Positions 1 to 64,000 of a DNA stretch of 64,000 nucleotides are shown piece after piece. The translations under genes were made by a program, and so were the position numbers. The notes beneath the pieces were generated by a model. It had not been told where the DNA came from. It made no database searches and was given only the letters and a program-made list of their open reading frames with translations. Within the stretch, counting starts at the first letter, position 1; the number at the start of each line of letters is the position of its first letter. Source of the DNA: Methylobacter sp. Its GTDB lineage: Bacteria; Pseudomonadota; Gammaproteobacteria; Methylococcales; Methylomonadaceae. The DNA lies in the NCBI GenBank assembly GCA_028716975.1, contig JAQUOU010000006.1, forward strand, positions 1-64,000, written 5' to 3'.

Positions 1-113
1 CATCTCCGACGCTCCGGTTGCTGTCGCCGATCCAAATGTGCTGATCAAATAATCCGTGTATAACTCAAGTTCTGTTTTTTTCATCCTGACAGAATACAAT
101 AGGTGGAGGGCCG

Positions 114-1295
114 ATGCGTAACATCAGTTATTATGTGGGCGGCAAGGAGAAGCAAAAGAAAATCGGACGCTACGGTAAAGGCAAGATGACTCTGAAAGCG
201 ATCCGGGATAAGTACACCGAGTTATCAAAAGAATATCAATCAGGAATTGACGTCAAGGCGCAAGAAACAGAACAGGCGGCTGCAGCGGAACGGGAACGGC
301 AGGCGCAGGCCGCTATTGAGCGCAAAGCCAAACTGCAAGGCAGCTTCCGGCAACTTATCGATTTATACCTGGAATACGCTAAAACGAATTTAAGCAATCA
401 TTACTATCAAAGCGTCAACCGGGCGTTTTTATTCAACCTGAAGGACTTCGACACGAACCTAAAAGTCAGTGAGATTGCGAAAGGCGATATCAATTCTATT
501 CTGAATCCTATTATTAATCGCGGCTCTCTGGTTATGGCGAATCGAATGCGAAGCTATTTATTGGCCGCGTTTAATTGGGGCATTGAGTTTGACGACCCGG
601 ATAACCCTGCAAAAACGGTGCAGTTTTTTATTGAAAGTAATCCGGTAGCCAAGATTAAAAAAGCACTTAAAAAAGAAAACCCGGTTGACAGGTTCCTGGA
701 TGAAACGGAAGTCTATACCTTATGGCAAGGGCTTAACCAAAGCTCTATGTCAGTGCATCGGGCAAATGTGCTTAAGCTGATGCTGGCGACCGGGGCGCGT
801 CTGGAAGCCCTATCAGGCTTGCAGTGGCACGAAATAGACTGGAACGAGCGACTGATTACCATACCGCCGAAACGCAGTAAAAACGGCCAATATTGGGTAA
901 TTCCGCTTAATGACATTGCGCATGAAATATTGCTCAGCAATCCGCGCCTGGACGATGTGTTTTTATTCCCGGCTGGCAATGGTATAGAGCCATTAAGGAC
1001 AGATAGTTTTTCTCAAGCGACTACCCGCCTATGCTTAAGCATCGGTATGAAACACTTTACCCCGCGCGACCTTCGGATCACCTTTAAAACCCTGGGCGGG
1101 AAGGCTGGCCTTGATAAGGACATCCGCGACCGGCTTCAGAATCACGCCTTAACGGATGTTTCAGCGAAACATTACGACCGGTACGACTATTTATTAGAAA
1201 AGCGGCGGGCTATGAAAATATGGAACACCTACTTGCAGAGGATTATCGATAACTCCGGGACAGCGCAAGTTATCCCATTCAAGAAAAATGCCTAA
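114..1295 (+). CDS. Tyrosine recombinase (phage/ICE-type integrase)
   Basis: Site-specific integrase of the lambda-integrase superfamily, which cuts and rejoins DNA through a catalytic tyrosine. Visible parts: a partial arm-binding (DUF4102-like) segment at residues 1-45, a core-binding helical part at about 75-190, and a C-terminal catalytic domain with Arg229 in ATGARLEAL, a Lys near 254-256, Arg321 in DLR, His344 in QNHAL and probable nucleophile Tyr354. The box II His (HxxR) appears as Arg318. ATG114 follows a purine-rich AGGTGGAGG. An in-frame TGA at 87-89 blocks extension, so the protein lacks roughly the first 35 residues of typical relatives. It is probably the integrase of the element occupying the left of the window. 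Family sure; activity not. Confidence 0.9.
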   Translation: MRNISYYVGGKEKQKKIGRYGKGKMTLKAIRDKYTELSKEYQSGIDVKAQETEQAAAAERERQAQAAIERKAKLQGSFRQLIDLYLEYAKTNLSNHYYQSVNRAFLFNLKDFDTNLKVSEIAKGDINSILNPIINRGSLVMANRMRSYLLAAFNWGIEFDDPDNPAKTVQFFIESNPVAKIKKALKKENPVDRFLDETEVYTLWQGLNQSSMSVHRANVLKLMLATGARLEALSGLQWHEIDWNERLITIPPKRSKNGQYWVIPLNDIAHEILLSNPRLDDVFLFPAGNGIEPLRTDSFSQATTRLCLSIGMKHFTPRDLRITFKTLGGKAGLDKDIRDRLQNHALTDVSAKHYDRYDYLLEKRRAMKIWNTYLQRIIDNSGTAQVIPFKKNA

Positions 1296-1395
1296 ACAAT
1301 CTAAAGTAGCATTGGATAGATTGAAATCAGGCCGCGCTGACAGTCGGCAGGAACAAAACCTGGATAAGATCCGCAGACATTGCCGCCGATGCTGA
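1288..1395 (+). CDS. Possible 35-aa ORF overlapping the integrase end
   Basis: An ATG inside the integrase stop region opens a 35-codon basic ORF (begins MPKQSKVALDRL, ends CRRC). The overlapping start suggests possible translational coupling, but I recognise no family and the length allows chance. It could be the 5' remnant of a longer accessory gene. Confidence 0.2.
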   Translation: MPKQSKVALDRLKSGRADSRQEQNLDKIRRHCRRC

Positions 1396-1635
1396 AAATA
1401 AATTCAAAATACACGGCAAACACCAGATATAGCGGTTGCTAAGCAGTCTAAACACCATTGCTTGTGTTTCAAATTGTAAGCTTTTGATACTAAAGCCAAA
1501 GCTGAATTACAGGCGTTTTAAGGCGTGATAATAGAGTAAGGAAAGGTAAACTTAGGTTACAAACAAAACGTTGCTCCACGGTACTGTAATTGCCGCTTAT
1601 GTGCAAAGCCAGTTTTATTTATTCAAAACTATGCT
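1396..1635. other. Non-coding stretch after the integrase
   Basis: I see no convincing ORF, RNA or promoter here. Together with the palindrome and hairpin that follow, it separates the integrase from alpA by about 620 bp, unlike the tight packing of the genes downstream. Confidence 0.5.
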
Positions 1636-1658
1636 AATATTAAACCGTGTTTAATATT
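1636..1658. repeat. Perfect 10-bp palindrome with 3-nt spacer
   Basis: AATATTAAAC and GTTTAATATT flank CGT. The AT-rich dyad has no T-tract, so it looks more like a protein-binding site or part of an origin/excision region than a terminator. It lies between the integrase and alpA, where AlpA-type regulators or excision factors often act; that assignment is inference. Confidence 0.6.
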
Positions 1659-1664
1659 TCAGAC

Positions 1665-1706
1665 ACAAAAAAGCCCGCCAAGACGCAAGTCAAGGCAGGC
1701 TTATTT
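1665..1706 (-). terminator. Hairpin resembling an intrinsic terminator
   Basis: AAGCCCGCC (1671-1679) pairs with GGCAGGCTT (1694-1702) with one C/A mismatch. Read leftward, the stem is followed by six T residues, the classic intrinsic pattern; read rightward the tail is weaker (TTATTT). No leftward gene lies to its right, so it may shield the integrase from antisense transcription or act in both directions. Confidence 0.5.
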
Positions 1707-1893
1707 AACAGGTTTTCAACGACCAATTTTACCCGCACTGACAGCGGATTTACTGCAATATTCGTCTGACGCCAATCAAACGAATGGGTAACAATGTATA
1801 ACAAAAGTTAATATTTTGCAATACGGCTTCGTGCTTATTTGCACAAACTCACACTATTGTTTGTTATATTTTTACCGCTTTATTCTGCCCAAG

Positions 1894-1909
1894 TGCCTAT
1901 TTATAGGCA
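1894..1909 (+). promoter_or_regulatory. Palindrome just upstream of the alpA start
   Basis: TGCCTAT-TT-ATAGGCA is a perfect dyad ending 7 nt before ATG1917. The only Shine-Dalgarno-like bases (AGG, 1905-1907) lie inside its right arm. It may be a repressor operator or an RNA hairpin masking the ribosome site; the sequence alone does not decide. Confidence 0.5.
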
Positions 1910-1916
1910 TTACCTA

Positions 1917-2132
1917 ATGAATAAAGTAAATTCAAGCGCACCAACATCTCAAAGCCAAATCCTGAGAATTGCCGCAGTCCTTGCCTTAACAGGACTATCC
2001 CGATCAACCATTTACGGCCTTATCCGCGCAGGCGATTTTCCCAGGCAGCTCAAGTTAGGCCCACGATCTTCGGGCTGGTATTTGCGCGAAATTCAAAACT
2101 GGCTATCCGAAAAAGCAAATAGCCGCGCATAA
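1917..2132 (+). CDS. AlpA-family helix-turn-helix regulator
   Basis: A 71-aa DNA-binding protein of the AlpA/excisionase-like (MerR-type HTH) family, which in prophages and integrative islands controls integrase/excision genes. Seen: ILRIAAVLALTGLSRSTIYGLIRAGDFPRQLKLGPRSSGWYLREIQNWL, the usual AlpA pattern of HTH, basic wing and Trp-rich end, with no other domain. I chose ATG1917 over an upstream in-frame ATG at 1839, because the extra 26 residues are hydrophobic and foreign to the family. There is no good Shine-Dalgarno outside the adjacent palindrome. It lies between integrase and primase, as is common in such elements. Confidence 0.85.
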   Translation: MNKVNSSAPTSQSQILRIAAVLALTGLSRSTIYGLIRAGDFPRQLKLGPRSSGWYLREIQNWLSEKANSRA

Positions 2133-2233
2133 AAACGCCCCGAAACCATACTTAATTATGGCCGGGGTTCCTGTTTTACCTTAACTTCAATACGCGAAGT
2201 TATTGTAACAGAATTACCGGCAAAGGATTTGCC

Positions 2234-3085
2234 ATGAAAAGTACTATAGAAAGCTTCACTACCGCCCTGCGGGATGCTGGCATTACCACGCCTGTTGCGA
2301 TAACCGGGGATGCGGGTTTGCACCGATTCCATATTGAAGGCGACAAAACCGGCACATTGAACGGCTGGTACGTGCTCCATCTGGACGGCAGGCCCGCTGG
2401 CGCGTTTGGCCATTGGAAAACCGGCCAGACTCACATCTGGAAGGCAAACAACCAGTACACGCCAATGACCGCAGCCGAGAAATCCGCTTTCAAGGCGCAG
2501 CGACGAAAAATAGAGGCCGAGCGGCAACGGAATCAGCAAAGCCGCCATAGTAAGGCCGCTGATAAGGCAATCTGGATTTGGCGGCAATCTACAACCGCGC
2601 CTTTTTTGCATCCCTACCTAATTAAAAAGCGCGTCTTGGCGCATAACGCGCGACTATACAAAGGCGCACTGGTTGTCCCGCTTTACGACAATCAGCTCCA
2701 ATTGGTAAACCTTCAATTTATATCGGCCAATGGCGAAAAGCGTTTTTTATCTGGCGGCAGAAAGTCTGGATGCTTTTTTGTCCTTGGGGATCTGAATGCC
2801 GATGACCACCAGCAAATATTGATAGTTGAAGGCTATGCAACTGGCGCGACGCTTCACGAATTAACCGGCCATGCAACCGTTGTCGCCTTCGATGCCGGTA
2901 ATTTAAAGCCAGTGGCTGAGGTCGTTAGGAATATTGCGCCAAATGCGGAAATTATCATTTGCGGCGATAACGATGCCAGCGGCGTAGGGCAGGCCAAGGC
3001 ACGGCAAGCGGCATTGGCGGCGAAGTGCAAGTATATCGTACCGCCGACTGTTGGTGATTTTAACGATCACTACGCTGGAGTCTGA
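2234..3085 (+). CDS. Toprim-domain primase-like protein
   Basis: A 283-aa protein resembling the Toprim part of primases on mobile elements (TraC/P4-alpha-like). The N-terminal 120 residues contain a conserved-looking GWYVLHLDGRPAGAFGHW segment. The C-terminal Toprim fold shows the acidic motif ILIVEGYATG (Glu near residue 200) and the DxD-type motif ICGDNDASGVGQAKA (near 240-250). No helicase domain is present here; the next gene supplies the ATPase. ATG2234 has AAAGGA 7 nt upstream. The 3' end overlaps the next ORF by up to 35 nt, indicating one operon. Inference: primes or assists replication of the integrated element. I do not see the zinc-finger region of full primases. Confidence 0.75.
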   Translation: MKSTIESFTTALRDAGITTPVAITGDAGLHRFHIEGDKTGTLNGWYVLHLDGRPAGAFGHWKTGQTHIWKANNQYTPMTAAEKSAFKAQRRKIEAERQRNQQSRHSKAADKAIWIWRQSTTAPFLHPYLIKKRVLAHNARLYKGALVVPLYDNQLQLVNLQFISANGEKRFLSGGRKSGCFFVLGDLNADDHQQILIVEGYATGATLHELTGHATVVAFDAGNLKPVAEVVRNIAPNAEIIICGDNDASGVGQAKARQAALAAKCKYIVPPTVGDFNDHYAGV

Positions 3086-4967
3086 TATTGTTGAATTATT
3101 AATAGCTAACGACAGCAGCGCGGAATTTTTTTCTGCTGACAATTTCTTGTTAAACAACGTTGCCAACGTTGCCAATGTTGCCACATTGAATTTATCACAG
3201 GCGATTAATGCAAAAGCTGAGACTATGGAGTCCGCTAAGTCGCTGGTTGATGGCGTGCTCGATACCTGTAAAGATAATCCCGGCCAGTTATTCAGTCCTG
3301 AATTTACCGATGCGCTGAAAAATATCCGCCAAGACCCGATGCTATGGGCGGAGTATCGCGTCAAGCTCAAGAAAGCTAAGCCGTCTGGCGTATTGTTGGC
3401 CGATATTGACGAGGCGACCGCGCCGCCAAGCGAGGGCGGAGGCGACGGCTCGATAGCGGCGGAATTGATCGCGCTGGTATCAGGTCAAGGCGAATTGTTT
3501 TTCGACGTCAAGGCGGACAAAAGTTTTATGTCGGTTGATGTGGGAGGCGTTAATCATACTTACGCCATAGGCGGCAAGGCGTTTATTGAATGGCTAAGTT
3601 TTAGCTATTATCAGGCGACGCGAAGCGAGGAAGGCCCCGGCAAATCAGCGAGTGAAACGGCCATCAAGCAGGCTGGCTTTGCTTTGGCGGGCATTGCCAA
3701 GCACGATGGACATCAGCAGCGGGTTTATATCCGGGTGGCTGACCATAATGGCGGGCATTATGTTTTTATTGGCGATGAGCAGCGCCGCGTCATCGAAATA
3801 TTGCCTACGGGCTGGCGGATTATCAGCCAGTCGCCGGTTAAATTCTGGCAACCCTCTTCCATGCAATCTTTGCCCCTACCGCAACCCGGCGGCAATTTGT
3901 CGGATTTGTGGAAGTTTGTCAATATACCGGAAAAAGAACGGCCGCTCATTTTGGCATGGCTACTGGAGGCCATGCGATCAGAAACGCCCAAACCGATAGC
4001 GGCAATATCCGGGCCTCAGGGCACAGCCAAATCCGCCACGCATGACAAGTTGCGGCAGTTGATTGATAACAACACCGCCAATCTTCGACCGATGCCTAAG
4101 TCCGTCGAGGATATTTTTGTTAGTGCCGGTTGCAACTGGTTTTCGAGTTTTGAGAATATCTCACACCTGACCCCGCTTATGCAGGACGCGCTTTGTACTT
4201 TAGCCACTGGCGGCGGCTTTGCGACCCGCACCTTTTACACCAATAGCGAGGAGACCATTATCGATGTGCGCAACCCTGTCATCATAAATTCCATCCCTAA
4301 TGTTGTGACCGCTCAGGATTTAACTGACCGGGCGATCAGTATTGAATTAGCGGCTATTGAAACCTATAAGGAGGAGGCGGAAATGAAGACGGAATGGGAA
4401 CAAGCCAAGCATGCTATTTTTGGCGGCTTGCTGGATTTGTTTGTCAAAACGCTGGCGCAACTGCCCAGGGTAAGGATCATTAACCCCCCGCGCATGGCGG
4501 ATTTTACCCGGCTAGGCGAGGCTATGATGCAAGCGCAAGGCGAGAGGGCAGGTACATTTGATACGCTTTATAAAGAGAACCGGGCGGAAAGCGTAAGCCG
4601 GGCGCTGGAATCATCCCCTGTCGCGGTTGCTGTCTGTGAAATGGTGGAAAAGCACAAAGCCATATCAGAGACAGTTTTTCTTGGCACGGTGAAGGATTTG
4701 CTGGACAGACTATCCAAGGAACACCGCCATGATTCGGAAGGCTGGCCACGGTCGGCTAAAGGTTTGTCGGGCGCATTGAAGCGGCAGATACCCGCGCTGG
4801 CGACACTGGGGATCATTGTTGAACTGGGGCGTAAAGTTGAACGCATTAATGAAAGCCGGGGAATCCCCATTACAATTAAGAAAAGTGGCAACGTTGTCAA
4901 CGTTGGCAACATGGAATCAAAGAAAAGTGCCGCAGAAAATAATTTTAATGCCGTGGAGGACTTCTAA
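3051..4967 (+). CDS. P-loop ATPase, replication-helicase-like
   Basis: A large ATPase of the kind found next to Toprim primases on integrated elements. Seen: Walker A GPQGTAKS in the middle of the protein, a probable Walker B/sensor stretch ending WFSSFENIS, and the conserved block DALCTLATGGGFATRTFYTNSEE followed by RNPVIINSIP and DLTDRAISIEL, which resemble sensor and arginine-finger elements of these ATPases. The N-terminal 100 residues look variable. The start is uncertain: the longest frame uses TTG3051 inside the previous gene, and a GGAG at 3077-3080 suggests a later, possibly non-ATG start. Short repeats NVANVANVAT (near residues 36-45) and NVVNVGNM (near the C-terminus) are discussed separately. 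Exact helicase family not assigned. Confidence 0.7.
   Translation: MVILTITTLESDIVELLIANDSSAEFFSADNFLLNNVANVANVATLNLSQAINAKAETMESAKSLVDGVLDTCKDNPGQLFSPEFTDALKNIRQDPMLWAEYRVKLKKAKPSGVLLADIDEATAPPSEGGGDGSIAAELIALVSGQGELFFDVKADKSFMSVDVGGVNHTYAIGGKAFIEWLSFSYYQATRSEEGPGKSASETAIKQAGFALAGIAKHDGHQQRVYIRVADHNGGHYVFIGDEQRRVIEILPTGWRIISQSPVKFWQPSSMQSLPLPQPGGNLSDLWKFVNIPEKERPLILAWLLEAMRSETPKPIAAISGPQGTAKSATHDKLRQLIDNNTANLRPMPKSVEDIFVSAGCNWFSSFENISHLTPLMQDALCTLATGGGFATRTFYTNSEETIIDVRNPVIINSIPNVVTAQDLTDRAISIELAAIETYKEEAEMKTEWEQAKHAIFGGLLDLFVKTLAQLPRVRIINPPRMADFTRLGEAMMQAQGERAGTFDTLYKENRAESVSRALESSPVAVAVCEMVEKHKAISETVFLGTVKDLLDRLSKEHRHDSEGWPRSAKGLSGALKRQIPALATLGIIVELGRKVERINESRGIPITIKKSGNVVNVGNMESKKSAAENNFNAVEDF
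3156..3182 (+). repeat. Three 9-bp tandem repeats (AACGTTGCC)
   Basis: AACGTTGCC, AACGTTGCC and AATGTTGCC follow each other without gaps in the 5' part of the ATPase gene and encode NVANVANVA. A related block lies at the 3' end of the same gene (4887-4910). They may be coding low-complexity repeats or iteron-like binding sites. Confidence 0.8.
4887..4910 (+). repeat. Second block of the CAACGTTG repeat
   Basis: GGCAACGTTG-TCAACGTTGG-CAAC closely resembles the reverse complement of the 3156-3182 array. The 8-bp core CAACGTTG is itself palindromic and occurs twice here. It lies in the last 27 codons of the ATPase gene. Confidence 0.75.
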
Positions 4968-4968
4968 A

Positions 4969-5871
4969 GTGACTGCGATTCGTCAAAACAGAAACACCCG
5001 TCCGCGCGGCTTCATGACCTGGAACCCGCGCCCTGATACGCAGGAATTGCTGTCACAGATAAAAGGCATTTTGGACGAATACAGCAACTACCTGCCGATG
5101 ACGATCCGGCAAATTTTCTATCGGCTCGTGGGCGCTCATGGCTATGCGAAGGATGAAAAAGCCTACAGCCGCTTATGTGAATGCTTAAACAAGGCCCGGC
5201 GCGCGGGCGTGATTCCGTTTGCGCATATCCGGGACGATGGCTTTTCAGAATTGCAGGAAAATTATTTCAGCTCGCCCCAGTCGTTTATCAAAACAGTGCG
5301 TCATGCCGCTGAAAATTACCAGCGCGACCCGCAAACCGTCCAGCCTGTGCGTTTATTCGTCTGGTGCGAAGCAGCCGGCATGGCGAACCAACTAGCGCAA
5401 GTATCACAGCCTTACGGCGTTCCGGTACTGAGTTCAGGCGGCTTTGACAGCGTTACCGTTAAATACGACCTGGCGCGTAAATTCAGCGAATACGAGGCCG
5501 TTCAGGTTTTCCATGTGGGCGATCATGATCCTTCCGGCATTCATATATTCAGCTCGCTGGAGGAGGATGTCAAAGCCTTCATGGTGGAGAGCGAAACCGA
5601 TATTGAATTTACCCGCCTAGCCGTAACACCGGCGCATATTGAACAATACAGCCTGCCGACCGCACCCGCCAAGGCGACCGATAACCGCCGCTTTATAGGG
5701 CAGACCGTTCAGTGTGAAGCCTTGCCGCCTGACATTCTATGCGGCATTTTGGACGAAGCATTAAAAGAGTGTATCGATCAGGCCGCGAGAAATGAGCTGA
5801 TCGTTAAAGAAACCGCAGAGCATCAACGGCTGATGCAGTGGAGGACCAGCAGTTTTCAGGCGCAGTCGTGA
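4969..5871 (+). CDS. Topoisomerase VI A / Spo11-like Toprim protein
   Basis: A 300-aa protein with the two landmarks of the TopoVIA/Spo11 superfamily. The first is a 5Y-CAP-like winged-helix segment TIRQIFYRLV (residues 45-54, Tyr51 the candidate nucleophile). The second is a Toprim domain with Glu134 in VWCEAAG and Asp185/Asp187 in VGDHDPSG. GTG4969 is preceded by GGAGGA at 8 nt and lies 1 nt after the ATPase stop. An in-frame ATG upstream (4816) would overlap that gene and add an unrelated N-terminus. No GHKL-type B subunit lies nearby, so it may act without one, as proposed for Mini-A-type proteins of mobile elements. Cleavage activity is inferred, not shown. Confidence 0.65.
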   Translation: MTAIRQNRNTRPRGFMTWNPRPDTQELLSQIKGILDEYSNYLPMTIRQIFYRLVGAHGYAKDEKAYSRLCECLNKARRAGVIPFAHIRDDGFSELQENYFSSPQSFIKTVRHAAENYQRDPQTVQPVRLFVWCEAAGMANQLAQVSQPYGVPVLSSGGFDSVTVKYDLARKFSEYEAVQVFHVGDHDPSGIHIFSSLEEDVKAFMVESETDIEFTRLAVTPAHIEQYSLPTAPAKATDNRRFIGQTVQCEALPPDILCGILDEALKECIDQAARNELIVKETAEHQRLMQWRTSSFQAQS

Positions 5872-6380
5872 TGGAGCTATTCAGCGAAATTAACCAAGCC
5901 GGTTTGAAACTTTCGGTGCATGGCGATCAAGTCAGAGTTGAAAATGCCGAATGCCTGACCGACCGGCTCAGAAACCTGATCCGCGCCAACAAGCCCGCGC
6001 TTATCTGGCGGCTCTCAAAAGCAACGGCTCCCAACGGCCTTAGCGCCAATGATGAAGCCGTCATTCTGAATTGGCTGGCTCACATTAGCGAAACCGATCC
6101 TGAAACCATTGCCGAAACCTTAGACTGTTGCCACGCTGATGCTGAAACCCTGGCGTACTTTCTTGGCCGGGCTAAGGAAACGCCCGCACCCGTCATCACT
6201 TGCGGCGATTGTCAGCACTTCGAATGCTTTAACGCACATGGCCGGGGAGCGGGTGCTTGTAATGCCGATATTAAAGCTTCTGGCGTTTGTTTGTGGAGCG
6301 ATACCCCTCACCTATGCGATCAATTCATGCAAAAGACTATTTATAGCCCTACAAGCTTCTGCAACCAATTAATACAATAG
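5871..6380 (+). CDS. TubC_N-domain protein with Cys-rich C-terminus
   Basis: A 169-aa protein. Residues 1-50 match the TubC N-terminal docking-domain pattern (MELFSEINQAGLKLSVHGD, then a hydrophobic/basic helix RLRNLIRANKPALIWRL). That fold mediates subunit docking in NRPS/PKS lines but also occurs on mobile-element proteins. The C-terminal third carries CGDCQHF, then spaced Cys and His residues (CFNAH, GACN, SGVCLW, HLCDQF), consistent with a zinc-binding knuckle. ATG5871 overlaps the upstream TGA as TGATG, implying translational coupling to the TopoVIA-like protein. An alternative upstream ATG at 5838 lies inside that gene. Function unknown; docking to a replication partner is an inference. 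Confidence 0.65.
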   Translation: MELFSEINQAGLKLSVHGDQVRVENAECLTDRLRNLIRANKPALIWRLSKATAPNGLSANDEAVILNWLAHISETDPETIAETLDCCHADAETLAYFLGRAKETPAPVITCGDCQHFECFNAHGRGAGACNADIKASGVCLWSDTPHLCDQFMQKTIYSPTSFCNQLIQ

Positions 6381-6388
6381 GCGCAGTA

Positions 6389-7039
6389 ATGACGAAAAAG
6401 AAACCAAAAGCCGAAACCCCCAACAAAGCCGCTGTCGAAGTAAAGCAGCCCAAGGACGAACCCTCGGATGCGGCATTAGCCCAGACAGTGCTGAGTCCTT
6501 CCGTGCAAGCCGCCTCAACTATTCAGTTATGGCAGTGTGAACTCCTCGACTTTAAGTCTTTACTCGATGAATTAAAGCAGCAGGTTGAAATGGTGAACAG
6601 CGGTGATATGAAGCGCCCGGAAACTATGTTATTAACGCAAGCGCATACGCTAGACTCGTTGTTTAACAAACTGGCGCAAAAGGCTTATAAACAAGAGTAC
6701 ATATCGCAGCTCGAGACATTTTTACGTCTGGCATTGAAGGCGCAAAGCCAATGCCGAAGCACCTTGGAGACTTTAGCGACGCTCAAAAACCCGGTAATAT
6801 TTGCACAACAGGCCAATATTGCCCACGGCTCGCAGCAAATCAATAATGGCATACCTTCCCGCGCGGAAGAACAAGCAATTGCGCCAAACAAACTATTAAG
6901 GGAGAGCCCCCATGCGACACTGGACACCGGCAGAACGATTGAAACAGGCGCAATTGATTCGCCAATGGAAACCGTGGCAGCAGTCCACCGGCCCGAAAAC
7001 ATCTGTAAGCAAGGCCAAAGTATCACGCAACCCCTATAA
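6389..7039 (+). CDS. Conserved-looking protein of unknown function
   Basis: A 216-aa hydrophilic protein starting 8 nt after the previous stop. The N-terminal 35 residues are Lys/Pro/Glu-rich and probably disordered. Residues 45-135 are helical (LLDFKSLLDELKQQVEMV, TLDSLFNKLAQKAYKQEY, LRLALKAQSQCRSTLETLA) and resemble coiled or helical-bundle proteins found beside integrated-element replication genes. The C-terminal 60 residues look unstructured and overlap the next gene by 128 nt, so part of this tail may be constrained by the other frame. No signal peptide, membrane segment or catalytic motif is visible. I do not recognise a function. Confidence 0.55.
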   Translation: MTKKKPKAETPNKAAVEVKQPKDEPSDAALAQTVLSPSVQAASTIQLWQCELLDFKSLLDELKQQVEMVNSGDMKRPETMLLTQAHTLDSLFNKLAQKAYKQEYISQLETFLRLALKAQSQCRSTLETLATLKNPVIFAQQANIAHGSQQINNGIPSRAEEQAIAPNKLLRESPHATLDTGRTIETGAIDSPMETVAAVHRPENICKQGQSITQPL

Positions 7040-7118
7040 AGGTGGCGTTAGGCCGATGTTGCGTAAACTTGCATCCTTACTGCGAGAGCAGCAGGTATGC
7101 CTGAAGCGAATAAAATAA
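6912..7118 (+). CDS. Small WTP...QSTGPKT-motif protein
   Basis: A 68-aa basic protein beginning MRHWTPAERLKQAQLIRQW and continuing KPWQQSTGPKT..KAKVSRNPYKGG. This family pattern (helix rich in Arg/Gln, then STGPxT...GK...N..KGG) is common among short proteins of mobile elements, but no biochemical role is known to me. It overlaps the end of the 6389 gene in another frame. ATG6912 follows AAGGGAGAG (6898-6906) at about 5 nt, an excellent ribosome site that supports a real start. The next gene carries a related STGPxT motif. Confidence 0.65.
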   Translation: MRHWTPAERLKQAQLIRQWKPWQQSTGPKTSVSKAKVSRNPYKGGVRPMLRKLASLLREQQVCLKRIK

Positions 7119-7158
7119 TGCTGATGAGATTCAACCCAACTATTGAAGGTATTAACCC

Positions 7159-8022
7159 ATGACCACATCCATTCTCCAATTAACAGCGAACCAAAATAAC
7201 GCCTTAAAATCCATCGGCCCGGTAACGGCAGAAGGCAAACAGATTGTTGCTAATAATGCGGTTAAACACGGCCTATTTTCAAAGCATCTGGTTCTTAGCC
7301 ATGAAAATCCGGAAGACTATCAGCGTTTACTGGAAGGACTGCAAACCGAACTTAAACCAGTAGGAACGCTGGAATATACGCTGATTGAACGCATCGCCGT
7401 AATCTTATGGCGGCAAAGCCGTTTAGTAAGATCAGAAACCGCGCATATTGAACTCAGCTACAAACCCGGCAGTATTGCCTCAGCGGTCACTAGCGAAATG
7501 GGGTTATATGGCTCCGGCAAGGAAATCTCAGAAGATGACCTAACCGAGTTTGATCAGGCACAGCACCAATGGTGTCAATCTGTTATTAAAGAATTTGACC
7601 AGATTGCTGAAGATAAGCTGACAAATATAGAGGCATTGAAAACAGAAGCCCCATTAATGTACAAACAGTTGGCGGAAGATGCCATACAGGATCAGGAATC
7701 CATAGCAGACTATCTTAAAAGCTGGGATCAACCGGCGGAATTTTTCTATGATCTGATTAAATACTGCCAAGAACAAATCAAAAAAACAGAACAACGCCCT
7801 TTAATTTTAGAAGTAGCTAATATGATTAGAAACAAACGCGCGGTTCTGCAGCAGGAACAGTTACGCGATGCGCTGGCTAAATACCAGGTCATGCTGGATA
7901 ACGAGTTGTACAAAGCCATTAAAGCCCTCAGGGAAACTCAAATCTGGCGGCTGGATTCTTTACCAAGCACTCCTGATGAAAATGGCTTTGTTTTGGAAAA
8001 AGGCAGTGTTTCTGGAAAGTAA
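7159..8022 (+). CDS. Unknown protein with NALKSIGPVT...NAVKHGL motif
   Basis: A 287-aa, mostly alpha-helical protein. Near the N-terminus it has NQNNALKSIGPVTAEGKQI followed by NNAVKHGLFSKHL, a motif of many uncharacterised bacterial proteins (N..KSTGPxT.eGK....NA.KHGL). After it comes LKPVGTLEYTLIERIAVILWRQSRLVRSE, also typical of that family. No transmembrane segment and no recognised enzyme motif. It is the last gene of the replication-like run; a 126-nt gap separates it from the restriction gene. Family membership is fairly clear, function unknown. The N-terminal motif might bind nucleic acid, a guess from its basic character. Confidence 0.65.
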   Translation: MTTSILQLTANQNNALKSIGPVTAEGKQIVANNAVKHGLFSKHLVLSHENPEDYQRLLEGLQTELKPVGTLEYTLIERIAVILWRQSRLVRSETAHIELSYKPGSIASAVTSEMGLYGSGKEISEDDLTEFDQAQHQWCQSVIKEFDQIAEDKLTNIEALKTEAPLMYKQLAEDAIQDQESIADYLKSWDQPAEFFYDLIKYCQEQIKKTEQRPLILEVANMIRNKRAVLQQEQLRDALAKYQVMLDNELYKAIKALRETQIWRLDSLPSTPDENGFVLEKGSVSGK

Positions 8023-8148
8023 GCTGATACATTTTCAGTTTACTTTTGGTACTGTCAATATTTAATGCACAGACTAAGATACATTACGAAATCCGCTGCG
8101 CTACGTCATTTATCCAACAAAGCGCGATCTTAAAGCCTATTGATCTTA

Positions 8149-10827
8149 ATGACAGTTAAAAACCAAATGAAAAAATCCGATCCCTTTAAGATACTTCCAC
8201 CCAATGAACGATGGGCTCCGACGCAAAGCCAAATGGACGCTTTTCAGAATGCCTATGAAAAGTTATTGCCGCCCTTGGTTTATAAGATCAGATTGGCCGT
8301 TGCAAAGTGGAGAGAAGATAATTACCAAGGCGCTTCAGAAACCTCAAAATCATTGCTGAACTTCTGGTTTAATCAGGAACATCTACTGGGGCAAACCCAA
8401 TTCAGTTTTTTCTTTTCCCAACGCGAAGCCATTGAGTCCATTATCTATCTCTATGAAGTAGCCAACGCAAAAGATAAATACGAACTCATGCGCTTCGATT
8501 CTTCGCAACGTGTCAGTACAGGTATGTTTGATGAAACCTGGACACGTTATGTAGTAAAAATGGCGACCGGCGCAGGTAAAACCAAGGTAATGGGCTTGAC
8601 TTTGGTGTGGTCATACTTTCATAAGCTCTATGAGGCGGAAAGCCAACTATCAAAGGATTTTTTGGTCATTGCTCCGAACATCATTGTGCTAAACCGTTTA
8701 CGCAAGGATTTTGACGGCCTGAAAATGTTTTTTGCTGAACCTTTTATTCCCGATAACGGCTTTGATGATAAAGACTGGAAAAATAATTTTCAATTAATCT
8801 TGCATATTCAGGACGAACTTAAACCCATTACTGAATCAGGCAATATTTTCTTGACTAATATTCACCGGGTATTTTTCAATGAAGAAGCTGAACCATCTTT
8901 TGAAACCACTTTCCTGGGTGTAAAGCCTAAACCTGATGCCGACACTTCAAAAGGCTTGGACTTGGGTAAAGTCATGCGTAGCGACAAGATTAAAGATTTG
9001 GTGGTGTTGAATGACGAAGCCCATCACATACATGACAATTCTTTGGCTTGGTTTAAAAGCATTGAGGACATCAGCAATAAACTGAAACTAAAAAATGGCA
9101 ATGGTATAAGCCTTCAGGCAGACTTTTCAGCCACGCCAAAACACAGTGACGGTAGAATTTTTGTCCAGACCATTTGCGATTATCCGTTGGTGGAAGCCAT
9201 CAATCAAAATGTCGTAAAGTCGCCGGTATTGCCTGATGAAGCCTCCAGACAAAAAATTCAGGAAAAAGACAGCAGCGACTTTGTAGAACGTTACCGGGAT
9301 TACATTGATTTGGGTTATCTGGAATGGGAGCAACAGTACGAGGAGTTGAAAAACCATAAAACCCCCATCCTGTTCATTATGACCATGAGCACCCATGAGG
9401 CAGATCAGGCAGCGGCATTTTTGGAGGCTAATTACCCGAAAATGAAAAATGCGGTGTTGACTATTCACACCAACAAATCGGGTGAAATAAAAGAAACGGC
9501 CTCCAGCAAAAAGGACAAGGACAAACTGGAAGCGCTAAGAAAAGCAGCGGACGACATTGATAAAGACCATTCCCATTACAAGGCGGTTGTTTCAGTGTTA
9601 ATGCTTAGGGAAGGCTGGGATGTACGGAATGTAACTACCATTGTTGGGCTACGCACATTCGGAGCGGAATCTAAAATTTTACCGGAACAAACCATCGGCA
9701 GGGGTTTACGGAAAATGTTTTCACTGGACACGCCGGAAAAACTGGTTGTAGTTGGCACCCCTGCGTTTTTGGAATTTGTGGAAAGCCTTAAAACAGAAGG
9801 CGTGGAATTTCAATATAGTCCAATGGGCAAAGGCTCAAAAGGCAAATCGCCGGTTATTGTGGAAGTGGACAAAGACAATCCAGACAAAGATTTGGATGCG
9901 TTGGATATTCCCATTCCGCAAATGAGTCCCAGATTTTACCGGGAGTTTAAGAATTTGCAGTTGATAGATATAAGCAAATTCAAAAACGAAAAGCTAACAT
10001 TGAAAAAATTCAGCAGCGATGAATTGAAAGAAATCATCTTCAATGACATTGACGGTGATTTCTCTCATAAAACGGTTTTCAAAGATATCCTTCCCGATTA
10101 TCGCAATGTCATTGGTTTTTTTACTTCCGCTATTTTAAAAGACAGCCGTTTGGTCAGTGGTTTTAATATTCTCTATCCCAAAGTGGAAAGCTTTATTAAA
10201 TACCAATTATTTACCCAGGAAGTGGAATTAAGCGATGCTCAAGCCATGCGCAACCTTTCCGAATTGCACCCAAAAGAGGTTTTGAAAACGGCGTTTAAAA
10301 AAGCGATTGACGAACTGACCGTTACCGACAAGGGCGGCGCAGAGGTTAAAAATTATATTTCCTTAAAACTTACCAAACCGAGAATTGCCGAAAACCAGCC
10401 TTTCCTTATTCCAAAGAAATCAATCTTCAACAAAATTATTGGCGACAATCCTTTTGAATTGGAATTGGCTTCATACCTGGAAAGCCGTTTTAATGAAGTC
10501 ATTTCTTATGCCAAAAATAGCAAGGGTGAAGGCGGAGTCAATTTTAAAATGGAGTATCAAGCCGAAAATGGCAACATACGGGATTATTATCCGGATTTTT
10601 TTATAAAAACCAATGCCAATACATTTTATATACTCGAAACCAAAGGCCGCGAGGATTTAGACGACATACGGAAAATCAAACGCCTGGCGACTTGGTGCAA
10701 AGATATCAACGCCATACAAAACCAGTACAGCTATACCCCTGTGTATGTGAAACAGGAAAAATGGGATGAGGTGAAAAAGGATATAAAATCTTTCGGAGAA
10801 CTGTGTCTGTTATTTGAATTGCAATAA
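8149..10827 (+). CDS. Type III-like restriction subunit (Res), DEAD-box ATPase/nuclease
   Basis: A translocase/endonuclease of restriction-modification systems. In order: an N-terminal region, helicase motif I ATGAGKT (residues about 139-145), motif II DEAH within LVVLNDEAHH (about 289-292), motif III DFSATPKHSDG, helicase domain 2 with VSVLMLREGWDVRNV and motif VI TIGRGLRKMF, and a C-terminal PD-(D/E)xK nuclease near residues 810-835 (YYPDFFI ... YILETKG). All key residues are present. The longest frame begins TTG8140; ATG8149 and ATG8167 are alternatives, none with a clear ribosome site. Res precedes Mod here, the reverse of the common mod-res order, with a Fic gene between them. Confidence 0.88.
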   Translation: MTVKNQMKKSDPFKILPPNERWAPTQSQMDAFQNAYEKLLPPLVYKIRLAVAKWREDNYQGASETSKSLLNFWFNQEHLLGQTQFSFFFSQREAIESIIYLYEVANAKDKYELMRFDSSQRVSTGMFDETWTRYVVKMATGAGKTKVMGLTLVWSYFHKLYEAESQLSKDFLVIAPNIIVLNRLRKDFDGLKMFFAEPFIPDNGFDDKDWKNNFQLILHIQDELKPITESGNIFLTNIHRVFFNEEAEPSFETTFLGVKPKPDADTSKGLDLGKVMRSDKIKDLVVLNDEAHHIHDNSLAWFKSIEDISNKLKLKNGNGISLQADFSATPKHSDGRIFVQTICDYPLVEAINQNVVKSPVLPDEASRQKIQEKDSSDFVERYRDYIDLGYLEWEQQYEELKNHKTPILFIMTMSTHEADQAAAFLEANYPKMKNAVLTIHTNKSGEIKETASSKKDKDKLEALRKAADDIDKDHSHYKAVVSVLMLREGWDVRNVTTIVGLRTFGAESKILPEQTIGRGLRKMFSLDTPEKLVVVGTPAFLEFVESLKTEGVEFQYSPMGKGSKGKSPVIVEVDKDNPDKDLDALDIPIPQMSPRFYREFKNLQLIDISKFKNEKLTLKKFSSDELKEIIFNDIDGDFSHKTVFKDILPDYRNVIGFFTSAILKDSRLVSGFNILYPKVESFIKYQLFTQEVELSDAQAMRNLSELHPKEVLKTAFKKAIDELTVTDKGGAEVKNYISLKLTKPRIAENQPFLIPKKSIFNKIIGDNPFELELASYLESRFNEVISYAKNSKGEGGVNFKMEYQAENGNIRDYYPDFFIKTNANTFYILETKGREDLDDIRKIKRLATWCKDINAIQNQYSYTPVYVKQEKWDEVKKDIKSFGELCLLFELQ

Positions 10828-10867
10828 TGCAAGGCCTGTTCATCAATATCAATAATTATGGCTGGAA

Positions 10868-10943
10868 CTGCGAATATAAAACTTCATATTTGCAGAAAAC
10901 ACCATAACTGCTATTATGAATTTCTATATTTGCAGTACAAATA
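10868..10943 (+). promoter_or_regulatory. Operator-like palindromes upstream of fic
   Basis: Two dyads share the half-site TATTTGC. CTGCGAATAT (10868-10877) faces ATATTTGCAG (10886-10895) across 8 nt with one mismatch. TATTTG (10927-10932) faces CAAATA (10938-10943) across 5 nt, and ATATTTGCAG is repeated exactly at 10926-10935. The array ends 13 nt before the fic ATG. It looks like a repressor-binding region, perhaps for the winged-helix C-terminus of the Fic protein itself. Confidence 0.55.
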
Positions 10944-10956
10944 AGTAACCAGGGCA

Positions 10957-12090
10957 ATGAATATAAGCAGTTTTAAGTCGGGGAAATCCGTACAGCGCTA
11001 TCAGTACAAAAGCTTTGAGCCAAATTTGGTGGATGTGGCTTGGCAAATTGACAATGCCGAACTGATAATGCTTTTGAGCCAAGCCAATATTAAACTGGGC
11101 GAACTGAATGCCTTCTCGCAACTGATACCCGATGTGGATTTTTTTATCAAAATGCACGTATTCAAAGAAGGTACAAAAAGCAGCCGCATAGAAGGCACTC
11201 AAACCAATATTGACGAAGCCATACAAAAAGAAGAATACATACAGCCTGAAAAAAAAGACGATTGGCAAGAGGTTCAAAATTATGTGCAGGCCATGAACCA
11301 AGCTATAGAGAGTTTGGAAAAACTGCCCTTGAGCAATCGCTTGCTAAAACAAACCCACCAAACCCTTTTGCAAGGGGTCAGAGGCACTCATAAACTGCCC
11401 GGTGAATTTCGGCAAAGTCAAAACTGGATTGGCGGCAGCAGTTTGGCCGATGCGGTATTTATTCCGCCGCACCAGGATTCGGTAAACGGTTTAATGGCTG
11501 ATTTGGAAAAGTTTCTACACAACCACAATAACCCTGTCCCGCCGCTTGTAAAAATTGGCATTGCTCATTACCAGTTCGAAACCATTCACCCTTTTTTGGA
11601 TGGCAATGGCAGGATTGGGCGTGTGCTGATTACCTTATTTCTGGTAAGCAACCAATTGTTATACAAACCGACCTTGTACCTGTCTGATTTTTTTGAACAG
11701 CATAAAGCGTTGTATTACGACAACCTGACCCGGGTGCGGACGCATAATGATTTAACCCGCTGGCTTAAATTTTTTTTGGAAGGCGTCCGCAGCACGTCTG
11801 AAAATTCCATACAAACATTTAAAGGCATTATCGCACTGAGAAGCGAGATGGAACACAAAATCATGTCGCTGGGCAAAAAACAGGCCCTGGCGAAATCATT
11901 TTTACAGTACCTGTACAGCAAACCGATAACCGATGCCGGCGATGTTGCCGAAGCTCTTGCTGTAAACGTTTCCACGGCGCTACGACTGATTGACGATTTT
12001 ATCAAGTTAAACATATTGATAGAAATCACCGGATTCAAGCGCAATAGAATTTTTGCTTTTGATGGCTACATTCAACTATTTAGATCATGA
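10957..12090 (+). CDS. Fic-domain protein (AMPylator type, class II)
   Basis: Fic enzymes usually transfer AMP from ATP to hydroxyl groups of target proteins. Seen in 377 aa: a Fic_N-type N-terminus; the inhibitory motif [ST]xxxE[GN] as SSRIEG at residues 75-80, so self-inhibition is expected; the complete Fic motif HPFLDGNGRIGR at 211-222, with catalytic His211; and a C-terminal winged-helix-like segment (about 310-370, containing DAGDVAEALAVNVSTALRLIDDF). ATG10957 has only a weak AGGG upstream. The stop overlaps the Mod start by 4 nt (ATGA), so the two are probably co-translated. Its place inside an RM operon suggests a regulatory or back-up toxic role; the target is unknown. Confidence 0.88.
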   Translation: MNISSFKSGKSVQRYQYKSFEPNLVDVAWQIDNAELIMLLSQANIKLGELNAFSQLIPDVDFFIKMHVFKEGTKSSRIEGTQTNIDEAIQKEEYIQPEKKDDWQEVQNYVQAMNQAIESLEKLPLSNRLLKQTHQTLLQGVRGTHKLPGEFRQSQNWIGGSSLADAVFIPPHQDSVNGLMADLEKFLHNHNNPVPPLVKIGIAHYQFETIHPFLDGNGRIGRVLITLFLVSNQLLYKPTLYLSDFFEQHKALYYDNLTRVRTHNDLTRWLKFFLEGVRSTSENSIQTFKGIIALRSEMEHKIMSLGKKQALAKSFLQYLYSKPITDAGDVAEALAVNVSTALRLIDDFIKLNILIEITGFKRNRIFAFDGYIQLFRS

Positions 12091-14153
12091 CTGAACAAGA
12101 CCGCGACCGCATCATAGAACTCATCAAGGCGGGCGAAAAACTGCCCAAGGAATACATCTACAAACTATTTGCCGATGAAGAAGACGTGTTTCTGTTCTGG
12201 AATGGTCGCAAGGAAGAGGTAACCAATATTGCCCTGCCTTTCCACAGCATTGAGCATATCGACGTGCCGCGCCGGGAAGCCGATAAAAAAGGCGATAATT
12301 TTGATCTATTTGCAACCGACCTGAGAGGGCGGCAACAAAAAGGCTGGACTAACAAACTGATTTGGGGCGACAACAAGCTGATTCTTTCCTCGTTGGCAAA
12401 CGGCCCGATGCGGGAAGATATAGAACAGGAAGGCGGCTTGAAGCTCATTTATATTGATCCCCCTTTTGCCGTCGGCGCAGACTTTGGGTTTAACATAGAA
12501 ATTGGCGGCGAAACAGCCGAAAAGAAGCAAAGCATCATCGAAGAAATTGCCTACCGCGATACTTGGGGTAAAGGTATCTCTTCTTACCTTACCATGATGT
12601 ACGAACGTTTGAAACTCATGCACAATTTATTGGCGGAAGATGGGAGTATCTATGTGCACTGTGATTGGAGGATGAGTCATTATTTAAAACTGGTTTGTGA
12701 TGATGTATTCGGTGCAGAGAATTTCATAAACGAAATCTCATGGCGATATAAAAGATGGCCGTCTAAAAGCAACAACTTTCAGAAAATGCACGACATTATT
12801 CTTTTCTATGGTAAGGGAGACAAAAGAATATTTAATGTAATAATGCAAGAATTGACTGAAGGAACTAATAAACGGTGGCAAGGCCAGAAAAGCAAAGTAG
12901 AGTTTGTTAAAGGTGTACGTCAAGTTACTCAGATGACTGATGAAAAATCCGAAGGGACGCCACAGGATGATGTTTGGGATATTCCCGTCGTAAACTCCCA
13001 AGCAAAAGAGCGGTTCGACTACCCTACTCAAAAACCAGAATCGTTATTAGAACGCATCATCAAGGCCAGCAGCAACGAAGGCGATTTAATAGCTGATTTC
13101 TTTTGTGGCAGTGGCACTACAGCAGCGGTCGCAGAAAAACTTGGCCGTAAATGGATAACAACCGACTTGGGCAGGTTTTCAATACACACCGCTCGTAAAC
13201 GCTTGATTGGCGTACAGAGGGAATTACAGGCTTCGGGCAAAGATTTCAGGGCGTTTGAGATTCTCAATTTGGGCAAATACGAACGTCAGTTTTTTATGGA
13301 TGATCTGACCAACGGCAAACGCAAAGCTAAGGAAGATGTATATGTGGATTTAATCCTGGAAGCCTACAAAGCCAAACGCCTTGAAGGGCATAATACCTTG
13401 CACGGCAGCAAGGCAGGCCGTTTTATCAATGTCGGCCCCCTGGATGTGCCGGTAACGCAAAGCCGCCTGATGGATATTTTTGAAGAATGCCGCCAAAAAC
13501 TCTATACCCAAGTCGAGGTCTTGGGCTTTGAATTTGAAATGGGCTTAACGCCGCAATTCATCCAGGAACTCAAGGAAAAAGGCGTTTCCGTAACGCTTAA
13601 ATACATACCCAAAGAGGTATTCGACAAAAGAGCCGTAGAAAAAGGCCAAGCAAAATTCTTTGATGTTGCTTATTTAAATACCAAGGAAAAAATAAAAGAA
13701 AAAACCATAACCATCGAACTGACCGACTTTGTTACGCACTACACCCAGGACGATATTGAAGAACTGCAACAATCCATGCGGGCAGGAAGCAAAGTCGTCA
13801 TTGAAGACGGGCAAATCATTAAAATCGAAAAAGACAAAAACGGCATTATTAACCGGACTGTTCTGACTCAAAACTGGCACGACTGGATAGACTACTGGGC
13901 GATTGATTTCAACTACGAAGACAAACAAGAAATCATCAAAGTAAAAAACGACCACGGAGAAACAGAGGAAAAATGGACAGGCAATTACCTGTTTGAAAAC
14001 GAGTGGCAGAGTTTCCGCACCAAGAAAAATCCCAAGTTTGAATTTACCAGCATAGCTCACGAATACCAGCAACCAGGTAAATACAAAGTAATGGTCAAAG
14101 TGGTAGACATTTTGGGAATTGACACGAGCAAGATCATTGAAGTGAAAATATGA
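12087..14153 (+). CDS. Type III-like DNA methyltransferase (Mod)
   Basis: A DNA adenine (or cytosine-N4) methyltransferase and specificity subunit, 688 aa. Motif IV DPPF (residues 124-127, in IYIDPPFAVG) precedes the SAM-binding motif FCGSGT (339-344), the beta-class order of Type III Mod proteins. The region between them is the expected target-recognition domain and is lower in GC than its flanks. The C-terminal 300 residues are an extension ending in a PKD-like strand pattern (YQQPGKYKVMVKVVDILGIDT). It overlaps fic by 4 nt. It should protect host DNA and guide Res. Recognition sequence cannot be read from the protein. Confidence 0.88.
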   Translation: MTEQDRDRIIELIKAGEKLPKEYIYKLFADEEDVFLFWNGRKEEVTNIALPFHSIEHIDVPRREADKKGDNFDLFATDLRGRQQKGWTNKLIWGDNKLILSSLANGPMREDIEQEGGLKLIYIDPPFAVGADFGFNIEIGGETAEKKQSIIEEIAYRDTWGKGISSYLTMMYERLKLMHNLLAEDGSIYVHCDWRMSHYLKLVCDDVFGAENFINEISWRYKRWPSKSNNFQKMHDIILFYGKGDKRIFNVIMQELTEGTNKRWQGQKSKVEFVKGVRQVTQMTDEKSEGTPQDDVWDIPVVNSQAKERFDYPTQKPESLLERIIKASSNEGDLIADFFCGSGTTAAVAEKLGRKWITTDLGRFSIHTARKRLIGVQRELQASGKDFRAFEILNLGKYERQFFMDDLTNGKRKAKEDVYVDLILEAYKAKRLEGHNTLHGSKAGRFINVGPLDVPVTQSRLMDIFEECRQKLYTQVEVLGFEFEMGLTPQFIQELKEKGVSVTLKYIPKEVFDKRAVEKGQAKFFDVAYLNTKEKIKEKTITIELTDFVTHYTQDDIEELQQSMRAGSKVVIEDGQIIKIEKDKNGIINRTVLTQNWHDWIDYWAIDFNYEDKQEIIKVKNDHGETEEKWTGNYLFENEWQSFRTKKNPKFEFTSIAHEYQQPGKYKVMVKVVDILGIDTSKIIEVKI

Positions 14154-14334
14154 CGACCCCTTCCACTTGAAATATTCTGCTGGAGAATTGCTTGTTGGCT
14201 AAATAGGATGCAATGACAGCGCCCCTAATAGCTCAATTTTTAGAGTAAGACATGGCGGATTATTTAATTCCAGCGTGATGCCAAACCCAGACCGTTACCC
14301 AGACCAAAAGTGGAGTTCTTGAATTTCAGGCAAT

Positions 14335-14362
14335 AAAAAAGGCTTAGACTTTCACCTAAACC
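14335..14362 (-). terminator. Intrinsic terminator of the csrA-tRNA unit
   Basis: On the minus strand GGTTTAG-GTGAAAGT-CTAAGCC forms a 7-bp stem (one G-U pair) followed by TTTTTT. It lies 12 nt beyond the tRNA-Asn CCA and so closes the leftward csrA-Ser-Arg-Asn transcript. Confidence 0.75.
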
Positions 14363-14373
14363 CTTGATTTACT

Positions 14374-14449
14374 TGGCTCCCCCGGACGGGCTCGAACCGC
14401 CGACCTAGTGATTAACAGTCACCCGCTCTACCGACTGAGCTACAGGGGA
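14374..14449 (-). tRNA. tRNA-Asn (GTT)
   Basis: 76-nt cloverleaf on the minus strand with acceptor TCCCCTG/CGGGGGA, D-arm GCTCAGTCGGTAGAGC, anticodon loop CTGTTAA (GTT), T-loop GTTCGAGCC and encoded CCA. Closest to the accessory module of the three tRNAs in this unit; no displaced copy of its 3' end is visible at 1-113. Confidence 0.97.
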
Positions 14450-14472
14450 TTTAACTTTTCTAATTCTTCAAA

Positions 14473-14549
14473 TGGCGCGCCCGGAGAGATTCGAACTCCC
14501 GACCGATCGGTTCGTAGCCGATTACTCTATCCAGCTGAGCTACGGGCGC
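14473..14549 (-). tRNA. tRNA-Arg (ACG)
   Basis: 77-nt cloverleaf: GCGCCCG acceptor, D-arm GCTCAGCTGGATAGAGT, anticodon loop CTACGAA (ACG, read as ICG after deamination), T-loop GTTCGAATC, encoded CCA. The csrA-Ser-Arg order matches the enterobacterial csrA-serV-argV arrangement. Confidence 0.97.
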
Positions 14550-14628
14550 TTTATTTAGCCGTCCATTATCTTTTTTAATTTTTTCCCTGTCAATGATATT
14601 AATTTAAAAAATCAATTTTCTAAAAATT

Positions 14629-14720
14629 TGGCGGAGAGAGAGGGGTTCGAACCCTCGATGGGCTATAAAACCCATACTCCCTTAGCAGGGGAGCGCCTTC
14701 AGCCTCTCGGCCATCTCTCC
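14629..14720 (-). tRNA. tRNA-Ser (GCT)
   Basis: 92-nt class II tRNA: GGAGAGA acceptor, long variable arm around TATGGGTTTTATAGCCCATC, anticodon loop CTGCTAA (GCT), T-loop GTTCGAACC, encoded CCA. It begins 9 nt downstream of the csrA stop. Confidence 0.97.
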
Positions 14721-14729
14721 TAAATCGCT

Positions 14730-14930
14730 TTACTCCTCAGAACCATTTAAGCCTGTGGATTCTGCCTGCTCTTTTTTAATCCTTTCGTAAATTTCTTCCC
14801 TGTGAACAGAGACTTCTTTGGGTGCGTTAACTCCTATGCGAACCTGATTTCCCTTCACTCCAAGAACAGTGACTGTAACTTCATCACCGATCATTAAAGT
14901 CTCCCCTACCCGACGAGTCAAGATAAGCAT
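14730..14930 (-). CDS. csrA: Carbon storage regulator CsrA
   Basis: A 66-aa RNA-binding homodimer that binds GGA motifs in mRNA leaders and changes translation or stability of central-metabolism, motility and biofilm transcripts. [24 protein letters not shown] is the conserved first strand pair (Arg6/Arg7 region) and [12 protein letters not shown] holds the C-terminal binding face (VHREEI). Length fits the family (about 61-67). It is transcribed leftward, followed by three tRNAs and one terminator, probably as a single transcript. The 480 bp upstream should hold its promoter, but I could not pick one with confidence. Confidence 0.97.
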
Positions 14931-15261
14931 AGCTTCTCCCTAATTTATATTAAAAACTCACTGTTCTTACACAGCATCCAATTCAACACGATTGTAGCAG
15001 CTTTTTTAGATAAAAAAAACTTTAAGCCCCACCGCTATAAATTATAATTTTAAATTTACTCAAATAACTACTGTTCCAACTAAGAGAAGGATAATTAAAA
15101 TTTTGTAATTAATCCTATATGGTTATTGTTTATTCAAGCAACCACATTAGTGCTTTCAATGATTTTTCGTAAAGTGAAGAGTCATACGTCCTGGACCAAG
15201 TTTATTTTGGTACAACATAACATTGATCAAGCTGGTATTTTCCTCAACCTAAAAATTAAAA
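14931..15261. other. AT-rich intergenic region upstream of csrA
   Basis: Very AT-rich. It probably contains the leftward csrA promoter but no hexamer pair stands out. A 73-codon frame at 15126-15347 has poor composition and no family resemblance, so I do not count it as a gene. Confidence 0.4.
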
Positions 15262-15384
15262 GTGAATGTTGGATTTTGTGTCATAGAGCTGTTTATATCT
15301 GGTTTGCTGTCATTACTCATAGGCTTTTCTGGCTGCGATCAGGCTAAACTTATAACTTGCCATGAAAAGGTGAATGATGAATGA
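15262..15384 (+). CDS. Possible 40-aa lipoprotein or lipoprotein remnant
   Basis: A GTG-started frame encodes a hydrophobic segment ELFISGLLSLLIGFSGC followed by DQAKLITCHEKVNDE, which looks like a lipoprotein signal with its lipobox Cys and then a very short mature part. No ribosome site is visible before the GTG, and the reading ends 27 nt before the convergent ntrC stop. It may be the 5' remnant of a longer gene, or chance. Confidence 0.3.
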   Translation: MNVGFCVIELFISGLLSLLIGFSGCDQAKLITCHEKVNDE

Positions 15385-15411
15385 AAAAGGTTGAATTGGC
15401 TTACGTTAATA

Positions 15412-16824
15412 TTATTCCTCTATACCCAGCTCTTTTATTTTACGGGTTAATGTGTTTCTGCCGTAACCCAGTAAAATAGCAGCTTCATGGCGTTTGCCAT
15501 GAGTAAAATTTAACGCAGTTTTAATTAAAATTGTCTCTACTGTGGGAATGGTTTGCTTGGCCACTTCCGTTTCTTTTGTTATTAGTTGCTGCTCTATCCA
15601 TATTTTCAACAGTGATTCCCAATCAGCTCCTTCTACCTCCTTTTTCTCGGACGGTGTTTTGATTAATTCAGGCGGCAGATCGTGTAAATGGATTTCCCGA
15701 CCTGATGCCATAACGGTTAGCCAGCGGCAACTATTTTCCAGCTGCCTTACATTTCCAGGCCATTCCAGGGTGCTTAAAAAAGTTTCAGCGTCGGGATTTA
15801 ATATTTTAATTTCAGAATTGAGCTCGATAGCCGCTTGATTCAGGAAGTGACGCAGCAGCAAAGGTATATCCTGTTTACGGTCGCGTAACGGCGGAATATG
15901 TATGCGAATAACATTGAGCCTATGGAATAAATCCTCTCGAAAACGCCCCAGGTTAACTAATGTTTCAAGATTTTGGTGGGTAGCGGCAATAATCCGTACA
16001 TCTACTTTAACGGAAGCATGTCCGCCGACCGGATAAAATTCGCCGTCCGCAAGCACTCTTAATAAACGGGTCTGCAGTTCTGCGGGCATATCGCCTATCT
16101 CATCAAGAAACAGAGTGCCGCCATTGGCTTGCTCAAAGCGACCTGCGCGCCGCGATTGAGCCCCGGTAAACGCGCCTTTTTCATGCCCGAAAAGTTCCGA
16201 TTCCATAAGGTCTTTAGGAATAGCGGCCATGTTTAAGGCAATAAAGGGATTTGCAGCCCTTGGACTATGGCGATGCAAGGCTTTGGCGACCAACTCCTTG
16301 CCGGTTCCCGATTCACCATTGATGAGTACGGTAATGTGTGAGCGGGCAAGCCGGCCAATGGCGCGAAAAACTTCCTGCATCGCTGGAGCCGCGCCAATAA
16401 TTTCCGGCGTATTCTCTACTGGAGTAATTTCTTTTTGAGTTTCCAGGTGTTGCCGCCCATGAATACAGGCGCGGCGGGCAAGATCAACCACTTCCTTAAT
16501 GTCAAAGGGTTTGGGCAAATATTCAAATGCGCCACCGTGGAATGCGGAGACAGCGCTTTCCAGATCAGAGTGAGCAGTCATAACGATAACCGGCAACTCA
16601 GGGTGACTCAGCTGAACTTTGTCCAGAAGCTCCAGGCCATCCATGCCGGGCATTCTGATATCTGTTAATAAAGCATCTGGCAAACCACCCTGTAAGGCAT
16701 GCAGTAAATCTTTTGCACTGGAAAAACTACGGGTGTGTATGGACGCTTTTTGCAATGCTTTTTCAAGAACCCAACGTATGGATTTGTCGTCATCAATAAT
16801 CCAGACTGTTTCGGCTTTATTCAT
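15412..16824 (-). CDS. ntrC: Nitrogen response regulator NtrC (NR I)
   Basis: Sigma-54 activator of nitrogen-assimilation genes, 470 aa. Receiver domain at residues 5-120 with phosphoacceptor Asp55 in [12 protein letters not shown]+ domain with Walker A GESGTGKE, the sigma-54 contact loop GAFTGA and [10 protein letters not shown] (Walker B); and a C-terminal Fis-type helix-turn-helix ending [24 protein letters not shown]. Its start lies inside the last codons of ntrB (8-nt overlap), so the pair is translationally coupled. Family length and all signature residues are normal. NtrC-like sites and a sigma-54 promoter 3 kb away (20047-20160) are plausible targets. Confidence 0.96.
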
Positions 16825-17923
16825 TGTCGGCCTCTAGGGGTAAAAAAATTGAAAAAACAGTATTTCCAGGTTCGCTATTACATTCAATTAATCCGTTATG
16901 CTGGTTAATAAGCGATTGTGCAATAGATAAGCCCAATCCAGTTCCTTCTGCGCGTCCTGTAATCATTGGATAAAATATTTGATTCATCATGTCGGCATCT
17001 ATTCCGGGCCCGTTATCGATAATGTCAATTTTTGCAGTCAATTTATAACGTTTACGGCCTATATTCATTTGCCTGTGAATCCGGGTTTTGATGGTAATGT
17101 TTCCTTTGCCGTCTACAGCCTGAACTGCATTTCTGGCAATATTCAGGATAGCCTGAATTAATTGGTCTTTATCCGCCTGAAGATCAGGAATACTAGGATC
17201 GTAATCAGATTTAATTATGAGATTACCGCTGGATTCGGCTTGAACTAATTGCCTAACCCGCTCAACTACTTCATGAATATTTAAAGCTTGCTTATTCGGC
17301 AGTTTATTAGGCCCCAGCATCTTATCCATTAGACCTTGTAAGCGGTCCGATTCAGCAATAATAATTCGCGTGTACTCTTTTAGTTCAGGATCATGTAATT
17401 CCAGATCCAGTAACTGCGCTGCGCCGCGCAAGCCGCCTAATGGGTTTTTAATTTCATGAGCCAATCCTCTTACCAGCAATCGGGCGGTATTTTGCTGAGT
17501 TAATAATTGCTCTTCCTTTGAGATGCGAAGGTGGTTATCCACTTGTTGGAGTTCTACCAGTATTTCACTAACTTGCTCATTGATTAATAAAGGCGTCACG
17601 CTAAAGTTAATGGTAACGTTCGACGTTATACGGTCCAAAATAAGCTCCCGATCTACCAAAGACTCTCCCATGGTCAGGCATTGTTCTAAATTCATTATTA
17701 ATGCAGGATCAGAAGACTTGAATAAATCATAGGCTCTAAGCCCTACTAAATGGCGCGCGCTGCCTGCCAGCAGAATTTCTCCGGCAGTATTGATATAGGC
17801 GAGAGTTAAGTCACGATCAAATAATAAAATCGCTTCATTAATATGGTCAAGTATGCGTTTATACACTGTTTCCTTGGAATTAATGCCATTAATGCCTTTG
17901 TTTATAAGCAATTTATGGACCAA
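16817..17923 (-). CDS. ntrB: Nitrogen sensor kinase NtrB (NR II)
   Basis: Cytoplasmic histidine kinase/phosphatase that sets NtrC phosphorylation in response to PII. An N-terminal PAS-like sensor (about 20-130), the H-box GLAHEIKNPLGGLRGAAQLL with the phospho-His, N-box QAILNIARNAVQA, G1 DNGPGI and G2 GTGLGLSIA. No membrane segment, as expected. The frame opens with TTG at 17923 and has no clear ribosome site; start choice is uncertain by several codons. It lies 460 bp beyond the glnA terminator, so read-through from glnA or a separate promoter in between is possible. Confidence 0.95.
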   Translation of the reverse strand: MVHKLLINKGINGINSKETVYKRILDHINEAILLFDRDLTLAYINTAGEILLAGSARHLVGLRAYDLFKSSDPALIMNLEQCLTMGESLVDRELILDRITSNVTINFSVTPLLINEQVSEILVELQQVDNHLRISKEEQLLTQQNTARLLVRGLAHEIKNPLGGLRGAAQLLDLELHDPELKEYTRIIIAESDRLQGLMDKMLGPNKLPNKQALNIHEVVERVRQLVQAESSGNLIIKSDYDPSIPDLQADKDQLIQAILNIARNAVQAVDGKGNITIKTRIHRQMNIGRKRYKLTAKIDIIDNGPGIDADMMNQIFYPMITGRAEGTGLGLSIAQSLINQHNGLIECNSEPGNTVFSIFLPLEADNE

Positions 17924-18385
17924 TATAGCTAATATATTTTAGGAAATTACAGAAGACGAATGGAAGGAACCAGAGGGAATATAAAAAGGGCAAAGAAGCT
18001 ATAATTATTTAGGTAGGGAAACAGTTAAAATATGGCTTATGTAAATGAATAACGCACCAAAAAAGCGCATGGATAGCATTCCGGTAACTCACTTTATATT
18101 TTTGTGTTATCGGCCTAATGAGACAATACTCAGTAATTATGACTACTTCTCGATAATGCTTTCGCGTTATCCATCAGTTCTTAGCAGGGATAGCCTAGAT
18201 TATTCAGCCAATACCCGGCCTTGTCCTCTAGCTGAATCTGCACTGCTTCGGGTCGAAGTGATACAACAGCTTCTACAACAGCATAGGCAGGCTGTTATCT
18301 AAATAGTTGATCTCATATAAGTCAAACTTGCGTAATACTGGCATCACGAGGAGGTGCATGGCCAATTTAGGGGAACATCTGGGCA
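17924..18385. other. Intergenic region between ntrB and the glnA terminator
   Basis: No recognisable gene. A frame at 18045-18302 (85 codons, rightward) has no family resemblance and no ribosome site. The leftward promoter for ntrBC probably lies here, but I cannot name it. Confidence 0.4.
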
Positions 18386-18387
18386 TT

Positions 18388-18423
18388 AAAAACCCCGCTA
18401 AGCTTTATAGCTCGCGGGGTTAT
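18388..18423 (-). terminator. Intrinsic terminator of glnA
   Basis: On the minus strand AACCCCGC and GCGGGGTT pair over a 15-nt loop and are followed by TTTTTAA. It lies 37 nt past the glnA stop. Confidence 0.8.
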
Positions 18424-18459
18424 TAGAACTTCCGGGCTTGCTTGAAACAGGCCTAACTG

Positions 18460-19869
18460 TCACAAACTATAGTACATATCATACTCTACAGGGTGAGTGC
18501 TCATGCGAATACGGGTAACTTCTTCCATTTTCAGCTTAATATAGCCGTCAATCACGTCATTAGTAAAAACACCGCCGCGAGTTAAAAATTCCCGATCGTT
18601 ATCAAGAGCATCTAATGCCTGATCGAAAGCATGGCAGACTTGCGGGATATTTTTTTCTTCTTCCGGTGGGAGATCGTACAGATCCTTATCCATTGAATCG
18701 CCAGGATGAATTTTGTTTTGAATACCATCCAAACCAGCCATTAGCATGGCCGAGAATGCCAAGTATGGATTTGCCGTTGAATCTGGAAAACGAACTTCAA
18801 TGCGGCGTCCTTTGGGATTATTTACAAAAGGGATTCGGATAGAAGCCGAGCGGTTACGTGCAGAGTAAGCCAGCATAACAGGTGCTTCAAACCCTGGAAC
18901 CAAGCGCTTGTAACTATTAGTAGAGGCATTGGTAAAGGCGTTAAGCGCTTTAGCATGCTTAATGACACCGCCTATGTAATATAGCGCTGCCTCAGACAAG
19001 CCGCCATAAAGATCGCCTGTGAATAAATTGACACCACCTTTGGCTAAAGACTGGTGGACGTGCATGCCGCTGCCATTGTCGCCTACCATCGGTTTAGGCA
19101 TAAATGTTGCGGTCTTACCGTATGCGTGAGCAATGTTGGCAACAACATATTTTAAAATTAATACTTCATCGGCCTTTTTAACCAAGGTGTTAAATTTTAC
19201 CCCGATTTCACATTGACCCGCTGTGGCGACTTCATGATGGTGAACCTCAGTAACTTGTCCCATTTCTTCCAGAGTCAGACACATCGCAGAACGCATATCC
19301 TGAAGTGAATCTACTGGTGGAACAGGAAAATATCCCCCTTTAATGCCAGGACGGTGACCAATATTGCCGTCTTCATAAACTTTTTGTGAGTTCCAACCTG
19401 CTTCCGCTGAGTCGATCTTGTAAAAAGAGCCGCTCATATCGATGCCCCATCGAATATCATCAAATATGAAGAATTCATTTTCAGGTCCAAAGAATGCGGT
19501 ATCGGCAATGCCGGTCGATTGTAAGTATTTTTCTGCGCGCTTGGCTAGAGAACGAGGGTCCCGCTCGTAACCTTGCATATTTTTGGGTTCAATAATGTCG
19601 CAACGCAAAATTAACGTATTATCATCATAAAAAGGATCCATAACAGCTGTAGTTGGATCAGGCATTAAAATCATATCAGACTCATTAATATGCTTCCAGC
19701 CTGCAATTGAAGAACCATCAAACATATTGCCTTCTTCAAAAGTATCCTCATCAATACTATGAGCGGGAAATGTCACATGCTGCTCTTTACCGCGAGTATC
19801 ACAAAAACGAAAATCAACGAATTTTACGTCGTTTTCCTTGATCATTTTAAGTACGTTTTCTACAGACAT
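18460..19869 (-). CDS. glnA: Glutamine synthetase type I
   Basis: Makes glutamine from glutamate, ammonia and ATP as a dodecamer in the cytoplasm. 469 aa, the enterobacterial length. Seen: the N-terminal [18 protein letters not shown], the metal/substrate segments [10 protein letters not shown] and [31 protein letters not shown], and the adenylylation loop [11 protein letters not shown] with the target Tyr near 397, so control by GlnE-type adenylylation is expected. ATG19869 has AGGAG 8 nt upstream. Two NtrC-like sites lie about 180-220 bp upstream; a TGGCAC at 19912-19917 on this strand resembles a sigma-54 -24 box but lacks a -12 GC at the right spacing. Confidence 0.97.
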
Positions 19870-20046
19870 TTAAGTCTCCTGGGGGTTATAAAATCAGTTT
19901 TTTATGCCTAGTGCCATAACATAACACTTTTTTTGATCGCTTCGCCACTAAAAAAACCATGAAGAAAAAGTCTTATTATTAGTCTACTATTAAATAAAGT
20001 AACTAAAAAATTTCGACATGTGAATAGACCTATTAAAGTAAATATC

Positions 20047-20061
20047 GCGCATTTTTGGTGC
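20047..20061. promoter_or_regulatory. Candidate NtrC-binding site 1
   Basis: GCGC-N7-GTGC (reverse GCAC-N7-GCGC) differs at one base from the enterobacterial NtrC pattern GCAC-N7-GTGC. Its centre is 31 bp from the second site, about three helical turns, like the strong pair upstream of enterobacterial glnA. Confidence 0.55.
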
Positions 20062-20077
20062 AACCCTATCAAGAATT

Positions 20078-20092
20078 GCCCAGAATATGTGC
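20078..20092. promoter_or_regulatory. Candidate NtrC-binding site 2
   Basis: GCCC-N7-GTGC, also one mismatch from GCAC-N7-GTGC. It lies about 85 bp upstream of the predicted porin transcription start and 215 bp upstream of glnA, so one pair could serve both divergent genes. Confidence 0.5.
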
Positions 20093-20144
20093 GTCCAATT
20101 TTATTTTGTTGCATTAAACCCATGATTATTGGCTAAAATACAAC

Positions 20145-20160
20145 TGGCATTTTACTTGCT
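20145..20160 (+). promoter_or_regulatory. Sigma-54 promoter of the porin gene
   Basis: TGGCAT-TTTAC-TTGCT keeps the invariant GG and GC exactly 10 nt apart and differs from TGGCAC-N5-TTGCW at one base. Start of transcription would be near 20171, giving a leader of about 44 nt before ATG20215. Confidence 0.75.
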
Positions 20161-20214
20161 AATTTTAATACTCATGGGCACTTTGCCTTAATGATGAATC
20201 AACGAGGATATTAT

Positions 20215-21582
20215 ATGAATTACCATCCCAACCATGATTGCTTCAATCTTAAGCCCTTGGCGCTTAGCTTCGCGTTAATTTCAGCTTTTGCTACGGCGCA
20301 TGCAAAAAGTTTAACAGAAGCTAACAGCTTACTCGAAACTATGGGTGATCCTAATGAAAGCTCTCTAATGAAAAATATGGGTGTGAAAGTCGGTGCATGG
20401 CTTAATGCCGGTGTGACTTATAATGGGAATGACCCCGTCAATAAATTTAATGGCCCGGTTACTTTTGGTGATCGTTCGGCCGAACTGCAGTTGAACCAGT
20501 TGAATTTGTATATACAAAGGGCGGTGGCTACAGAAGGCGATGCGTGGGATGTTGGAGCGCGCGTCGATGTCATGTTTGGTACCGATTCTATTTTTACGCA
20601 AGCATACGGCGTACCTGCTTTCGATGTAAATACAGGGCAACCCTTGAACAGGGGTAATTGGGACCTTAACTTCCTTGGCAGTAATGATAACCGTTTTTAT
20701 GATATTGCAATTCCTCAGGCTTACGCGGAACTTTATGCCCCAGTGGGCAATGGCTTGAATATTAAGGCCGGTCATTTTTATACTCCGATTGGCTATGAAA
20801 CGGTTCCTGCCCCGGACAACTTCTTCTATACCCATGCTTACACCATGCAATACGGCGAACCGTTCACGCATACCGGCGTAATGGGCAACTACGCTGTTGA
20901 CAGTAATTGGTCTGTTATGGGCGGCGTCGTCACCGGCAGCGCCACTGGCGGCTGGGATGGCAATTTTAATAAACAACTGGGTAACTGGAGCGGCTTGATG
21001 GGTGGCACCTGGACCAGCGACGACAAAGGTACCTCCTTCAATGCCAGCGGCACTTATGGCGGCACTTCTGAACACAGCAGTCAGAGCTGGGGAATCTATA
21101 GCTTAGTGCTGAAACATAATGTCACCGATAAATTTCATATGATGTTGCAACATGATCATGGCTATGCTAATAGCGTGGTCACCTCGTCGGCATCCCCTGG
21201 CACCCCTGTAGATGCCGAGTGGTATGGCATCAACTCACATTGGTATTATGATGTTTTGGATAATTTGGCAGCAGGCATTCGGGCCGAGTGGTTCCGCGAT
21301 CAAAAAGGATTCCGGGTTTGCTCGCCAGGGCGCGTATCGGCAGCGACCGATGGTGCCAACAATAGCTATGCAACCGGCGGCATAAATACTTCCAGCTGTA
21401 CGCCTGGAAGTTATTACGCAATTACTGCCGGCGTAAACTGGAAGCCAATGAAATGGCTTAATATTCGTCCAAATGTTCGTTATGACTGGGTTGACGCAGG
21501 ATCATTAGCCGGTAGCGGGCCTTTCGGCGAAAATAAAAAAGACCAATTTCTGTTCTCGACCGACATGAATATAAATTTTTAA
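20215..21582 (+). CDS. Outer-membrane beta-barrel porin (OmpL/BBP2-like)
   Basis: A 455-aa outer-membrane protein. A signal peptide (hydrophobic PLALSFALISAFATAHA, cleavage after AHA) precedes a barrel rich in alternating aromatic/Gly/Asn strands, ending in Phe as outer-membrane barrels do. RVDVMFGTDSIFTQAYGV and AGHFYTPIGYETVPAPDNFFYTHAYTMQYGEP are typical of the putative beta-barrel porin-2 family. I start at ATG20215, because GAGGA stands 6 nt before it; the in-frame ATG at 20191 lacks a ribosome site. A sigma-54 promoter and NtrC-like sites suggest nitrogen-limited expression, so uptake of a nitrogen compound is a reasonable guess. The solute is unknown. Confidence 0.85.
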   Translation: MNYHPNHDCFNLKPLALSFALISAFATAHAKSLTEANSLLETMGDPNESSLMKNMGVKVGAWLNAGVTYNGNDPVNKFNGPVTFGDRSAELQLNQLNLYIQRAVATEGDAWDVGARVDVMFGTDSIFTQAYGVPAFDVNTGQPLNRGNWDLNFLGSNDNRFYDIAIPQAYAELYAPVGNGLNIKAGHFYTPIGYETVPAPDNFFYTHAYTMQYGEPFTHTGVMGNYAVDSNWSVMGGVVTGSATGGWDGNFNKQLGNWSGLMGGTWTSDDKGTSFNASGTYGGTSEHSSQSWGIYSLVLKHNVTDKFHMMLQHDHGYANSVVTSSASPGTPVDAEWYGINSHWYYDVLDNLAAGIRAEWFRDQKGFRVCSPGRVSAATDGANNSYATGGINTSSCTPGSYYAITAGVNWKPMKWLNIRPNVRYDWVDAGSLAGSGPFGENKKDQFLFSTDMNINF

Positions 21583-21615
21583 TACGGCAATTAGAGATAT
21601 AGATATTGCAATCTC

Positions 21616-21647
21616 AATAAAAATGCGCTCACGGGCGCATTTTTATT
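21616..21647 (+). terminator. Intrinsic terminator after the porin
   Basis: AATAAAAATGCGC and GCGCATTTTTATT form a perfect 13-bp stem around TCACGG, with the T-run inside the distal arm; it can work on both strands. Confidence 0.85.
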
Positions 21648-21802
21648 GTCTGCTTTGCGTAGCCTATTCAAAATTCCGGCATCGAAACTGAAGCCGGAGA
21701 TCAAGCTTTTATGAGTCGGTTAACCCTTAAAACCTGTTCACTATCTGTTGAGAATTATCGATAATATCAGTATGAGAAAAACTTACTCCAGCCAAACTAT
21801 AA

Positions 21803-21937
21803 GGTAAAATCAGACTGATTAATTACGCCCCAAACAAAGGTTATAATGCCGGACTAAAAGTATCAGGTAGTAAGCGGCAACTCTTCATTGGTATCGAATG
21901 TGGGCGTCATGAGATTGTGGTCAACAAAACCGACTAA
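21803..21937 (+). pseudogene. Short DDE-transposase-like fragment
   Basis: A 44-codon open frame contains NKGYNAGLKVSGSKRQLFIG followed by IECGRHEIVVNKTD and a stop. The pattern recalls the catalytic core of IS5/IS4-group transposases (GLKV..., then L.(V/I)GID..(T)HEIV). No start codon, no complete protein and no ends are visible. Family assignment weak. Confidence 0.3.
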
Positions 21938-22294
21938 CGGATGTTCAAGGCACGCTGGGAGCGATTAAATAGCATGGACTCAGAAATCATTGCGTTGCTT
22001 AGATGGCTGCCATAAGGGTCAGTTGTTTCGAGAGGCCGCTCAGGGACTACTCGAGACCCCGCTATAAACAGGACTACCTTCCTTTGCTTTCATTCCCAAA
22101 CGCGGGGTTATCTAATGCTCGTTCATTTGGGGGAAGAAATGCCGGAGACTTTAATAAAGTTACCGAGTGTTTCATACCCGATTACGGTAATGGGTTAAAG
22201 CTGTGAAACGACATAAGAATAATGGGATAATTAATTGATTTAAATAGTAACCGTTACTTCACCTATCTGTATTTCTAAATAGAGTCATCCCCAC

Positions 22295-22465
22295 GTGATC
22301 AGCGATAAAACCGTAAGGATTGATGCCCATCTTTACGAAGAATTAAAACGCCGGAAGAAAGAAAACGCTCGCTTAATAGAGGAGCACGATTTATTAAAAA
22401 AGCGCCCACCCGGTAATCCAGCACCCTATGCAAAGAAACAGTTTGCCCCTGTGGGCGCCGATTGA
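22295..22465 (+). pseudogene. IS3-family OrfA-like fragment
   Basis: The frame encodes ELKRRKKENARLIEEHDLLKK, the leucine-zipper end typical of IS3-family OrfA, but lacks the N-terminal helix-turn-helix. Its frame runs into the left end of the IS21 remnant, which supplies the stop, so the IS21 element may have inserted into an IS3-type element. Confidence 0.45.
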
Positions 22466-22565
22466 AAATTGACCATTTAGAGGGATTTGTACCGATCGAA
22501 TTTTGACCCGGTAATCCCTGTATCCGGCTTAGTTTTTAAGCCGGAGTCAATCAAGAGTGTATACC

Positions 22566-23194
22566 ATGTCTACGGTCGCAAAAGTTCGACGGTTGCTTCA
22601 TCGTGACCCCTATCCCTCAGTGAAAGTCAGCGACGGGCACGCCTGTCGCGTAACACCGTCAAAGCCTGGCTTAAGGAAAGCAGTCCTGATGGCTACAAGT
22701 ATCTCTAAAGACCCACGGTTAATGGCAAGTTGACGCCGTTTGTTCCTGCCCTGTTAGTGGCGTTGGAAGCTAACTCACGGCGTTCCAAGCGGGATCGATG
22801 TAGCGCCTTGATGTTGTTTGAGGCTCTCAAAAAGGACGGCTATGCCGGCGGTTATTCCATCCTGACTGATTATGTCCGCCATTGGCGTAATGGCTTGATT
22901 CCGGGGGCAGGAAGATCTGCGTTTGTGCCCCTTAAGTTTCAACTGGGCGAAGCCTTTCACTTTGATTGGAGCGATGAATGGTTCATGATTAAGGGTAGTC
23001 ATCGCAAACTCCAAGCCGCTCATACCAAGTTGCGCGCGAGCCGTGCCTTCTCTGTCTGCCTATCCAACGCAAACCCAGGCCGGTCTAGGACGCGCACACC
23101 AGAGCCTTCACAGCCGTCGACAGGTGACCAAAAGGAATGGCCGTGTCGTCAATGCGCGTTTTTTCGCGATGACGGCACATTCAGAATGGAGTAG
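22566..23194 (+). pseudogene. istA transposase remnant (IS21)
   Basis: Begins MSTVAKVRRLLHRDPYPSVK. After a frameshift it continues with the HTH-like LSRNTVKAWLKES, then after a stop with LTPFVPALLVALEANSRRSKRD and the start of the DDE core FQLGEAFHFDWSDEW (first catalytic Asp). The later DDE residues are missing, because the frame runs into unrelated sequence. Cannot be active. Confidence 0.65.
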
Positions 23195-23390
23195 CGGGTT
23201 TATCGATGCCAAATTGACCCCGGCGCTATTGAATCGCCTGACTCATCATTGTCCTATCATCGAAACAGGTAATGAATCATTCTGGTTTAAGCAAAGTAGT
23301 GCTAAAGCTAAGGGGCGTATCCAATCACGGAAGTCGTCTTTAGGTGTATCGCTAACTTCAGAAACAGCAGCCGTTGATTCCCAGGAATAG
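23160..23390 (+). pseudogene. istB ATPase C-terminal remnant (IS21)
   Basis: In the frame ending at 23390 the C-terminal part of IstB is recognisable: LTPALLNRLTHHCPIIETGNESFWFKQSSAKAKG closely follows the family pattern ALLDRLTHHC.I.ETGN.S.RFK. The Walker motifs and everything before are deleted, so the istA-istB junction is an internal deletion. Confidence 0.65.
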
Positions 23391-23718
23391 GATGATTCTT
23401 TCTCTATTTGTTCATTTTAAAATAACAACTTAATAAAAAAAGGGGGTCAAAACTAACTCAGTCTGGTCGATTATTTCAATGCTGTAGAGTACGCGATACA
23501 GCAACTTCCCCGCGTCAGTTTTCAATCGGCGCCAATACTGTGGGTTTTATGCTAAGCAGAGTGCGGATAAGTTCACGTTTTCAGTCGCGTGTCAAATGGG
23601 TAAGCTCTATTTATACCGCTTCTTACAGCATGAAAGCCGGACAATTTATGTGCTACAATCCCGGATATTTTATTTGCCCCCAATATTAATTACTACCAAG
23701 ATATTAATTAATTATTAA

Positions 23719-23747
23719 TTGACACTTAGCGTTCAATAGAAGAAAAT
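23719..23747 (+). promoter_or_regulatory. Sigma-70 promoter of the tRNA-tufB unit
   Basis: TTGACA (23719-23724), 17-bp spacer, GAAAAT (23742-23747), then a GC-rich stretch GACGGGC near the expected start, as in stringently controlled tRNA promoters. tRNA-Tyr begins 19 nt later. Confidence 0.7.
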
Positions 23748-23766
23748 GACGGGCTTATGTCGTATT

Positions 23767-23851
23767 GGAGGGGTTCCCGAGCGGCCAAAGGGATCAGACT
23801 GTAAATCTGCCGGCTCTGCCTTCGGAGGTTCGAATCCTCCCCCCTCCACCA
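23767..23851 (+). tRNA. tRNA-Tyr (GTA)
   Basis: 85-nt class II tRNA: GGAGGGG acceptor, long variable arm CCGGCTCTGCCTTCGG, anticodon loop CTGTAAA, T-loop GTTCGAATC, encoded CCA. First of a Tyr-Gly-Thr-tufB-Trp cluster. Confidence 0.97.
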
Positions 23852-23869
23852 TCCTAAATTAAATAATCT

Positions 23870-23943
23870 GCGGGTGTAGTTCAATGGTAGAACTCCAGCC
23901 TTCCAAGCTGATCACGTGGGTTCGATTCCCATCACCCGCTCCA
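23870..23943 (+). tRNA. tRNA-Gly (TCC)
   Basis: 74-nt cloverleaf: GCGGGTG acceptor, short D-arm GTTCAATGGTAGAAC, anticodon loop CTTCCAA, T-loop GTTCGATTC, encoded CCA. Confidence 0.97.
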
Positions 23944-23959
23944 TATTTTTTATAATTTG

Positions 23960-24035
<76 letters not shown>

Positions 24036-24070
24036 GTTGTAGTAATATTGATTGTTAAGAGTATATTTTA

Positions 24071-25261
24071 ATGGCCAAAGAAAAATTTTCCCGCAGTAAG
24101 CCGCATGTAAACGTAGGCACGATCGGTCACGTGGATCACGGCAAGACGACGCTCACGGCGGCGCTGACGAAAGTCATGGCGGAGCTGCAAGGCGGCGAAG
24201 TAAAAGCCTTTGATCAGATTGATAATGCCCCGGAAGAGCGGGCCCGCGGCATTACCATCGCCACTTCGCATGTCGAGTATGAATCGGCCGTACGGCATTA
24301 TGCCCATGTAGATTGCCCGGGTCATGCGGACTATGTGAAAAACATGATTACCGGGGCAGCGCAAATGGACGGCGCCATCCTGGTCTGTTCGGCCGCGGAC
24401 GGCCCAATGCCGCAAACCCGGGAGCATATCCTGTTATCGCGCCAGGTGGGGGTGCCTTATATCGTGGTGTTCCTGAATAAAGCCGATATGGTCGATGATG
24501 CTGAATTGATCGAACTGGTGGAAATGGAAATCCGGGAATTACTGGATATGTACGAATTTCCAGGAGATGATACCCCGATTATTGTGGGCTCCGCCTTAAA
24601 GGCCCTGGAAGGGGATACCAGTGAGATTGGCGTGCCCTCCGTGGTTAAATTGGTCGAGGCATTGGACAGCTATATTCCCTTGCCGGAGCGGGCTGTGGAC
24701 GGTGCTTTTTTATTGCCTATCGAAGATGTGTTCTCCATTTCAGGGCGGGGTACCGTCGTCACCGGCCGTATTGAGCGCGGCGTGATCAAGGTCGGTCAGG
24801 AAGTCGAGATTGTCGGCATCCGGCCAACCGTGACCACCACCTGTACCGGTGTGGAAATGTTCCGTAAACTGCTGGATCAGGGCCAGGCCGGAGATAACGT
24901 CGGTATCCTGTTGCGCGGCACCAAACGGGATGACGTGGAGCGCGGTCAGGTCCTGGCTCATAAGGGCACCATTAAGCCGCATGCGCATTTCAATGCGGAG
25001 ATTTATGTGTTATCCAAGGAAGAAGGGGGGCGCCATACGCCGTTTTTTAACGGCTATCGCCCGCAGTTCTATTTCCGTACCACCGATGTGACCGGGGCCG
25101 TGGACCTGCCGGAAGGTGTGGAAATGGTGATGCCCGGGGATAACATTGCGGTCCAGGTTAAACTGATTTCGCCGATTGCCATGGAAGAGGGCCTGCGCTT
25201 TGCTATCCGCGAAGGCGGCCGTACCGTCGGGGCCGGCGTTGTTGCATCAATAGTTGAATAA
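24071..25261 (+). CDS. tufB: Elongation factor Tu, copy B
   Basis: GTPase that carries aminoacyl-tRNA to the ribosome. 396 aa with G1 GHVDHGKT, switch [15 protein letters not shown]3 DCPGH, G4 NKAD and domain II/III blocks [13 protein letters not shown] and [13 protein letters not shown]. The encoded protein is identical to tufA at 40539. At DNA level the two match essentially along the whole ORF apart from the last sense codon (GAA here, GAG there), while the flanks are unrelated. Codon use is clearly richer in G/C at third positions than in the neighbouring ribosomal genes. Transcribed with the tRNAs around it. Confidence 0.98.
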
Positions 25262-25309
25262 TAATTTCAATTAGCATATACTATTGGATTATGTAAGGTT
25301 TACCTGAAT

Positions 25310-25385
25310 AGGTCAGTAGCTCAATTGGTAGAGTAGCGGTCTCCAAAACCGCGGGTTGGGGGTTCGAGACCCTCCTGGCCTGCCA
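25310..25385 (+). tRNA. tRNA-Trp (CCA)
   Basis: 76-nt cloverleaf: AGGTCAG acceptor, D-arm GCTCAATTGGTAGAGT, anticodon loop CTCCAAA, T-loop GTTCGAGAC, encoded CCA. Lies between tufB and secE, the common gammaproteobacterial position. Confidence 0.97.
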
Positions 25386-25436
25386 TTCAGATTAAAATAT
25401 TCCAATAATATCTATTGTTCTTAGTAAAAATAACCC

Positions 25437-25814
25437 ATGAATACTCAAGCAGAAACAAGGACATCGGTTTTTGATATTGTAAAACAAGTCTTTTCCCTTG
25501 TTTTTGTCGCTGTTGGCGTGGCTGCGTTTTATTATTTCTCGGAAATTCAGCTCTTATATCGAGTGCTGGGCTTAGTGGCTATTGTCTTGATGGTAATGGG
25601 TATGATGCTGACTACCGATGTGGGCCGCAATATATGGAGTTTTATACTGGAGTCCAAGCAAGAAGTAAGAAAGGTTGTTTGGCCTACTCGCGAAGAAACA
25701 ATGCGTACAACGATGTTGGTATTTGCTATGGTATTTGTCGTTGGGCTGATTCTGTGGTTGTTAGATATGTTTCTGTTTTGGGGTGTGCGTCTATTGACTG
25801 GTCAAGCGGGGTAA
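25437..25814 (+). CDS. secE: Preprotein translocase subunit SecE
   Basis: Clamp subunit of the SecYEG channel. 125 aa with three hydrophobic helices (about 17-36, 42-60 and 91-115), the gammaproteobacterial form rather than the single-helix form. The conserved amphipathic segment before the last helix is SKQEVRKVVWPTREETMRTT. It starts 51 nt after tRNA-Trp and ends 6 nt before nusG, the usual secE-nusG pair. Confidence 0.96.
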   Translation: MNTQAETRTSVFDIVKQVFSLVFVAVGVAAFYYFSEIQLLYRVLGLVAIVLMVMGMMLTTDVGRNIWSFILESKQEVRKVVWPTREETMRTTMLVFAMVFVVGLILWLLDMFLFWGVRLLTGQAG

Positions 25815-25820
25815 AAGGAA

Positions 25821-26354
25821 ATGGCACTACGTTGGTATGTTGTCCACGCCTACTCGAACTTTGAAAGTAAAGTTAAGCAAGCATTGGAAGAGCGCATTAA
25901 AAGAGAAGGTCTTGAACAGTATTTCGGAAAAATTTTGGTGCCCACCGAAGAGATAGTGGAAATGCGTATGGGTCAGCAACGTAAGAGTGAAAGAAAGTTC
26001 TTTCCCGGCTACGTGTTGGTGCAAATGGAGTTGACTGATGAGACTTGGCATTTAGTCAGGGATGTTCCTAAGGTGCTAGGTTTTATAGGCGGGACTTCCG
26101 ATCGTCCTGCGCCCATATCAGAAAAAGAAGCGATGGCTATTCTTAATAGAGTCGAAGAGGGTGTGAATAAGCCACGTCCGAAGATTCTATTTGAAGCCGG
26201 TGAAGTAATTAGAGTGATTGACGGACCCTTTAAGGATTTTAATGGTGTAGTTGAAGAGGTTAATTACGAAAAAAGCAAGTTAAAAATCTCAGTACTTATT
26301 TTTGGCCGTTCAACTTCTGTTGAATTAGGTTTTGGTCAGGTTGAAAAAAGCTAA
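25821..26354 (+). CDS. nusG: Transcription elongation/antitermination factor NusG
   Basis: Binds RNA polymerase, Rho and, through S10, the leading ribosome. 177 aa: NGN domain beginning [18 protein letters not shown] with the GYVLVQMEL strand, and a C-terminal KOW domain containing [24 protein letters not shown]. Residue patterns and length are normal. It starts 6 nt after secE, with AAAGGA immediately before the ATG. Confidence 0.97.
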
Positions 26355-26380
26355 TTGTATTTTTGCAGTTGATGTTTTCT

Positions 26381-26413
26381 AAATCTCTGTCTGAATAAGG
26401 CAGGGATTTTTGT
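26381..26413 (+). terminator. Terminator or attenuator between nusG and rplK
   Basis: AAATCTCTG (26381-26389) pairs with CAGGGATTT (26401-26409), one G-U pair, followed by TTGTG. It is moderate in strength and would separate secE-nusG from the rplKAJL-rpoBC unit; no strong new promoter is obvious after it. Confidence 0.5.
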
Positions 26414-26473
26414 GTCTAGGGGGAGCTGAAAAGCGTTTGCACCCATAATAAAAGTAAAATGGCGGAGTAAAAA

Positions 26474-26905
26474 ATGGCCAAAAAAATAACAGCATATATA
26501 AAATTGCAGGTAAAAGCAGGCGAAGCAAATCCGAGTCCACCAGTAGGTCCGGCATTAGGTCAGCGCGGTGTAAATATCATGGAATTTTGTAAAGCATTTA
26601 ATGCTAAAACACAGGACACTGAAAAAGGCCTGCCTTTGCCGGTTGTTATTACAGTTTATAGTGATCGAAGTTTTACTTTTATTACCAAAACCCCTCCAGC
26701 TTCCATTCTTTTAAAAAAAGCGGTTGGCCTAAAAAGCGGGAGTAGCAACCCCAATACTAAAAAAGTGGGTACAGTGACTCGAGCCCAATTAGAAGAAATT
26801 GCTAAAACCAAAATGGAAGACTTGAATGCTGCGGATCTGGAAGCGGCAGTAAAAACAATTGCCGGCAGCGCCTATAGCATGGGCCTGAATGTGGAGGGAC
26901 TGTAA
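26474..26905 (+). CDS. rplK: Ribosomal protein L11
   Basis: Part of the GTPase-associated centre; binds 23S rRNA near the stalk and is needed for RelA activation. 143 aa, with the Pro-rich N-terminal [36 protein letters not shown] and the rRNA-binding C-terminal half. Its stop overlaps the next ATG by one base (TAATG), coupling it to rplA. Confidence 0.98.
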
Positions 26906-27600
26906 TGGCCAAGTTATCAAAAAAAGCAAAAATTATTAAAAGTAAAGTGGATAGAGCCAAGCAGTACCCAATAATTGAAGCAGTTCAACTATTGAAAGAG
27001 CTGGGTATAGCAAAGTTTAATGAAGCCATAGATGTCAGTGTCAACCTGGGTGTAGATCCACGCAAATCTGACCAGAACGTCCGTGGTGCAACAGTTTTGC
27101 CTAATGGCACAGGTAAAACGGTCAGAGTGGCGGTTTTCACTCAAGGGCCAAACGCGGATGCTGCAAGAGCAGCAGGCGCAGATATTGTCGGTATGGATGA
27201 TCTGGGCGATCTTGTTAAAAAGGGCGAAATGAATTTTGACGTAGTTATCGCCTCTCCCGACGCTATGAGAGTAGTAGGTCAATTGGGCCAAATTTTAGGT
27301 CCCAGAGGCTTAATGCCTAATCCTAAAGTGGGAACAGTGACAGCTGATGTCGCCACTGCAGTCAAGAATGCAAAATCAGGGCAAGTGCGTTACCGGACTG
27401 ATAAATCTGGAATAATTCATTGTACGCTAGGTAAAGTCACATTTGATGCAGCCGCTATTCAAGGCAATCTGGAAGCATTGCTCGCCGACTTAAGAAAGGC
27501 AAAGCCAAGTGCAGCGAAAGGTATATATATTAAGAAGATCACTTTATCTTCGACTATGGGTCCGGGCTTGTGGCTAGACCCAAATAGTCTTACCGCTTAA
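26905..27600 (+). CDS. rplA: Ribosomal protein L1
   Basis: Mobile stalk protein at the E site; in enterobacteria it also represses its own mRNA. 231 aa with the signature [30 protein letters not shown] in domain II and the C-terminal [10 protein letters not shown]. Coupled to rplK by a one-base overlap. An L10-type leader follows the stop. Confidence 0.98.
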
Positions 27601-27791
27601 GCACTGAAAAAAAACTTTGGGTTGCCGAATCATCGACAGCCGTCAAAGACCGCAGGTGTTGTAAAACTTAATATTTTCCTGCGCAGACGGGAGCTGGAAC
27701 CTGAAAGCCGGGGGAAAGACCGTAACGGGTATCCAATCGGATACGTTTTATTCATTCTGGATAACATATTCAGAAAAATCGGAGGTAAGCT
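27601..27791 (+). ncRNA. L10 leader (ribosomal autoregulatory RNA)
   Basis: The 191-nt stretch before rplJ carries the segments expected of the L10-L7/L12 binding leader: GCCGTCAAAGACCGCAGGTG, later CTGCGCAGACGGGAGCTGG and a GGGGGAAAGACCGTAACGGG block that can fold with it. In the known system the L10(L7/L12)4 complex binds here and lowers rplJL translation. Boundaries are approximate. Confidence 0.75.
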
Positions 27792-28286
27792 GTGGCGCTA
27801 AATTTAGATGGCAAAAAGGCCGTCGTGGAAGAGGTCGCTGAAATCGCCGCTAAAGCTCATTCTGCCATTGCCGCAGAATATCGCGGATTAACAGTCACGG
27901 AGTTAACTGAACTGCGTAAAACTGCGAGAGAGACAGGTGTTTATTTGCGTGTGATAAAAAATACATTGGCAAAGCGAGCAATTGCCGGAACTGAATTTGA
28001 ATGTATGCAAAGCAGGTTAGTAGGCCCGCTATTGATTGCATTTTCTATGGAAGACCCAGGTTCCGCTGCCCGTTTAGTTAGTAACTTTTATAAAAGCCAT
28101 GACAAGTTAGTTACTAAAATTGTTGCTATCGGTGGTCAGTCATTTGATGGATCTGAGCTTAATCGATTAGCGAATCTGCCCACCCGAGACCAGGGTATCG
28201 GTTTGTTAATGTCGGTAATGAAAGGGCCGGTAGAAAAACTAGTGCGTACTTTGGCTGAGATCAGAGATCAAAAACAAGCAGCATAA
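27792..28286 (+). CDS. rplJ: Ribosomal protein L10
   Basis: Base of the L7/L12 stalk. 164 aa from GTG27792, which has GGAGG 8 nt upstream. The N-terminal rRNA-binding part contains HSAIAAEYRGLTVTELTELRK and LRVIKNTLAKRA; the C-terminal helix (VMKGPVEKLVRTLAEIRDQK) holds the L7/L12 dimers. Preceded by its leader and followed 46 nt later by rplL. Confidence 0.97.
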   Translation: MALNLDGKKAVVEEVAEIAAKAHSAIAAEYRGLTVTELTELRKTARETGVYLRVIKNTLAKRAIAGTEFECMQSRLVGPLLIAFSMEDPGSAARLVSNFYKSHDKLVTKIVAIGGQSFDGSELNRLANLPTRDQGIGLLMSVMKGPVEKLVRTLAEIRDQKQAA

Positions 28287-28332
28287 GCTTCATAATAACC
28301 AGTTTTAAACAAATTTTTAGAGGAATACACAA

Positions 28333-28701
28333 ATGGCACTAGCACAAGAAGATATCTTGGAAGCGGTCTCAAACATGAGCATTATGGAAGTTGTTGATTT
28401 AATTTCAGCGATGGAAAAAAAATTCGGCGTATCTGCGGCTGCTGTTGCTGTAGCAGCTCCTGCGGCGGCGGCAGCAGTTGTCGAGGAACAAACTGAATTC
28501 GATGTTGTTATGACATCTTTTGGCGAAAATAAGGTTTCTGTGATTAAAGCAGTACGTAGTCTTACCGGTTTAGGCTTGAAAGAAGCCAAAGATGCAGTTG
28601 AAGGAGTGCCTACACTGCTTAAAGAAGGTGTTTCTAAAGCTGAAGCTGATACCGTTAAAAAGCAGCTTGAAGAAGCCGGAGCTACTGTCGAAATTAAATA
28701 A
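28333..28701 (+). CDS. rplL: Ribosomal protein L7/L12
   Basis: Stalk protein that recruits translational GTPases. 122 aa: N-terminal dimerisation helices ([27 protein letters not shown]), an Ala-rich hinge and the C-terminal domain with [31 protein letters not shown] (28320-28323). It is expected at several copies per ribosome. Confidence 0.98.
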
Positions 28702-28727
28702 AAAATTTTGACTCAAAATTTAAGGCT

Positions 28728-28772
28728 AAGGCCTTTTAAGTATGGCTGGTGGCACAATGCCATCGGCCTTTT
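28728..28772 (+). terminator. Possible attenuator between rplL and rpoB
   Basis: AAGGCC (28728-28733) and GGCCTT (28765-28770) enclose ATGGC/GCCAT arms, giving a two-part hairpin followed by TT. It stands where enterobacteria have the rplL-rpoB attenuator and RNase III site, which lower polymerase relative to ribosomal protein output. Stem continuity is imperfect. Confidence 0.4.
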
Positions 28773-28831
28773 ACTGTTTGCAACCAATGCACAGTAAAAA
28801 ATTATTCATGACGAAAAGGTTTGGAAGCGAT

Positions 28832-31800
28832 ATGTCCTACTCTTTTACCGAAAAAAAGCGTATTCGTAATAACTTTGGGAAAAGTACTGAAGTACTTGAA
28901 GTTCCCTATCTTCTGGCAACTCAAATCAATTCATATGCCGGTTTTTTACAATCTGGCGTAACGCCAGAAAAGCGTATAGACAGTGGATTGCATGCAGCAT
29001 TTTCCAGCGTTTTCCCTATTGAAAGCCATTCCGGCTATGCAGTGCTGGAGTATGTAAAATATAGATTGGGTGAGCCAACTTTTGATGTAAGGGAGTGCCA
29101 GCAGAGAGGAGCGACTTATGCTGCACCTTTAAGGGTATTGGTGCGCCTAGTTATCTATGATAAGGAAGCCGCTGCAAATGCTAAAGTAGTCAAAGATATC
29201 CGGGAACAGGAAGTTTACATGGGTGAGCTCCCATTGATGACAGATAATGGAACATTTGTTATTAATGGTACAGAGCGAGTTATTGTTTCCCAGTTACACC
29301 GCTCGCCCGGCGTTTTCTTTGATCATGACAAGGGCAAGACGCATTCATCAGGAAAATTGTTGTTTAATGCCCGGGTTATACCTTATCGCGGCTCCTGGCT
29401 GGATTTCGAATTTGACCATAAAGACTGTGTTTACGTGCGTATTGACCGACGCAGGAAAATACCGGCAACTATTTTACTTAGAGCATTAGGTTTTGATAAC
29501 GAAGAAATGATTAAAATTTTCTTCGAAACCAATAAATTTACCCTCAGTTCTGAAAAGTGCTTGTTCCATATTGTTCCGGAGAGAATGCGTGGTGAAATTG
29601 CAGCATGCGATATAAAATATCAGGGTCAGGTTCTGGTTGAAGAAGGGCGTCGCATTACAGCTAAGCACATCCGGGAAATGATTAAATCCGGATTGACAGA
29701 AGTTGAAGTGCCAAAGGAATATCTGACGGGAAAGATTCTTGCTCATAATCTGATAGATGAGTCTACAGGCGAGTTGATGGCCCATGTGAACGATGAAATT
29801 ACCCCGGCATTAATAGAACGCATTATAGAGAAGGGCATTACTGAAATACAAACGCTATTTGTTAATGATTTGGACAAAGGTCCTTATATTTCAAATGCAA
29901 TGAGATTGGATGTAACCACAAACACTCTGGAAGCATTGGTTGAAATATACAGAATGATGCGTCCCGGGGAGCCGCCGACTAAAGAATCAGCCGAAAATCT
30001 TTTTCAAAATCTGTTTTTTACCGAAGAGAGATACGACCTGTCTACAGTTGGTAGAATGAAGTTTAATCGCCGCTTAGGGCGAGAAGAAACAACTGGGCCA
30101 GGTACATTAACCAAAGATGACATAATCGATGTACTTAAAGAACTAATTGATATTCGCAACGGTAATGGCAATGTTGATGACATTGATCATCTGGGCAACA
30201 GACGTGTTCGCTCGGTTGGTGAAATGATCGAAAATCAATTCCGAGTAGGCTTGGTAAGAGTTGAACGGGCAGTTAAAGAACGTTTGACGTTGGCGGACTC
30301 AGAAGGCTTGATGCCCCAGGAAATTATAAATGCGAAGCCGGTTTCTGCTGCGGTAAAAGAATTCTTCGGCTCCAGTCAGTTATCGCAATTCATGGATCAG
30401 AATAATCCATTATCCCAGGTGACACACAAGCGTCGTGTATCCGCATTGGGCCCCGGTGGCTTGGCAAGAGAGCGCGCCGGCTTTGAAGTTCGGGATGTGC
30501 ATGCTACGCATTATGGCCGTGTTTGTCCTATTGAAACGCCGGAAGGCCCTAATATCGGCTTAATTAATTCTTTATCAGTGTACGCGCGTACCAATAATTA
30601 CGGTTTCCTGGAAACACCTTATAGAAAAGTAGTTGATGGCATAGTAACGGATCAGGTCGACTATCTGTCCGCTATTGAGGAAGGTGAGTTTGTTATTGCT
30701 CAAGCCAGTGTGGCTGTTGATGAAAATGGCAAACTGGTAGAAGGGTTAGTCTCTTGCCGTCATAAAGACGAATTTGCTTTGGCAATGTCTGACACTGTGC
30801 AGTATATGGATGTATCGTCCAAACAGATTGTTTCGGTAGCGGCTTCCATTATTCCTTTCCTTGAGCATGATGATGCGAATCGCGCCTTGATGGGCTCAAA
30901 CATGCAGCGCCAGGCTGTTCCTACCCTTAGAGCTGAAAAGCCTTTAGTAGGCACAGGAATGGAAAGAACAGTAGCGAAAGATTCGGGCGTAACTGTTATA
31001 GCTGCTCGGGGCGGCAGTATTGAAGCAGTTGACGCGGCTAGAATAGTAGTGCGTGTAAATGATACGGAAACAGAAACAGGTGCACCGGGAGTTGATATTT
31101 ACAATCTCACCAAGTACACCCGTTCCAATCAGAATACCTGTATCAACCAAAAACCCTTGGTAAAACCGGGGGATATAGTCAATGCGGGAGATATTTTAGC
31201 AGACGGCCCATCCACTGATATGGGTGAATTGGCACTGGGGCAGAATATGCTGGTTGCGTTTATGCCCTGGAATGGTTACAACTTCGAGGACTCGATTTTA
31301 GTTTCTGAGCGCGTCGTTAAAGAAGACCGTTTTACTACAATTCATATCGAAGAAAAAACCTGCGTCGCACGCGATACCAAACACAGTCCGGAAGAGATTA
31401 CGGCCGATATCCCGAATGTCAGCGAAGAAGCATTGGCAAAACTTGATGAGTCCGGAATAGTTTATGTGGGTGCTGAAGTTAAAGGCGGTGACATTCTGGT
31501 TGGAAAGGTAACACCCAAAGGTGAAACTCAGTTAACGCCGGAAGAAAAATTATTACGGGCAATTTTTGGCGAGAAAGCTGCGGATGTAAAAGACACATCG
31601 CTACGCGTTCCCGGCAGTATTGAAGGCACTGTTATTGATGTACAGGTATTTACCCGGGACGGGGTAAAGAAAGACAAACGGGCCCTTGATATTGAAGAGG
31701 AAGAAATAAAACGCTACAGGAAAGATCTGGATGACCAGCTTAAAATTCTCGAAGAGGATATTTTTGCTCGTGTAGCCAAACTGCTGGTTGGAAAAGTCGC

Positions 31801-32923
31801 GCAATCAGGTCCGGGTCAATTGAAAGCGGGCACTGAAATAACGCAAGCTTACCTGAATGGCTTGAGGCATTCAGAATGGTTAAAAATCAGAATGAAGGAT
31901 GAAGATATTAATCTTCAGCTGGAAACCGTGGTTGGACAAGTTGAGCAGCAAAGAAAAGCTTTTGATGAGAAATTTGAAGTCAAGCGTAAAAAAATCACCA
32001 TGGGTGATGATTTAGCGCCCGGCGTTTTGAAAATGGTCAAGGTTTATCTGGCGGTTAAAAGACGTATTCAACCGGGGGATAAAATGGCAGGCCGGCACGG
32101 CAATAAAGGCGTTATTTCCATGATCAGGCCAATCGAGGATATGCCCTATACAGCTGATGGAAATCCAGTGGATATTGTTTTAAATCCTCTGGGCGTACCG
32201 TCGCGGATGAATGTGGGACAGGTTTTGGAGACCCATTTAGGTTGGGCAGCTAAAGGGTTGGGTATCAAGATAGGCAAAATGCTTGAAGCCAAGTACGATG
32301 CAGAAAAAGCAAAAGTTACGGCGATTAGAGACTATCTCAATAAAATCTATAACGGTAGTGGACGTAAAGAAGATCTGGATTCGTTTTCCGATAAGGAAAT
32401 TCTGGAGATGGCAGCTAATCTGATTGATGGGGTTCCTATGGCTACGCCTGTGTTTGACGGTGCGAGTGAAGAGGAAATTCGCACAATGTTGAAGTTGGCA
32501 GATCTGCCTGAACATGGGCAAATTACCCTTTATGATGGACTAACAGGCGAACCATTTGAACGGGAGGTCACCGTTGGCTATATGTATATGTTGAAGCTGA
32601 ATCATTTGGTTGATGATAAAATGCATGCAAGATCAACAGGACCTTATAGCTTGGTTACCCAGCAACCGTTAGGTGGAAAAGCACAATTTGGCGGTCAACG
32701 ATTTGGTGAGATGGAGGTCTGGGCGCTTGAGGCGTATGGTGCAGCCTATACATTACAGGAAATGTTGACTGTTAAATCCGATGATGTGACGGGTAGAACA
32801 CGTATGTATAAAAATATTGTTGACGGTGATCATAAAATGGAAGCGGGTATGCCGGAATCATTTAATGTTTTGATTAAAGAAATCCGCTCATTGGCTGTCA
32901 ATATAGAATTAGAGCGGGAATAG
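28832..32923 (+). CDS. rpoB: RNA polymerase beta subunit
   Basis: Forms one pincer and part of the active site of RNA polymerase. I start at ATG28832 ([22 protein letters not shown] just upstream), which aligns with known RpoB; the open frame extends to 28742 but those 30 residues are foreign to the family. 1363 aa. The rifampicin pocket reads [31 protein letters not shown] with the usual Asp, His and Ser, so no resistance change is visible. [17 protein letters not shown] near the C-terminus is the active-site lysine region. Confidence 0.98.
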
Positions 32924-32996
32924 TGTTCTATCTGAATGAAACTACCTGATAGTCTGTTCTGGGACACGCCAGAAAGTATTTAAAGAGGACAATCTC

Positions 32997-35900
32997 TTGA
33001 AAGATTTAATGAATTTCTTAAAACGCCAAGGTCGGGCTGATGATTTCGACGGAATTCGTATCGGTTTGGCATCGCCGGATATGATCCGTTCCTGGTCTTA
33101 CGGCGAAGTAAAAAAACCGGAAACAATCAATTATCGCACATTTAAACCCGAGCGTGATGGTTTGTTCTGCGCCAAGATTTTTGGTCCGGTTAGCGATTAT
33201 GAGTGTTTATGTGGCAAATATAAAAGGCTTAAGCATCGTGGTGTCATCTGCGAGAAATGCGGTGTTGAGGTTACGCTTTCTAAAGTCCGCAGGGAAAGGA
33301 TGGGGCACATTGATTTAGCCAGTCCGGTGGCGCATATCTGGTTTTTGAAATCGCTGCCTTCCAGAATCGCCTTGTTATTGGATATGACGTTGCGGGAAAT
33401 TGAACGCGTTTTATATTTTGAATCGTTTGTTGTTTTAGATCCGGGCATGACACCTTTAGATAAGGGGCAACTGCTTACCGATGATGAGTATCTGGATGCA
33501 GTTGAACTACATGGCGATGATTTTATTGCTAAGATGGGTGCTGAAGCTATCTATGACTTATTAAAAGCAATAGATTTAAAAGAGCAGGTAAATACTCTTC
33601 GTGAAGAAATAAACTCTACAAATTCGGAAACTAAAATCAAGAAGTACTCCAAGCGGCTTAAAGTAATAGATGCTTTATTGAGCTCAAGGAATCGGCCTGA
33701 ATGGATGATTCTTAAAGTGCTTCCAGTGTTGCCGCCTGAGCTGCGTCCTTTAGTGCCACTGGATGGAGGGCGTTTCGCCACCTCAGATTTGAATGACCTG
33801 TATCGTCGTGTTATTAACAGAAATAATCGTTTGAATCGATTATTGGACCTGAATGCACCTGATATTATTGTTCGTAATGAAAAACGTATGTTGCAGGAGT
33901 CTGTCGATGCACTCCTCGATAATGGACGCCGCGGTCGTGCTATAACCGGAACAAACAGGCGGCCGCTTAAATCGTTGGCGGATATGATTAAAGGCAAGCA
34001 GGGTCGGTTTAGGCAAAACCTGCTGGGTAAACGTGTTGATTATTCAGGACGTTCAGTTATTGTTGTTGGCCCAACTTTAAGATTGCATCAATGCGGACTC
34101 CCGAAAAAAATGGCATTGGAATTATTCAAGCCATTTATATTCAGCAAGTTACAGTTTCGTGGGCTTGCGACGACTATTAAAGCAGCCAAGAAAATGGTTG
34201 AAAGAGAAGGCACTGAAGTTTGGGATATTCTCGAAGAGGTTATTCGGGAACACCCGATTTTGCTAAATCGCGCTCCTACGTTGCATAGACTAGGGATTCA
34301 GGCATTTGAACCAACACTGATTGAAGGTAAGGCGATCCAGTTGCACCCTTTGGTTTGTAGTGCATTTAATGCTGATTTCGACGGCGATCAGATGGCGGTT
34401 CACATTCCATTGTCGATTGAAGCTCAACTGGAAGCTAGAACTTTAATGATGGCGACAAATAATATATTGTCTCCTGCAAATGGCGAGCCCGTGATTAATC
34501 CATCCCAGGATGTAGTCTTGGGTCTTTACTATATCAGCCGTGAAAAAATTAATGCTAAAGGGGATGGCAGTATATTTGTCAGTATCGGTGAAGTTCACAA
34601 GGCCTTGCTCACTAAAACAATTGAGTTACAATCTAAGATTCAATTACGCATAACAGAGCAAATAGTCAATGAAAATGGCGATATTCAGGAAAAAACCCAT
34701 CGTGTAAAAACCACTGTAGGCCGGGCATTAATCTGGGAAATAGTCCCGGATCGTATGCCTTACGAGCTGGTTAACTGTGATATGACAAAAAAGAATATAT
34801 CACGGCTAATTAATTATAGTTATCGTTACTTGGGTAATAAGGATACGGTGGTTCTGGCTGATCAGCTTATGTATTTAGGTTTCCGGTATGCAACGATCTC
34901 GGGCGTATCCTTTGGTATTGAAGACATGGCGATACCTGCTAAAAAAGCCGATATCATTAAAGCTGCCGATGCGGAAGTTAATGAAATTCAAAGTCAATAT
35001 GCCTCTGGTTTGGTAACTGATGGCGAGCGGTATAATAAGGTTGTTGATATTTGGTCGCATGCGAATGATCAGGTAGCCAAAGTTATGATGGATGGTCTGG
35101 GTGAGGAATCAGTAGTTGATGCTGATGGAAAGATTGTAAAACAGAAATCTTTCAACTCTATTTTTATGATGGCTGAATCCGGGGCCCGCGGCTCGGCTGC
35201 CCAGATTCGCCAATTAGCCGGTATGCGTGGCTTGATGGCTAAACCTGACGGCTCAATTATTGAAACTCCAATTACAGCAAATTTTAGAGAAGGGCTGGAT
35301 GTACTGCAATACTTTATTTCGACCCATGGTGCTCGTAAAGGATTGGCGGATACGGCCTTAAAAACCGCAAACTCAGGATACCTGACTCGCAGATTAGTGG
35401 ACGTAGCTCAGGATCTGGTGATTACCGGTGATGATTGCGGGACCTCTAATGGATTGATCATGACACCTATTATTGAAGGAGGTGATGTTGTCGAGCCATT
35501 ATCAGAACGGGTATTGGGCAGGGTTGCTGTAAATGACGTAATGGATGCCTCGGGGAATACTATAGTAGTGCCCGGCGGGACCTTATTGGATGAGCACTGG
35601 GTAACTGTACTAGAAGAACAAAGTGTAGATCAGGTATTAGTGCGTTCAATCATTACCTGCGAAAATAGACATGGTGTTTGTGCTGCCTGCTATGGGCGTG
35701 ATTTAGGCCGCGGCCATCTCGTCAATATTGGAGAAGCGGTCGGTGTTATTGCAGCGCAATCAATTGGGGAGCCTGGTACTCAGTTAACTATGAGGACTTT
35801 CCATATTGGGGGTGCCGCATCCAGATCTGCTGCAATTAGTAATGTGCAGGTAAAGTCGGCGGGTACTGTTCGACTAAGCAATCTGAAATCGGTAGTTAAC

Positions 35901-37202
35901 CGGGAAGGTAATCTGGTTGCCGTATCAAGATCAGGTGAAGTGGGCGTAGTTGATGATTATGGGCGGGAGAGAGAACGTTATAAAATTCCTTATGGCGCAG
36001 TACTTTCTGTCCAGGAAGGCAGTCGAATTAATGCCGGTGAAATCATTGTCACATGGGATCCGCATACTCATCCGGTTATTACCGAGGTAGATGGAGTTGT
36101 ACAACTGATACATTTTGTGGATGGCGTAACGGTACAAAAACAGTCTGATGAAGTAACTGGTCTGAGTTCCTTGGTGGTCATTGATCCTAAACAACGGGGT
36201 AGTGCAGGTAAAGAATTGCGCCCGATGGTCAAACTGGTTGAAAGTTCTGGAAATACAATTTATTTGCCTGGAACTGAAATTCCTGCGCAATATTTCTTAC
36301 CGGCTGGGGCGATTGCCGGCATTAAAGATGGAGGCGAAGTCAAGGTTGGCGATGTATTAGCCAGGATTCCTCAAGAATCGAGTAAGACACGAGATATTAC
36401 TGGTGGTTTGCCGCGCGTTGCGGATTTATTTGAAGCACGTAAAACCAAGGATCCTGCAATTCTTGCAGAAAATAGCGGCACTATTTCGTTTGGAAAGGAA
36501 ACAAAAGGCAAGCAACGTGTAATTATTACCGATGCAGAAGGTGAGCAGGTTGAAACATTGATACCAAAGTGGCGGCATATTACCGTGTTTGAGGGTGAAT
36601 ATGTTGAAAAGGGAGAGACAATTGCTGAAGGAGAGTTAACGCCTCATGATATTCTCAGATTAAGAGGAATTGAGGAGCTGGCTAATTATCTTGTTAAAGA
36701 GATTCAAGATGTTTATCGGCTACAAGGTGTAAAAATTAATGATAAGCATATTGAAGCTATTATTCGTCAAATGCTCAGGAAGGTTGAGATTACGGCTTCC
36801 GGTGATACTGAATTCCTTAAAGGAGACCAAGTTGAACGGGCTCTTTTAAGAATGGAGAATGACCGAATGGAAACCGAAGGCAAAATTCCAGCTAGTTATG
36901 AATCTATTCTTTTAGGAATCACCAAAGCATCGTTAGCAACAGAGTCATTTATTTCAGCCGCATCCTTTCAAGAAACAACGCGTGTATTGACTGATGCTGC
37001 TGTTAGAGGGCTAAGTGATAGTTTGCAAGGTTTAAAAGAGAATGTTATTGTTGGGCGGTTAATTCCAGCCGGAACAGGATTGGCTTATCATGAAAGTAGA
37101 AAAAATAGGCTTGCCCAACAACACATAGTGGAAAGTGAGCCGTCTGCTGTAGTTCATGCAGGAGACGTGGAAGAGGCGCTTAAGCAAGCTTTGAATACCT
37201 AG
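32997..37202 (+). CDS. rpoC: RNA polymerase beta' subunit
   Basis: Catalytic subunit of RNA polymerase, 1401 aa. Starts with TTG32997 (AGAGGA upstream; residues [10 protein letters not shown] match the usual GTG/ATG start). Seen: the zinc-binding [23 protein letters not shown], the catalytic [12 protein letters not shown] with three Asp for the Mg ion, the bridge/trigger helices in [17 protein letters not shown] and the second zinc cluster [16 protein letters not shown]. No lineage-specific insertion of note. Confidence 0.98.
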
Positions 37203-37363
37203 AAAGAAAACCACGGTAAAAATACCCAGCGGGTAAGTAGTCATAAGAAGATGATGGAAGATTTCCAAATCTTCTTAAATGATGATAGTTTACGATTACT
37301 TTTAAAAGAGATAGATTTATAAAATTAACAATTAGCTTAAATTAAAGCTTTATAAAAATATGC

Positions 37364-37392
37364 TTGACCTAAAAGGCATTAGCCAGTATTAT
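37364..37392 (+). promoter_or_regulatory. Sigma-70 promoter of the str operon
   Basis: TTGACC (37364-37369), 17-bp spacer, TATTAT (37387-37392). The -10 box lies inside the left arm of the 37381-37430 palindrome and transcription would start near 37399, just before its loop. rpsL begins about 120 nt downstream. Confidence 0.7.
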
Positions 37393-37430
37393 GGCCAGCT
37401 AACATGGGCTAGCTGGCCATAATACTGGCT
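37381..37430. repeat. Perfect 21-bp palindrome with 8-nt loop
   Basis: The arms at 37381-37401 and 37410-37430 are exact reverse complements around ACATGGGC; the arm begins AGCCAGTATTATGGCC. No T-run follows, so it is not a plain intrinsic terminator. A transcript reading through from rpoC would carry the full hairpin, whereas RNA from the internal promoter would carry almost only the right arm. Confidence 0.95.
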
Positions 37431-37520
37431 CTGGGTCATACCGAAATGGTATCAGGGTAATTGTAATGGATGGCGATTATTATATCGTCTGACAAATAAT
37501 ATATCGGAGTAAACAAAGAT

Positions 37521-37895
37521 ATGGCCACGATTAACCAATTGGTTCGTAAGCCGCGTACTAAGAAAATAGAAAAAAGCAATGTTCCGGCATTGGAAGCATG
37601 CCCCCAGAGAAGAGGAGTATGTACCCGTGTTTATACTACAACTCCTAAGAAACCGAACTCTGCTTTACGGAAAGTGGCTAGGGTTAGATTGACTAATGGG
37701 TCTGAGGTCAGTAGTTATATTGGGGGTGAAGGTCATAATCTTCAAGAGCACTCCGTGGTTTTGATAAGAGGGGGTCGGGTTAAAGATTTGCCGGGCGTAA
37801 GGTATCATGTTGTTCGTGGCAGCTTAGATGCTTCAGGCGTGACTAATAGAAAATGTGGTCGCTCTAAATACGGAACAAAACGGCCTAAAGGCTAA
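37521..37895 (+). CDS. rpsL: Ribosomal protein S12
   Basis: Decoding-centre protein of the 30S subunit. 124 aa. Lys43 (in TTPKKPNS) and Lys88 (in [11 protein letters not shown]), the classical streptomycin-resistance positions, are wild type. First gene after the str promoter; TCGGAG (37504-37509) serves as ribosome site. Confidence 0.98.
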
Positions 37896-37912
37896 GCATA
37901 AGTTGGTGAAGA

Positions 37913-38383
37913 ATGTCTAGAAGAAGAGTTGCTACAAAAAGAGAAATTATTCCGGACCCAAGATTTGGCAGTATTATGCTGACCAAATTTATGAATATGA
38001 TAATGGAAAGTGGCAAAAAATCAGTAGCCGAAGGGATTGTATATGGTGCTTTGGATGTAATTGAAAGCAAAGGGCATACAGAGCCGCTGGATATTTTGTC
38101 TAAAGCTTTGGAGAATGTTCAGCCCAGGGTTGAGGTAAAATCTCGCCGTGTTGGCGGCGCAACCTATCAAGTGCCTGTTGAGGTTCGTCCTTCGAGACGT
38201 ATGGCTTTGGCTATGCGGTGGTTGATTGATGCCTCACGTAAAAGGAATGAAAGAAGTATGCCTGCTAAATTGGCAGGTGAGCTGATGGATGCTTTTGAAA
38301 GCAGAGGTTCTGCGGCTAAGAAGCGTGAAGATACTCATAGGATGGCAGAAGCTAACAAAGCTTTTTCACACTATCGCTGGTAA
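37913..38383 (+). CDS. rpsG: Ribosomal protein S7
   Basis: Primary binder that nucleates the 30S head and, in enterobacteria, represses its own operon. 156 aa, beginning [19 protein letters not shown], with the [18 protein letters not shown] loop. It lies 17 nt after rpsL and 30 nt before fusA. Confidence 0.98.
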
Positions 38384-38413
38384 GTAGACGAGTTAAACTG
38401 AGGGCTTTGGCTC

Positions 38414-40510
38414 GTGGTGCGTAAAACCCCTATAGATCGCTATAGAAATATCGGTATTATGGCTCATATTGATGCCGGTAAAACGACTACTACAGAGCGT
38501 GTGCTTTATTATACGGGGGTCTCTCACAAAATAGGCGAGGTGCATGATGGGGCGGCCACAATGGACTGGATGGAGCAAGAACAGGAGCGAGGTATAACTA
38601 TTACCTCTGCAGCTACAACCTGTTTTTGGAGTGGAATGGAAAAGCAATTTCCTCAGCATCGAATTAATATTATTGATACCCCGGGGCATGTCGATTTTAC
38701 TATCGAGGTTGAGCGCTCGTTACGTGTGTTAGATGGGGCCTGTGCTGTTTTCTGTGCGGTAGGAGGCGTTGAGCCTCAATCTGAAACTGTTTGGCGTCAG
38801 GCTAATAATTATAGTGTTCCCCGGTTGATTTTTGTCAACAAAATGGATCGCTCAGGTGCTGACTTCCTGCGGGTAATCGAGCAGATTAAAGCCCGTTTGG
38901 GTAGTAATCCTGTGCCCATGCAGTTACCTATTGGCTCTGAAGATGCGTTTGAAGGAGTGGTGGACCTCATTAAAATGAAAGCCATATATTGGGACGAAAC
39001 CAATATGGGTATGACTTTCTGTGAAAAGGAAATTCCAGCCGATATGCAAAAGTTCTGCGAAAAATGGAGAGAGCATCTGATTGAGACCGCTGCTGAAGCT
39101 AACGAAGAGCTAATGGAGAAATACCTTGAAGGGGGTAATCTGACCAATGAAGAAATTAAGCAAGGGATTCGTGTTCAGACCATAGCCAATCAAGTTGTAC
39201 CTGCATTTTGCGGCTCAGCTTTTAAAAATAAGGGTGTGCAGGCAATGCTGGATGCAGTAATTGAATATTTGCCGGCTCCAACTGATATTGAGGCAATAAA
39301 AGGTATACTTGAGGATGAGGTTACCGAGGCGCTGCGCCCAGCCGATGATGATGAGCCTTTTTCAGCGCTGGCATTTAAAATTGCCACAGATCCCTTTGTT
39401 GGCACGTTGACTTTTTTTAGAGTTTACTCAGGTGTGCTGAAATCTGGAGACAGTGTCTACAATTCAGTAAAAAAGAAAAAAGAGCGTATTGGTCGTATAG
39501 TGCAAATGCATGCTAATAGCCGTGAAGAAGTTAAAGAAGTTTATGCCGGGGACATAGCAGCGGCCATCGGCTTTAAGGATGTTACAACAGGTGATACTCT
39601 GTGCGATCCTAAGGCGATTATTGCTCTTGAGCGGATGGAGTTTCCTGAACCGGTTATTTCAGTCGCAGTGGAACCGAAAACTAAGGCTGATCAAGAAAAA
39701 ATGGGTGTCGCTTTAGGTAAATTGGCTCAGGAAGATCCATCATTTCGAGTCCACACTGATATGGAGTCTAGTCAAATAATTATATCCGGCATGGGTGAGC
39801 TACACCTTGAAATAATTGTTGACCGAATGAGAAGAGAATTTAATGTTGAAGCTAATGTGGGTGCTCCACAAGTAGCATACCGAGAAACAATTCGTAAGTC
39901 GGTAGAGCAGGAAGGTAAATTTGTAAGACAATCAGGTGGTAGGGGGCAATATGGCCACGTCTGGTTGCGAATTGAGCCACAAGAGGCGGGTGCAGGTTAC
40001 GAATTCGTGAATGAAATTGTTGGTGGGGTTGTTCCCAAGGAATACATACCAGCTGTAGATAAAGGTATTCAAGAGCAGTTAAAGAGCGGGGTTCTTGCCG
40101 GCTTTCCTGTTTTGGATGTAAAAGTGTCTTTATTTGATGGTTCCTATCATGAGGTAGATTCGAACGAGATGGCTTTTAAGATCGCTGGATCCATGTGTTT
40201 TAGGGAAGGCGCAAGAAAGGCAAATCCGGTACTGCTGGAACCGATAATGAAAGTGGAAGTCGTTACGCCTGAAGAGTACATGGGTGAAGTAGTGGGTGAT
40301 ATTAATCGGCGTCGTGGCATGATTCAGGGTATGGAAGATACTCCATCAGGTAAGACAGTTAGCTGCGAAGTACCGTTAGCGGAGATGTTTGGTTATGCAA
40401 CTGATTTGCGTTCTGCAACCCAGGGGCGGGCTACATATAGTATGCAATTTGAAAAATACAATGAAGCACCTGCGAGTATTGCAGAAGCGATTATTAAAAA
40501 ATCTTCATAA
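38414..40510 (+). CDS. fusA: Elongation factor G
   Basis: GTPase that drives translocation and, with RRF, ribosome recycling. 698 aa from GTG38414 (a second GTG follows directly). G1 AHIDAGKT, G2 region [12 protein letters not shown]3 DTPGH, G4 NKMD, and the domain IV/V segments SGGRGQYGH and [11 protein letters not shown] are all present. The Shine-Dalgarno (GAGGG) stands 10 nt before the start. Confidence 0.97.
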
Positions 40511-40538
40511 ATTGAATATAACATAAAGGTATTGACAC

Positions 40539-41729
40539 ATGGCCAAAGAAAAATTTTCCCGCAGTAAGCCGCATGTAAACGTAGGCACGATCGGTCACGT
40601 GGATCACGGCAAGACGACGCTCACGGCGGCGCTGACGAAAGTCATGGCGGAGCTGCAAGGCGGCGAAGTAAAAGCCTTTGATCAGATTGATAATGCCCCG
40701 GAAGAGCGGGCCCGCGGCATTACCATCGCCACTTCGCATGTCGAGTATGAATCGGCCGTACGGCATTATGCCCATGTAGATTGCCCGGGTCATGCGGACT
40801 ATGTGAAAAACATGATTACCGGGGCAGCGCAAATGGACGGCGCCATCCTGGTCTGTTCGGCCGCGGACGGCCCAATGCCGCAAACCCGGGAGCATATCCT
40901 GTTATCGCGCCAGGTGGGGGTGCCTTATATCGTGGTGTTCCTGAATAAAGCCGATATGGTCGATGATGCTGAATTGATCGAACTGGTGGAAATGGAAATC
41001 CGGGAATTACTGGATATGTACGAATTTCCAGGAGATGATACCCCGATTATTGTGGGCTCCGCCTTAAAGGCCCTGGAAGGGGATACCAGTGAGATTGGCG
41101 TGCCCTCCGTGGTTAAATTGGTCGAGGCATTGGACAGCTATATTCCCTTGCCGGAGCGGGCTGTGGACGGTGCTTTTTTATTGCCTATCGAAGATGTGTT
41201 CTCCATTTCAGGGCGGGGTACCGTCGTCACCGGCCGTATTGAGCGCGGCGTGATCAAGGTCGGTCAGGAAGTCGAGATTGTCGGCATCCGGCCAACCGTG
41301 ACCACCACCTGTACCGGTGTGGAAATGTTCCGTAAACTGCTGGATCAGGGCCAGGCCGGAGATAACGTCGGTATCCTGTTGCGCGGCACCAAACGGGATG
41401 ACGTGGAGCGCGGTCAGGTCCTGGCTCATAAGGGCACCATTAAGCCGCATGCGCATTTCAATGCGGAGATTTATGTGTTATCCAAGGAAGAAGGGGGGCG
41501 CCATACGCCGTTTTTTAACGGCTATCGCCCGCAGTTCTATTTCCGTACCACCGATGTGACCGGGGCCGTGGACCTGCCGGAAGGTGTGGAAATGGTGATG
41601 CCCGGGGATAACATTGCGGTCCAGGTTAAACTGATTTCGCCGATTGCCATGGAAGAGGGCCTGCGCTTTGCTATCCGCGAAGGCGGCCGTACCGTCGGGG
41701 CCGGCGTTGTTGCATCAATAGTTGAGTAA
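40539..41729 (+). CDS. tufA: Elongation factor Tu, copy A
   Basis: Second EF-Tu gene, 396 aa with the same [13 protein letters not shown] and NKAD motifs. The product is identical to tufB at 24071 and the DNA matches it base for base as far as I compared, except GAG for GAA in the last sense codon; similarity stops sharply at both ends of the ORF. Third positions are much richer in G/C than in fusA and rpsJ on either side, so the pair looks homogenised by gene conversion from one, perhaps imported or strongly codon-selected, version. It lies 28 nt after fusA and 5 nt before rpsJ. Confidence 0.98.
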
Positions 41730-41734
41730 TAAAT

Positions 41735-42046
41735 ATGTCTAATCAAACTATCAGAATCCGTTTGAAATCATTTGATCATAAATTGATCGATCAATCGGCT
41801 GGTGAGATAGTAGAAACAGCAAGGAGAACAGGTGCGCAAGTTAAAGGTCCTATTCCACTGCCTACTAAAAAAGAACGGTTTACGATTTTGATTTCTCCGC
41901 ATGTGAATAAGGATGCGAGAGACCAGTATGAGTTAAGAACCTATAAAAGATTACTGGATATCGTGGAACCCACAGAGAAAACCGTAGATGCATTGATGAA
42001 ATTGGATCTTGCAGCTGGGGTTGATGTTCAAATAAAGTTGAATTAA
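41735..42046 (+). CDS. rpsJ: Ribosomal protein S10
   Basis: 30S head protein that also pairs with NusB and NusG. 103 aa with [41 protein letters not shown]. Only 5 nt separate it from tufA, so there is no room for an enterobacterial-type S10 leader: the S10 operon appears fused to the str operon. Confidence 0.98.
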
Positions 42047-42064
42047 AAATAGAGGGATTGACAG

Positions 42065-42715
42065 ATGTCAATAGGTCTTATAGGTCGTAAATGTGGTATG
42101 ACCAGAGTATTTTGTGAAGATGGTTCGTCAGTGCCGGTTACTGTTCTTCAGATTGACTCAAACAGAGTTACTCAGGTTAAAAGCATTGAAACTGACGGTT
42201 ATCGTTCGATTCAAGTAGCTGCCGGGGATAAAAAGTCTTCACGGGTCAATAAAGCAATGGCAGGTCACTATGCAGCTGCTAATATGACGGCCGGACGAGA
42301 TCTTTGGGAGTTTAGGTTAGAAGACGGTGAGGGAGATGAGTTATCTGCTGGTTCTCAACTATCGTTGGATATTTTTAGTGAAGGTCAAGTAATTGATGTT
42401 CAAGGTAAAAGTATTGGTAAAGGTTTTGCTGGTGGAGTAAAGCGCCACAATTTCAGGATGCAAGATGCAACGCATGGCAACTCACTTTCACATAGAGTGC
42501 TGGGTTCTATCGGTATGTGTCAAACGCCTGGACGAGTATTTAAAGGCAAAAAAATGGCTGGTCACATGGGCGCTGTGAAAACGACAATTCAAAATCTGAC
42601 TATCCATTCAATTGATAAAGAAAGAAATTTAATTTTAGTAAAAGGTGCTGTTCCCGGCGCTAAAGGCGGTGATGTAATTATTACACCCGCGATGAAAATG
42701 CGAAATAAAGGTTAA
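42065..42715 (+). CDS. rplC: Ribosomal protein L3
   Basis: Early 50S assembly protein near the peptidyl-transferase centre. 216 aa, starting [15 protein letters not shown], with the long loop [34 protein letters not shown] reaching the active site. Follows rpsJ by 18 nt. Confidence 0.98.
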
Positions 42716-42718
42716 GCC

Positions 42719-43339
42719 ATGGGTTTGCAAATACCTGCTTTAAACGAACAAGACTCCGCTGGGCAAATGGAAGTAGCCGAAGCTATTTTTGGACAGTCTT
42801 TTAATGAAACATTAGTTCATCAATTGGTGACTAGATATCTGGCCGGAACCCGGGCGGGCACAAAGGCTCAGAAAACTCGTTCTGACGTAAGTGGGGGCGG
42901 TTCAAAGCCATGGAGACAAAAGGGGACAGGCCGAGCAAGATCTGGTACAATACGAAGCCCAATTTGGCGCACAGGCGGTGTAGCTTTCGCGGCAAGGCCG
43001 AGATCATATGATCAGAAGCTGAATAAAAAAATGTTTCGTGTGGGTATCCGGTCTATTTTATCTGAATTACTGAGGCAGGATCGTTTAGTGGTTAGTAGTG
43101 ATATTTTTCCTGCTACTCCTAAAACAAAAGAGTTAAGTGAAAAGTTAAAAAACATTGATGCCAAGCGAATACTCATTGTTGTTAATACCGTAGATGCAAA
43201 TCTGGCTTTAGCCTCAAGAAATATTCCGTATGTGGAAGTGATTGAAGCGGCAAATTTAAGCCCGGTTTTATTAGTTTCAGCGGATAAAGTTATTGCTACA
43301 CCCGATGCGTTGAAGCAAATAGAGGAGCGCTTGGCATGA
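42719..43339 (+). CDS. rplD: Ribosomal protein L4
   Basis: Lines the exit tunnel; in enterobacteria also the S10-operon repressor. 206 aa. The tunnel loop reads [29 protein letters not shown]. It begins 3 nt after rplC and overlaps rplW by 4 nt. Confidence 0.97.
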
Positions 43340-43632
43340 GTAATAAATACCAATTGGCGGGAATAGTGCAGGCTCCACTTATATCTGAAAAGAGCACGAT
43401 AGCCGCGGAAAAAAATAAACAATTTGTTTTTAAAGTTCAAAAGCAAGCAACTAAAAAGCAAGTTAAAAGCGCAGTAGAATTCATGTTTAACGTTGAGGTT
43501 GACGCAGTTCAGGTTTTGAACGTTAAAGGCAAGAAAAAAAGATTTGGTCGTTCTGTGGGTCAAAGATCCGATTGGAAAAAGGCTTATGTAAAGCTTAAGT
43601 CTGGCCACGACATAGATTTCTCGGCTGCTTAA
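43336..43632 (+). CDS. rplW: Ribosomal protein L23
   Basis: Exit-port protein that docks trigger factor and SRP. 98 aa with [22 protein letters not shown] and the [11 protein letters not shown] loop. Starts inside the last codon of rplD (ATGA). Confidence 0.97.
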
Positions 43633-43672
43633 TTTATAAAAAGCAAAAGATCAATAGGAAACGGTAGAAAGC

Positions 43673-44500
43673 ATGGCGATTATAAAGTCAAAACCGACGT
43701 CACCAGGATCGCGGTTTGTAGTGCGCATCAAAAATGACGAGTTGCATAAAGGTAAACCTTTTGCACCTTTGCTAAGTAAAAATAGCAAAAGTGGCGGTCG
43801 TAATAATCAGGGGCGTATAACAATACGCCATGTGGGCGGTGGACATAAGCAGCACTACCGTATGATTGATTTCAAAAGAAATAAAACAGATATTCCAGCT
43901 GTTGTCGAGCGTTTGGAATATGATCCGAACAGAACAGCCCATATTGCGTTGATTTTGTTCAAAGATGGTGATCGTAAATATATCATTGCTCCTAAAGGGC
44001 TTGAGGTTGGCCAAGAAGTTCTTTCCTCGGAAACTGCTGCTGTTAAACCTGGTAATTGTATGCCGTTAAGGAATGTACCTATGGGCACGACAGTTCATTG
44101 TGTAGAATTAAAACCCGGTAAGGGTGCGCAAGTAGCTAGAAGTGCAGGCAGTTCCGTGCAGTTAGTTGCCAAGGATGGTGCTCATGCAACTATTCGAATG
44201 CGTTCAGGTGAAATGCGTAAGGTTATGGCGGATTGCAGAGCTGTAATAGGTGAAGTATCAAATTCTGAACATAATCTGGCGTCTCTCGGAAAAGCTGGAG
44301 CCTCACGATGGCGAGGAGTTCGTCCTACCGTTCGCGGTGTGGCAATGAATCCTGTAGACCATCCGCATGGGGGGGGTGAAGGGCGGACCTCTGGCGGTAG
44401 ACATCCTGTGTCTCCTTGGGGCATGCCGACCAAGGGATATAAAACAAGAAAAAATAAACGTACTGATAATATGATCGTCAGACGTCGTAAGCAGAAATAG
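43673..44500 (+). CDS. rplB: Ribosomal protein L2
   Basis: Core 50S protein needed for subunit joining and peptidyl transfer. 275 aa. The signature [21 protein letters not shown] contains the conserved His near 229. 40 nt after rplW. Confidence 0.98.
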
Positions 44501-44512
44501 AGAGGAAGCAGC

Positions 44513-44785
44513 GTGCCGCGTTCAATTAAAAAAGGTCCATTTGTTGATCATCATCTACTTAAAAAAGTTGAAGATGCAGTAAGTAACAATAATCGGAAAC
44601 CGATTAAAACATGGTCAAGAAGATCAATGATTATTCCAGATATGCTGGGCTTAACTGTTGCAATCCATAATGGACGACTGCATATTCCAGTTCTCATTTC
44701 GGAGAATATGGTGGGGCACAAATTAGGTGAGTTTGCACCCACGCGGACTTATAAAGGCCATGTGGCTGATAAGAAATCTAGATAG
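44513..44785 (+). CDS. rpsS: Ribosomal protein S19
   Basis: 30S head protein next to S13. 90 aa from GTG44513 (GAGGAAG upstream): [19 protein letters not shown], later [21 protein letters not shown]. 12 nt after rplB. Confidence 0.97.
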
Positions 44786-44793
44786 GTTAACTG

Positions 44794-45129
44794 ATGGAAA
44801 TTTCAGCAAAATTAAGTAATGCCCCTTTATCCGCGCAAAAAGCGCGGCTAGTCGGCGACCAGATTAGAGGCCTTCCTGTTGAAAAGGCACTGAATATATT
44901 GAAGTTCAGTTCAAAAAAAGCTGCGTCGATTATAAAAAAAGTTCTGGAATCTGCTATAGCAAATGCCGAACATAATGAAAGTGCGGATATCGATGAATTA
45001 AAAGTGTCTACCGTTTATGTGAATGAAGGGGTGACTATAAAAAGATTTAAGGCAAGAGCTAAAGGACGTGCAAATCATATCCTTAAAAGAACCTGCCACA
45101 TTACAATTAAAGTCGCAGAACACGAGTAG
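44794..45129 (+). CDS. rplV: Ribosomal protein L22
   Basis: Exit-tunnel protein. 111 aa with [24 protein letters not shown] and the beta-hairpin [22 protein letters not shown] that reaches the tunnel constriction. No macrolide-type deletion is visible in the hairpin. 8 nt after rpsS. Confidence 0.97.
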
Positions 45130-45138
45130 GGGCAGAAA

Positions 45139-45810
45139 ATGGGTCAAAAGGTACATCCCACAGGCATACGCCTTGGTATTGTTAAGGATTGGAATTCAAG
45201 ATGGTATGCAAATAGTCAGGATTACTCTGTTTTTTTGCACCAGGATTTAACAGTTCGAGACTATATTAGAAAAAAGCTAGCTCATGCTTCTGTGAGCCAT
45301 ATCCAGATTAATCGTCCTGCTAATAATGCCCAAATAACTATTCATACTGCTCGTCCAGGTATAGTTATTGGTAAGAAAGGTGAAGACATTGATGTTTTGC
45401 GGCAAGACATCTCAAGAATGATGGGGATTCCTGTTCAGCTTAATGTTGAAGAGATTAGAAAGCCTGAACTGGATGCACTATTGGTAGCTGAAAGCGTTGC
45501 TCAGCAGCTTGAAAAAAGAATTATGTACCGTAGAGCAATGAAGCGTGCTGTTACTAATACAATGCGTTTAGGTGCCGAAGGTATAAAAATCAATGTAGGC
45601 GGGCGTTTAAACGGCGCAGAAATCGCCAGAAGTGAATGGTATAGGGAAGGTCGCGTGCCTTTGCATACCTTAAGGGCGGACATAGATTATGCAACTGCAG
45701 AAGCAAATACTACTTATGGAATAATCGGCATTAAAGTGTGGATATTCAAAGGAGAAGTATTCGATATGGATGCGCATATTGCATCTATTAATTCAGAACC
45801 CAAAAAATAG
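45139..45810 (+). CDS. rpsC: Ribosomal protein S3
   Basis: mRNA-entry protein of the 30S head. 223 aa: starts [19 protein letters not shown]; the KH domain carries the GXXG loop in [14 protein letters not shown]; the C-terminal half includes [30 protein letters not shown]. Confidence 0.98.
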
Positions 45811-45826
45811 TTGAAGGGACAGAGAC

Positions 45827-46240
45827 ATGCTTCAACCTAAAAGAACCAAGTTCCGTAAGCAACATAAAGGCAGAAATAACGGTACTGCTGTCCGTGGATC
45901 ATCGGTAAGTTTTGGCGAATATGGCCTTAAATCAGTAAGTCGTGGCAGATTGACTGCGCGTCAAATTGAATCTGCCCGTAGAACTATTACACGACACGTC
46001 AAACGGGGCGGCAAACTTTGGATTAGAATATTTCCCGATAAACCTATTACCAAAAAACCTTTGGAAGTTCGTATGGGAAAAGGGAAAGGTAGTGTAGAAT
46101 ATTGGGTTGCTCAAATTAGACCTGGCACCATGCTCTATGAAATACAGGGCGTTTCCGAAGAATTAGCACGCGAGGCATTTGCTTTAGCCGCAGCTAAATT
46201 GCCTTTGAAAACACTTTTTACCGCTCGGACGATAATGTAA
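45827..46240 (+). CDS. rplP: Ribosomal protein L16
   Basis: Organises the A-site side of the 50S subunit. 137 aa, [19 protein letters not shown] at the start and [19 protein letters not shown] in the middle. Its last base is the first base of the rpmC start. Confidence 0.98.
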
Positions 46241-46431
46241 TGAAAGTAAGTGAATTACGTCAAAAATCAAAAGATGAATTAGGATCTCTATTGCTTGAAT
46301 TATCTCGTGAGCAATTTAATCTTAAAATGCAAAAAGGTACAAGTCAGTTGTCTAAGCCGGATCAAATAAAAAAGGTTAGACGGGATGTGGCACGTATACA
46401 TACCCTATTAAATGAAATGGCGAGCGCATAA
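46240..46431 (+). CDS. rpmC: Ribosomal protein L29
   Basis: Small helical protein at the exit port beside L23. 63 aa: [30 protein letters not shown]. Overlaps rplP by 1 nt and leads to rpsQ 2 nt later. Confidence 0.97.
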
Positions 46432-46433
46432 CC

Positions 46434-46709
46434 ATGAGTGAAAATGTAACCGAAAATGCAATCAAATTGCGGACGACCACAGGCCGGGTTGTTAGTAATA
46501 AAATGGATAAAACAATTACAGTTTTAGTAGAGCGCGTGGTAAAGCACCCTGTCTATGGTAAATATATTAAACGCTCTACTAAAATGATGGCTCATGATGA
46601 ACAAAACATTTGCCAAGAGGGCGATTTAGTGTCAATTGCATCATGCAGACCGATATCTAAGAATAAGACCTTTAAACTGGTTCAAGTCTTAGAAAGTGCC
46701 AACAAATAG
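46434..46709 (+). CDS. rpsQ: Ribosomal protein S17
   Basis: Early 16S binder with an OB-fold. 91 aa, [44 protein letters not shown]. Last gene of the S10 group; a 40-nt gap precedes rplN, where I see no clear promoter. Confidence 0.97.
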
Positions 46710-46749
46710 CACACAAGCTATTCATATAAAGATAATTTGGGAATAAATC

Positions 46750-47118
46750 ATGATTCAGATGCAAACTAACCTTGACGTCGCCGATAATAGCGGTGCAAAA
46801 AGGGTCATGTGTATCAAGGTACTAGGAGGATCACATAGACGATACGCCGGCATTGGTGACATCATCAAGGTCAGCATAAAAGATGCTATTCCTCGTGGTA
46901 GAGTTAAAAAAGGAGAGGTCTATAACGCACTAGTCGTTCGAACCCGTAAAGGTGTTCGGAGATCTGATGGTTCTGTGATTCGATTTGATGGCAATGCAGC
47001 AGTGATTCTTAATAACAATTTACAACCGCTGGGTACACGCATTTTTGGTCCTGTAACGCGTGAGCTAAGAGGTGAGAAATTCATGAAAATTATCTCACTG
47101 GCTCCAGAAGTATTATAA
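46750..47118 (+). CDS. rplN: Ribosomal protein L14
   Basis: Inter-subunit bridge protein and first gene of the spc group. 122 aa: [28 protein letters not shown], ending [12 protein letters not shown]. Confidence 0.98.
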
Positions 47119-47130
47119 GGTAGGGTTAAA

Positions 47131-47448
47131 ATGCAAAAAATCAGACAAGGTGATGATGTTATTGTGCGTACCGGTAAGGATAAAGGTAAAAGCGGAAGAG
47201 TAACAAAGGTTTTAAAGGGAAATAAGGTTTTAGTTGAGGGAATAAACCAAGTTAAAAAAAACCAAAAACCAAACCCAAATGCTGGCGTGTCAGGGGGAAT
47301 TATTGTCAAGGATATGCCGATTAATATTTCCAATATAGGGCTATATAATCCTGAAACCAAAAAAGCAGATCGAGTTGGCTTTAAGTTTCTCGAAGATGGA
47401 AAAAAAGTCAGATATTTTAAGTCAACAAGCGAAATTGTTGATGCGTAA
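47131..47448 (+). CDS. rplX: Ribosomal protein L24
   Basis: 50S assembly initiator with an N-terminal KOW motif ([22 protein letters not shown]). 105 aa. Starts 12 nt after rplN. Confidence 0.97.
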
Positions 47449-47462
47449 AGGTAGATAAGATC

Positions 47463-48002
47463 ATGGCTAGACTAGAAACCGAATATAAAGAGAAGATTCT
47501 TCCCGCACTTGTAAAGCAATTTGCCTATAAGTCAGTAATGCAAGCTCCACGTATTACCAAAATAACATTGAATATGGGAGTAGGGGGGGCAGTTGCTGAT
47601 AAAAAAGTTTTGCAATCCGCAGTTAGCGACATGGAAAAGATTTCCGGTCAAAAACCAATTATCACTTTGGCAAGGAAATCAATTGCAGGATTTAAAATTC
47701 GTGATGATATGCCTATAGGTTGTAAGGTTACTTTACGTAGTGGCAGAATGTATGAGTTTTTGGATCGTTTAATCAGTATTTCTATTCCTCGGATTCGAGA
47801 TTTTAGAGGGCTGAGCTCTAAAAGCTTTGATGGCCGAGGTAATTATTCAATGGGTGTTAAAGAGCAAATCATATTTCCCGAAATTGATTATGATAAAATT
47901 GATACTTTGCGTGGCATGGATATTACTATCACAACAACGGCTCAAACCAATGAAGAAGGTTTGGCTTTGTTAAGGCTTTTTAATTTTCCATTTAAGAACT
48001 AA
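47463..48002 (+). CDS. rplE: Ribosomal protein L5
   Basis: 5S rRNA-binding protein of the central protuberance. 179 aa with [13 protein letters not shown] and [22 protein letters not shown]. 14 nt after rplX. Confidence 0.98.
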
Positions 48003-48016
48003 AGGGCAGCGACCAC

Positions 48017-48322
48017 ATGGCAAAAAAATCAATGATTGCGCGTGAAGACAAGCGTAAAAAATTAGTTAAAAAATATGATGTTAAACGCAAGTCACTGAAA
48101 GAAATTATCAGGGATCCAAAGGCTTTATACGAAGATAAAGAGTCTGCTCATTTACAACTGCAAAAATTACCAAGAGATTCCAGCGTGGCCAGGGTGCGTA
48201 ACCGTTGTAATTTAACCGGACGTCCACATGGGTACTATCGTAAGTTTGGCCTAAGTCGAAATAAACTAAGAGAAGCTACTATGCGCGGCGATGTACCTGG
48301 TGTAGTAAAAGCAAGTTGGTAA
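48017..48322 (+). CDS. rpsN: Ribosomal protein S14, zinc-free type
   Basis: 30S head protein. 101 aa with the signature [26 protein letters not shown]. It has no paired CxxC motifs, so this is the long zinc-independent form rather than the 61-aa zinc form. Confidence 0.97.
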
Positions 48323-48370
48323 GAACCGGTAGATCAGGTTCAGCAAGATCAAGTTTGGAGATATTAAAAA

Positions 48371-48766
48371 ATGAGTATGACAGACCCTGTGGCAGATATG
48401 CTGACCCGTATTAGAAACGGCCAATCTGCTGGCAAAAAAAATATTAAGCAACCTTCGTCAAAATTGAAAGTTTCTATAGCTAAGGTATTAAAAGAAGAAG
48501 GCTTTATTACAGATTACACTACCGAAACCAATGACGGTCATACTGAAATGAGTATCGAATTGAAATACTATAAAGGTATTCCTGTAATTGAGAAGATAAA
48601 AAGAATTAGTAGACCTGGTTTACGTATTTATAAATCTAAAGACGAATTGCCAAAAGTTCTTGGCGGATTGGGAATTGCTATTGTATCAACATCCAATGGT
48701 GTGATGACTGATAGAGCCGCTCGTGCTATGGGACATGGCGGTGAAGTTATTTGCACTGTTTGTTAA
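48371..48766 (+). CDS. rpsH: Ribosomal protein S8
   Basis: 16S central-domain binder; in enterobacteria it represses spc-operon translation at rplE. 131 aa, [20 protein letters not shown] at the start and a C-terminal [13 protein letters not shown] lies 9 nt upstream. Confidence 0.97.
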
Positions 48767-48780
48767 CGTAGGTCAATTTT

Positions 48781-49314
48781 ATGTCAAGAATTGCAAAAGC
48801 CCCGGTTACTATCCCCAGTGGTGTGGATATACAACTAAATGGCAATAGTGTAACAGTGAAAGGAAGCAACGGTCTCCTGTCATTTTATTTTAATTCAGTT
48901 ATAAGCCTTGAGATTGCAGATAATGTGGTTCAGGTGCAATGGAATAAAGACGATAAGCAAGCTACTGCACAAGCCGGCACTGCTAGGGCTATTGTCAATA
49001 ATATGGTTACAGGTGTAACAGCTGGTTTTGAAAAGAAATTAACTCTGATTGGTGTAGGCTATAGGGCTCAGGCAAAAGGGAATAATCTTAATCTGGCGCT
49101 TGGCTTTTCTCATCCTGTAGATTTTGAAATTCCAACCGGCGTTTCGGTTGAAACACCTAGCCCAACTGACATAATAGTTAAAGGAAGTGATAAGCAGCAA
49201 GTAGGCGAAGTGGCTGCAAAAATTAGGGCCTATCGTCCACCTGAACCCTACAAAGGGAAAGGTATCAGATACGCTGAAGAACATGTTGCAAGAAAAGAAG
49301 CTAAAAAGAAGTAG
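48781..49314 (+). CDS. rplF: Ribosomal protein L6
   Basis: Two-domain 50S protein near the factor-binding site. 177 aa, RIAKAPVTIPSGVDIQLNGNSVTVKGSNG at the start and PPEPYKGKGIRYAEEHVARKEAKKK at the end. Confidence 0.98.
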   Translation: MSRIAKAPVTIPSGVDIQLNGNSVTVKGSNGLLSFYFNSVISLEIADNVVQVQWNKDDKQATAQAGTARAIVNNMVTGVTAGFEKKLTLIGVGYRAQAKGNNLNLALGFSHPVDFEIPTGVSVETPSPTDIIVKGSDKQQVGEVAAKIRAYRPPEPYKGKGIRYAEEHVARKEAKKK

Positions 49315-49323
49315 GGTAGCGTG

Positions 49324-49677
49324 ATGGATAAGAAGCAATCTCGTATAAAACGCGCATTAAGATCGCGTAGCAAAATAAAAAAATTAAATACAACTCGTTT
49401 ATCAATTCATAAAACTTCACAGCATATTTATGCTCAGGTTATTAGTGGTGATGGAACAACTACTTTGGTAAGTGCGTCAACTACGCAGGCTGAAATTAAA
49501 TCAGCGTTAAAGAGCACAGGCAATATAATTGCTGCGGCCGAAGTAGGAAAGCATATTGCCCAAAAAGCTATTGCTGCCGGAGTATCAGAAGTTGCTTTTG
49601 ATCGTTCAGGATTTAAATACCATGGTCGCGTTAAAGCATTAGCTGATGCTGCACGTGAAGCCGGTTTGAAATTTTAG
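49324..49677 (+). CDS. rplR: Ribosomal protein L18
   Basis: 5S rRNA-binding partner of L5. 117 aa from ATG49324 ([22 protein letters not shown]); the preceding GTG at 49321 would add one residue, and I prefer the ATG, which matches relatives. Ends [26 protein letters not shown]. Confidence 0.97.
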
Positions 49678-49686
49678 GAGAATAAA

Positions 49687-50193
49687 ATGGCTACAGCACC
49701 TGTTCAAGGCAGTACTGACGGTTTACAAGAAAAACTGGTTAATGTAAGGCGTGTTGCAAAAGTTGTAAAAGGTGGTAGAGTTTTTGGATTCACAGCATTG
49801 ACAGTAGTCGGTGATGGTGAAGGGCGGGTAGGATATGGAATTAGTAAGGCACGCGAAGTACCTATTGCAATTCAAAAGTCTCTGGAGCAAGCGCGAAAAA
49901 ATATGCGCAAGGTTTCGTTAAAAGGTGACACTCTGCAATATCCTATTATGGCTTCAACCGGAGCTGCAAAAGTATATATGCAACCGGCGTCTGAGGGTAC
50001 CGGCATTATTGCAGGTGGAGCGATGAGGGCCGTATTCGAGGTGGTTGGTGTGCATAACGTATTAGCAAAATGTATTGGAACGAGTAATCCTATCAATGTC
50101 GTAAGAGCGACAATTAATGGTCTTACAGGAATGCATAATGCTAACCAAATAGCCGCAAAACGTGGTTTATCAGTTGAACAGATTATTGGATAG
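49687..50193 (+). CDS. rpsE: Ribosomal protein S5
   Basis: Accuracy-related 30S protein at the mRNA entry. 168 aa with [34 protein letters not shown] (spectinomycin-loop region without obvious change) and [40 protein letters not shown] is 6-7 nt upstream. Confidence 0.98.
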
Positions 50194-50197
50194 TGAA

Positions 50198-50383
50198 ATG
50201 ACTGTTACTAAATTAAGTTTGACGATGACAAAGAGCAAATTTGGACGTTTGCCACGCCATCAAGCGTGTTTAAAAGGCTTGGGTTTACGCAAAATCAACC
50301 AGAAGGTTGAGGTGCTCAATACAGCTGAAAATCGAGGTATGATAAATAAGATATCATACATGCTTAAAGTCGAGGAAGTATAA
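50198..50383 (+). CDS. rpmD: Ribosomal protein L30
   Basis: Small 50S protein, 61 aa: [35 protein letters not shown] start at ATG50198, 4 nt after the rpsE stop; a longer frame from 50162 would lie inside rpsE. The stop overlaps the rplO ATG by one base. Confidence 0.96.
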
Positions 50384-50817
50384 TGTATCTAAATACCATC
50401 CAGCCAAATGAAGGCTCTCGAAAAAAAGCTAAACGTGTAGGGCGTGGAATAGGATGTACCCTTGGTAAAACCTGTGGCAGAGGCCATAAGGGTCAGAAAG
50501 CACGTAGCGGTGGCTTTCATAAGGTAGGTTTTGAGGGTGGTCAAATGCCTTTACAACGCCGATTACCAAAAATTGGTTTTACTTCACAATCAAGTAAATA
50601 TTCAGCAGAAGTTCGCTTGAACGAACTGAATGGTTTAGTTACAGATGTGATAGATTTAAAAGCATTAATTGATGCCAATATAGTTCCTATTTTCACAAAA
50701 ACAGCAAAGATAATAAAATCGGGTGAATTAACCAAAGTCGTCACCATTAAAGGCATTAAAGTAACTATTGGGGCCAAAAAATCTATTGAAGCGGTTGGCG
50801 GAAAAGTAGAGGCATAA
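50383..50817 (+). CDS. rplO: Ribosomal protein L15
   Basis: Late-assembly 50S protein. 144 aa, with the Gly/Arg-rich N-terminal [25 protein letters not shown] and [17 protein letters not shown]. Directly abuts secY. Confidence 0.97.
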
Positions 50818-52140
50818 GTGAGTACTTCAAGAACTCAGATGGCGGGAAAAGTCGGTGGTTTTTCAGAGCTGAAAGCGAGATTGTTTTTTGTTTTAGGTGC
50901 CTTTTTTGTTTACAGAGTCGGTGCCCATATCCCTGTTCCGGGAATAGATCCTAAGGCGCTTGCGGTTATGTTTGAACAACAAAGCGGTTCTATACTGGAC
51001 ATGTTTAACATGTTTTCCGGTGGGGCATTGATGCGCTTAAGTCTTTTTGCTCTTGGAATAATGCCTTATATTTCGGCATCTATTATTATGCAGTTGATGA
51101 CAGTTGTCATACCGGCAATGGAACAACTCAAAAAGGAAGGAGAATCAGGAAGGCGCAAAATTTCTCAATATACACGTTTTGGTACTGTGATCTTAGCAAC
51201 TTTTCAAGCAATCGGTATCTCACTGGCGCTGCAAAATCAAACAGCGGGTGGACTTTCAGTTGTTTTGAATCCAGGCATCAGCTTTATTCTTATTACAACG
51301 ATTACATTAGTCACGGGTACTGTTTTTTTGATGTGGCTGGGTGAGCAAGTGACGGAACGGGGAATTGGTAATGGCATTTCTCTTATTATTTTTGCCGGTA
51401 TCGTTTCCGGTTTGCCTAAGGCTATTGGTGGAACCTTGGAATTAGCTAGAACAGGTGAAATGAACAGTGCGTTCATTATATTATTGTTCCTTCTGTCTAT
51501 TTCGGTTACTGCCCTGGTAGTTTTTGTTGAGAGAGGACAGAGAAGGATTCTTATCAATTATCCAAAAAGGCAGCAAGGACGTAAAATGTATGCTGGGCAG
51601 AGTAGCTTCCTACCATTGAAACTTAACATGGCTGGAGTAATCCCGCCTATTTTTGCTTCAAGTATCATCCTGTTCCCGGCTACAATTGCAGGGTGGTTTG
51701 GCAATACCGACGGGTTTTCCTGGCTTCGAGATGTGGCCACTATGTTATCACCTGGTCAACCTGTCTACGTAATGTTTTATGCAACAGCGATAATCTTTTT
51801 TTGTTTCTTTTATACTGCTTTAGTATTTAATTCAAAAGAAACCGCTGAAAATCTAAAAAAATCCGGGGCTTTTTTACCTGGGATTAGGCCTGGTATTCAA
51901 ACAAGTTCATATATAGATAAGGTAATGACCCGATTAACATTAATTGGGGCTTTCTATATTACCCTTGTTTGTTTGTTGCCGGAGTTTTTGATTGTATATT
52001 GGAATGTTCCATTTTATTTTGGCGGAACTTCCTTATTGATTATTGTGGTAGTCGTAATGGATTTCATTTCGCAAATGCAAACTCATGTTATGTCTCAGCA
52101 GTATGAGGGCTTAATGAAAAAAGCCAACCTTAAAAAATAA
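50818..52140 (+). CDS. secY: Preprotein translocase channel SecY
   Basis: Protein-conducting channel of the inner membrane. 440 aa, ten hydrophobic helices; the plug region follows helix 1 ([18 protein letters not shown]). [13 protein letters not shown]-type helix 2 is present as [16 protein letters not shown], and the ribosome/SecA-binding loops include [19 protein letters not shown] and [23 protein letters not shown]. It starts with GTG immediately after the rplO stop (0 nt), so translation is coupled. Confidence 0.97.
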
Positions 52141-52171
52141 TTTATCATGCAAGAACACAAAGGAGTTAGCT

Positions 52172-52285
52172 GTGAAAGTTCGTGCTTCTGTTAAAAGAAT
52201 TTGTAGAAATTGCAAAGTTGTAAAAAGAAATGGTGTTGTTAGAGTTATCTGCTTAGACGGAAGACATAAACAGCGACAAGGCTAA
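52172..52285 (+). CDS. rpmJ: Ribosomal protein L36, zinc type
   Basis: 37-aa protein, [20 protein letters not shown] then [13 protein letters not shown]. The three Cys (CRNC and the later C) and the His form the zinc ribbon of the C+ form. GTG52172 is preceded by AGGAG 6-7 nt upstream. It closes the spc group after secY. Confidence 0.97.
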
Positions 52286-52291
52286 AATTTA

Positions 52292-52320
52292 TTGCGTCAA
52301 AATTACTACAATGCTATAAT
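52292..52320 (+). promoter_or_regulatory. Promoter of the alpha operon
   Basis: TTGCGT (52292-52297), 17-bp spacer, perfect TATAAT (52315-52320) with the extended TG two bases before. It lies 41 nt upstream of rpsM, so the rpsM-rpoA group can be transcribed separately from spc. Confidence 0.75.
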
Positions 52321-52361
52321 TCGACTCTTAACTTTAGAATGCTACTCAGGGGAGTATCTAG

Positions 52362-52718
52362 ATGGCACGCATTGCCGGGATAAATATACCAGATCATAAG
52401 CATGCAGTGATAGCTTTAACTGCAATTTATGGTATTGGTCGTCAAACTGCAAGTGAAATTTGCGGTGAGGTAGGGATAACACCTTCCGTAAAAATAAAAG
52501 AACTGACTGAAGAGCAATTAGAGGCTATTCGTAATGTAGTTTCAAAGATGACAGTGGAAGGTGATCTGCGTCGTGAAGTTTCTATGAATATCAAACGTTT
52601 GATGGATCTAGGTTGCTATCGAGGTATAAGGCATCGCAGAGGTTTGCCTTTAAGAGGACAGAGAACCAGAACAAATGCTCGTACTCGAAAGGGTCCACGT
52701 AAACCTATAAGAAAATAA
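52362..52718 (+). CDS. rpsM: Ribosomal protein S13
   Basis: 30S head protein contacting P-site tRNA and the 50S subunit. 118 aa, [33 protein letters not shown] and the C-terminal basic [32 protein letters not shown] before the start. Confidence 0.98.
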
Positions 52719-52743
52719 GATATTCCTTTATGAGGTCGAAGTA

Positions 52744-53130
52744 ATGGCTAGCTCAAACCGCTCTAGAAAACGTATAAAAAAAGAAGTAGCTGATGGTATC
52801 GTGCATGTGCACGCTTCTTTCAATAACACAATCATAACTATTACAGACAGAAAAGGCAACGCACTATCTTGGGCAACATCAGGTGGTTCAGGTTTTCGTG
52901 GATCAAGGAAGAGCACTCCATTTGCTGCACAGGTTGCGGCTGAAAAAGCCGGTACAGTTGCTCAGGAATTTGGTATGAAAAATCTTGATGTTATGATTAA
53001 AGGCCCAGGTCCAGGGCGCGAATCAGCAGTGCGCTCTCTAAATAACCTAGGGTTTAAAATTAATAATATTGTTGATGTGACGCCAATTCCACATAATGGT
53101 TGCCGTCCGCCTAAGAAACGCCGCGTGTAA
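52744..53130 (+). CDS. rpsK: Ribosomal protein S11
   Basis: 30S platform protein. 128 aa with [46 protein letters not shown] and the C-terminal [19 protein letters not shown]. Confidence 0.98.
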
Positions 53131-53149
53131 GAATCTGGAGTAGTTTATT

Positions 53150-53770
53150 ATGGCAAGATATCTTGGACCTACCTGTAAATTGAGTCGAAGAGAAGGTACG
53201 GATCTGTTTTTGAAAAGCAGAGGAAAGTCCTTGGAAAATAAGTGTAAGTTGGATCAGAGACCTGGACAGCATGGTACTAAAAGGACTAGAAATTCTGATT
53301 ATGCCCTGCAGTTAAGAGCGAAACAACGCTTGCGCAGAATTTATGGTATTTTAGAAAAACAATTTAGAAATTACTATAAATCTGCAGACATGAAAAAAGG
53401 AGCAACAGGTGAAAATCTGCTGAATCTTCTAGAGTCAAGATTAGATAACGTTGTGTATCGTATGGGTTTTGCTTCTACCAGAGCTGAGGCTCGTCAGTTA
53501 GTTTGTCATAAATCTATCCAGGTAAATGGAGCATTGATTAATATTCCTTCCTATCAAGTGGCTCCAGGTGACGTGCTGACTATTAGAGAAAAAGCAAAAA
53601 AACAACAAAGAATTGTTGATGCTTTAACTGTAACAGAACAATATGGTTTTCCTGCCTGGGTTGAGGTTAATTCGAAAGCCATGTCTGGTACCTTTAGCTC
53701 ATTACCTGATCGCGCTGATTTGGGAAGTGATATTAATGAGCAGCTGGTTGTGGAACTTTACTCTAAATAA
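53150..53770 (+). CDS. rpsD: Ribosomal protein S4
   Basis: Primary 16S binder, the usual repressor of alpha-operon translation. 206 aa, with [22 protein letters not shown], the S4 RNA-binding domain [31 protein letters not shown], and no zinc Cys cluster at the N-terminus. Confidence 0.98.
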
Positions 53771-53791
53771 TTGCAGTTCTGAGGAATATAA

Positions 53792-54802
53792 ATGCAGAAT
53801 TCTATTTCTGGCCTATTAAAGCCTAGATTAGTTGAGGTTGTAAGCAAAACTCCCAATCACTCCAGGATCGTTATCGAGCCATTGGAACGCGGTTTTGGGC
53901 ACTCTCTCGGCAATGCATTGAGGCGGGTATTATTATCTACAATTCCTGGTTGTGCTGTCACAGATGTGGAGATTGAAGGTGTCCTTCATGAATACACCAC
54001 TATAGAAGGTGTTCAAGAAGATGTCATTGATATTTTATTGAATTTTAAAAAACTGGCAGTAATTCTTCATTCAAGAGATGAGGTTGAACTGACACTCACA
54101 AAAAATGGTGCTGGCTGTGTTACTGCGGCTGATATAACTGTGCCTCATGATGTTGAAATTATTAATCCTGATTTGGTCATCGCCAATTTAACGCAGGCTG
54201 GCGTTTTGAACATGAAGATTAGAGTGCGTCGTGGAAGAGGTTACGAGCCTGTAAGTGCTCGTAAATTAAGCTCTGAACACAATCCCATGATAGGCGCGCT
54301 TCAATTAGACGCATCATATAGTCCAATTGTTAAGGTAGCCTATCAGGTTGAGAGCACGCGTGTTGAACAGCGAACTAACTTAGACAAGCTTATAATCGAA
54401 CTGGAGACAAACGGGACTGTCGATCCAGAAGAGACTATAAAACTCGCAGCAACCATTCTTCATGATCAACTATCTGTTTTTGTTGATTTTGAAAAAGTAA
54501 ACGATGAGCTAGCGGAGGAAGAAATAGAAGTTGAAGAGGTTTTCGAGCCAGTTCTTCTAAGGCCCGTCGATGATCTTGAATTGACAGTACGATCTGCTAA
54601 TTGTTTAAAAGCAGAAAATATTTTTTATATTGGTGACTTAATTCAGCGCACTGAAGTTGAATTACTCAAAACTCCCAATCTTGGTAAAAAATCTTTAACT
54701 GAAATAAAAGACATTCTTGCTTTAAAAGGTTTATCACTAGGCATGCGATTGGAAAATTGGCCCCCGGAAAACCTCGCAGATCAAACTCACTCAGCAAATT
54801 AA
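53792..54802 (+). CDS. rpoA: RNA polymerase alpha subunit
   Basis: Assembly platform of RNA polymerase and target of upstream activators. 336 aa: N-terminal domain with [22 protein letters not shown], linker around 235-245, and alpha-CTD with [66 protein letters not shown]. The expected UP-element-binding Arg is present in VRSANCLK. 21 nt after rpsD. Confidence 0.98.
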
Positions 54803-54819
54803 CATTAGGTCTTCATACA

Positions 54820-55197
54820 ATGAGACATCGAAAATCAGGTAGAAAATTCAATATAAATAGCAGTCATCGTAAGGCGCTATTTAGTAATATGGTTAACTCA
54901 TTATTCAAACATGAATTAATCAAAACCACTTTACCAAAAGCTAAGGAATTAAGAGGTTTTGCTGAGCCTTTAATTACCTTATCTAAAGAGGATAATGTAG
55001 CTAAAAGACGTCTTGCTTTCTCTAGATTACGAGACCGGGAAGTTGTAACAAAGCTCTTTAATGAGTTGGGTCCGCGCTACAAAAATAGAGCCGGTGGTTA
55101 TTTGCGCATTATGAAGTGCGGGTTTAGAGCGGGTGATGATGCGGCAATGGCTTATGTCGAATTGGTTGATAGACCTGAAATAAGCACTATTGAGTAA
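54820..55197 (+). CDS. rplQ: Ribosomal protein L17
   Basis: 50S protein, 125 aa: [45 protein letters not shown]. Start ATG54820 is preferred over an in-frame ATG inside rpoA, because relatives begin MRHRK. Last gene of the ribosomal block. Confidence 0.97.
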
Positions 55198-55215
55198 TAT
55201 ACAATACCGTATTTA

Positions 55216-55254
55216 TATTTAAGAGTGACAGTTTATTGCTATCACTCTTAAATA
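55216..55254 (+). terminator. Hairpin ending the alpha operon
   Basis: TATTTAAGAGTGA (55216-55228) pairs perfectly with TCACTCTTAAATA (55242-55254). No long T-run follows, so termination may need help, but position 19 nt after rplQ supports it. Confidence 0.65.
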
Positions 55255-55612
55255 CATTCTCATTAACATGATTAGCTCTTGACTTAGAACAATGAGTATA
55301 AGCATAACCAAATTTATCATTTTCAATACACTCCTCTCTTAAAGTCGTCTTTTAAAGCTGCTTCAGAAATAATAAAGCAGAATAGAGGGATGAATGATCC
55401 TAAAGAATTACTTCTAATTAGACATACGCCAATATCATTGGCAGGCAGCGGTATCTCTTAATCAAGTTTAATCCCTCCCTTTTACAAGATAAGAATGTTA
55501 ATAATGTTTTATCAGGGACAAATAGTTTTTAAAGAAAAGCTCCAACATCATCCGTATGTAGGCATATAGAAATCCAAAATAATGAGTTGAGTGTTTATTA
55601 AAATCTGAGGTT
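55255..55612. other. Intergenic stretch before nadC
   Basis: About 360 bp, AT-rich. I see no family-like frame, tRNA or repeat. It must contain the nadC promoter; no hexamer pair is convincing. Confidence 0.4.
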
Positions 55613-56443
55613 ATGTCGGGTCTGTTAAAAATTACAGAAATAAAATCTTTCCTTGATGAAGATGTCGGTTCCGGGGACATAACGGCAACTATTATTCCTG
55701 AAACTATGAGGGCAGAAGCTGAAGTTATTACCCGGGAATCTATGGTGTTATGCGGTCAAGCGTGGTTTGACGCTATATTTAAGTATCTGGATGATAACGT
55801 TACCATTAGCTGGTTAGCAGGTGAAGGTGAAATAGTTAGTAAGGATTCGATACTTTGTAAACTTGAAGGCCCCGCTAGAGTTCTATTAACCGGAGAACGT
55901 ACAGCTCTTAATTTGTTACAAACATTATCCTCTACGGCAACCATTGCCAGACAATATGCTGATGCTGTTGCAGGCACCGGTTGTAAAGTGTTGGATACTC
56001 GTAAAACAATTCCTGGATTGAGAAATGCTCAAAAATATGCTGTAGCATGTGGGGGTGGTTATAATCACAGAATAGGTTTGTATGATGGGATTTTAATCAA
56101 GGAAAATCATATTATGGCAGCCGGTTCTATACAAAAGGCAATAGATTCAGCGCGTGAAAAAACACTACTCCCTGTCGAAGTTGAAGTCGAAAATATGAAG
56201 GAATTGGCAGAGGCTATCCTCACAAAGCCTGACCGGATTATGCTTGATAATTTTAGCATCGAGAATATACGCGCTGCAGTAAAATTGAACGGAGGCGCTA
56301 TCGAGCTTGAAGCTTCCGGCAATATTACCCTTGATAATATACGGGCAATTGCTGAAACCGGCGTTGATTATATTTCCATCGGTGCATTAACCAAGCATAT
56401 CAAAGCCATAGATATGTCAATGCGCATTAATCTGGTTAAATAA
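55613..56443 (+). CDS. nadC: Quinolinate phosphoribosyltransferase
   Basis: Makes nicotinate mononucleotide from quinolinate and PRPP in de novo NAD synthesis. 276 aa. Seen: EDVGSGDITATIIP, GERTALNLLQTLSSTAT, the substrate-binding LDTRKTIPGLRNAQKYAVACGGGYNHRIGLYDGILIKENHI, and the barrel strands VEVEVENMKE, IMLDNF, IELEASGNI and YISIGALTK. GAGG precedes ATG55613. The next gene follows with no gap. Confidence 0.96.
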   Translation: MSGLLKITEIKSFLDEDVGSGDITATIIPETMRAEAEVITRESMVLCGQAWFDAIFKYLDDNVTISWLAGEGEIVSKDSILCKLEGPARVLLTGERTALNLLQTLSSTATIARQYADAVAGTGCKVLDTRKTIPGLRNAQKYAVACGGGYNHRIGLYDGILIKENHIMAAGSIQKAIDSAREKTLLPVEVEVENMKELAEAILTKPDRIMLDNFSIENIRAAVKLNGGAIELEASGNITLDNIRAIAETGVDYISIGALTKHIKAIDMSMRINLVK

Positions 56444-56938
56444 ATGATCGAAAATCTGGAGACATTATTCAAGCAGATTAGTTGCGGGGTTTATGTGATA
56501 GGGGTAAGTGATGGAATACATCAAAATGCTTTTACTGCGGCCTGGGTAATGCAAGTATCTTTTAAGCCGCCGCTGCTGGCGTTCAGTATTAATCCAGGGC
56601 ATTACTCTTATAATTTGTTGCAGGCAGGGGGTATTTGTAGTGTCAATGTGTTAAGCCAGGAGCAGTTTCGAATAGCCGAGCATTTTGGCTGCTCAGGCAT
56701 TAACCATAAGATGGCTGGTTTTCAATGGCAGGAAGACAAAACCGGGGCGCCGATTTTAACCAAAAGTCTGGCTTATTTTGATTGTCAGGTCAGCCATTAT
56801 ACTGATGCGGGAGATCATAGGATCGCAGTCTGCAAAGTACTGGCTGCGGGAAAGCTTAATGAAGGACGGCCATTATTGTATGGTCAGACGGGCGATATGG
56901 ATCGTAGCAGTAAAATTTATAAGGATAATTTGCTTTAA
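56444..56938 (+). CDS. Flavin reductase-like FMN-binding protein
   Basis: A 164-aa protein of the flavin-reductase/FMN-binding split-barrel family. FKQISCGVYVIGVSDGIHQNAFTAAWVMQVSFKPPLLAFSINPGHYSYNLL is the flavin-binding half, and SVNVLSQEQFRIAEHFG with a C-terminal LLYGQTGDMDRS follows. Such proteins reduce free flavin with NAD(P)H or bind FMN as partners of oxygenases. The ATG directly follows the nadC stop, so the two are co-transcribed; the link to NAD biosynthesis may be only expression-level. Confidence 0.8.
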   Translation: MIENLETLFKQISCGVYVIGVSDGIHQNAFTAAWVMQVSFKPPLLAFSINPGHYSYNLLQAGGICSVNVLSQEQFRIAEHFGCSGINHKMAGFQWQEDKTGAPILTKSLAYFDCQVSHYTDAGDHRIAVCKVLAAGKLNEGRPLLYGQTGDMDRSSKIYKDNLL

Positions 56939-56984
56939 AATGAAAATAAATCAAAGGATATATAGTTTTTAATCGCTTGGTAAA

Positions 56985-57572
56985 TTACCCGCCAAATAGC
57001 TGATGATCAATTAAATCGCATAAGCAATGGGTAATTAGCACATGCACTTCCTGAATTCGTGCGCTTGAGTTTGACGGCACTCGAATCTCCAAATCTTTTT
57101 CATTAAGTAACGGGGCAATCATGCCTCCGTCTTTACCTGTTAAAGCTATGATGGATAATCCTTTATCGTGAGCTGAAGTGACGGCTTTAGTGATATTGGC
57201 TGAATGACTGCCATCGGTATATGCCACCAATATATCGCCGTTTTGACCTAAGGCTCTGAGTTGTTTAGAGAAAATATCATCAAAGTTGTAATCATTAGCT
57301 ATTGCTGTAATAGTCGCGGTATCTGTAGTTAATGCAAAAGCAGGCAATGAGGGTCGTTCGCGTTCAAATTGGTTTAACAGGGAGGATGATAATAATTGGG
57401 CGCTTGTAGCTGAACGGCCATTGCCGCAAGATAATATTTTTTTATCATTAAGTAGAGTCGCGACCAATCGCTGGGAAGCCACTTCTATGAGTTCGGAAAG
57501 GTTGGTCATTGCATCCTGTTGAGTTTGGATGCTGTCAGAGAAATGATTGATTATTCTGTCTTGTAGGCTCAT
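56985..57572 (-). CDS. diaA: DiaA, DnaA-binding SIS-domain protein
   Basis: Tetrameric SIS-domain protein that binds DnaA and promotes timely initiation in E. coli; the family is related to phosphoheptose isomerases. 195 aa with LLNDKKILSCGNGRSATSAQLLSSSLLNQFERERPSLPAFAL, the GDILVAYTDGSHSANI sugar-phosphate loop and a C-terminal EVHVLITHCLCDLIDH. Neighbours yraN, lpoA and rsmI favour DiaA over a GmhA assignment. 12 nt after yraN on the minus strand. Confidence 0.88.
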   Translation of the reverse strand: MSLQDRIINHFSDSIQTQQDAMTNLSELIEVASQRLVATLLNDKKILSCGNGRSATSAQLLSSSLLNQFERERPSLPAFALTTDTATITAIANDYNFDDIFSKQLRALGQNGDILVAYTDGSHSANITKAVTSAHDKGLSIIALTGKDGGMIAPLLNEKDLEIRVPSNSSARIQEVHVLITHCLCDLIDHQLFGG

Positions 57573-57584
57573 GACGAGTAAGTT

Positions 57585-57959
57585 CTAGGTTTGAAACGCA
57601 TTTTGTATCCAGTCAATATTGCCATTGCCGGAGATGGCAACAACATCAAAGCGAATAGGATTGTCCATTTTTTCAGCGGATAAATAAATATGTGTAGCGG
57701 CTATTATACGAGATTGTTTCGTATGGGTAATGCTCTCCAGGGCGCTGCCATATTTATTTGTTTTACGGAACCTGACTTCTATAATAACCAGCGTTTTATT
57801 ATCAGTCATAATCAAATCGAGCTCGCCCTGTTTACAGCGGAAATTCCGGCAAACCGGCTTAAGCCCCTTGCTGATAAGAAATATTTGGGCTTGCTGTTCA
57901 GCACTTTCACCCCGAAGCAGGTGAGCCGCTTTTGTTTTAAGCTTAGTCAGAAACATCAT
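57585..57959 (-). CDS. yraN: UPF0102 (YraN-like) nuclease-fold protein
   Basis: 124 aa. The core motif AAHLLRGESAEQQAQIFLISKGLKPVCRNFRCKQGELDLIMTDNKTLVIIEVRFRK matches the YraN family, a restriction-endonuclease-like fold (GE-LDLI, then V-IIEV-R). The expected acidic residues are present. Exact function is not established; a role in DNA processing has been proposed from the fold. It overlaps the lpoA end by 17 nt. Confidence 0.9.
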   Translation of the reverse strand: MMFLTKLKTKAAHLLRGESAEQQAQIFLISKGLKPVCRNFRCKQGELDLIMTDNKTLVIIEVRFRKTNKYGSALESITHTKQSRIIAATHIYLSAEKMDNPIRFDVVAISGNGNIDWIQNAFQT

Positions 57960-59910
57960 TATTAATTATCAGGTCTTGTGGTTTGGGCTCTTCATCCCTG
58001 CTGGTTTCCTTCTTAACGGGTGAAGAGCCAGCGTTATCTGGATTTTCCTCCGGCTTATTGATAGTGCTTACAACCTCAGGCACTCCTGCTGTAAATGTGG
58101 CGCAAATCAGTTTGCGTTTAATGCGATTGTCTTCGGTTAGAGATAGACTGCCCGTGGCGCCTGGATATGAATTAGTATTCAGCTCGGATAATCGTGAAGC
58201 CAGGTTATAGGCATCTATACCCATTGCAATCAGCCGTAAGTATGAGCTGGGGAATTGTTGCCAGATGTCTCGGAGAGCGTCCAGGCTGAGGTTTCCTTGA
58301 TATGCCTTGCTGAAGAGCCAAGGCATATCACAAAAAGTTATTTTGTTAAGGTCGGAATCCAGTTGTGGATTGGGCTGGCCGGTATATATATTAGGCATCG
58401 CATAAACAGGTAGATTGCCGGCTTGAGAATACTCTAGCTGGGGGTTGATAAAGCGTGCCTCAGGGCTATAAGCGCTTAACAATATGGCCTCGGCATCCTG
58501 CCTTCTGCGGGGAGTGTATTTTAGCGAAGGTATCAGCTCAAGAATTTTATTGTAGCGGTTTTCGCTTTCATCCAGGTTGAGCAGCTTTTTAATGGGGGGA
58601 GAAAAATCATTTCCTTTTGGATTATACGTTTGCATTTCGAGAATGGTGCCATCGATTTGTTGCCAGCTCTCAGTAAGGTAATGGGCAATGCGTTTACCTT
58701 GGGCGTTTTCAGGGACTAACACTAGTGCTCTCTGATATCCATCCAGCCACGCTTTATTGGTAATTTCTTCAACATCATCGATCGGGCTAAGGGCAAATTG
58801 ATAGAGATTATCTTTTTGCAATCCTTGTATATGATTTAATGCAAGGACGGGTATATTAAAGGCAACCGAGTCGGCAAGACTTTGGATATTTTCTTTGCTG
58901 AGCGGGCCGATAATCAGCTGAGCGCCTCCTGCGACAGCTTGGTTAAATAAGGCAGGCAGCGCTTGTTCGCTGTTATAAAAGCGGATGGCAGGTTTAGGTG
59001 AGCCGCTAGGTGAATGATCATAAGCTGCCATAAATCCTGCCCGTATAGCTTTCCCTGCCTGGATAAAGGGGCCGGATTCGGGCAAAAAAATCGCGATTGA
59101 ATTGGGTTGCAGGGGAACATTTTCCGGCCTTTCCTGAATGTTTTCCAAAAAGGAGGAATTAGCCGGATGTCCGGGATGAGCTTCATGCCATTGGATTAGT
59201 TGATCGTTAAAGTCGGGCTGGCCTTTTAATTTAAATATTCTGGCTAAAGAAATCCATCCCTCTAAAACATCGATTGGAAAAAGTTGATTCTCTTGCAGGG
59301 ATGAATCGGGCAATAGACTTAATGTCTCTAAAATTGCCGCTTGATTTTTCTGGAGTTGTTCAGGTGATAGCAGCAATGAGTTTAGCTCAATTCTGGCTTT
59401 GGCGCTGTTTAACAGGTTTCCTGTTAGTGAGTAAGCAAATGCCTTCGATTGAAAGTATTTAACTTTGTTATCGTGGTTTAATTGTTGCGGCTGAATTAAC
59501 GTCAGCTTGTCAATAGCCTGTTCAGCATCGCCGGAACTGAGCATAATTTGGGCAGAAAGTAAATTCAGCTGATCTCGCTGCTGCGAGGACAGGGAAAGTG
59601 GATCTATCGTATCAGCCGTGCTTTTTGCGGCATCGCCATCTCCAGCCTGAATTAAAGCCTCAATAATCTGTAAGCGGTGCTTAATTTGTTCGGGAGAAAG
59701 AGTAAGCGGAAGTTGCTGGTATAATTTAGCGGTCTGCTCAGGCTGATTATTTTGAATAGGTGTCACTTTTAAGAGAGTATTGTTTTGAGAAGGAATACTT
59801 TTGACAGGTACAGGAGCGCATCCGGGGAAAAATACTAGAGTAAGATACAAGAAATACAATATAAGCTGTTTACAGCTTTGATAGTATCCAATGTTTAAAA
59901 GGTTATCCAT
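57943..59910 (-). CDS. lpoA: LpoA, outer-membrane lipoprotein activator of PBP1A
   Basis: Lipoprotein of the LppC/LpoA family, 655 aa. The N-terminal signal QLILYFLYLTLVFFPGC gives a lipid-modified Cys near residue 31. Then a helical TPR-like half, and a C-terminal periplasmic-binding-protein-like half beginning NSIAIFLPESGPFIQAGKAIRAGFMAAYD with a GAQLIIGPLSKENIQSL segment. I place the start at 59910, because the longer frame (to 60006) adds 32 residues before the signal peptide and would overlap rsmI. It starts only 13 nt from the divergent rsmI ATG. Confidence 0.85.
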   Translation of the reverse strand: MDNLLNIGYYQSCKQLILYFLYLTLVFFPGCAPVPVKSIPSQNNTLLKVTPIQNNQPEQTAKLYQQLPLTLSPEQIKHRLQIIEALIQAGDGDAAKSTADTIDPLSLSSQQRDQLNLLSAQIMLSSGDAEQAIDKLTLIQPQQLNHDNKVKYFQSKAFAYSLTGNLLNSAKARIELNSLLLSPEQLQKNQAAILETLSLLPDSSLQENQLFPIDVLEGWISLARIFKLKGQPDFNDQLIQWHEAHPGHPANSSFLENIQERPENVPLQPNSIAIFLPESGPFIQAGKAIRAGFMAAYDHSPSGSPKPAIRFYNSEQALPALFNQAVAGGAQLIIGPLSKENIQSLADSVAFNIPVLALNHIQGLQKDNLYQFALSPIDDVEEITNKAWLDGYQRALVLVPENAQGKRIAHYLTESWQQIDGTILEMQTYNPKGNDFSPPIKKLLNLDESENRYNKILELIPSLKYTPRRRQDAEAILLSAYSPEARFINPQLEYSQAGNLPVYAMPNIYTGQPNPQLDSDLNKITFCDMPWLFSKAYQGNLSLDALRDIWQQFPSSYLRLIAMGIDAYNLASRLSELNTNSYPGATGSLSLTEDNRIKRKLICATFTAGVPEVVSTINKPEENPDNAGSSPVKKETSRDEEPKPQDLIINNDVSD

Positions 59911-59923
59911 ACGAGAATATCGA

Positions 59924-60787
59924 ATGTCAAGTGAATGTGGCAAATTATACGTGGTTGCAACGCCAATAGGTAATTTAGCCGATATTAGTTTTCGAGCGGT
60001 TGACATATTAAAACGAGTCGATTTGATTGCGGCGGAAGATACACGGCATGTAAAAATGCTCCTGCAGCACTACGGGATTACCAATAAACTGGTTGCATTG
60101 CATCAGCATAATGAAAACAAAGCGTCGGTTGGGTTGCTGGAAAAGTTGCGCGCAGGAAGATCTATAGCTCTGGTTTCAGATGCAGGAACGCCACTTTTAA
60201 GCGATCCCGGTATGCCTTTGGTCAAAACGGTCAAAGATGCCGGCATAGATGTGATTCCTATACCGGGAGCTTGTGCGCTGATTGCAGCGCTATCCGTGGC
60301 GGGATTGCCTGTGGCGCCATTTTCTTTTGAAGGTTTTTCGCCACGAGCTTCGTCGGCTCGAAGAGCATTTTTCAATGAAAAATTAATGTGCCCGACAACC
60401 TGGATATTTTATGAATCCAGTCATCGGATTCTGGCTTCATTAAAAGATATGGCTGATATACTTCCTCTTGAACGTCAGATTGTAATAGCCCGTGAACTAA
60501 CCAAGCTCCATGAAACTATTGTGAAAACCAGTTTGGGCAATGCGCTTGCCTTGGTAGAAACCCATGAAAACATGAGAAAAGGTGAGTTTGTCGTTATTGT
60601 TGAGGGAGCTGAGCTAGATAAAAAAGTACAACTCATCACCCCTGAACAGGAAAAAATACTGAGTGTGTTATTGAGTGAATGTTCAATTAAGACAGCGGTG
60701 TCCATGGCTGTTGAAATAACCGGCATTAGAAAGAAACTCTTATACCAAGCGGCATTGGGCCTCGGAAAAGAAAAACGCTTAACTTAG
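59924..60787 (+). CDS. rsmI: 16S rRNA 2'-O-ribose C1402 methyltransferase RsmI
   Basis: Adds a 2'-O-methyl group to C1402 in the decoding centre with SAM. 287 aa from ATG59924 (MSSECGKLYVVATPIGNLADISFRAVDIL). Signatures: AAEDTRHVKMLL, SDAGTPLLSDPG and IPIPGACALIAALSVAGLP (tetrapyrrole-methylase-like fold). An in-frame ATG at 59891 lies inside lpoA and lacks family similarity. The divergent lpoA next door is the common arrangement. Confidence 0.93.
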   Translation: MSSECGKLYVVATPIGNLADISFRAVDILKRVDLIAAEDTRHVKMLLQHYGITNKLVALHQHNENKASVGLLEKLRAGRSIALVSDAGTPLLSDPGMPLVKTVKDAGIDVIPIPGACALIAALSVAGLPVAPFSFEGFSPRASSARRAFFNEKLMCPTTWIFYESSHRILASLKDMADILPLERQIVIARELTKLHETIVKTSLGNALALVETHENMRKGEFVVIVEGAELDKKVQLITPEQEKILSVLLSECSIKTAVSMAVEITGIRKKLLYQAALGLGKEKRLT

Positions 60788-60824
60788 ACGTTACTATTTG
60801 ATTCAGCCACTCTTTGAAAATGTA

Positions 60825-60833
60825 TGGTAAACT
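60825..60833 (+). promoter_or_regulatory. Extended -10 promoter of the RNase P RNA
   Basis: TGGTAAACT is an extended -10 (TGn followed by TAAACT), 7 nt before the predicted 5' end at 60841. No good -35 stands at 16-18 bp. Confidence 0.5.
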
Positions 60834-60840
60834 ATTGCAT

Positions 60841-61190
60841 GAAAGAGTTGGCTGAACAGTCGCTGTTTTATTGTAAAATAAAATGGAGGAAAGTCCGGGC
60901 TCCGTTGGGCAGGGTGCCAGGTAATGCCTGGGGGGCGTGAGCCTACGGAAAGTGCCGCAGAAAATATACCGCCTGTCATTTGACAGGTAAGGGTGAAAAG
61001 GTGCGGTAAGAGCGCACCGCACAACTGGTAACAGGAGTGGCATGGTAAACCCCACCCGGAGCAAGATCAAATAGAGGAACAGACGCGTGGCCCGCGCGGT
61101 TCCTGGGTAGATTGCTTGAGCTGTAAGGTGACTTGCAGCCTAGATGAATGACTGTTCAAGACAGAACCCGGCTTATAGGCCAACTCTTTC
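60841..61190 (+). ncRNA. rnpB: RNase P RNA, bacterial type A
   Basis: Catalytic RNA that cuts tRNA 5' leaders. About 350 nt; the ends GAAAGAGTTGGC and GCCAACTCTTTC pair perfectly as P1. Conserved pieces are in order: GGAGGAAAGTCCGGGCT, the P8/P9 region, GGTAAACCCCACCCGGAGCAAG, GAGGAACAGA and ACAGAACCCGGCTTA. The end is set by P1 and may be a few nt longer. Confidence 0.95.
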
Positions 61191-61510
61191 TTTCCGCTTT
61201 TCCTCCCAAATATTTATATTTAGAATCATATTTCGTTATTATTTGATGCCTTTTATCAAAGGTATTTGAATTTTAAATAGCCATAAAATCTGTCAGGTGA
61301 ATAGTGCAGCATTATCCTTCTCTTTCTTCTTTTTGCCAGAAGAAAAGCCTGAACTTTTCTAACATACTTTTCTAAAGTAATCTATTAAAAATAATTATTA
61401 ACTTTTTGATAAATAATTATTTTTATTTTGTCAACCATAATCTGTTTTAACCTTTTTCCCCTTTAATTTAAACCGTTGTTAAAAAAGAAAGATTTAAAAT
61501 GAAATCACCC
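61191..61510. other. AT-rich intergenic region between rnpB and mraZ
   Basis: About 320 bp with runs of A and T and no convincing ORF or hairpin. The mraZ promoter begins at its right edge. Confidence 0.45.
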
Positions 61511-61539
61511 TTGACTAAGGGGTATTTGAAATCTATAGT
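61511..61539 (+). promoter_or_regulatory. Promoter of the mraZ division cluster
   Basis: TTGACT (61511-61516), 17-bp spacer, TATAGT (61534-61539). The MraZ operator repeats begin inside the -10 box, so MraZ binding would block RNA polymerase. Confidence 0.75.
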
Positions 61540-61586
61540 GAATCTCAGTGGTGAAAAGTGGTAAAAAATGGATTTTTAGGGGATTT
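61537..61586. promoter_or_regulatory. MraZ operator: 10-bp-periodic TGG repeats
   Basis: Five consecutive 10-bp units begin AGTGA, AGTGG, AGTGG, AATGG and TAGGG. MraZ is known to bind direct TGG-type repeats with this period at its own promoter, so autoregulation is expected. Confidence 0.7.
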
Positions 61587-61596
61587 GGAGTAGATT

Positions 61597-62061
61597 TTGT
61601 TTCGAGGCAGACGTTTAGTTAATCTGGATGATAAAGGGCGTCTTGCAATTCCCACTCGTTATAGGGATGAATTACAGGAATGCTGCGAAGGTCAAATGAT
61701 CGTTACCGTTACTGTAAATGAGCGCTGTATGGGGGAAAACGGTTGTTTATGGCTTTATCCACTTCCTGAATGGGAAAAACTTGAACACACCATTAGTAAA
61801 TTACCAACATTAAATAAAATGGCTGGCAAGCTGAGACGATTTGTTATTGGCAATGCGTCGGAATGCGAGATGGATGGCCAAGGTCGGTTGCTATTGCCCG
61901 AAAAGTTGAGAGTATTCGCAAAGTTAGAAAAAAAAGTTGAATTGGTCGGCCAGCTTAATAAGTTTGAAATCTGGAATGAAGAGGCATGGGCAGCAAAAGA
62001 AAATAATTGGCTGGATGGCGATAATGAAGGATTGGAAGAGCTAGGACCATTAACCTTTTAA
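61597..62061 (+). CDS. mraZ: MraZ, transcriptional repressor of the division cluster
   Basis: Ring-forming DNA-binding protein with two SpoVT/AbrB-like half-domains: MFRGRRLVNLDDKGRLAIPTRYRDEL at the start and ECEMDGQGRLLLPEKLR at 90-106, the DKGRL and DGQGRL motifs of the family. 154 aa. It starts with TTG61597, GGAG 8 nt upstream. It lies directly behind its predicted operator. Compared with E. coli there is a short insertion around residues 40-50 (MGENG). Confidence 0.95.
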   Translation: MFRGRRLVNLDDKGRLAIPTRYRDELQECCEGQMIVTVTVNERCMGENGCLWLYPLPEWEKLEHTISKLPTLNKMAGKLRRFVIGNASECEMDGQGRLLLPEKLRVFAKLEKKVELVGQLNKFEIWNEEAWAAKENNWLDGDNEGLEELGPLTF

Positions 62062-62076
62062 TACGGGAGATCTTTG

Positions 62077-63003
62077 ATGGAACATTTGCCCATTATGTTT
62101 GCAGAGGCACTACAACAGTTGGCTATCAAAAAGAACGGTGTGTATGTAGATTGCACCTTCGGCCGGGGCGGGCATAGTCGTGGAATTTTAAGTGAGTTAA
62201 ATGCATCGGGTCAATTACTGGCTTTTGACCGGGATTTAGATGCGATTAATTCTGAGTATGCACAATTATTCCTTAAAGACGGGCGGTGCATATTAAAACA
62301 GGGTTGTTTTTCCCAATTGCAAAGTCTGGTCGCAAACGAAGGGTTGGCTGACAAAGTAGACGGTATATTGATGGATTTGGGCGTCTCCTCACCGCAACTT
62401 GACAATCCTGAGCGAGGCTTTAGCTTTTTGCGAGATGGACCGTTAGATATGCGCATGGACGTTCATGCAGGTATTTCGGCAGAACAGTGGTTAGCTACTA
62501 TTGATGAGAAGAGCCTGGTTAAAGTTTTATTTGAGTATGGCGAAGAACGATTTGCACGGCGCATAGCCCGGGCTATTGTTGAAATCAGGTCAAAATCGCC
62601 TCTTACCACGACCAAACAATTAGCGAGCTTGATTGAAGAGGTAGTGCCGGTTCGAGAGAAGCACAAACATCCTGCAACGCGTACTTTCCAGGCAATACGC
62701 ATTAAAATTAATAGTGAACTAGATGAGTTGAAGGATGCTTTACAACAATCTGCCGGGGTTTTAAAACCGGGCGGACGACTGGTCGTCATTTCTTTTCATT
62801 CACTGGAAGATCGAATTGTGAAGCGCTTTATTAGAGATGAATCCGGGGCCAAATATAATCCTGGCAAGTTGCCCATTAAGGAAGTTGATATTGGTAAAGG
62901 CTTTTTTAAAAAAATAGGTAAGTCTTTAAAAGCTGGTAAGCAGGAAATAATTCAAAATCCAAGGGCGCGAAGCGCAATCATGCGAGTAACGGAGAAGATT
63001 TAA
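62077..63003 (+). CDS. rsmH: 16S rRNA C1402 N4-methyltransferase RsmH
   Basis: Methylates N4 of C1402, the same base treated by RsmI. 308 aa with HLPIMFAEALQQL, the SAM motif VDCTFGRGGHSRGIL, LLAFDRD, DGILMDLGVSSPQLDNPERGFSF and the C-terminal NPRARSAIMRVTEK. I use ATG62077 (GGGAGA upstream) rather than TTG62074. 15 nt after mraZ. Confidence 0.97.
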   Translation: MEHLPIMFAEALQQLAIKKNGVYVDCTFGRGGHSRGILSELNASGQLLAFDRDLDAINSEYAQLFLKDGRCILKQGCFSQLQSLVANEGLADKVDGILMDLGVSSPQLDNPERGFSFLRDGPLDMRMDVHAGISAEQWLATIDEKSLVKVLFEYGEERFARRIARAIVEIRSKSPLTTTKQLASLIEEVVPVREKHKHPATRTFQAIRIKINSELDELKDALQQSAGVLKPGGRLVVISFHSLEDRIVKRFIRDESGAKYNPGKLPIKEVDIGKGFFKKIGKSLKAGKQEIIQNPRARSAIMRVTEKI

Positions 63004-63276
63004 GTGCCGATAAACCGTTTCTTGACAGTGGCCGGACTGATGACGGTGCTTCTGATATCAGCATTGGCGGTCATTTATAGCAAATACTATTCGCGTTTGC
63101 TTTTTATTCAGATTCAGGAGCAGGAAAGAGCCCTGGATCAGTATGAGGTGGAATGGGGCCAATTACAATTGGAGCTAACCACATTAACTGAAGAGAATCG
63201 GGTAGAACTGGTGGCACGGAAAAGTTTGAAGCTGATAGTGCCGTTACGGGAAAAAATTATTTATATAAAACCGTAA
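63004..63276 (+). CDS. ftsL: Cell-division protein FtsL
   Basis: Bitopic division protein of the FtsQLB complex. 90 aa: short cytoplasmic start, one membrane helix at about 7-25 (TVAGLMTVLLISALAVIYS), then a coiled coil (LDQYEVEWGQLQLELTTLTEENRVE) and a VPLREKIIYIKP end. It starts with GTG directly after the rsmH stop. Confidence 0.9.
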   Translation: MPINRFLTVAGLMTVLLISALAVIYSKYYSRLLFIQIQEQERALDQYEVEWGQLQLELTTLTEENRVELVARKSLKLIVPLREKIIYIKP

Positions 63277-64000
63277 ATGTTAGATTTTCGTGACAATCCT
63301 AAAACAAGAAAATCGACTGGGGATTTTTCTGACAGAAGGAAATTCCTGATGATCTTTATGATGTCATGTATGGTCGTGCTGGTTGGCCGTGCTTTTGATT
63401 TACAGGTATTTAATAAACAGTTTCTCAAGGCTCAGGGTGATATGAGACATGTAGATGATATATCTGTTTCGGCATACCGGGGAATGATAAAAGACAGGAA
63501 TGGCGAGCCCTTGGCAATCAGCTCGCCGGTTCAATCCATTTGGGTGAATCCGCAGGAGCTGAAATGGGTTAACAAAGACAAGATCAAGCAAATAGAACAG
63601 CTACTGAATCTGCCGACCGGGAAAGTAACATCATTACTTAATGAAAGCTCACGCAAGCAGTTTGCATATATTGCACGCAGAGTTAATCCAGGCTTTGCCG
63701 ATCAAGTGAAGGCGTTAAAGCTTAAAGGCGTTTATTTCGAGCGCGAATTCAAGCGCTACTATCCTTCAGGCGGGGTTTCGGCACATTTAGTGGGTTTTAC
63801 CAACCTGGATGATATTGGCCAGGAAGGATTGGAATCGGGTTATGAAAAGATATTAAAAGGTATTCCAGGCAGCAAGCGAATCATCAGGGATGGACAACGC
63901 CAGATCATCGCCGATATTGAAAATATAAAAGAGCCTATTGCGGGAAAAAATCTGGAATTAAGTATTGATCAGCGCATCCAGTATCTGGCTTATCGGGAAT
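63277..64000 (+). CDS. ftsI: FtsI/PBP3, septal transpeptidase (cut by window end)
   Basis: Division-specific penicillin-binding protein that cross-links septal peptidoglycan. The first 241 codons are present: cytoplasmic start MLDFRDNPKTRKSTGDFSDRRK, a membrane helix at about 24-40 (LMIFMMSCMVVLVGRAF), then the non-catalytic pedestal with YRGMIKDRNGEPLAISSPV and VNPQELKWVN. The catalytic SxxK, SxN and KTG motifs lie beyond base 64000. ATG63277 directly follows the ftsL stop. Confidence 0.95.
   Translation, partial: MLDFRDNPKTRKSTGDFSDRRKFLMIFMMSCMVVLVGRAFDLQVFNKQFLKAQGDMRHVDDISVSAYRGMIKDRNGEPLAISSPVQSIWVNPQELKWVNKDKIKQIEQLLNLPTGKVTSLLNESSRKQFAYIARRVNPGFADQVKALKLKGVYFEREFKRYYPSGGVSAHLVGFTNLDDIGQEGLESGYEKILKGIPGSKRIIRDGQRQIIADIENIKEPIAGKNLELSIDQRIQYLAYRE

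What the first reader, a model, noticed from the sequence alone, without database searches (positions are those of the whole stretch)
8149..14153. Restriction-modification operon in the order Res-Fic-Mod, with a complete Fic enzyme between the subunits
Seen: a Type III-like Res with intact helicase and nuclease motifs, a Fic protein with an intact HPFLDGNGRIGR and an inhibitory SSRIEG, and a Mod with DPPF before FCGSGT. Fic and Mod overlap by 4 nt. Known: Type III loci are usually mod-res, and Fic proteins act mostly as AMPylators in toxin-antitoxin or effector settings. Inference: Fic may modify Res, Mod or a host factor, controlling when restriction is switched on after entry into a new host, or act as a back-up abortive toxin if Mod fails. 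A restriction gene upstream of its methyltransferase makes such timing control attractive.
Basis: partly seen in the sequence, partly recalled or inferred. Interest (0 to 1): 0.65.

Follow-up and report, generated by a model that had tools for sequence, protein, structure and literature searches.

The report
Fic toxin-like gene in swappable restriction slot
A methane-oxidising bacterium carries a DNA restriction-modification operon with an enzyme gene of the Fic family (protein-modifying, toxin-like) lodged between the cutter and the methylase; related operons in many phyla carry other toxin-like or defence-associated genes, or nothing, at the same spot, so the Fic is most likely an exchangeable back-up defence cassette and not the operon's timer.

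Summary
In detail: Res (8167-10827), Fic (10957-12090) and Mod (12087-14153) are intact, on one strand, and Fic and Mod overlap by ATGA. Res-first is normal for this family: about 40 relatives at >=60% identity in several phyla are Res-then-Mod. The gap between them is a swappable slot. It is empty in 8 loci and elsewhere holds AlbA_2/ATPase, PIN toxin, PDDEXK, YhcG, ORF6N or Fic genes, always on the operon strand, with 27 changes on the Res tree. In all 8 PIN loci, Res carries a 40-46 aa in-frame tail that matches the toxin-binding end of a free-standing antitoxin (53% identity), so there the restriction enzyme itself probably doubles as antitoxin. The Fic trio moves as a unit: the same block lies in a different island of Ca. 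Methylobacter favarea. A Leptospiraceae locus keeps the same dual operator and a Fic stub in the slot. Fic relatives joined type I and type III operons repeatedly. Fic is SoFic-like, autoinhibited and under strong purifying selection. Best reading: an autoregulated abortive-defence cassette in a guard slot. AMPylation of Res or Mod as a timing switch is not supported. Target and trigger are untested.

The parts
8167..10827 (+). Res: helicase with C-terminal PD-(D/E)XK nuclease, type III-like restriction subunit (886 aa; longer start at 8149 possible)
   Evidence: Pfam ResIII 7e-15; motifs intact; in-frame stop upstream in sister copy L021
10868..10895 (.). operator-like palindrome 1, CTGCGAATATAAAACTTCATATTTGCAG
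   Evidence: 22/28 palindromic; same site in L021 and in the Leptospiraceae locus L043, found nowhere else in the loci then held at <=3 mismatches
10889..10917 (+). promoter-like TTTGCA-17-TATTAT overlapping both palindromes
   Evidence: consensus scan, 9 of 12 with TG extension; the scan as a whole is not above shuffles
10908..10935 (.). operator-like palindrome 2, CTGCTATTATGAATTTCTATATTTGCAG, 40 bp from palindrome 1
   Evidence: same spacing kept in L043
10957..12090 (+). Fic: SoFic-like class II Fic, 377 aa, with SSRIEG inhibitory motif, HPFLDGNGRIGR active site and a C-terminal domain like SoFic's winged helix
   Evidence: PADLOC SoFic 3e-120; AlphaFold pLDDT 92; Foldseek to SoFic 3zcn E 1e-17, 355 columns; dN/dS 0.027
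12087..14153 (+). Mod: beta-class N6/N4 methyltransferase, 688 aa, type III-like
   Evidence: Pfam N6_N4_Mtase 3e-51; PADLOC MTase_III 1e-128
12731..13016 (+). target-recognition region of Mod, replaced relative to the sister locus
   Evidence: no blastn alignment to L021 in this stretch, while the two sides are 94% and 89% identical
8158..14182 (+). Res-Fic-Mod block shared with Ca. Methylobacter favarea (L021) without any flanking homology
   Evidence: blastn

Best explanation
[quoted passage not shown] It is an autoinhibited SoFic-type AMP-transferase that probably acts as a growth-stopping or abortive-infection enzyme, held low by its inhibitory helix and by autorepression: its C-terminal domain binds the two palindromes over the promoter before fic. 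Fic and Mod are then read from that internal promoter. The trio thus pairs DNA restriction with a protein-targeting back-up that fires when infection or anti-restriction disturbs the cell. Shown: anatomy, intact motifs, fold, purifying selection, slot exchange, co-movement, conserved operator-like sites, repeated recruitment of Fic into RM operons. Inferred: toxicity, autorepression, the trigger, and any physical tie to Res or Mod.
For: Slot contents change 27 times on the Res tree of 51 loci, and near-identical Res carry different tenants. Tenants are toxin- or defence-associated: PIN, AlbA_2, PDDEXK_3, YhcG, ORF6N; in the sister clade SIR2, XRE-peptidase, DUF4411 and KilA-N, several matching PADLOC defence-candidate models. 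All are co-directional. In 8 of 8 PIN loci Res ends in a 40-46 aa antitoxin-like tail, absent in the other loci, matching a free-standing antitoxin (53%, E 2e-14). Remnants of AlbA_2 and Fic genes in slots show loss of tenants without loss of Res and Mod. Fic tree: 7 changes between RM-linked and solitary, at least 5 forced by well-supported branches. Fic fold and motifs are SoFic-like. EcSofic is toxic in a catalytic-His-dependent way, and Sofic is reported to protect against phage (PMC12249575). CccR, a Fic of similar domain plan, binds palindromes in its own promoter, and CbFic2 binds DNA (PMC10628234).
Against: No toxicity, phage or DNA-binding data for this protein. No antitoxin tail on Res at the Fic locus, so the physical tie suggested for PIN is not shown for Fic. 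About 23 of the 38 close Fic relatives on the tree are solitary, so Fic does not need RM. The window's own palindromes do not beat shuffles on their own; support comes from conservation in L043.
Confidence: 0.6

Rival explanations
1. Sheltered hitchhiker: Fic is an autonomous SoFic-type defence or stability gene that merely profits from sitting between Res and Mod, where deletions are costly because Res without Mod would cut the chromosome. It has no functional link to RM.
For: Most close Fic relatives are solitary; the Fic here has its own operator-like and promoter-like region; Res and Mod persist in relatives without it.
Against: Repeated recruitment specifically into RM operons; Fic genes with no room for their own promoter, such as L139 with a 4-nt overlap with HsdS; the Res-antitoxin fusion suggests that at least one tenant is tied to Res.
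Confidence: 0.25
2. C-protein-like regulator: the C-terminal domain of Fic represses the internal promoter, so on entry into a new host Fic-Mod is transcribed strongly before Fic accumulates. This gives Mod a head start over Res; enzyme activity is secondary.
For: Two conserved palindromes 40 bp apart overlap a promoter-like site between Res and Fic-Mod; domain layout as in DNA-binding Fics (PMC10628234).
Against: Many other tenants (AlbA_2, PIN) start on the Res stop codon (ATGA) with no room for a promoter, and empty slots have 26 bp, so the family does not need such a circuit; the enzyme active site is strictly kept.
Confidence: 0.15
3. One reading: Fic AMPylates Res or Mod and so switches restriction on or off.
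For: Position in the operon; intact Fic active site.
Against: Same Res-Mod family without Fic; the same Fic family with unrelated type I and type III proteins or alone.
Confidence: 0.07

Closest known systems
SoFic / Sofic (class II Fic, single-gene phage defence; PADLOC SoFic)
   Same: Active-site and inhibitory motifs, Fic_N plus Fic domains, C-terminal domain, end-to-end fold
   Different: About 26% identity in the structural alignment to S. oneidensis SoFic; NCBIfam equivalog score 184, far below the cut-off of 550; embedded in an RM operon
Genes embedded in RM loci ('guilt by embedding', Payne et al. 2024 preprint cited in PMC11411939 and PMC12988326; TgvAB; DarTG2 in the RptR island PMC12255303)
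   Same: A defence-type gene between RM subunits on the same strand, with intact RM genes around it
   Different: Described cases that I read are type I RM or Hma clusters; here a Res-first type III-like family with one slot exchanged at high frequency, and Fic as a tenant
PrrC in EcoPrrI (RM guard; PMC12707154) and the immunity-suicide coupling hypothesis (PMC3506569)
   Same: A toxin-like gene inside an RM operon; hypothesis that RM proteins act as antitoxins
   Different: No trigger shown here; in the PIN sister cassettes the antitoxin part appears fused to Res, a physical form of the tie; Fic has no such partner
Type III RM (EcoP15I, EcoP1I)
   Same: Beta-class Mod matching EcoP15I Mod, helicase-nuclease Res
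   Different: Res precedes Mod; Res has no PDB sequence relative at E<=0.001

Membership tests
Type III restriction-modification | Mod is a beta-class adenine methyltransferase with the recognition region between DPPY-like and FxGxG motifs | tested here: met
   DPPF 12456 before FCGSGT 13101; PADLOC MTase_III 1e-128; EcoP15I Mod hit
Type III restriction-modification | Res with SF2 helicase and C-terminal PD-(D/E)XK nuclease | tested here: met
   ResIII domain and motifs
Type III restriction-modification | mod before res in the operon (usual, not biochemical) | tested here: not met
   Res-Mod in this clade, Mod-Res in most of the sister clade
Type III restriction-modification | cleavage 25-27 bp from head-to-head unmethylated sites by a Res-Mod complex | not testable with these tools
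   needs enzyme
SoFic class II Fic | HxFx(D/E)GNGRxxR active site | tested here: met
   HPFLDGNGRIGR, His211 invariant in 21 homologues
SoFic class II Fic | N-terminal inhibitory helix (S/T)xxxE(G/N) | tested here: met
   SSRIEG at residues 75-80; S75, E79 and G80 invariant
SoFic class II Fic | C-terminal domain as in SoFic (winged helix) | tested here: met
   model aligns over 355 columns with the 369-aa SoFic chain, TM 0.78
SoFic class II Fic | NCBIfam SoFic equivalog cut-off | tested here: not met
   184 bits against 550: a SoFic-like relative, not an equivalog
SoFic class II Fic | toxicity and phage protection | not testable with these tools
   needs experiment
RM-embedded defence gene | sits between RM core genes, same strand, core intact, dispensable in relatives | tested here: met
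PrrC-like RM guard | toxin kept latent by the RM complex and released by anti-restriction | not testable with these tools
   only suggestive: antitoxin-like tail on Res in PIN cassettes, none at the Fic locus
Type II C-protein circuit | DNA-binding protein in the RM operon acting on its own promoter | tested here: inconclusive
   conserved dual palindrome over a promoter-like site; no binding data

The most novel reading that the evidence does not exclude
The Res-Mod junction of this family is a plug-in guard socket: the RM proteins hold interchangeable toxins in check, in the PIN version through an antitoxin domain fused to the restriction enzyme itself, and Fic is one such toxin that is released when Res or Mod is inhibited or lost.
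Probability: 0.3. Interest if true: 0.8.

Novelty: new variant of a known kind. Interest (0 to 1): 0.58.

Why it matters
It turns 'defence genes tend to sit inside RM operons' into a natural experiment: the same Res-Mod pair with many alternative tenants, including an empty control and, in eight loci, a restriction enzyme that appears to carry an antitoxin. That makes the long-standing immunity-suicide coupling idea directly testable, and gives Fic enzymes a defined place in RM loci.

Tried and rejected
Island ends: no att-like repeat of the tRNA-Asn region was found in 1-14150, and the window starts at a contig end, so the wider island was not delimited. Simple shuffle tests did not make the window's palindromes significant; I rely on conservation in L043 instead. 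Pfam and NCBIfam do not recognise the Res tail; direct comparison with a free antitoxin does. The viral collection gave one Res-Mod locus, with an empty slot. An assembly-artefact reading does not fit, since the trio is present in a second genome.

Full report
Observation. The window holds three intact genes on the + strand: Res 8167-10827 (an in-frame stop in the sister copy argues against the 8149 start), Fic 10957-12090 and Mod 12087-14153, with an ATGA overlap between Fic and Mod. Res has no solved relative by sequence; Mod matches EcoP15I Mod; Fic matches SoFic structures. An AlphaFold model of Fic (pLDDT 92) matches SoFic over nearly its whole length, including the C-terminal domain.

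Is Res-first unusual? Not here. A scan of genome contigs with Res gave 50 loci in Bacteroidota, Gammaproteobacteria, Leptospirota, Chlorobiota, Campylobacterota and others. Wherever both genes are present they run Res then Mod on one strand. The sister clade at 47-55% identity is mostly Mod then Res. The family is rare (14 of 395 Bacteroidota genomes and 4 of 398 Pseudomonadota genomes have a match at 1e-60, sister clade included), yet often 80-88% identical between phyla, so it spreads horizontally.

The slot. Between Res and Mod lies a variable site. It is empty in 8 loci (26-35 bp). Otherwise it holds AlbA_2 plus HATPase (8, and one in the sister clade), PIN (8), PDDEXK_3/GxxExxY (5), YhcG (2), ORF6N (1), Fic (2), a RhuM-like fragment (1, by eye) or an IS200-type transposase (1). 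Five have gaps of 200-330 bp without a gene; one of these keeps the first 20 codons of an AlbA_2 gene. The sister clade has SIR2, XRE-peptidase, DUF4411 or KilA-N genes in the same place. All tenants lie on the operon strand. On the Res tree the tenant changes 27 times over 51 loci, and Res proteins that are nearly the same carry different tenants.

Res as antitoxin in the PIN loci. In all 8 PIN loci the Res frame runs on for 40-46 residues and its stop overlaps the PIN start; other loci have 0-9 extra residues (L068 has 23; the distant L128 has 19). The tail ends ...KGADVSNFGDPVEWQKKDRTERKIIGL. A free-standing relative of the PIN gene (L159, 40% identical) follows a 72-aa antitoxin-like gene whose C-terminal half is 53% identical to the tail, E 2e-14 for this single comparison. 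The N-terminal half of that protein is absent from Res. This is sequence evidence, not an assay. It is the strongest sign that tenants of this slot can be tied to the RM proteins.

The Fic cassette. The window and Ca. Methylobacter favarea share exactly 8158-14182 (94% and 89% nucleotide identity on the two sides of the Mod recognition region, which is replaced) and no flanks, so the trio has moved as a unit. dN/dS is 0.027 for Fic, 0.09 for Res and 0.17 for Mod. Ahead of Fic are two palindromes 40 bp apart over a promoter-like site. A Leptospiraceae MAG (L043) keeps both palindromes at the same spacing and the first 23 codons of a Fic (70% identical) between Res and a GxxExxY gene: a Fic cassette once sat in the same slot in another phylum. 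The motif was not found elsewhere in the loci held at that time.

Fic elsewhere. Relatives at 50-58% identity stand between HsdS and HsdR (L103, L142, L143), next to HsdS or HsdR in partial operons (L106, L109, L115, L139), directly before unrelated type III Mod-Res pairs (L105, L138, L141), or alone. The Hsd names rest on reading motifs and N-termini, not on a family search of each gene. On the Fic tree RM-linked and solitary states change 7 times, at least 5 of them forced by well-supported branches. Many solitary relatives have their own inverted repeats of about 33 bp upstream that shuffles rarely reach, which fits autoregulation as reported for CccR (PMC10628234).

Mechanism. Because the Res-Mod pair exists without Fic, and Fic without this pair, a dedicated timing switch by AMPylation of Res or Mod is unlikely. 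Fic is best read as a SoFic-like, autoinhibited, autoregulated enzyme that adds an abortive layer to restriction. Sofic of E. coli is toxic and is reported to protect against phage (PMC12249575). Whether the RM proteins hold this Fic in check is open: Res carries no extra tail at the Fic locus.

Novelty. Embedding of defence genes in RM loci is known (PMC11411939, PMC12255303, PMC12707154, PMC12988326), and the coupling idea dates from 2012 (PMC3506569). New here, as far as the held papers show, are a Res-first type III-like family with one highly exchanged slot, the Fic cassette with a conserved dual operator-like region in it, and an antitoxin-like tail on Res with the matching toxin in the slot. 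Most subscription papers and all preprints could not be searched.

Noticed in passing
L024, L026, L030, L038, L041, L042, L057, L061 (Res-PIN junctions): Res carries an in-frame 40-46 aa antitoxin-like tail whose stop overlaps the start of a PIN toxin gene: an apparent restriction enzyme-antitoxin fusion.
   Followed up: partly
window 12731-13016 against L021: The recognition region of Mod is replaced between two otherwise 89-94% identical operons, i.e. a probable switch of DNA specificity while Res and Fic stay.
   Followed up: partly
upstream of Fic in L104, L105, L106, L109, L116, L146, L148, L149, L152, L154: Inverted repeats of about 33 bp with lineage-specific sequence (e.g. TTTCTGACATAA-N9-TTATATCAGAAA) in front of solitary and RM-linked Fic genes.
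   Followed up: partly
L138, L141: SNF2 helicase, (AlbA_2), Fic, Mod, Res gene strings in relatives of the window's organism: a second type of Fic-type III RM locus.
   Followed up: no
L139:4532-5263: A second, different Fic gene follows the first one behind HsdM-HsdS-like genes.
   Followed up: no
L153:7473-10247: A Fic gene cut by an insertion of repeated transposase-like ORFs.
   Followed up: no
window 114-8022: Integrase, Toprim protein and several orphan ORFs upstream of the trio, at higher GC (48% against 41% for Res), not shared with the sister locus.
   Followed up: partly
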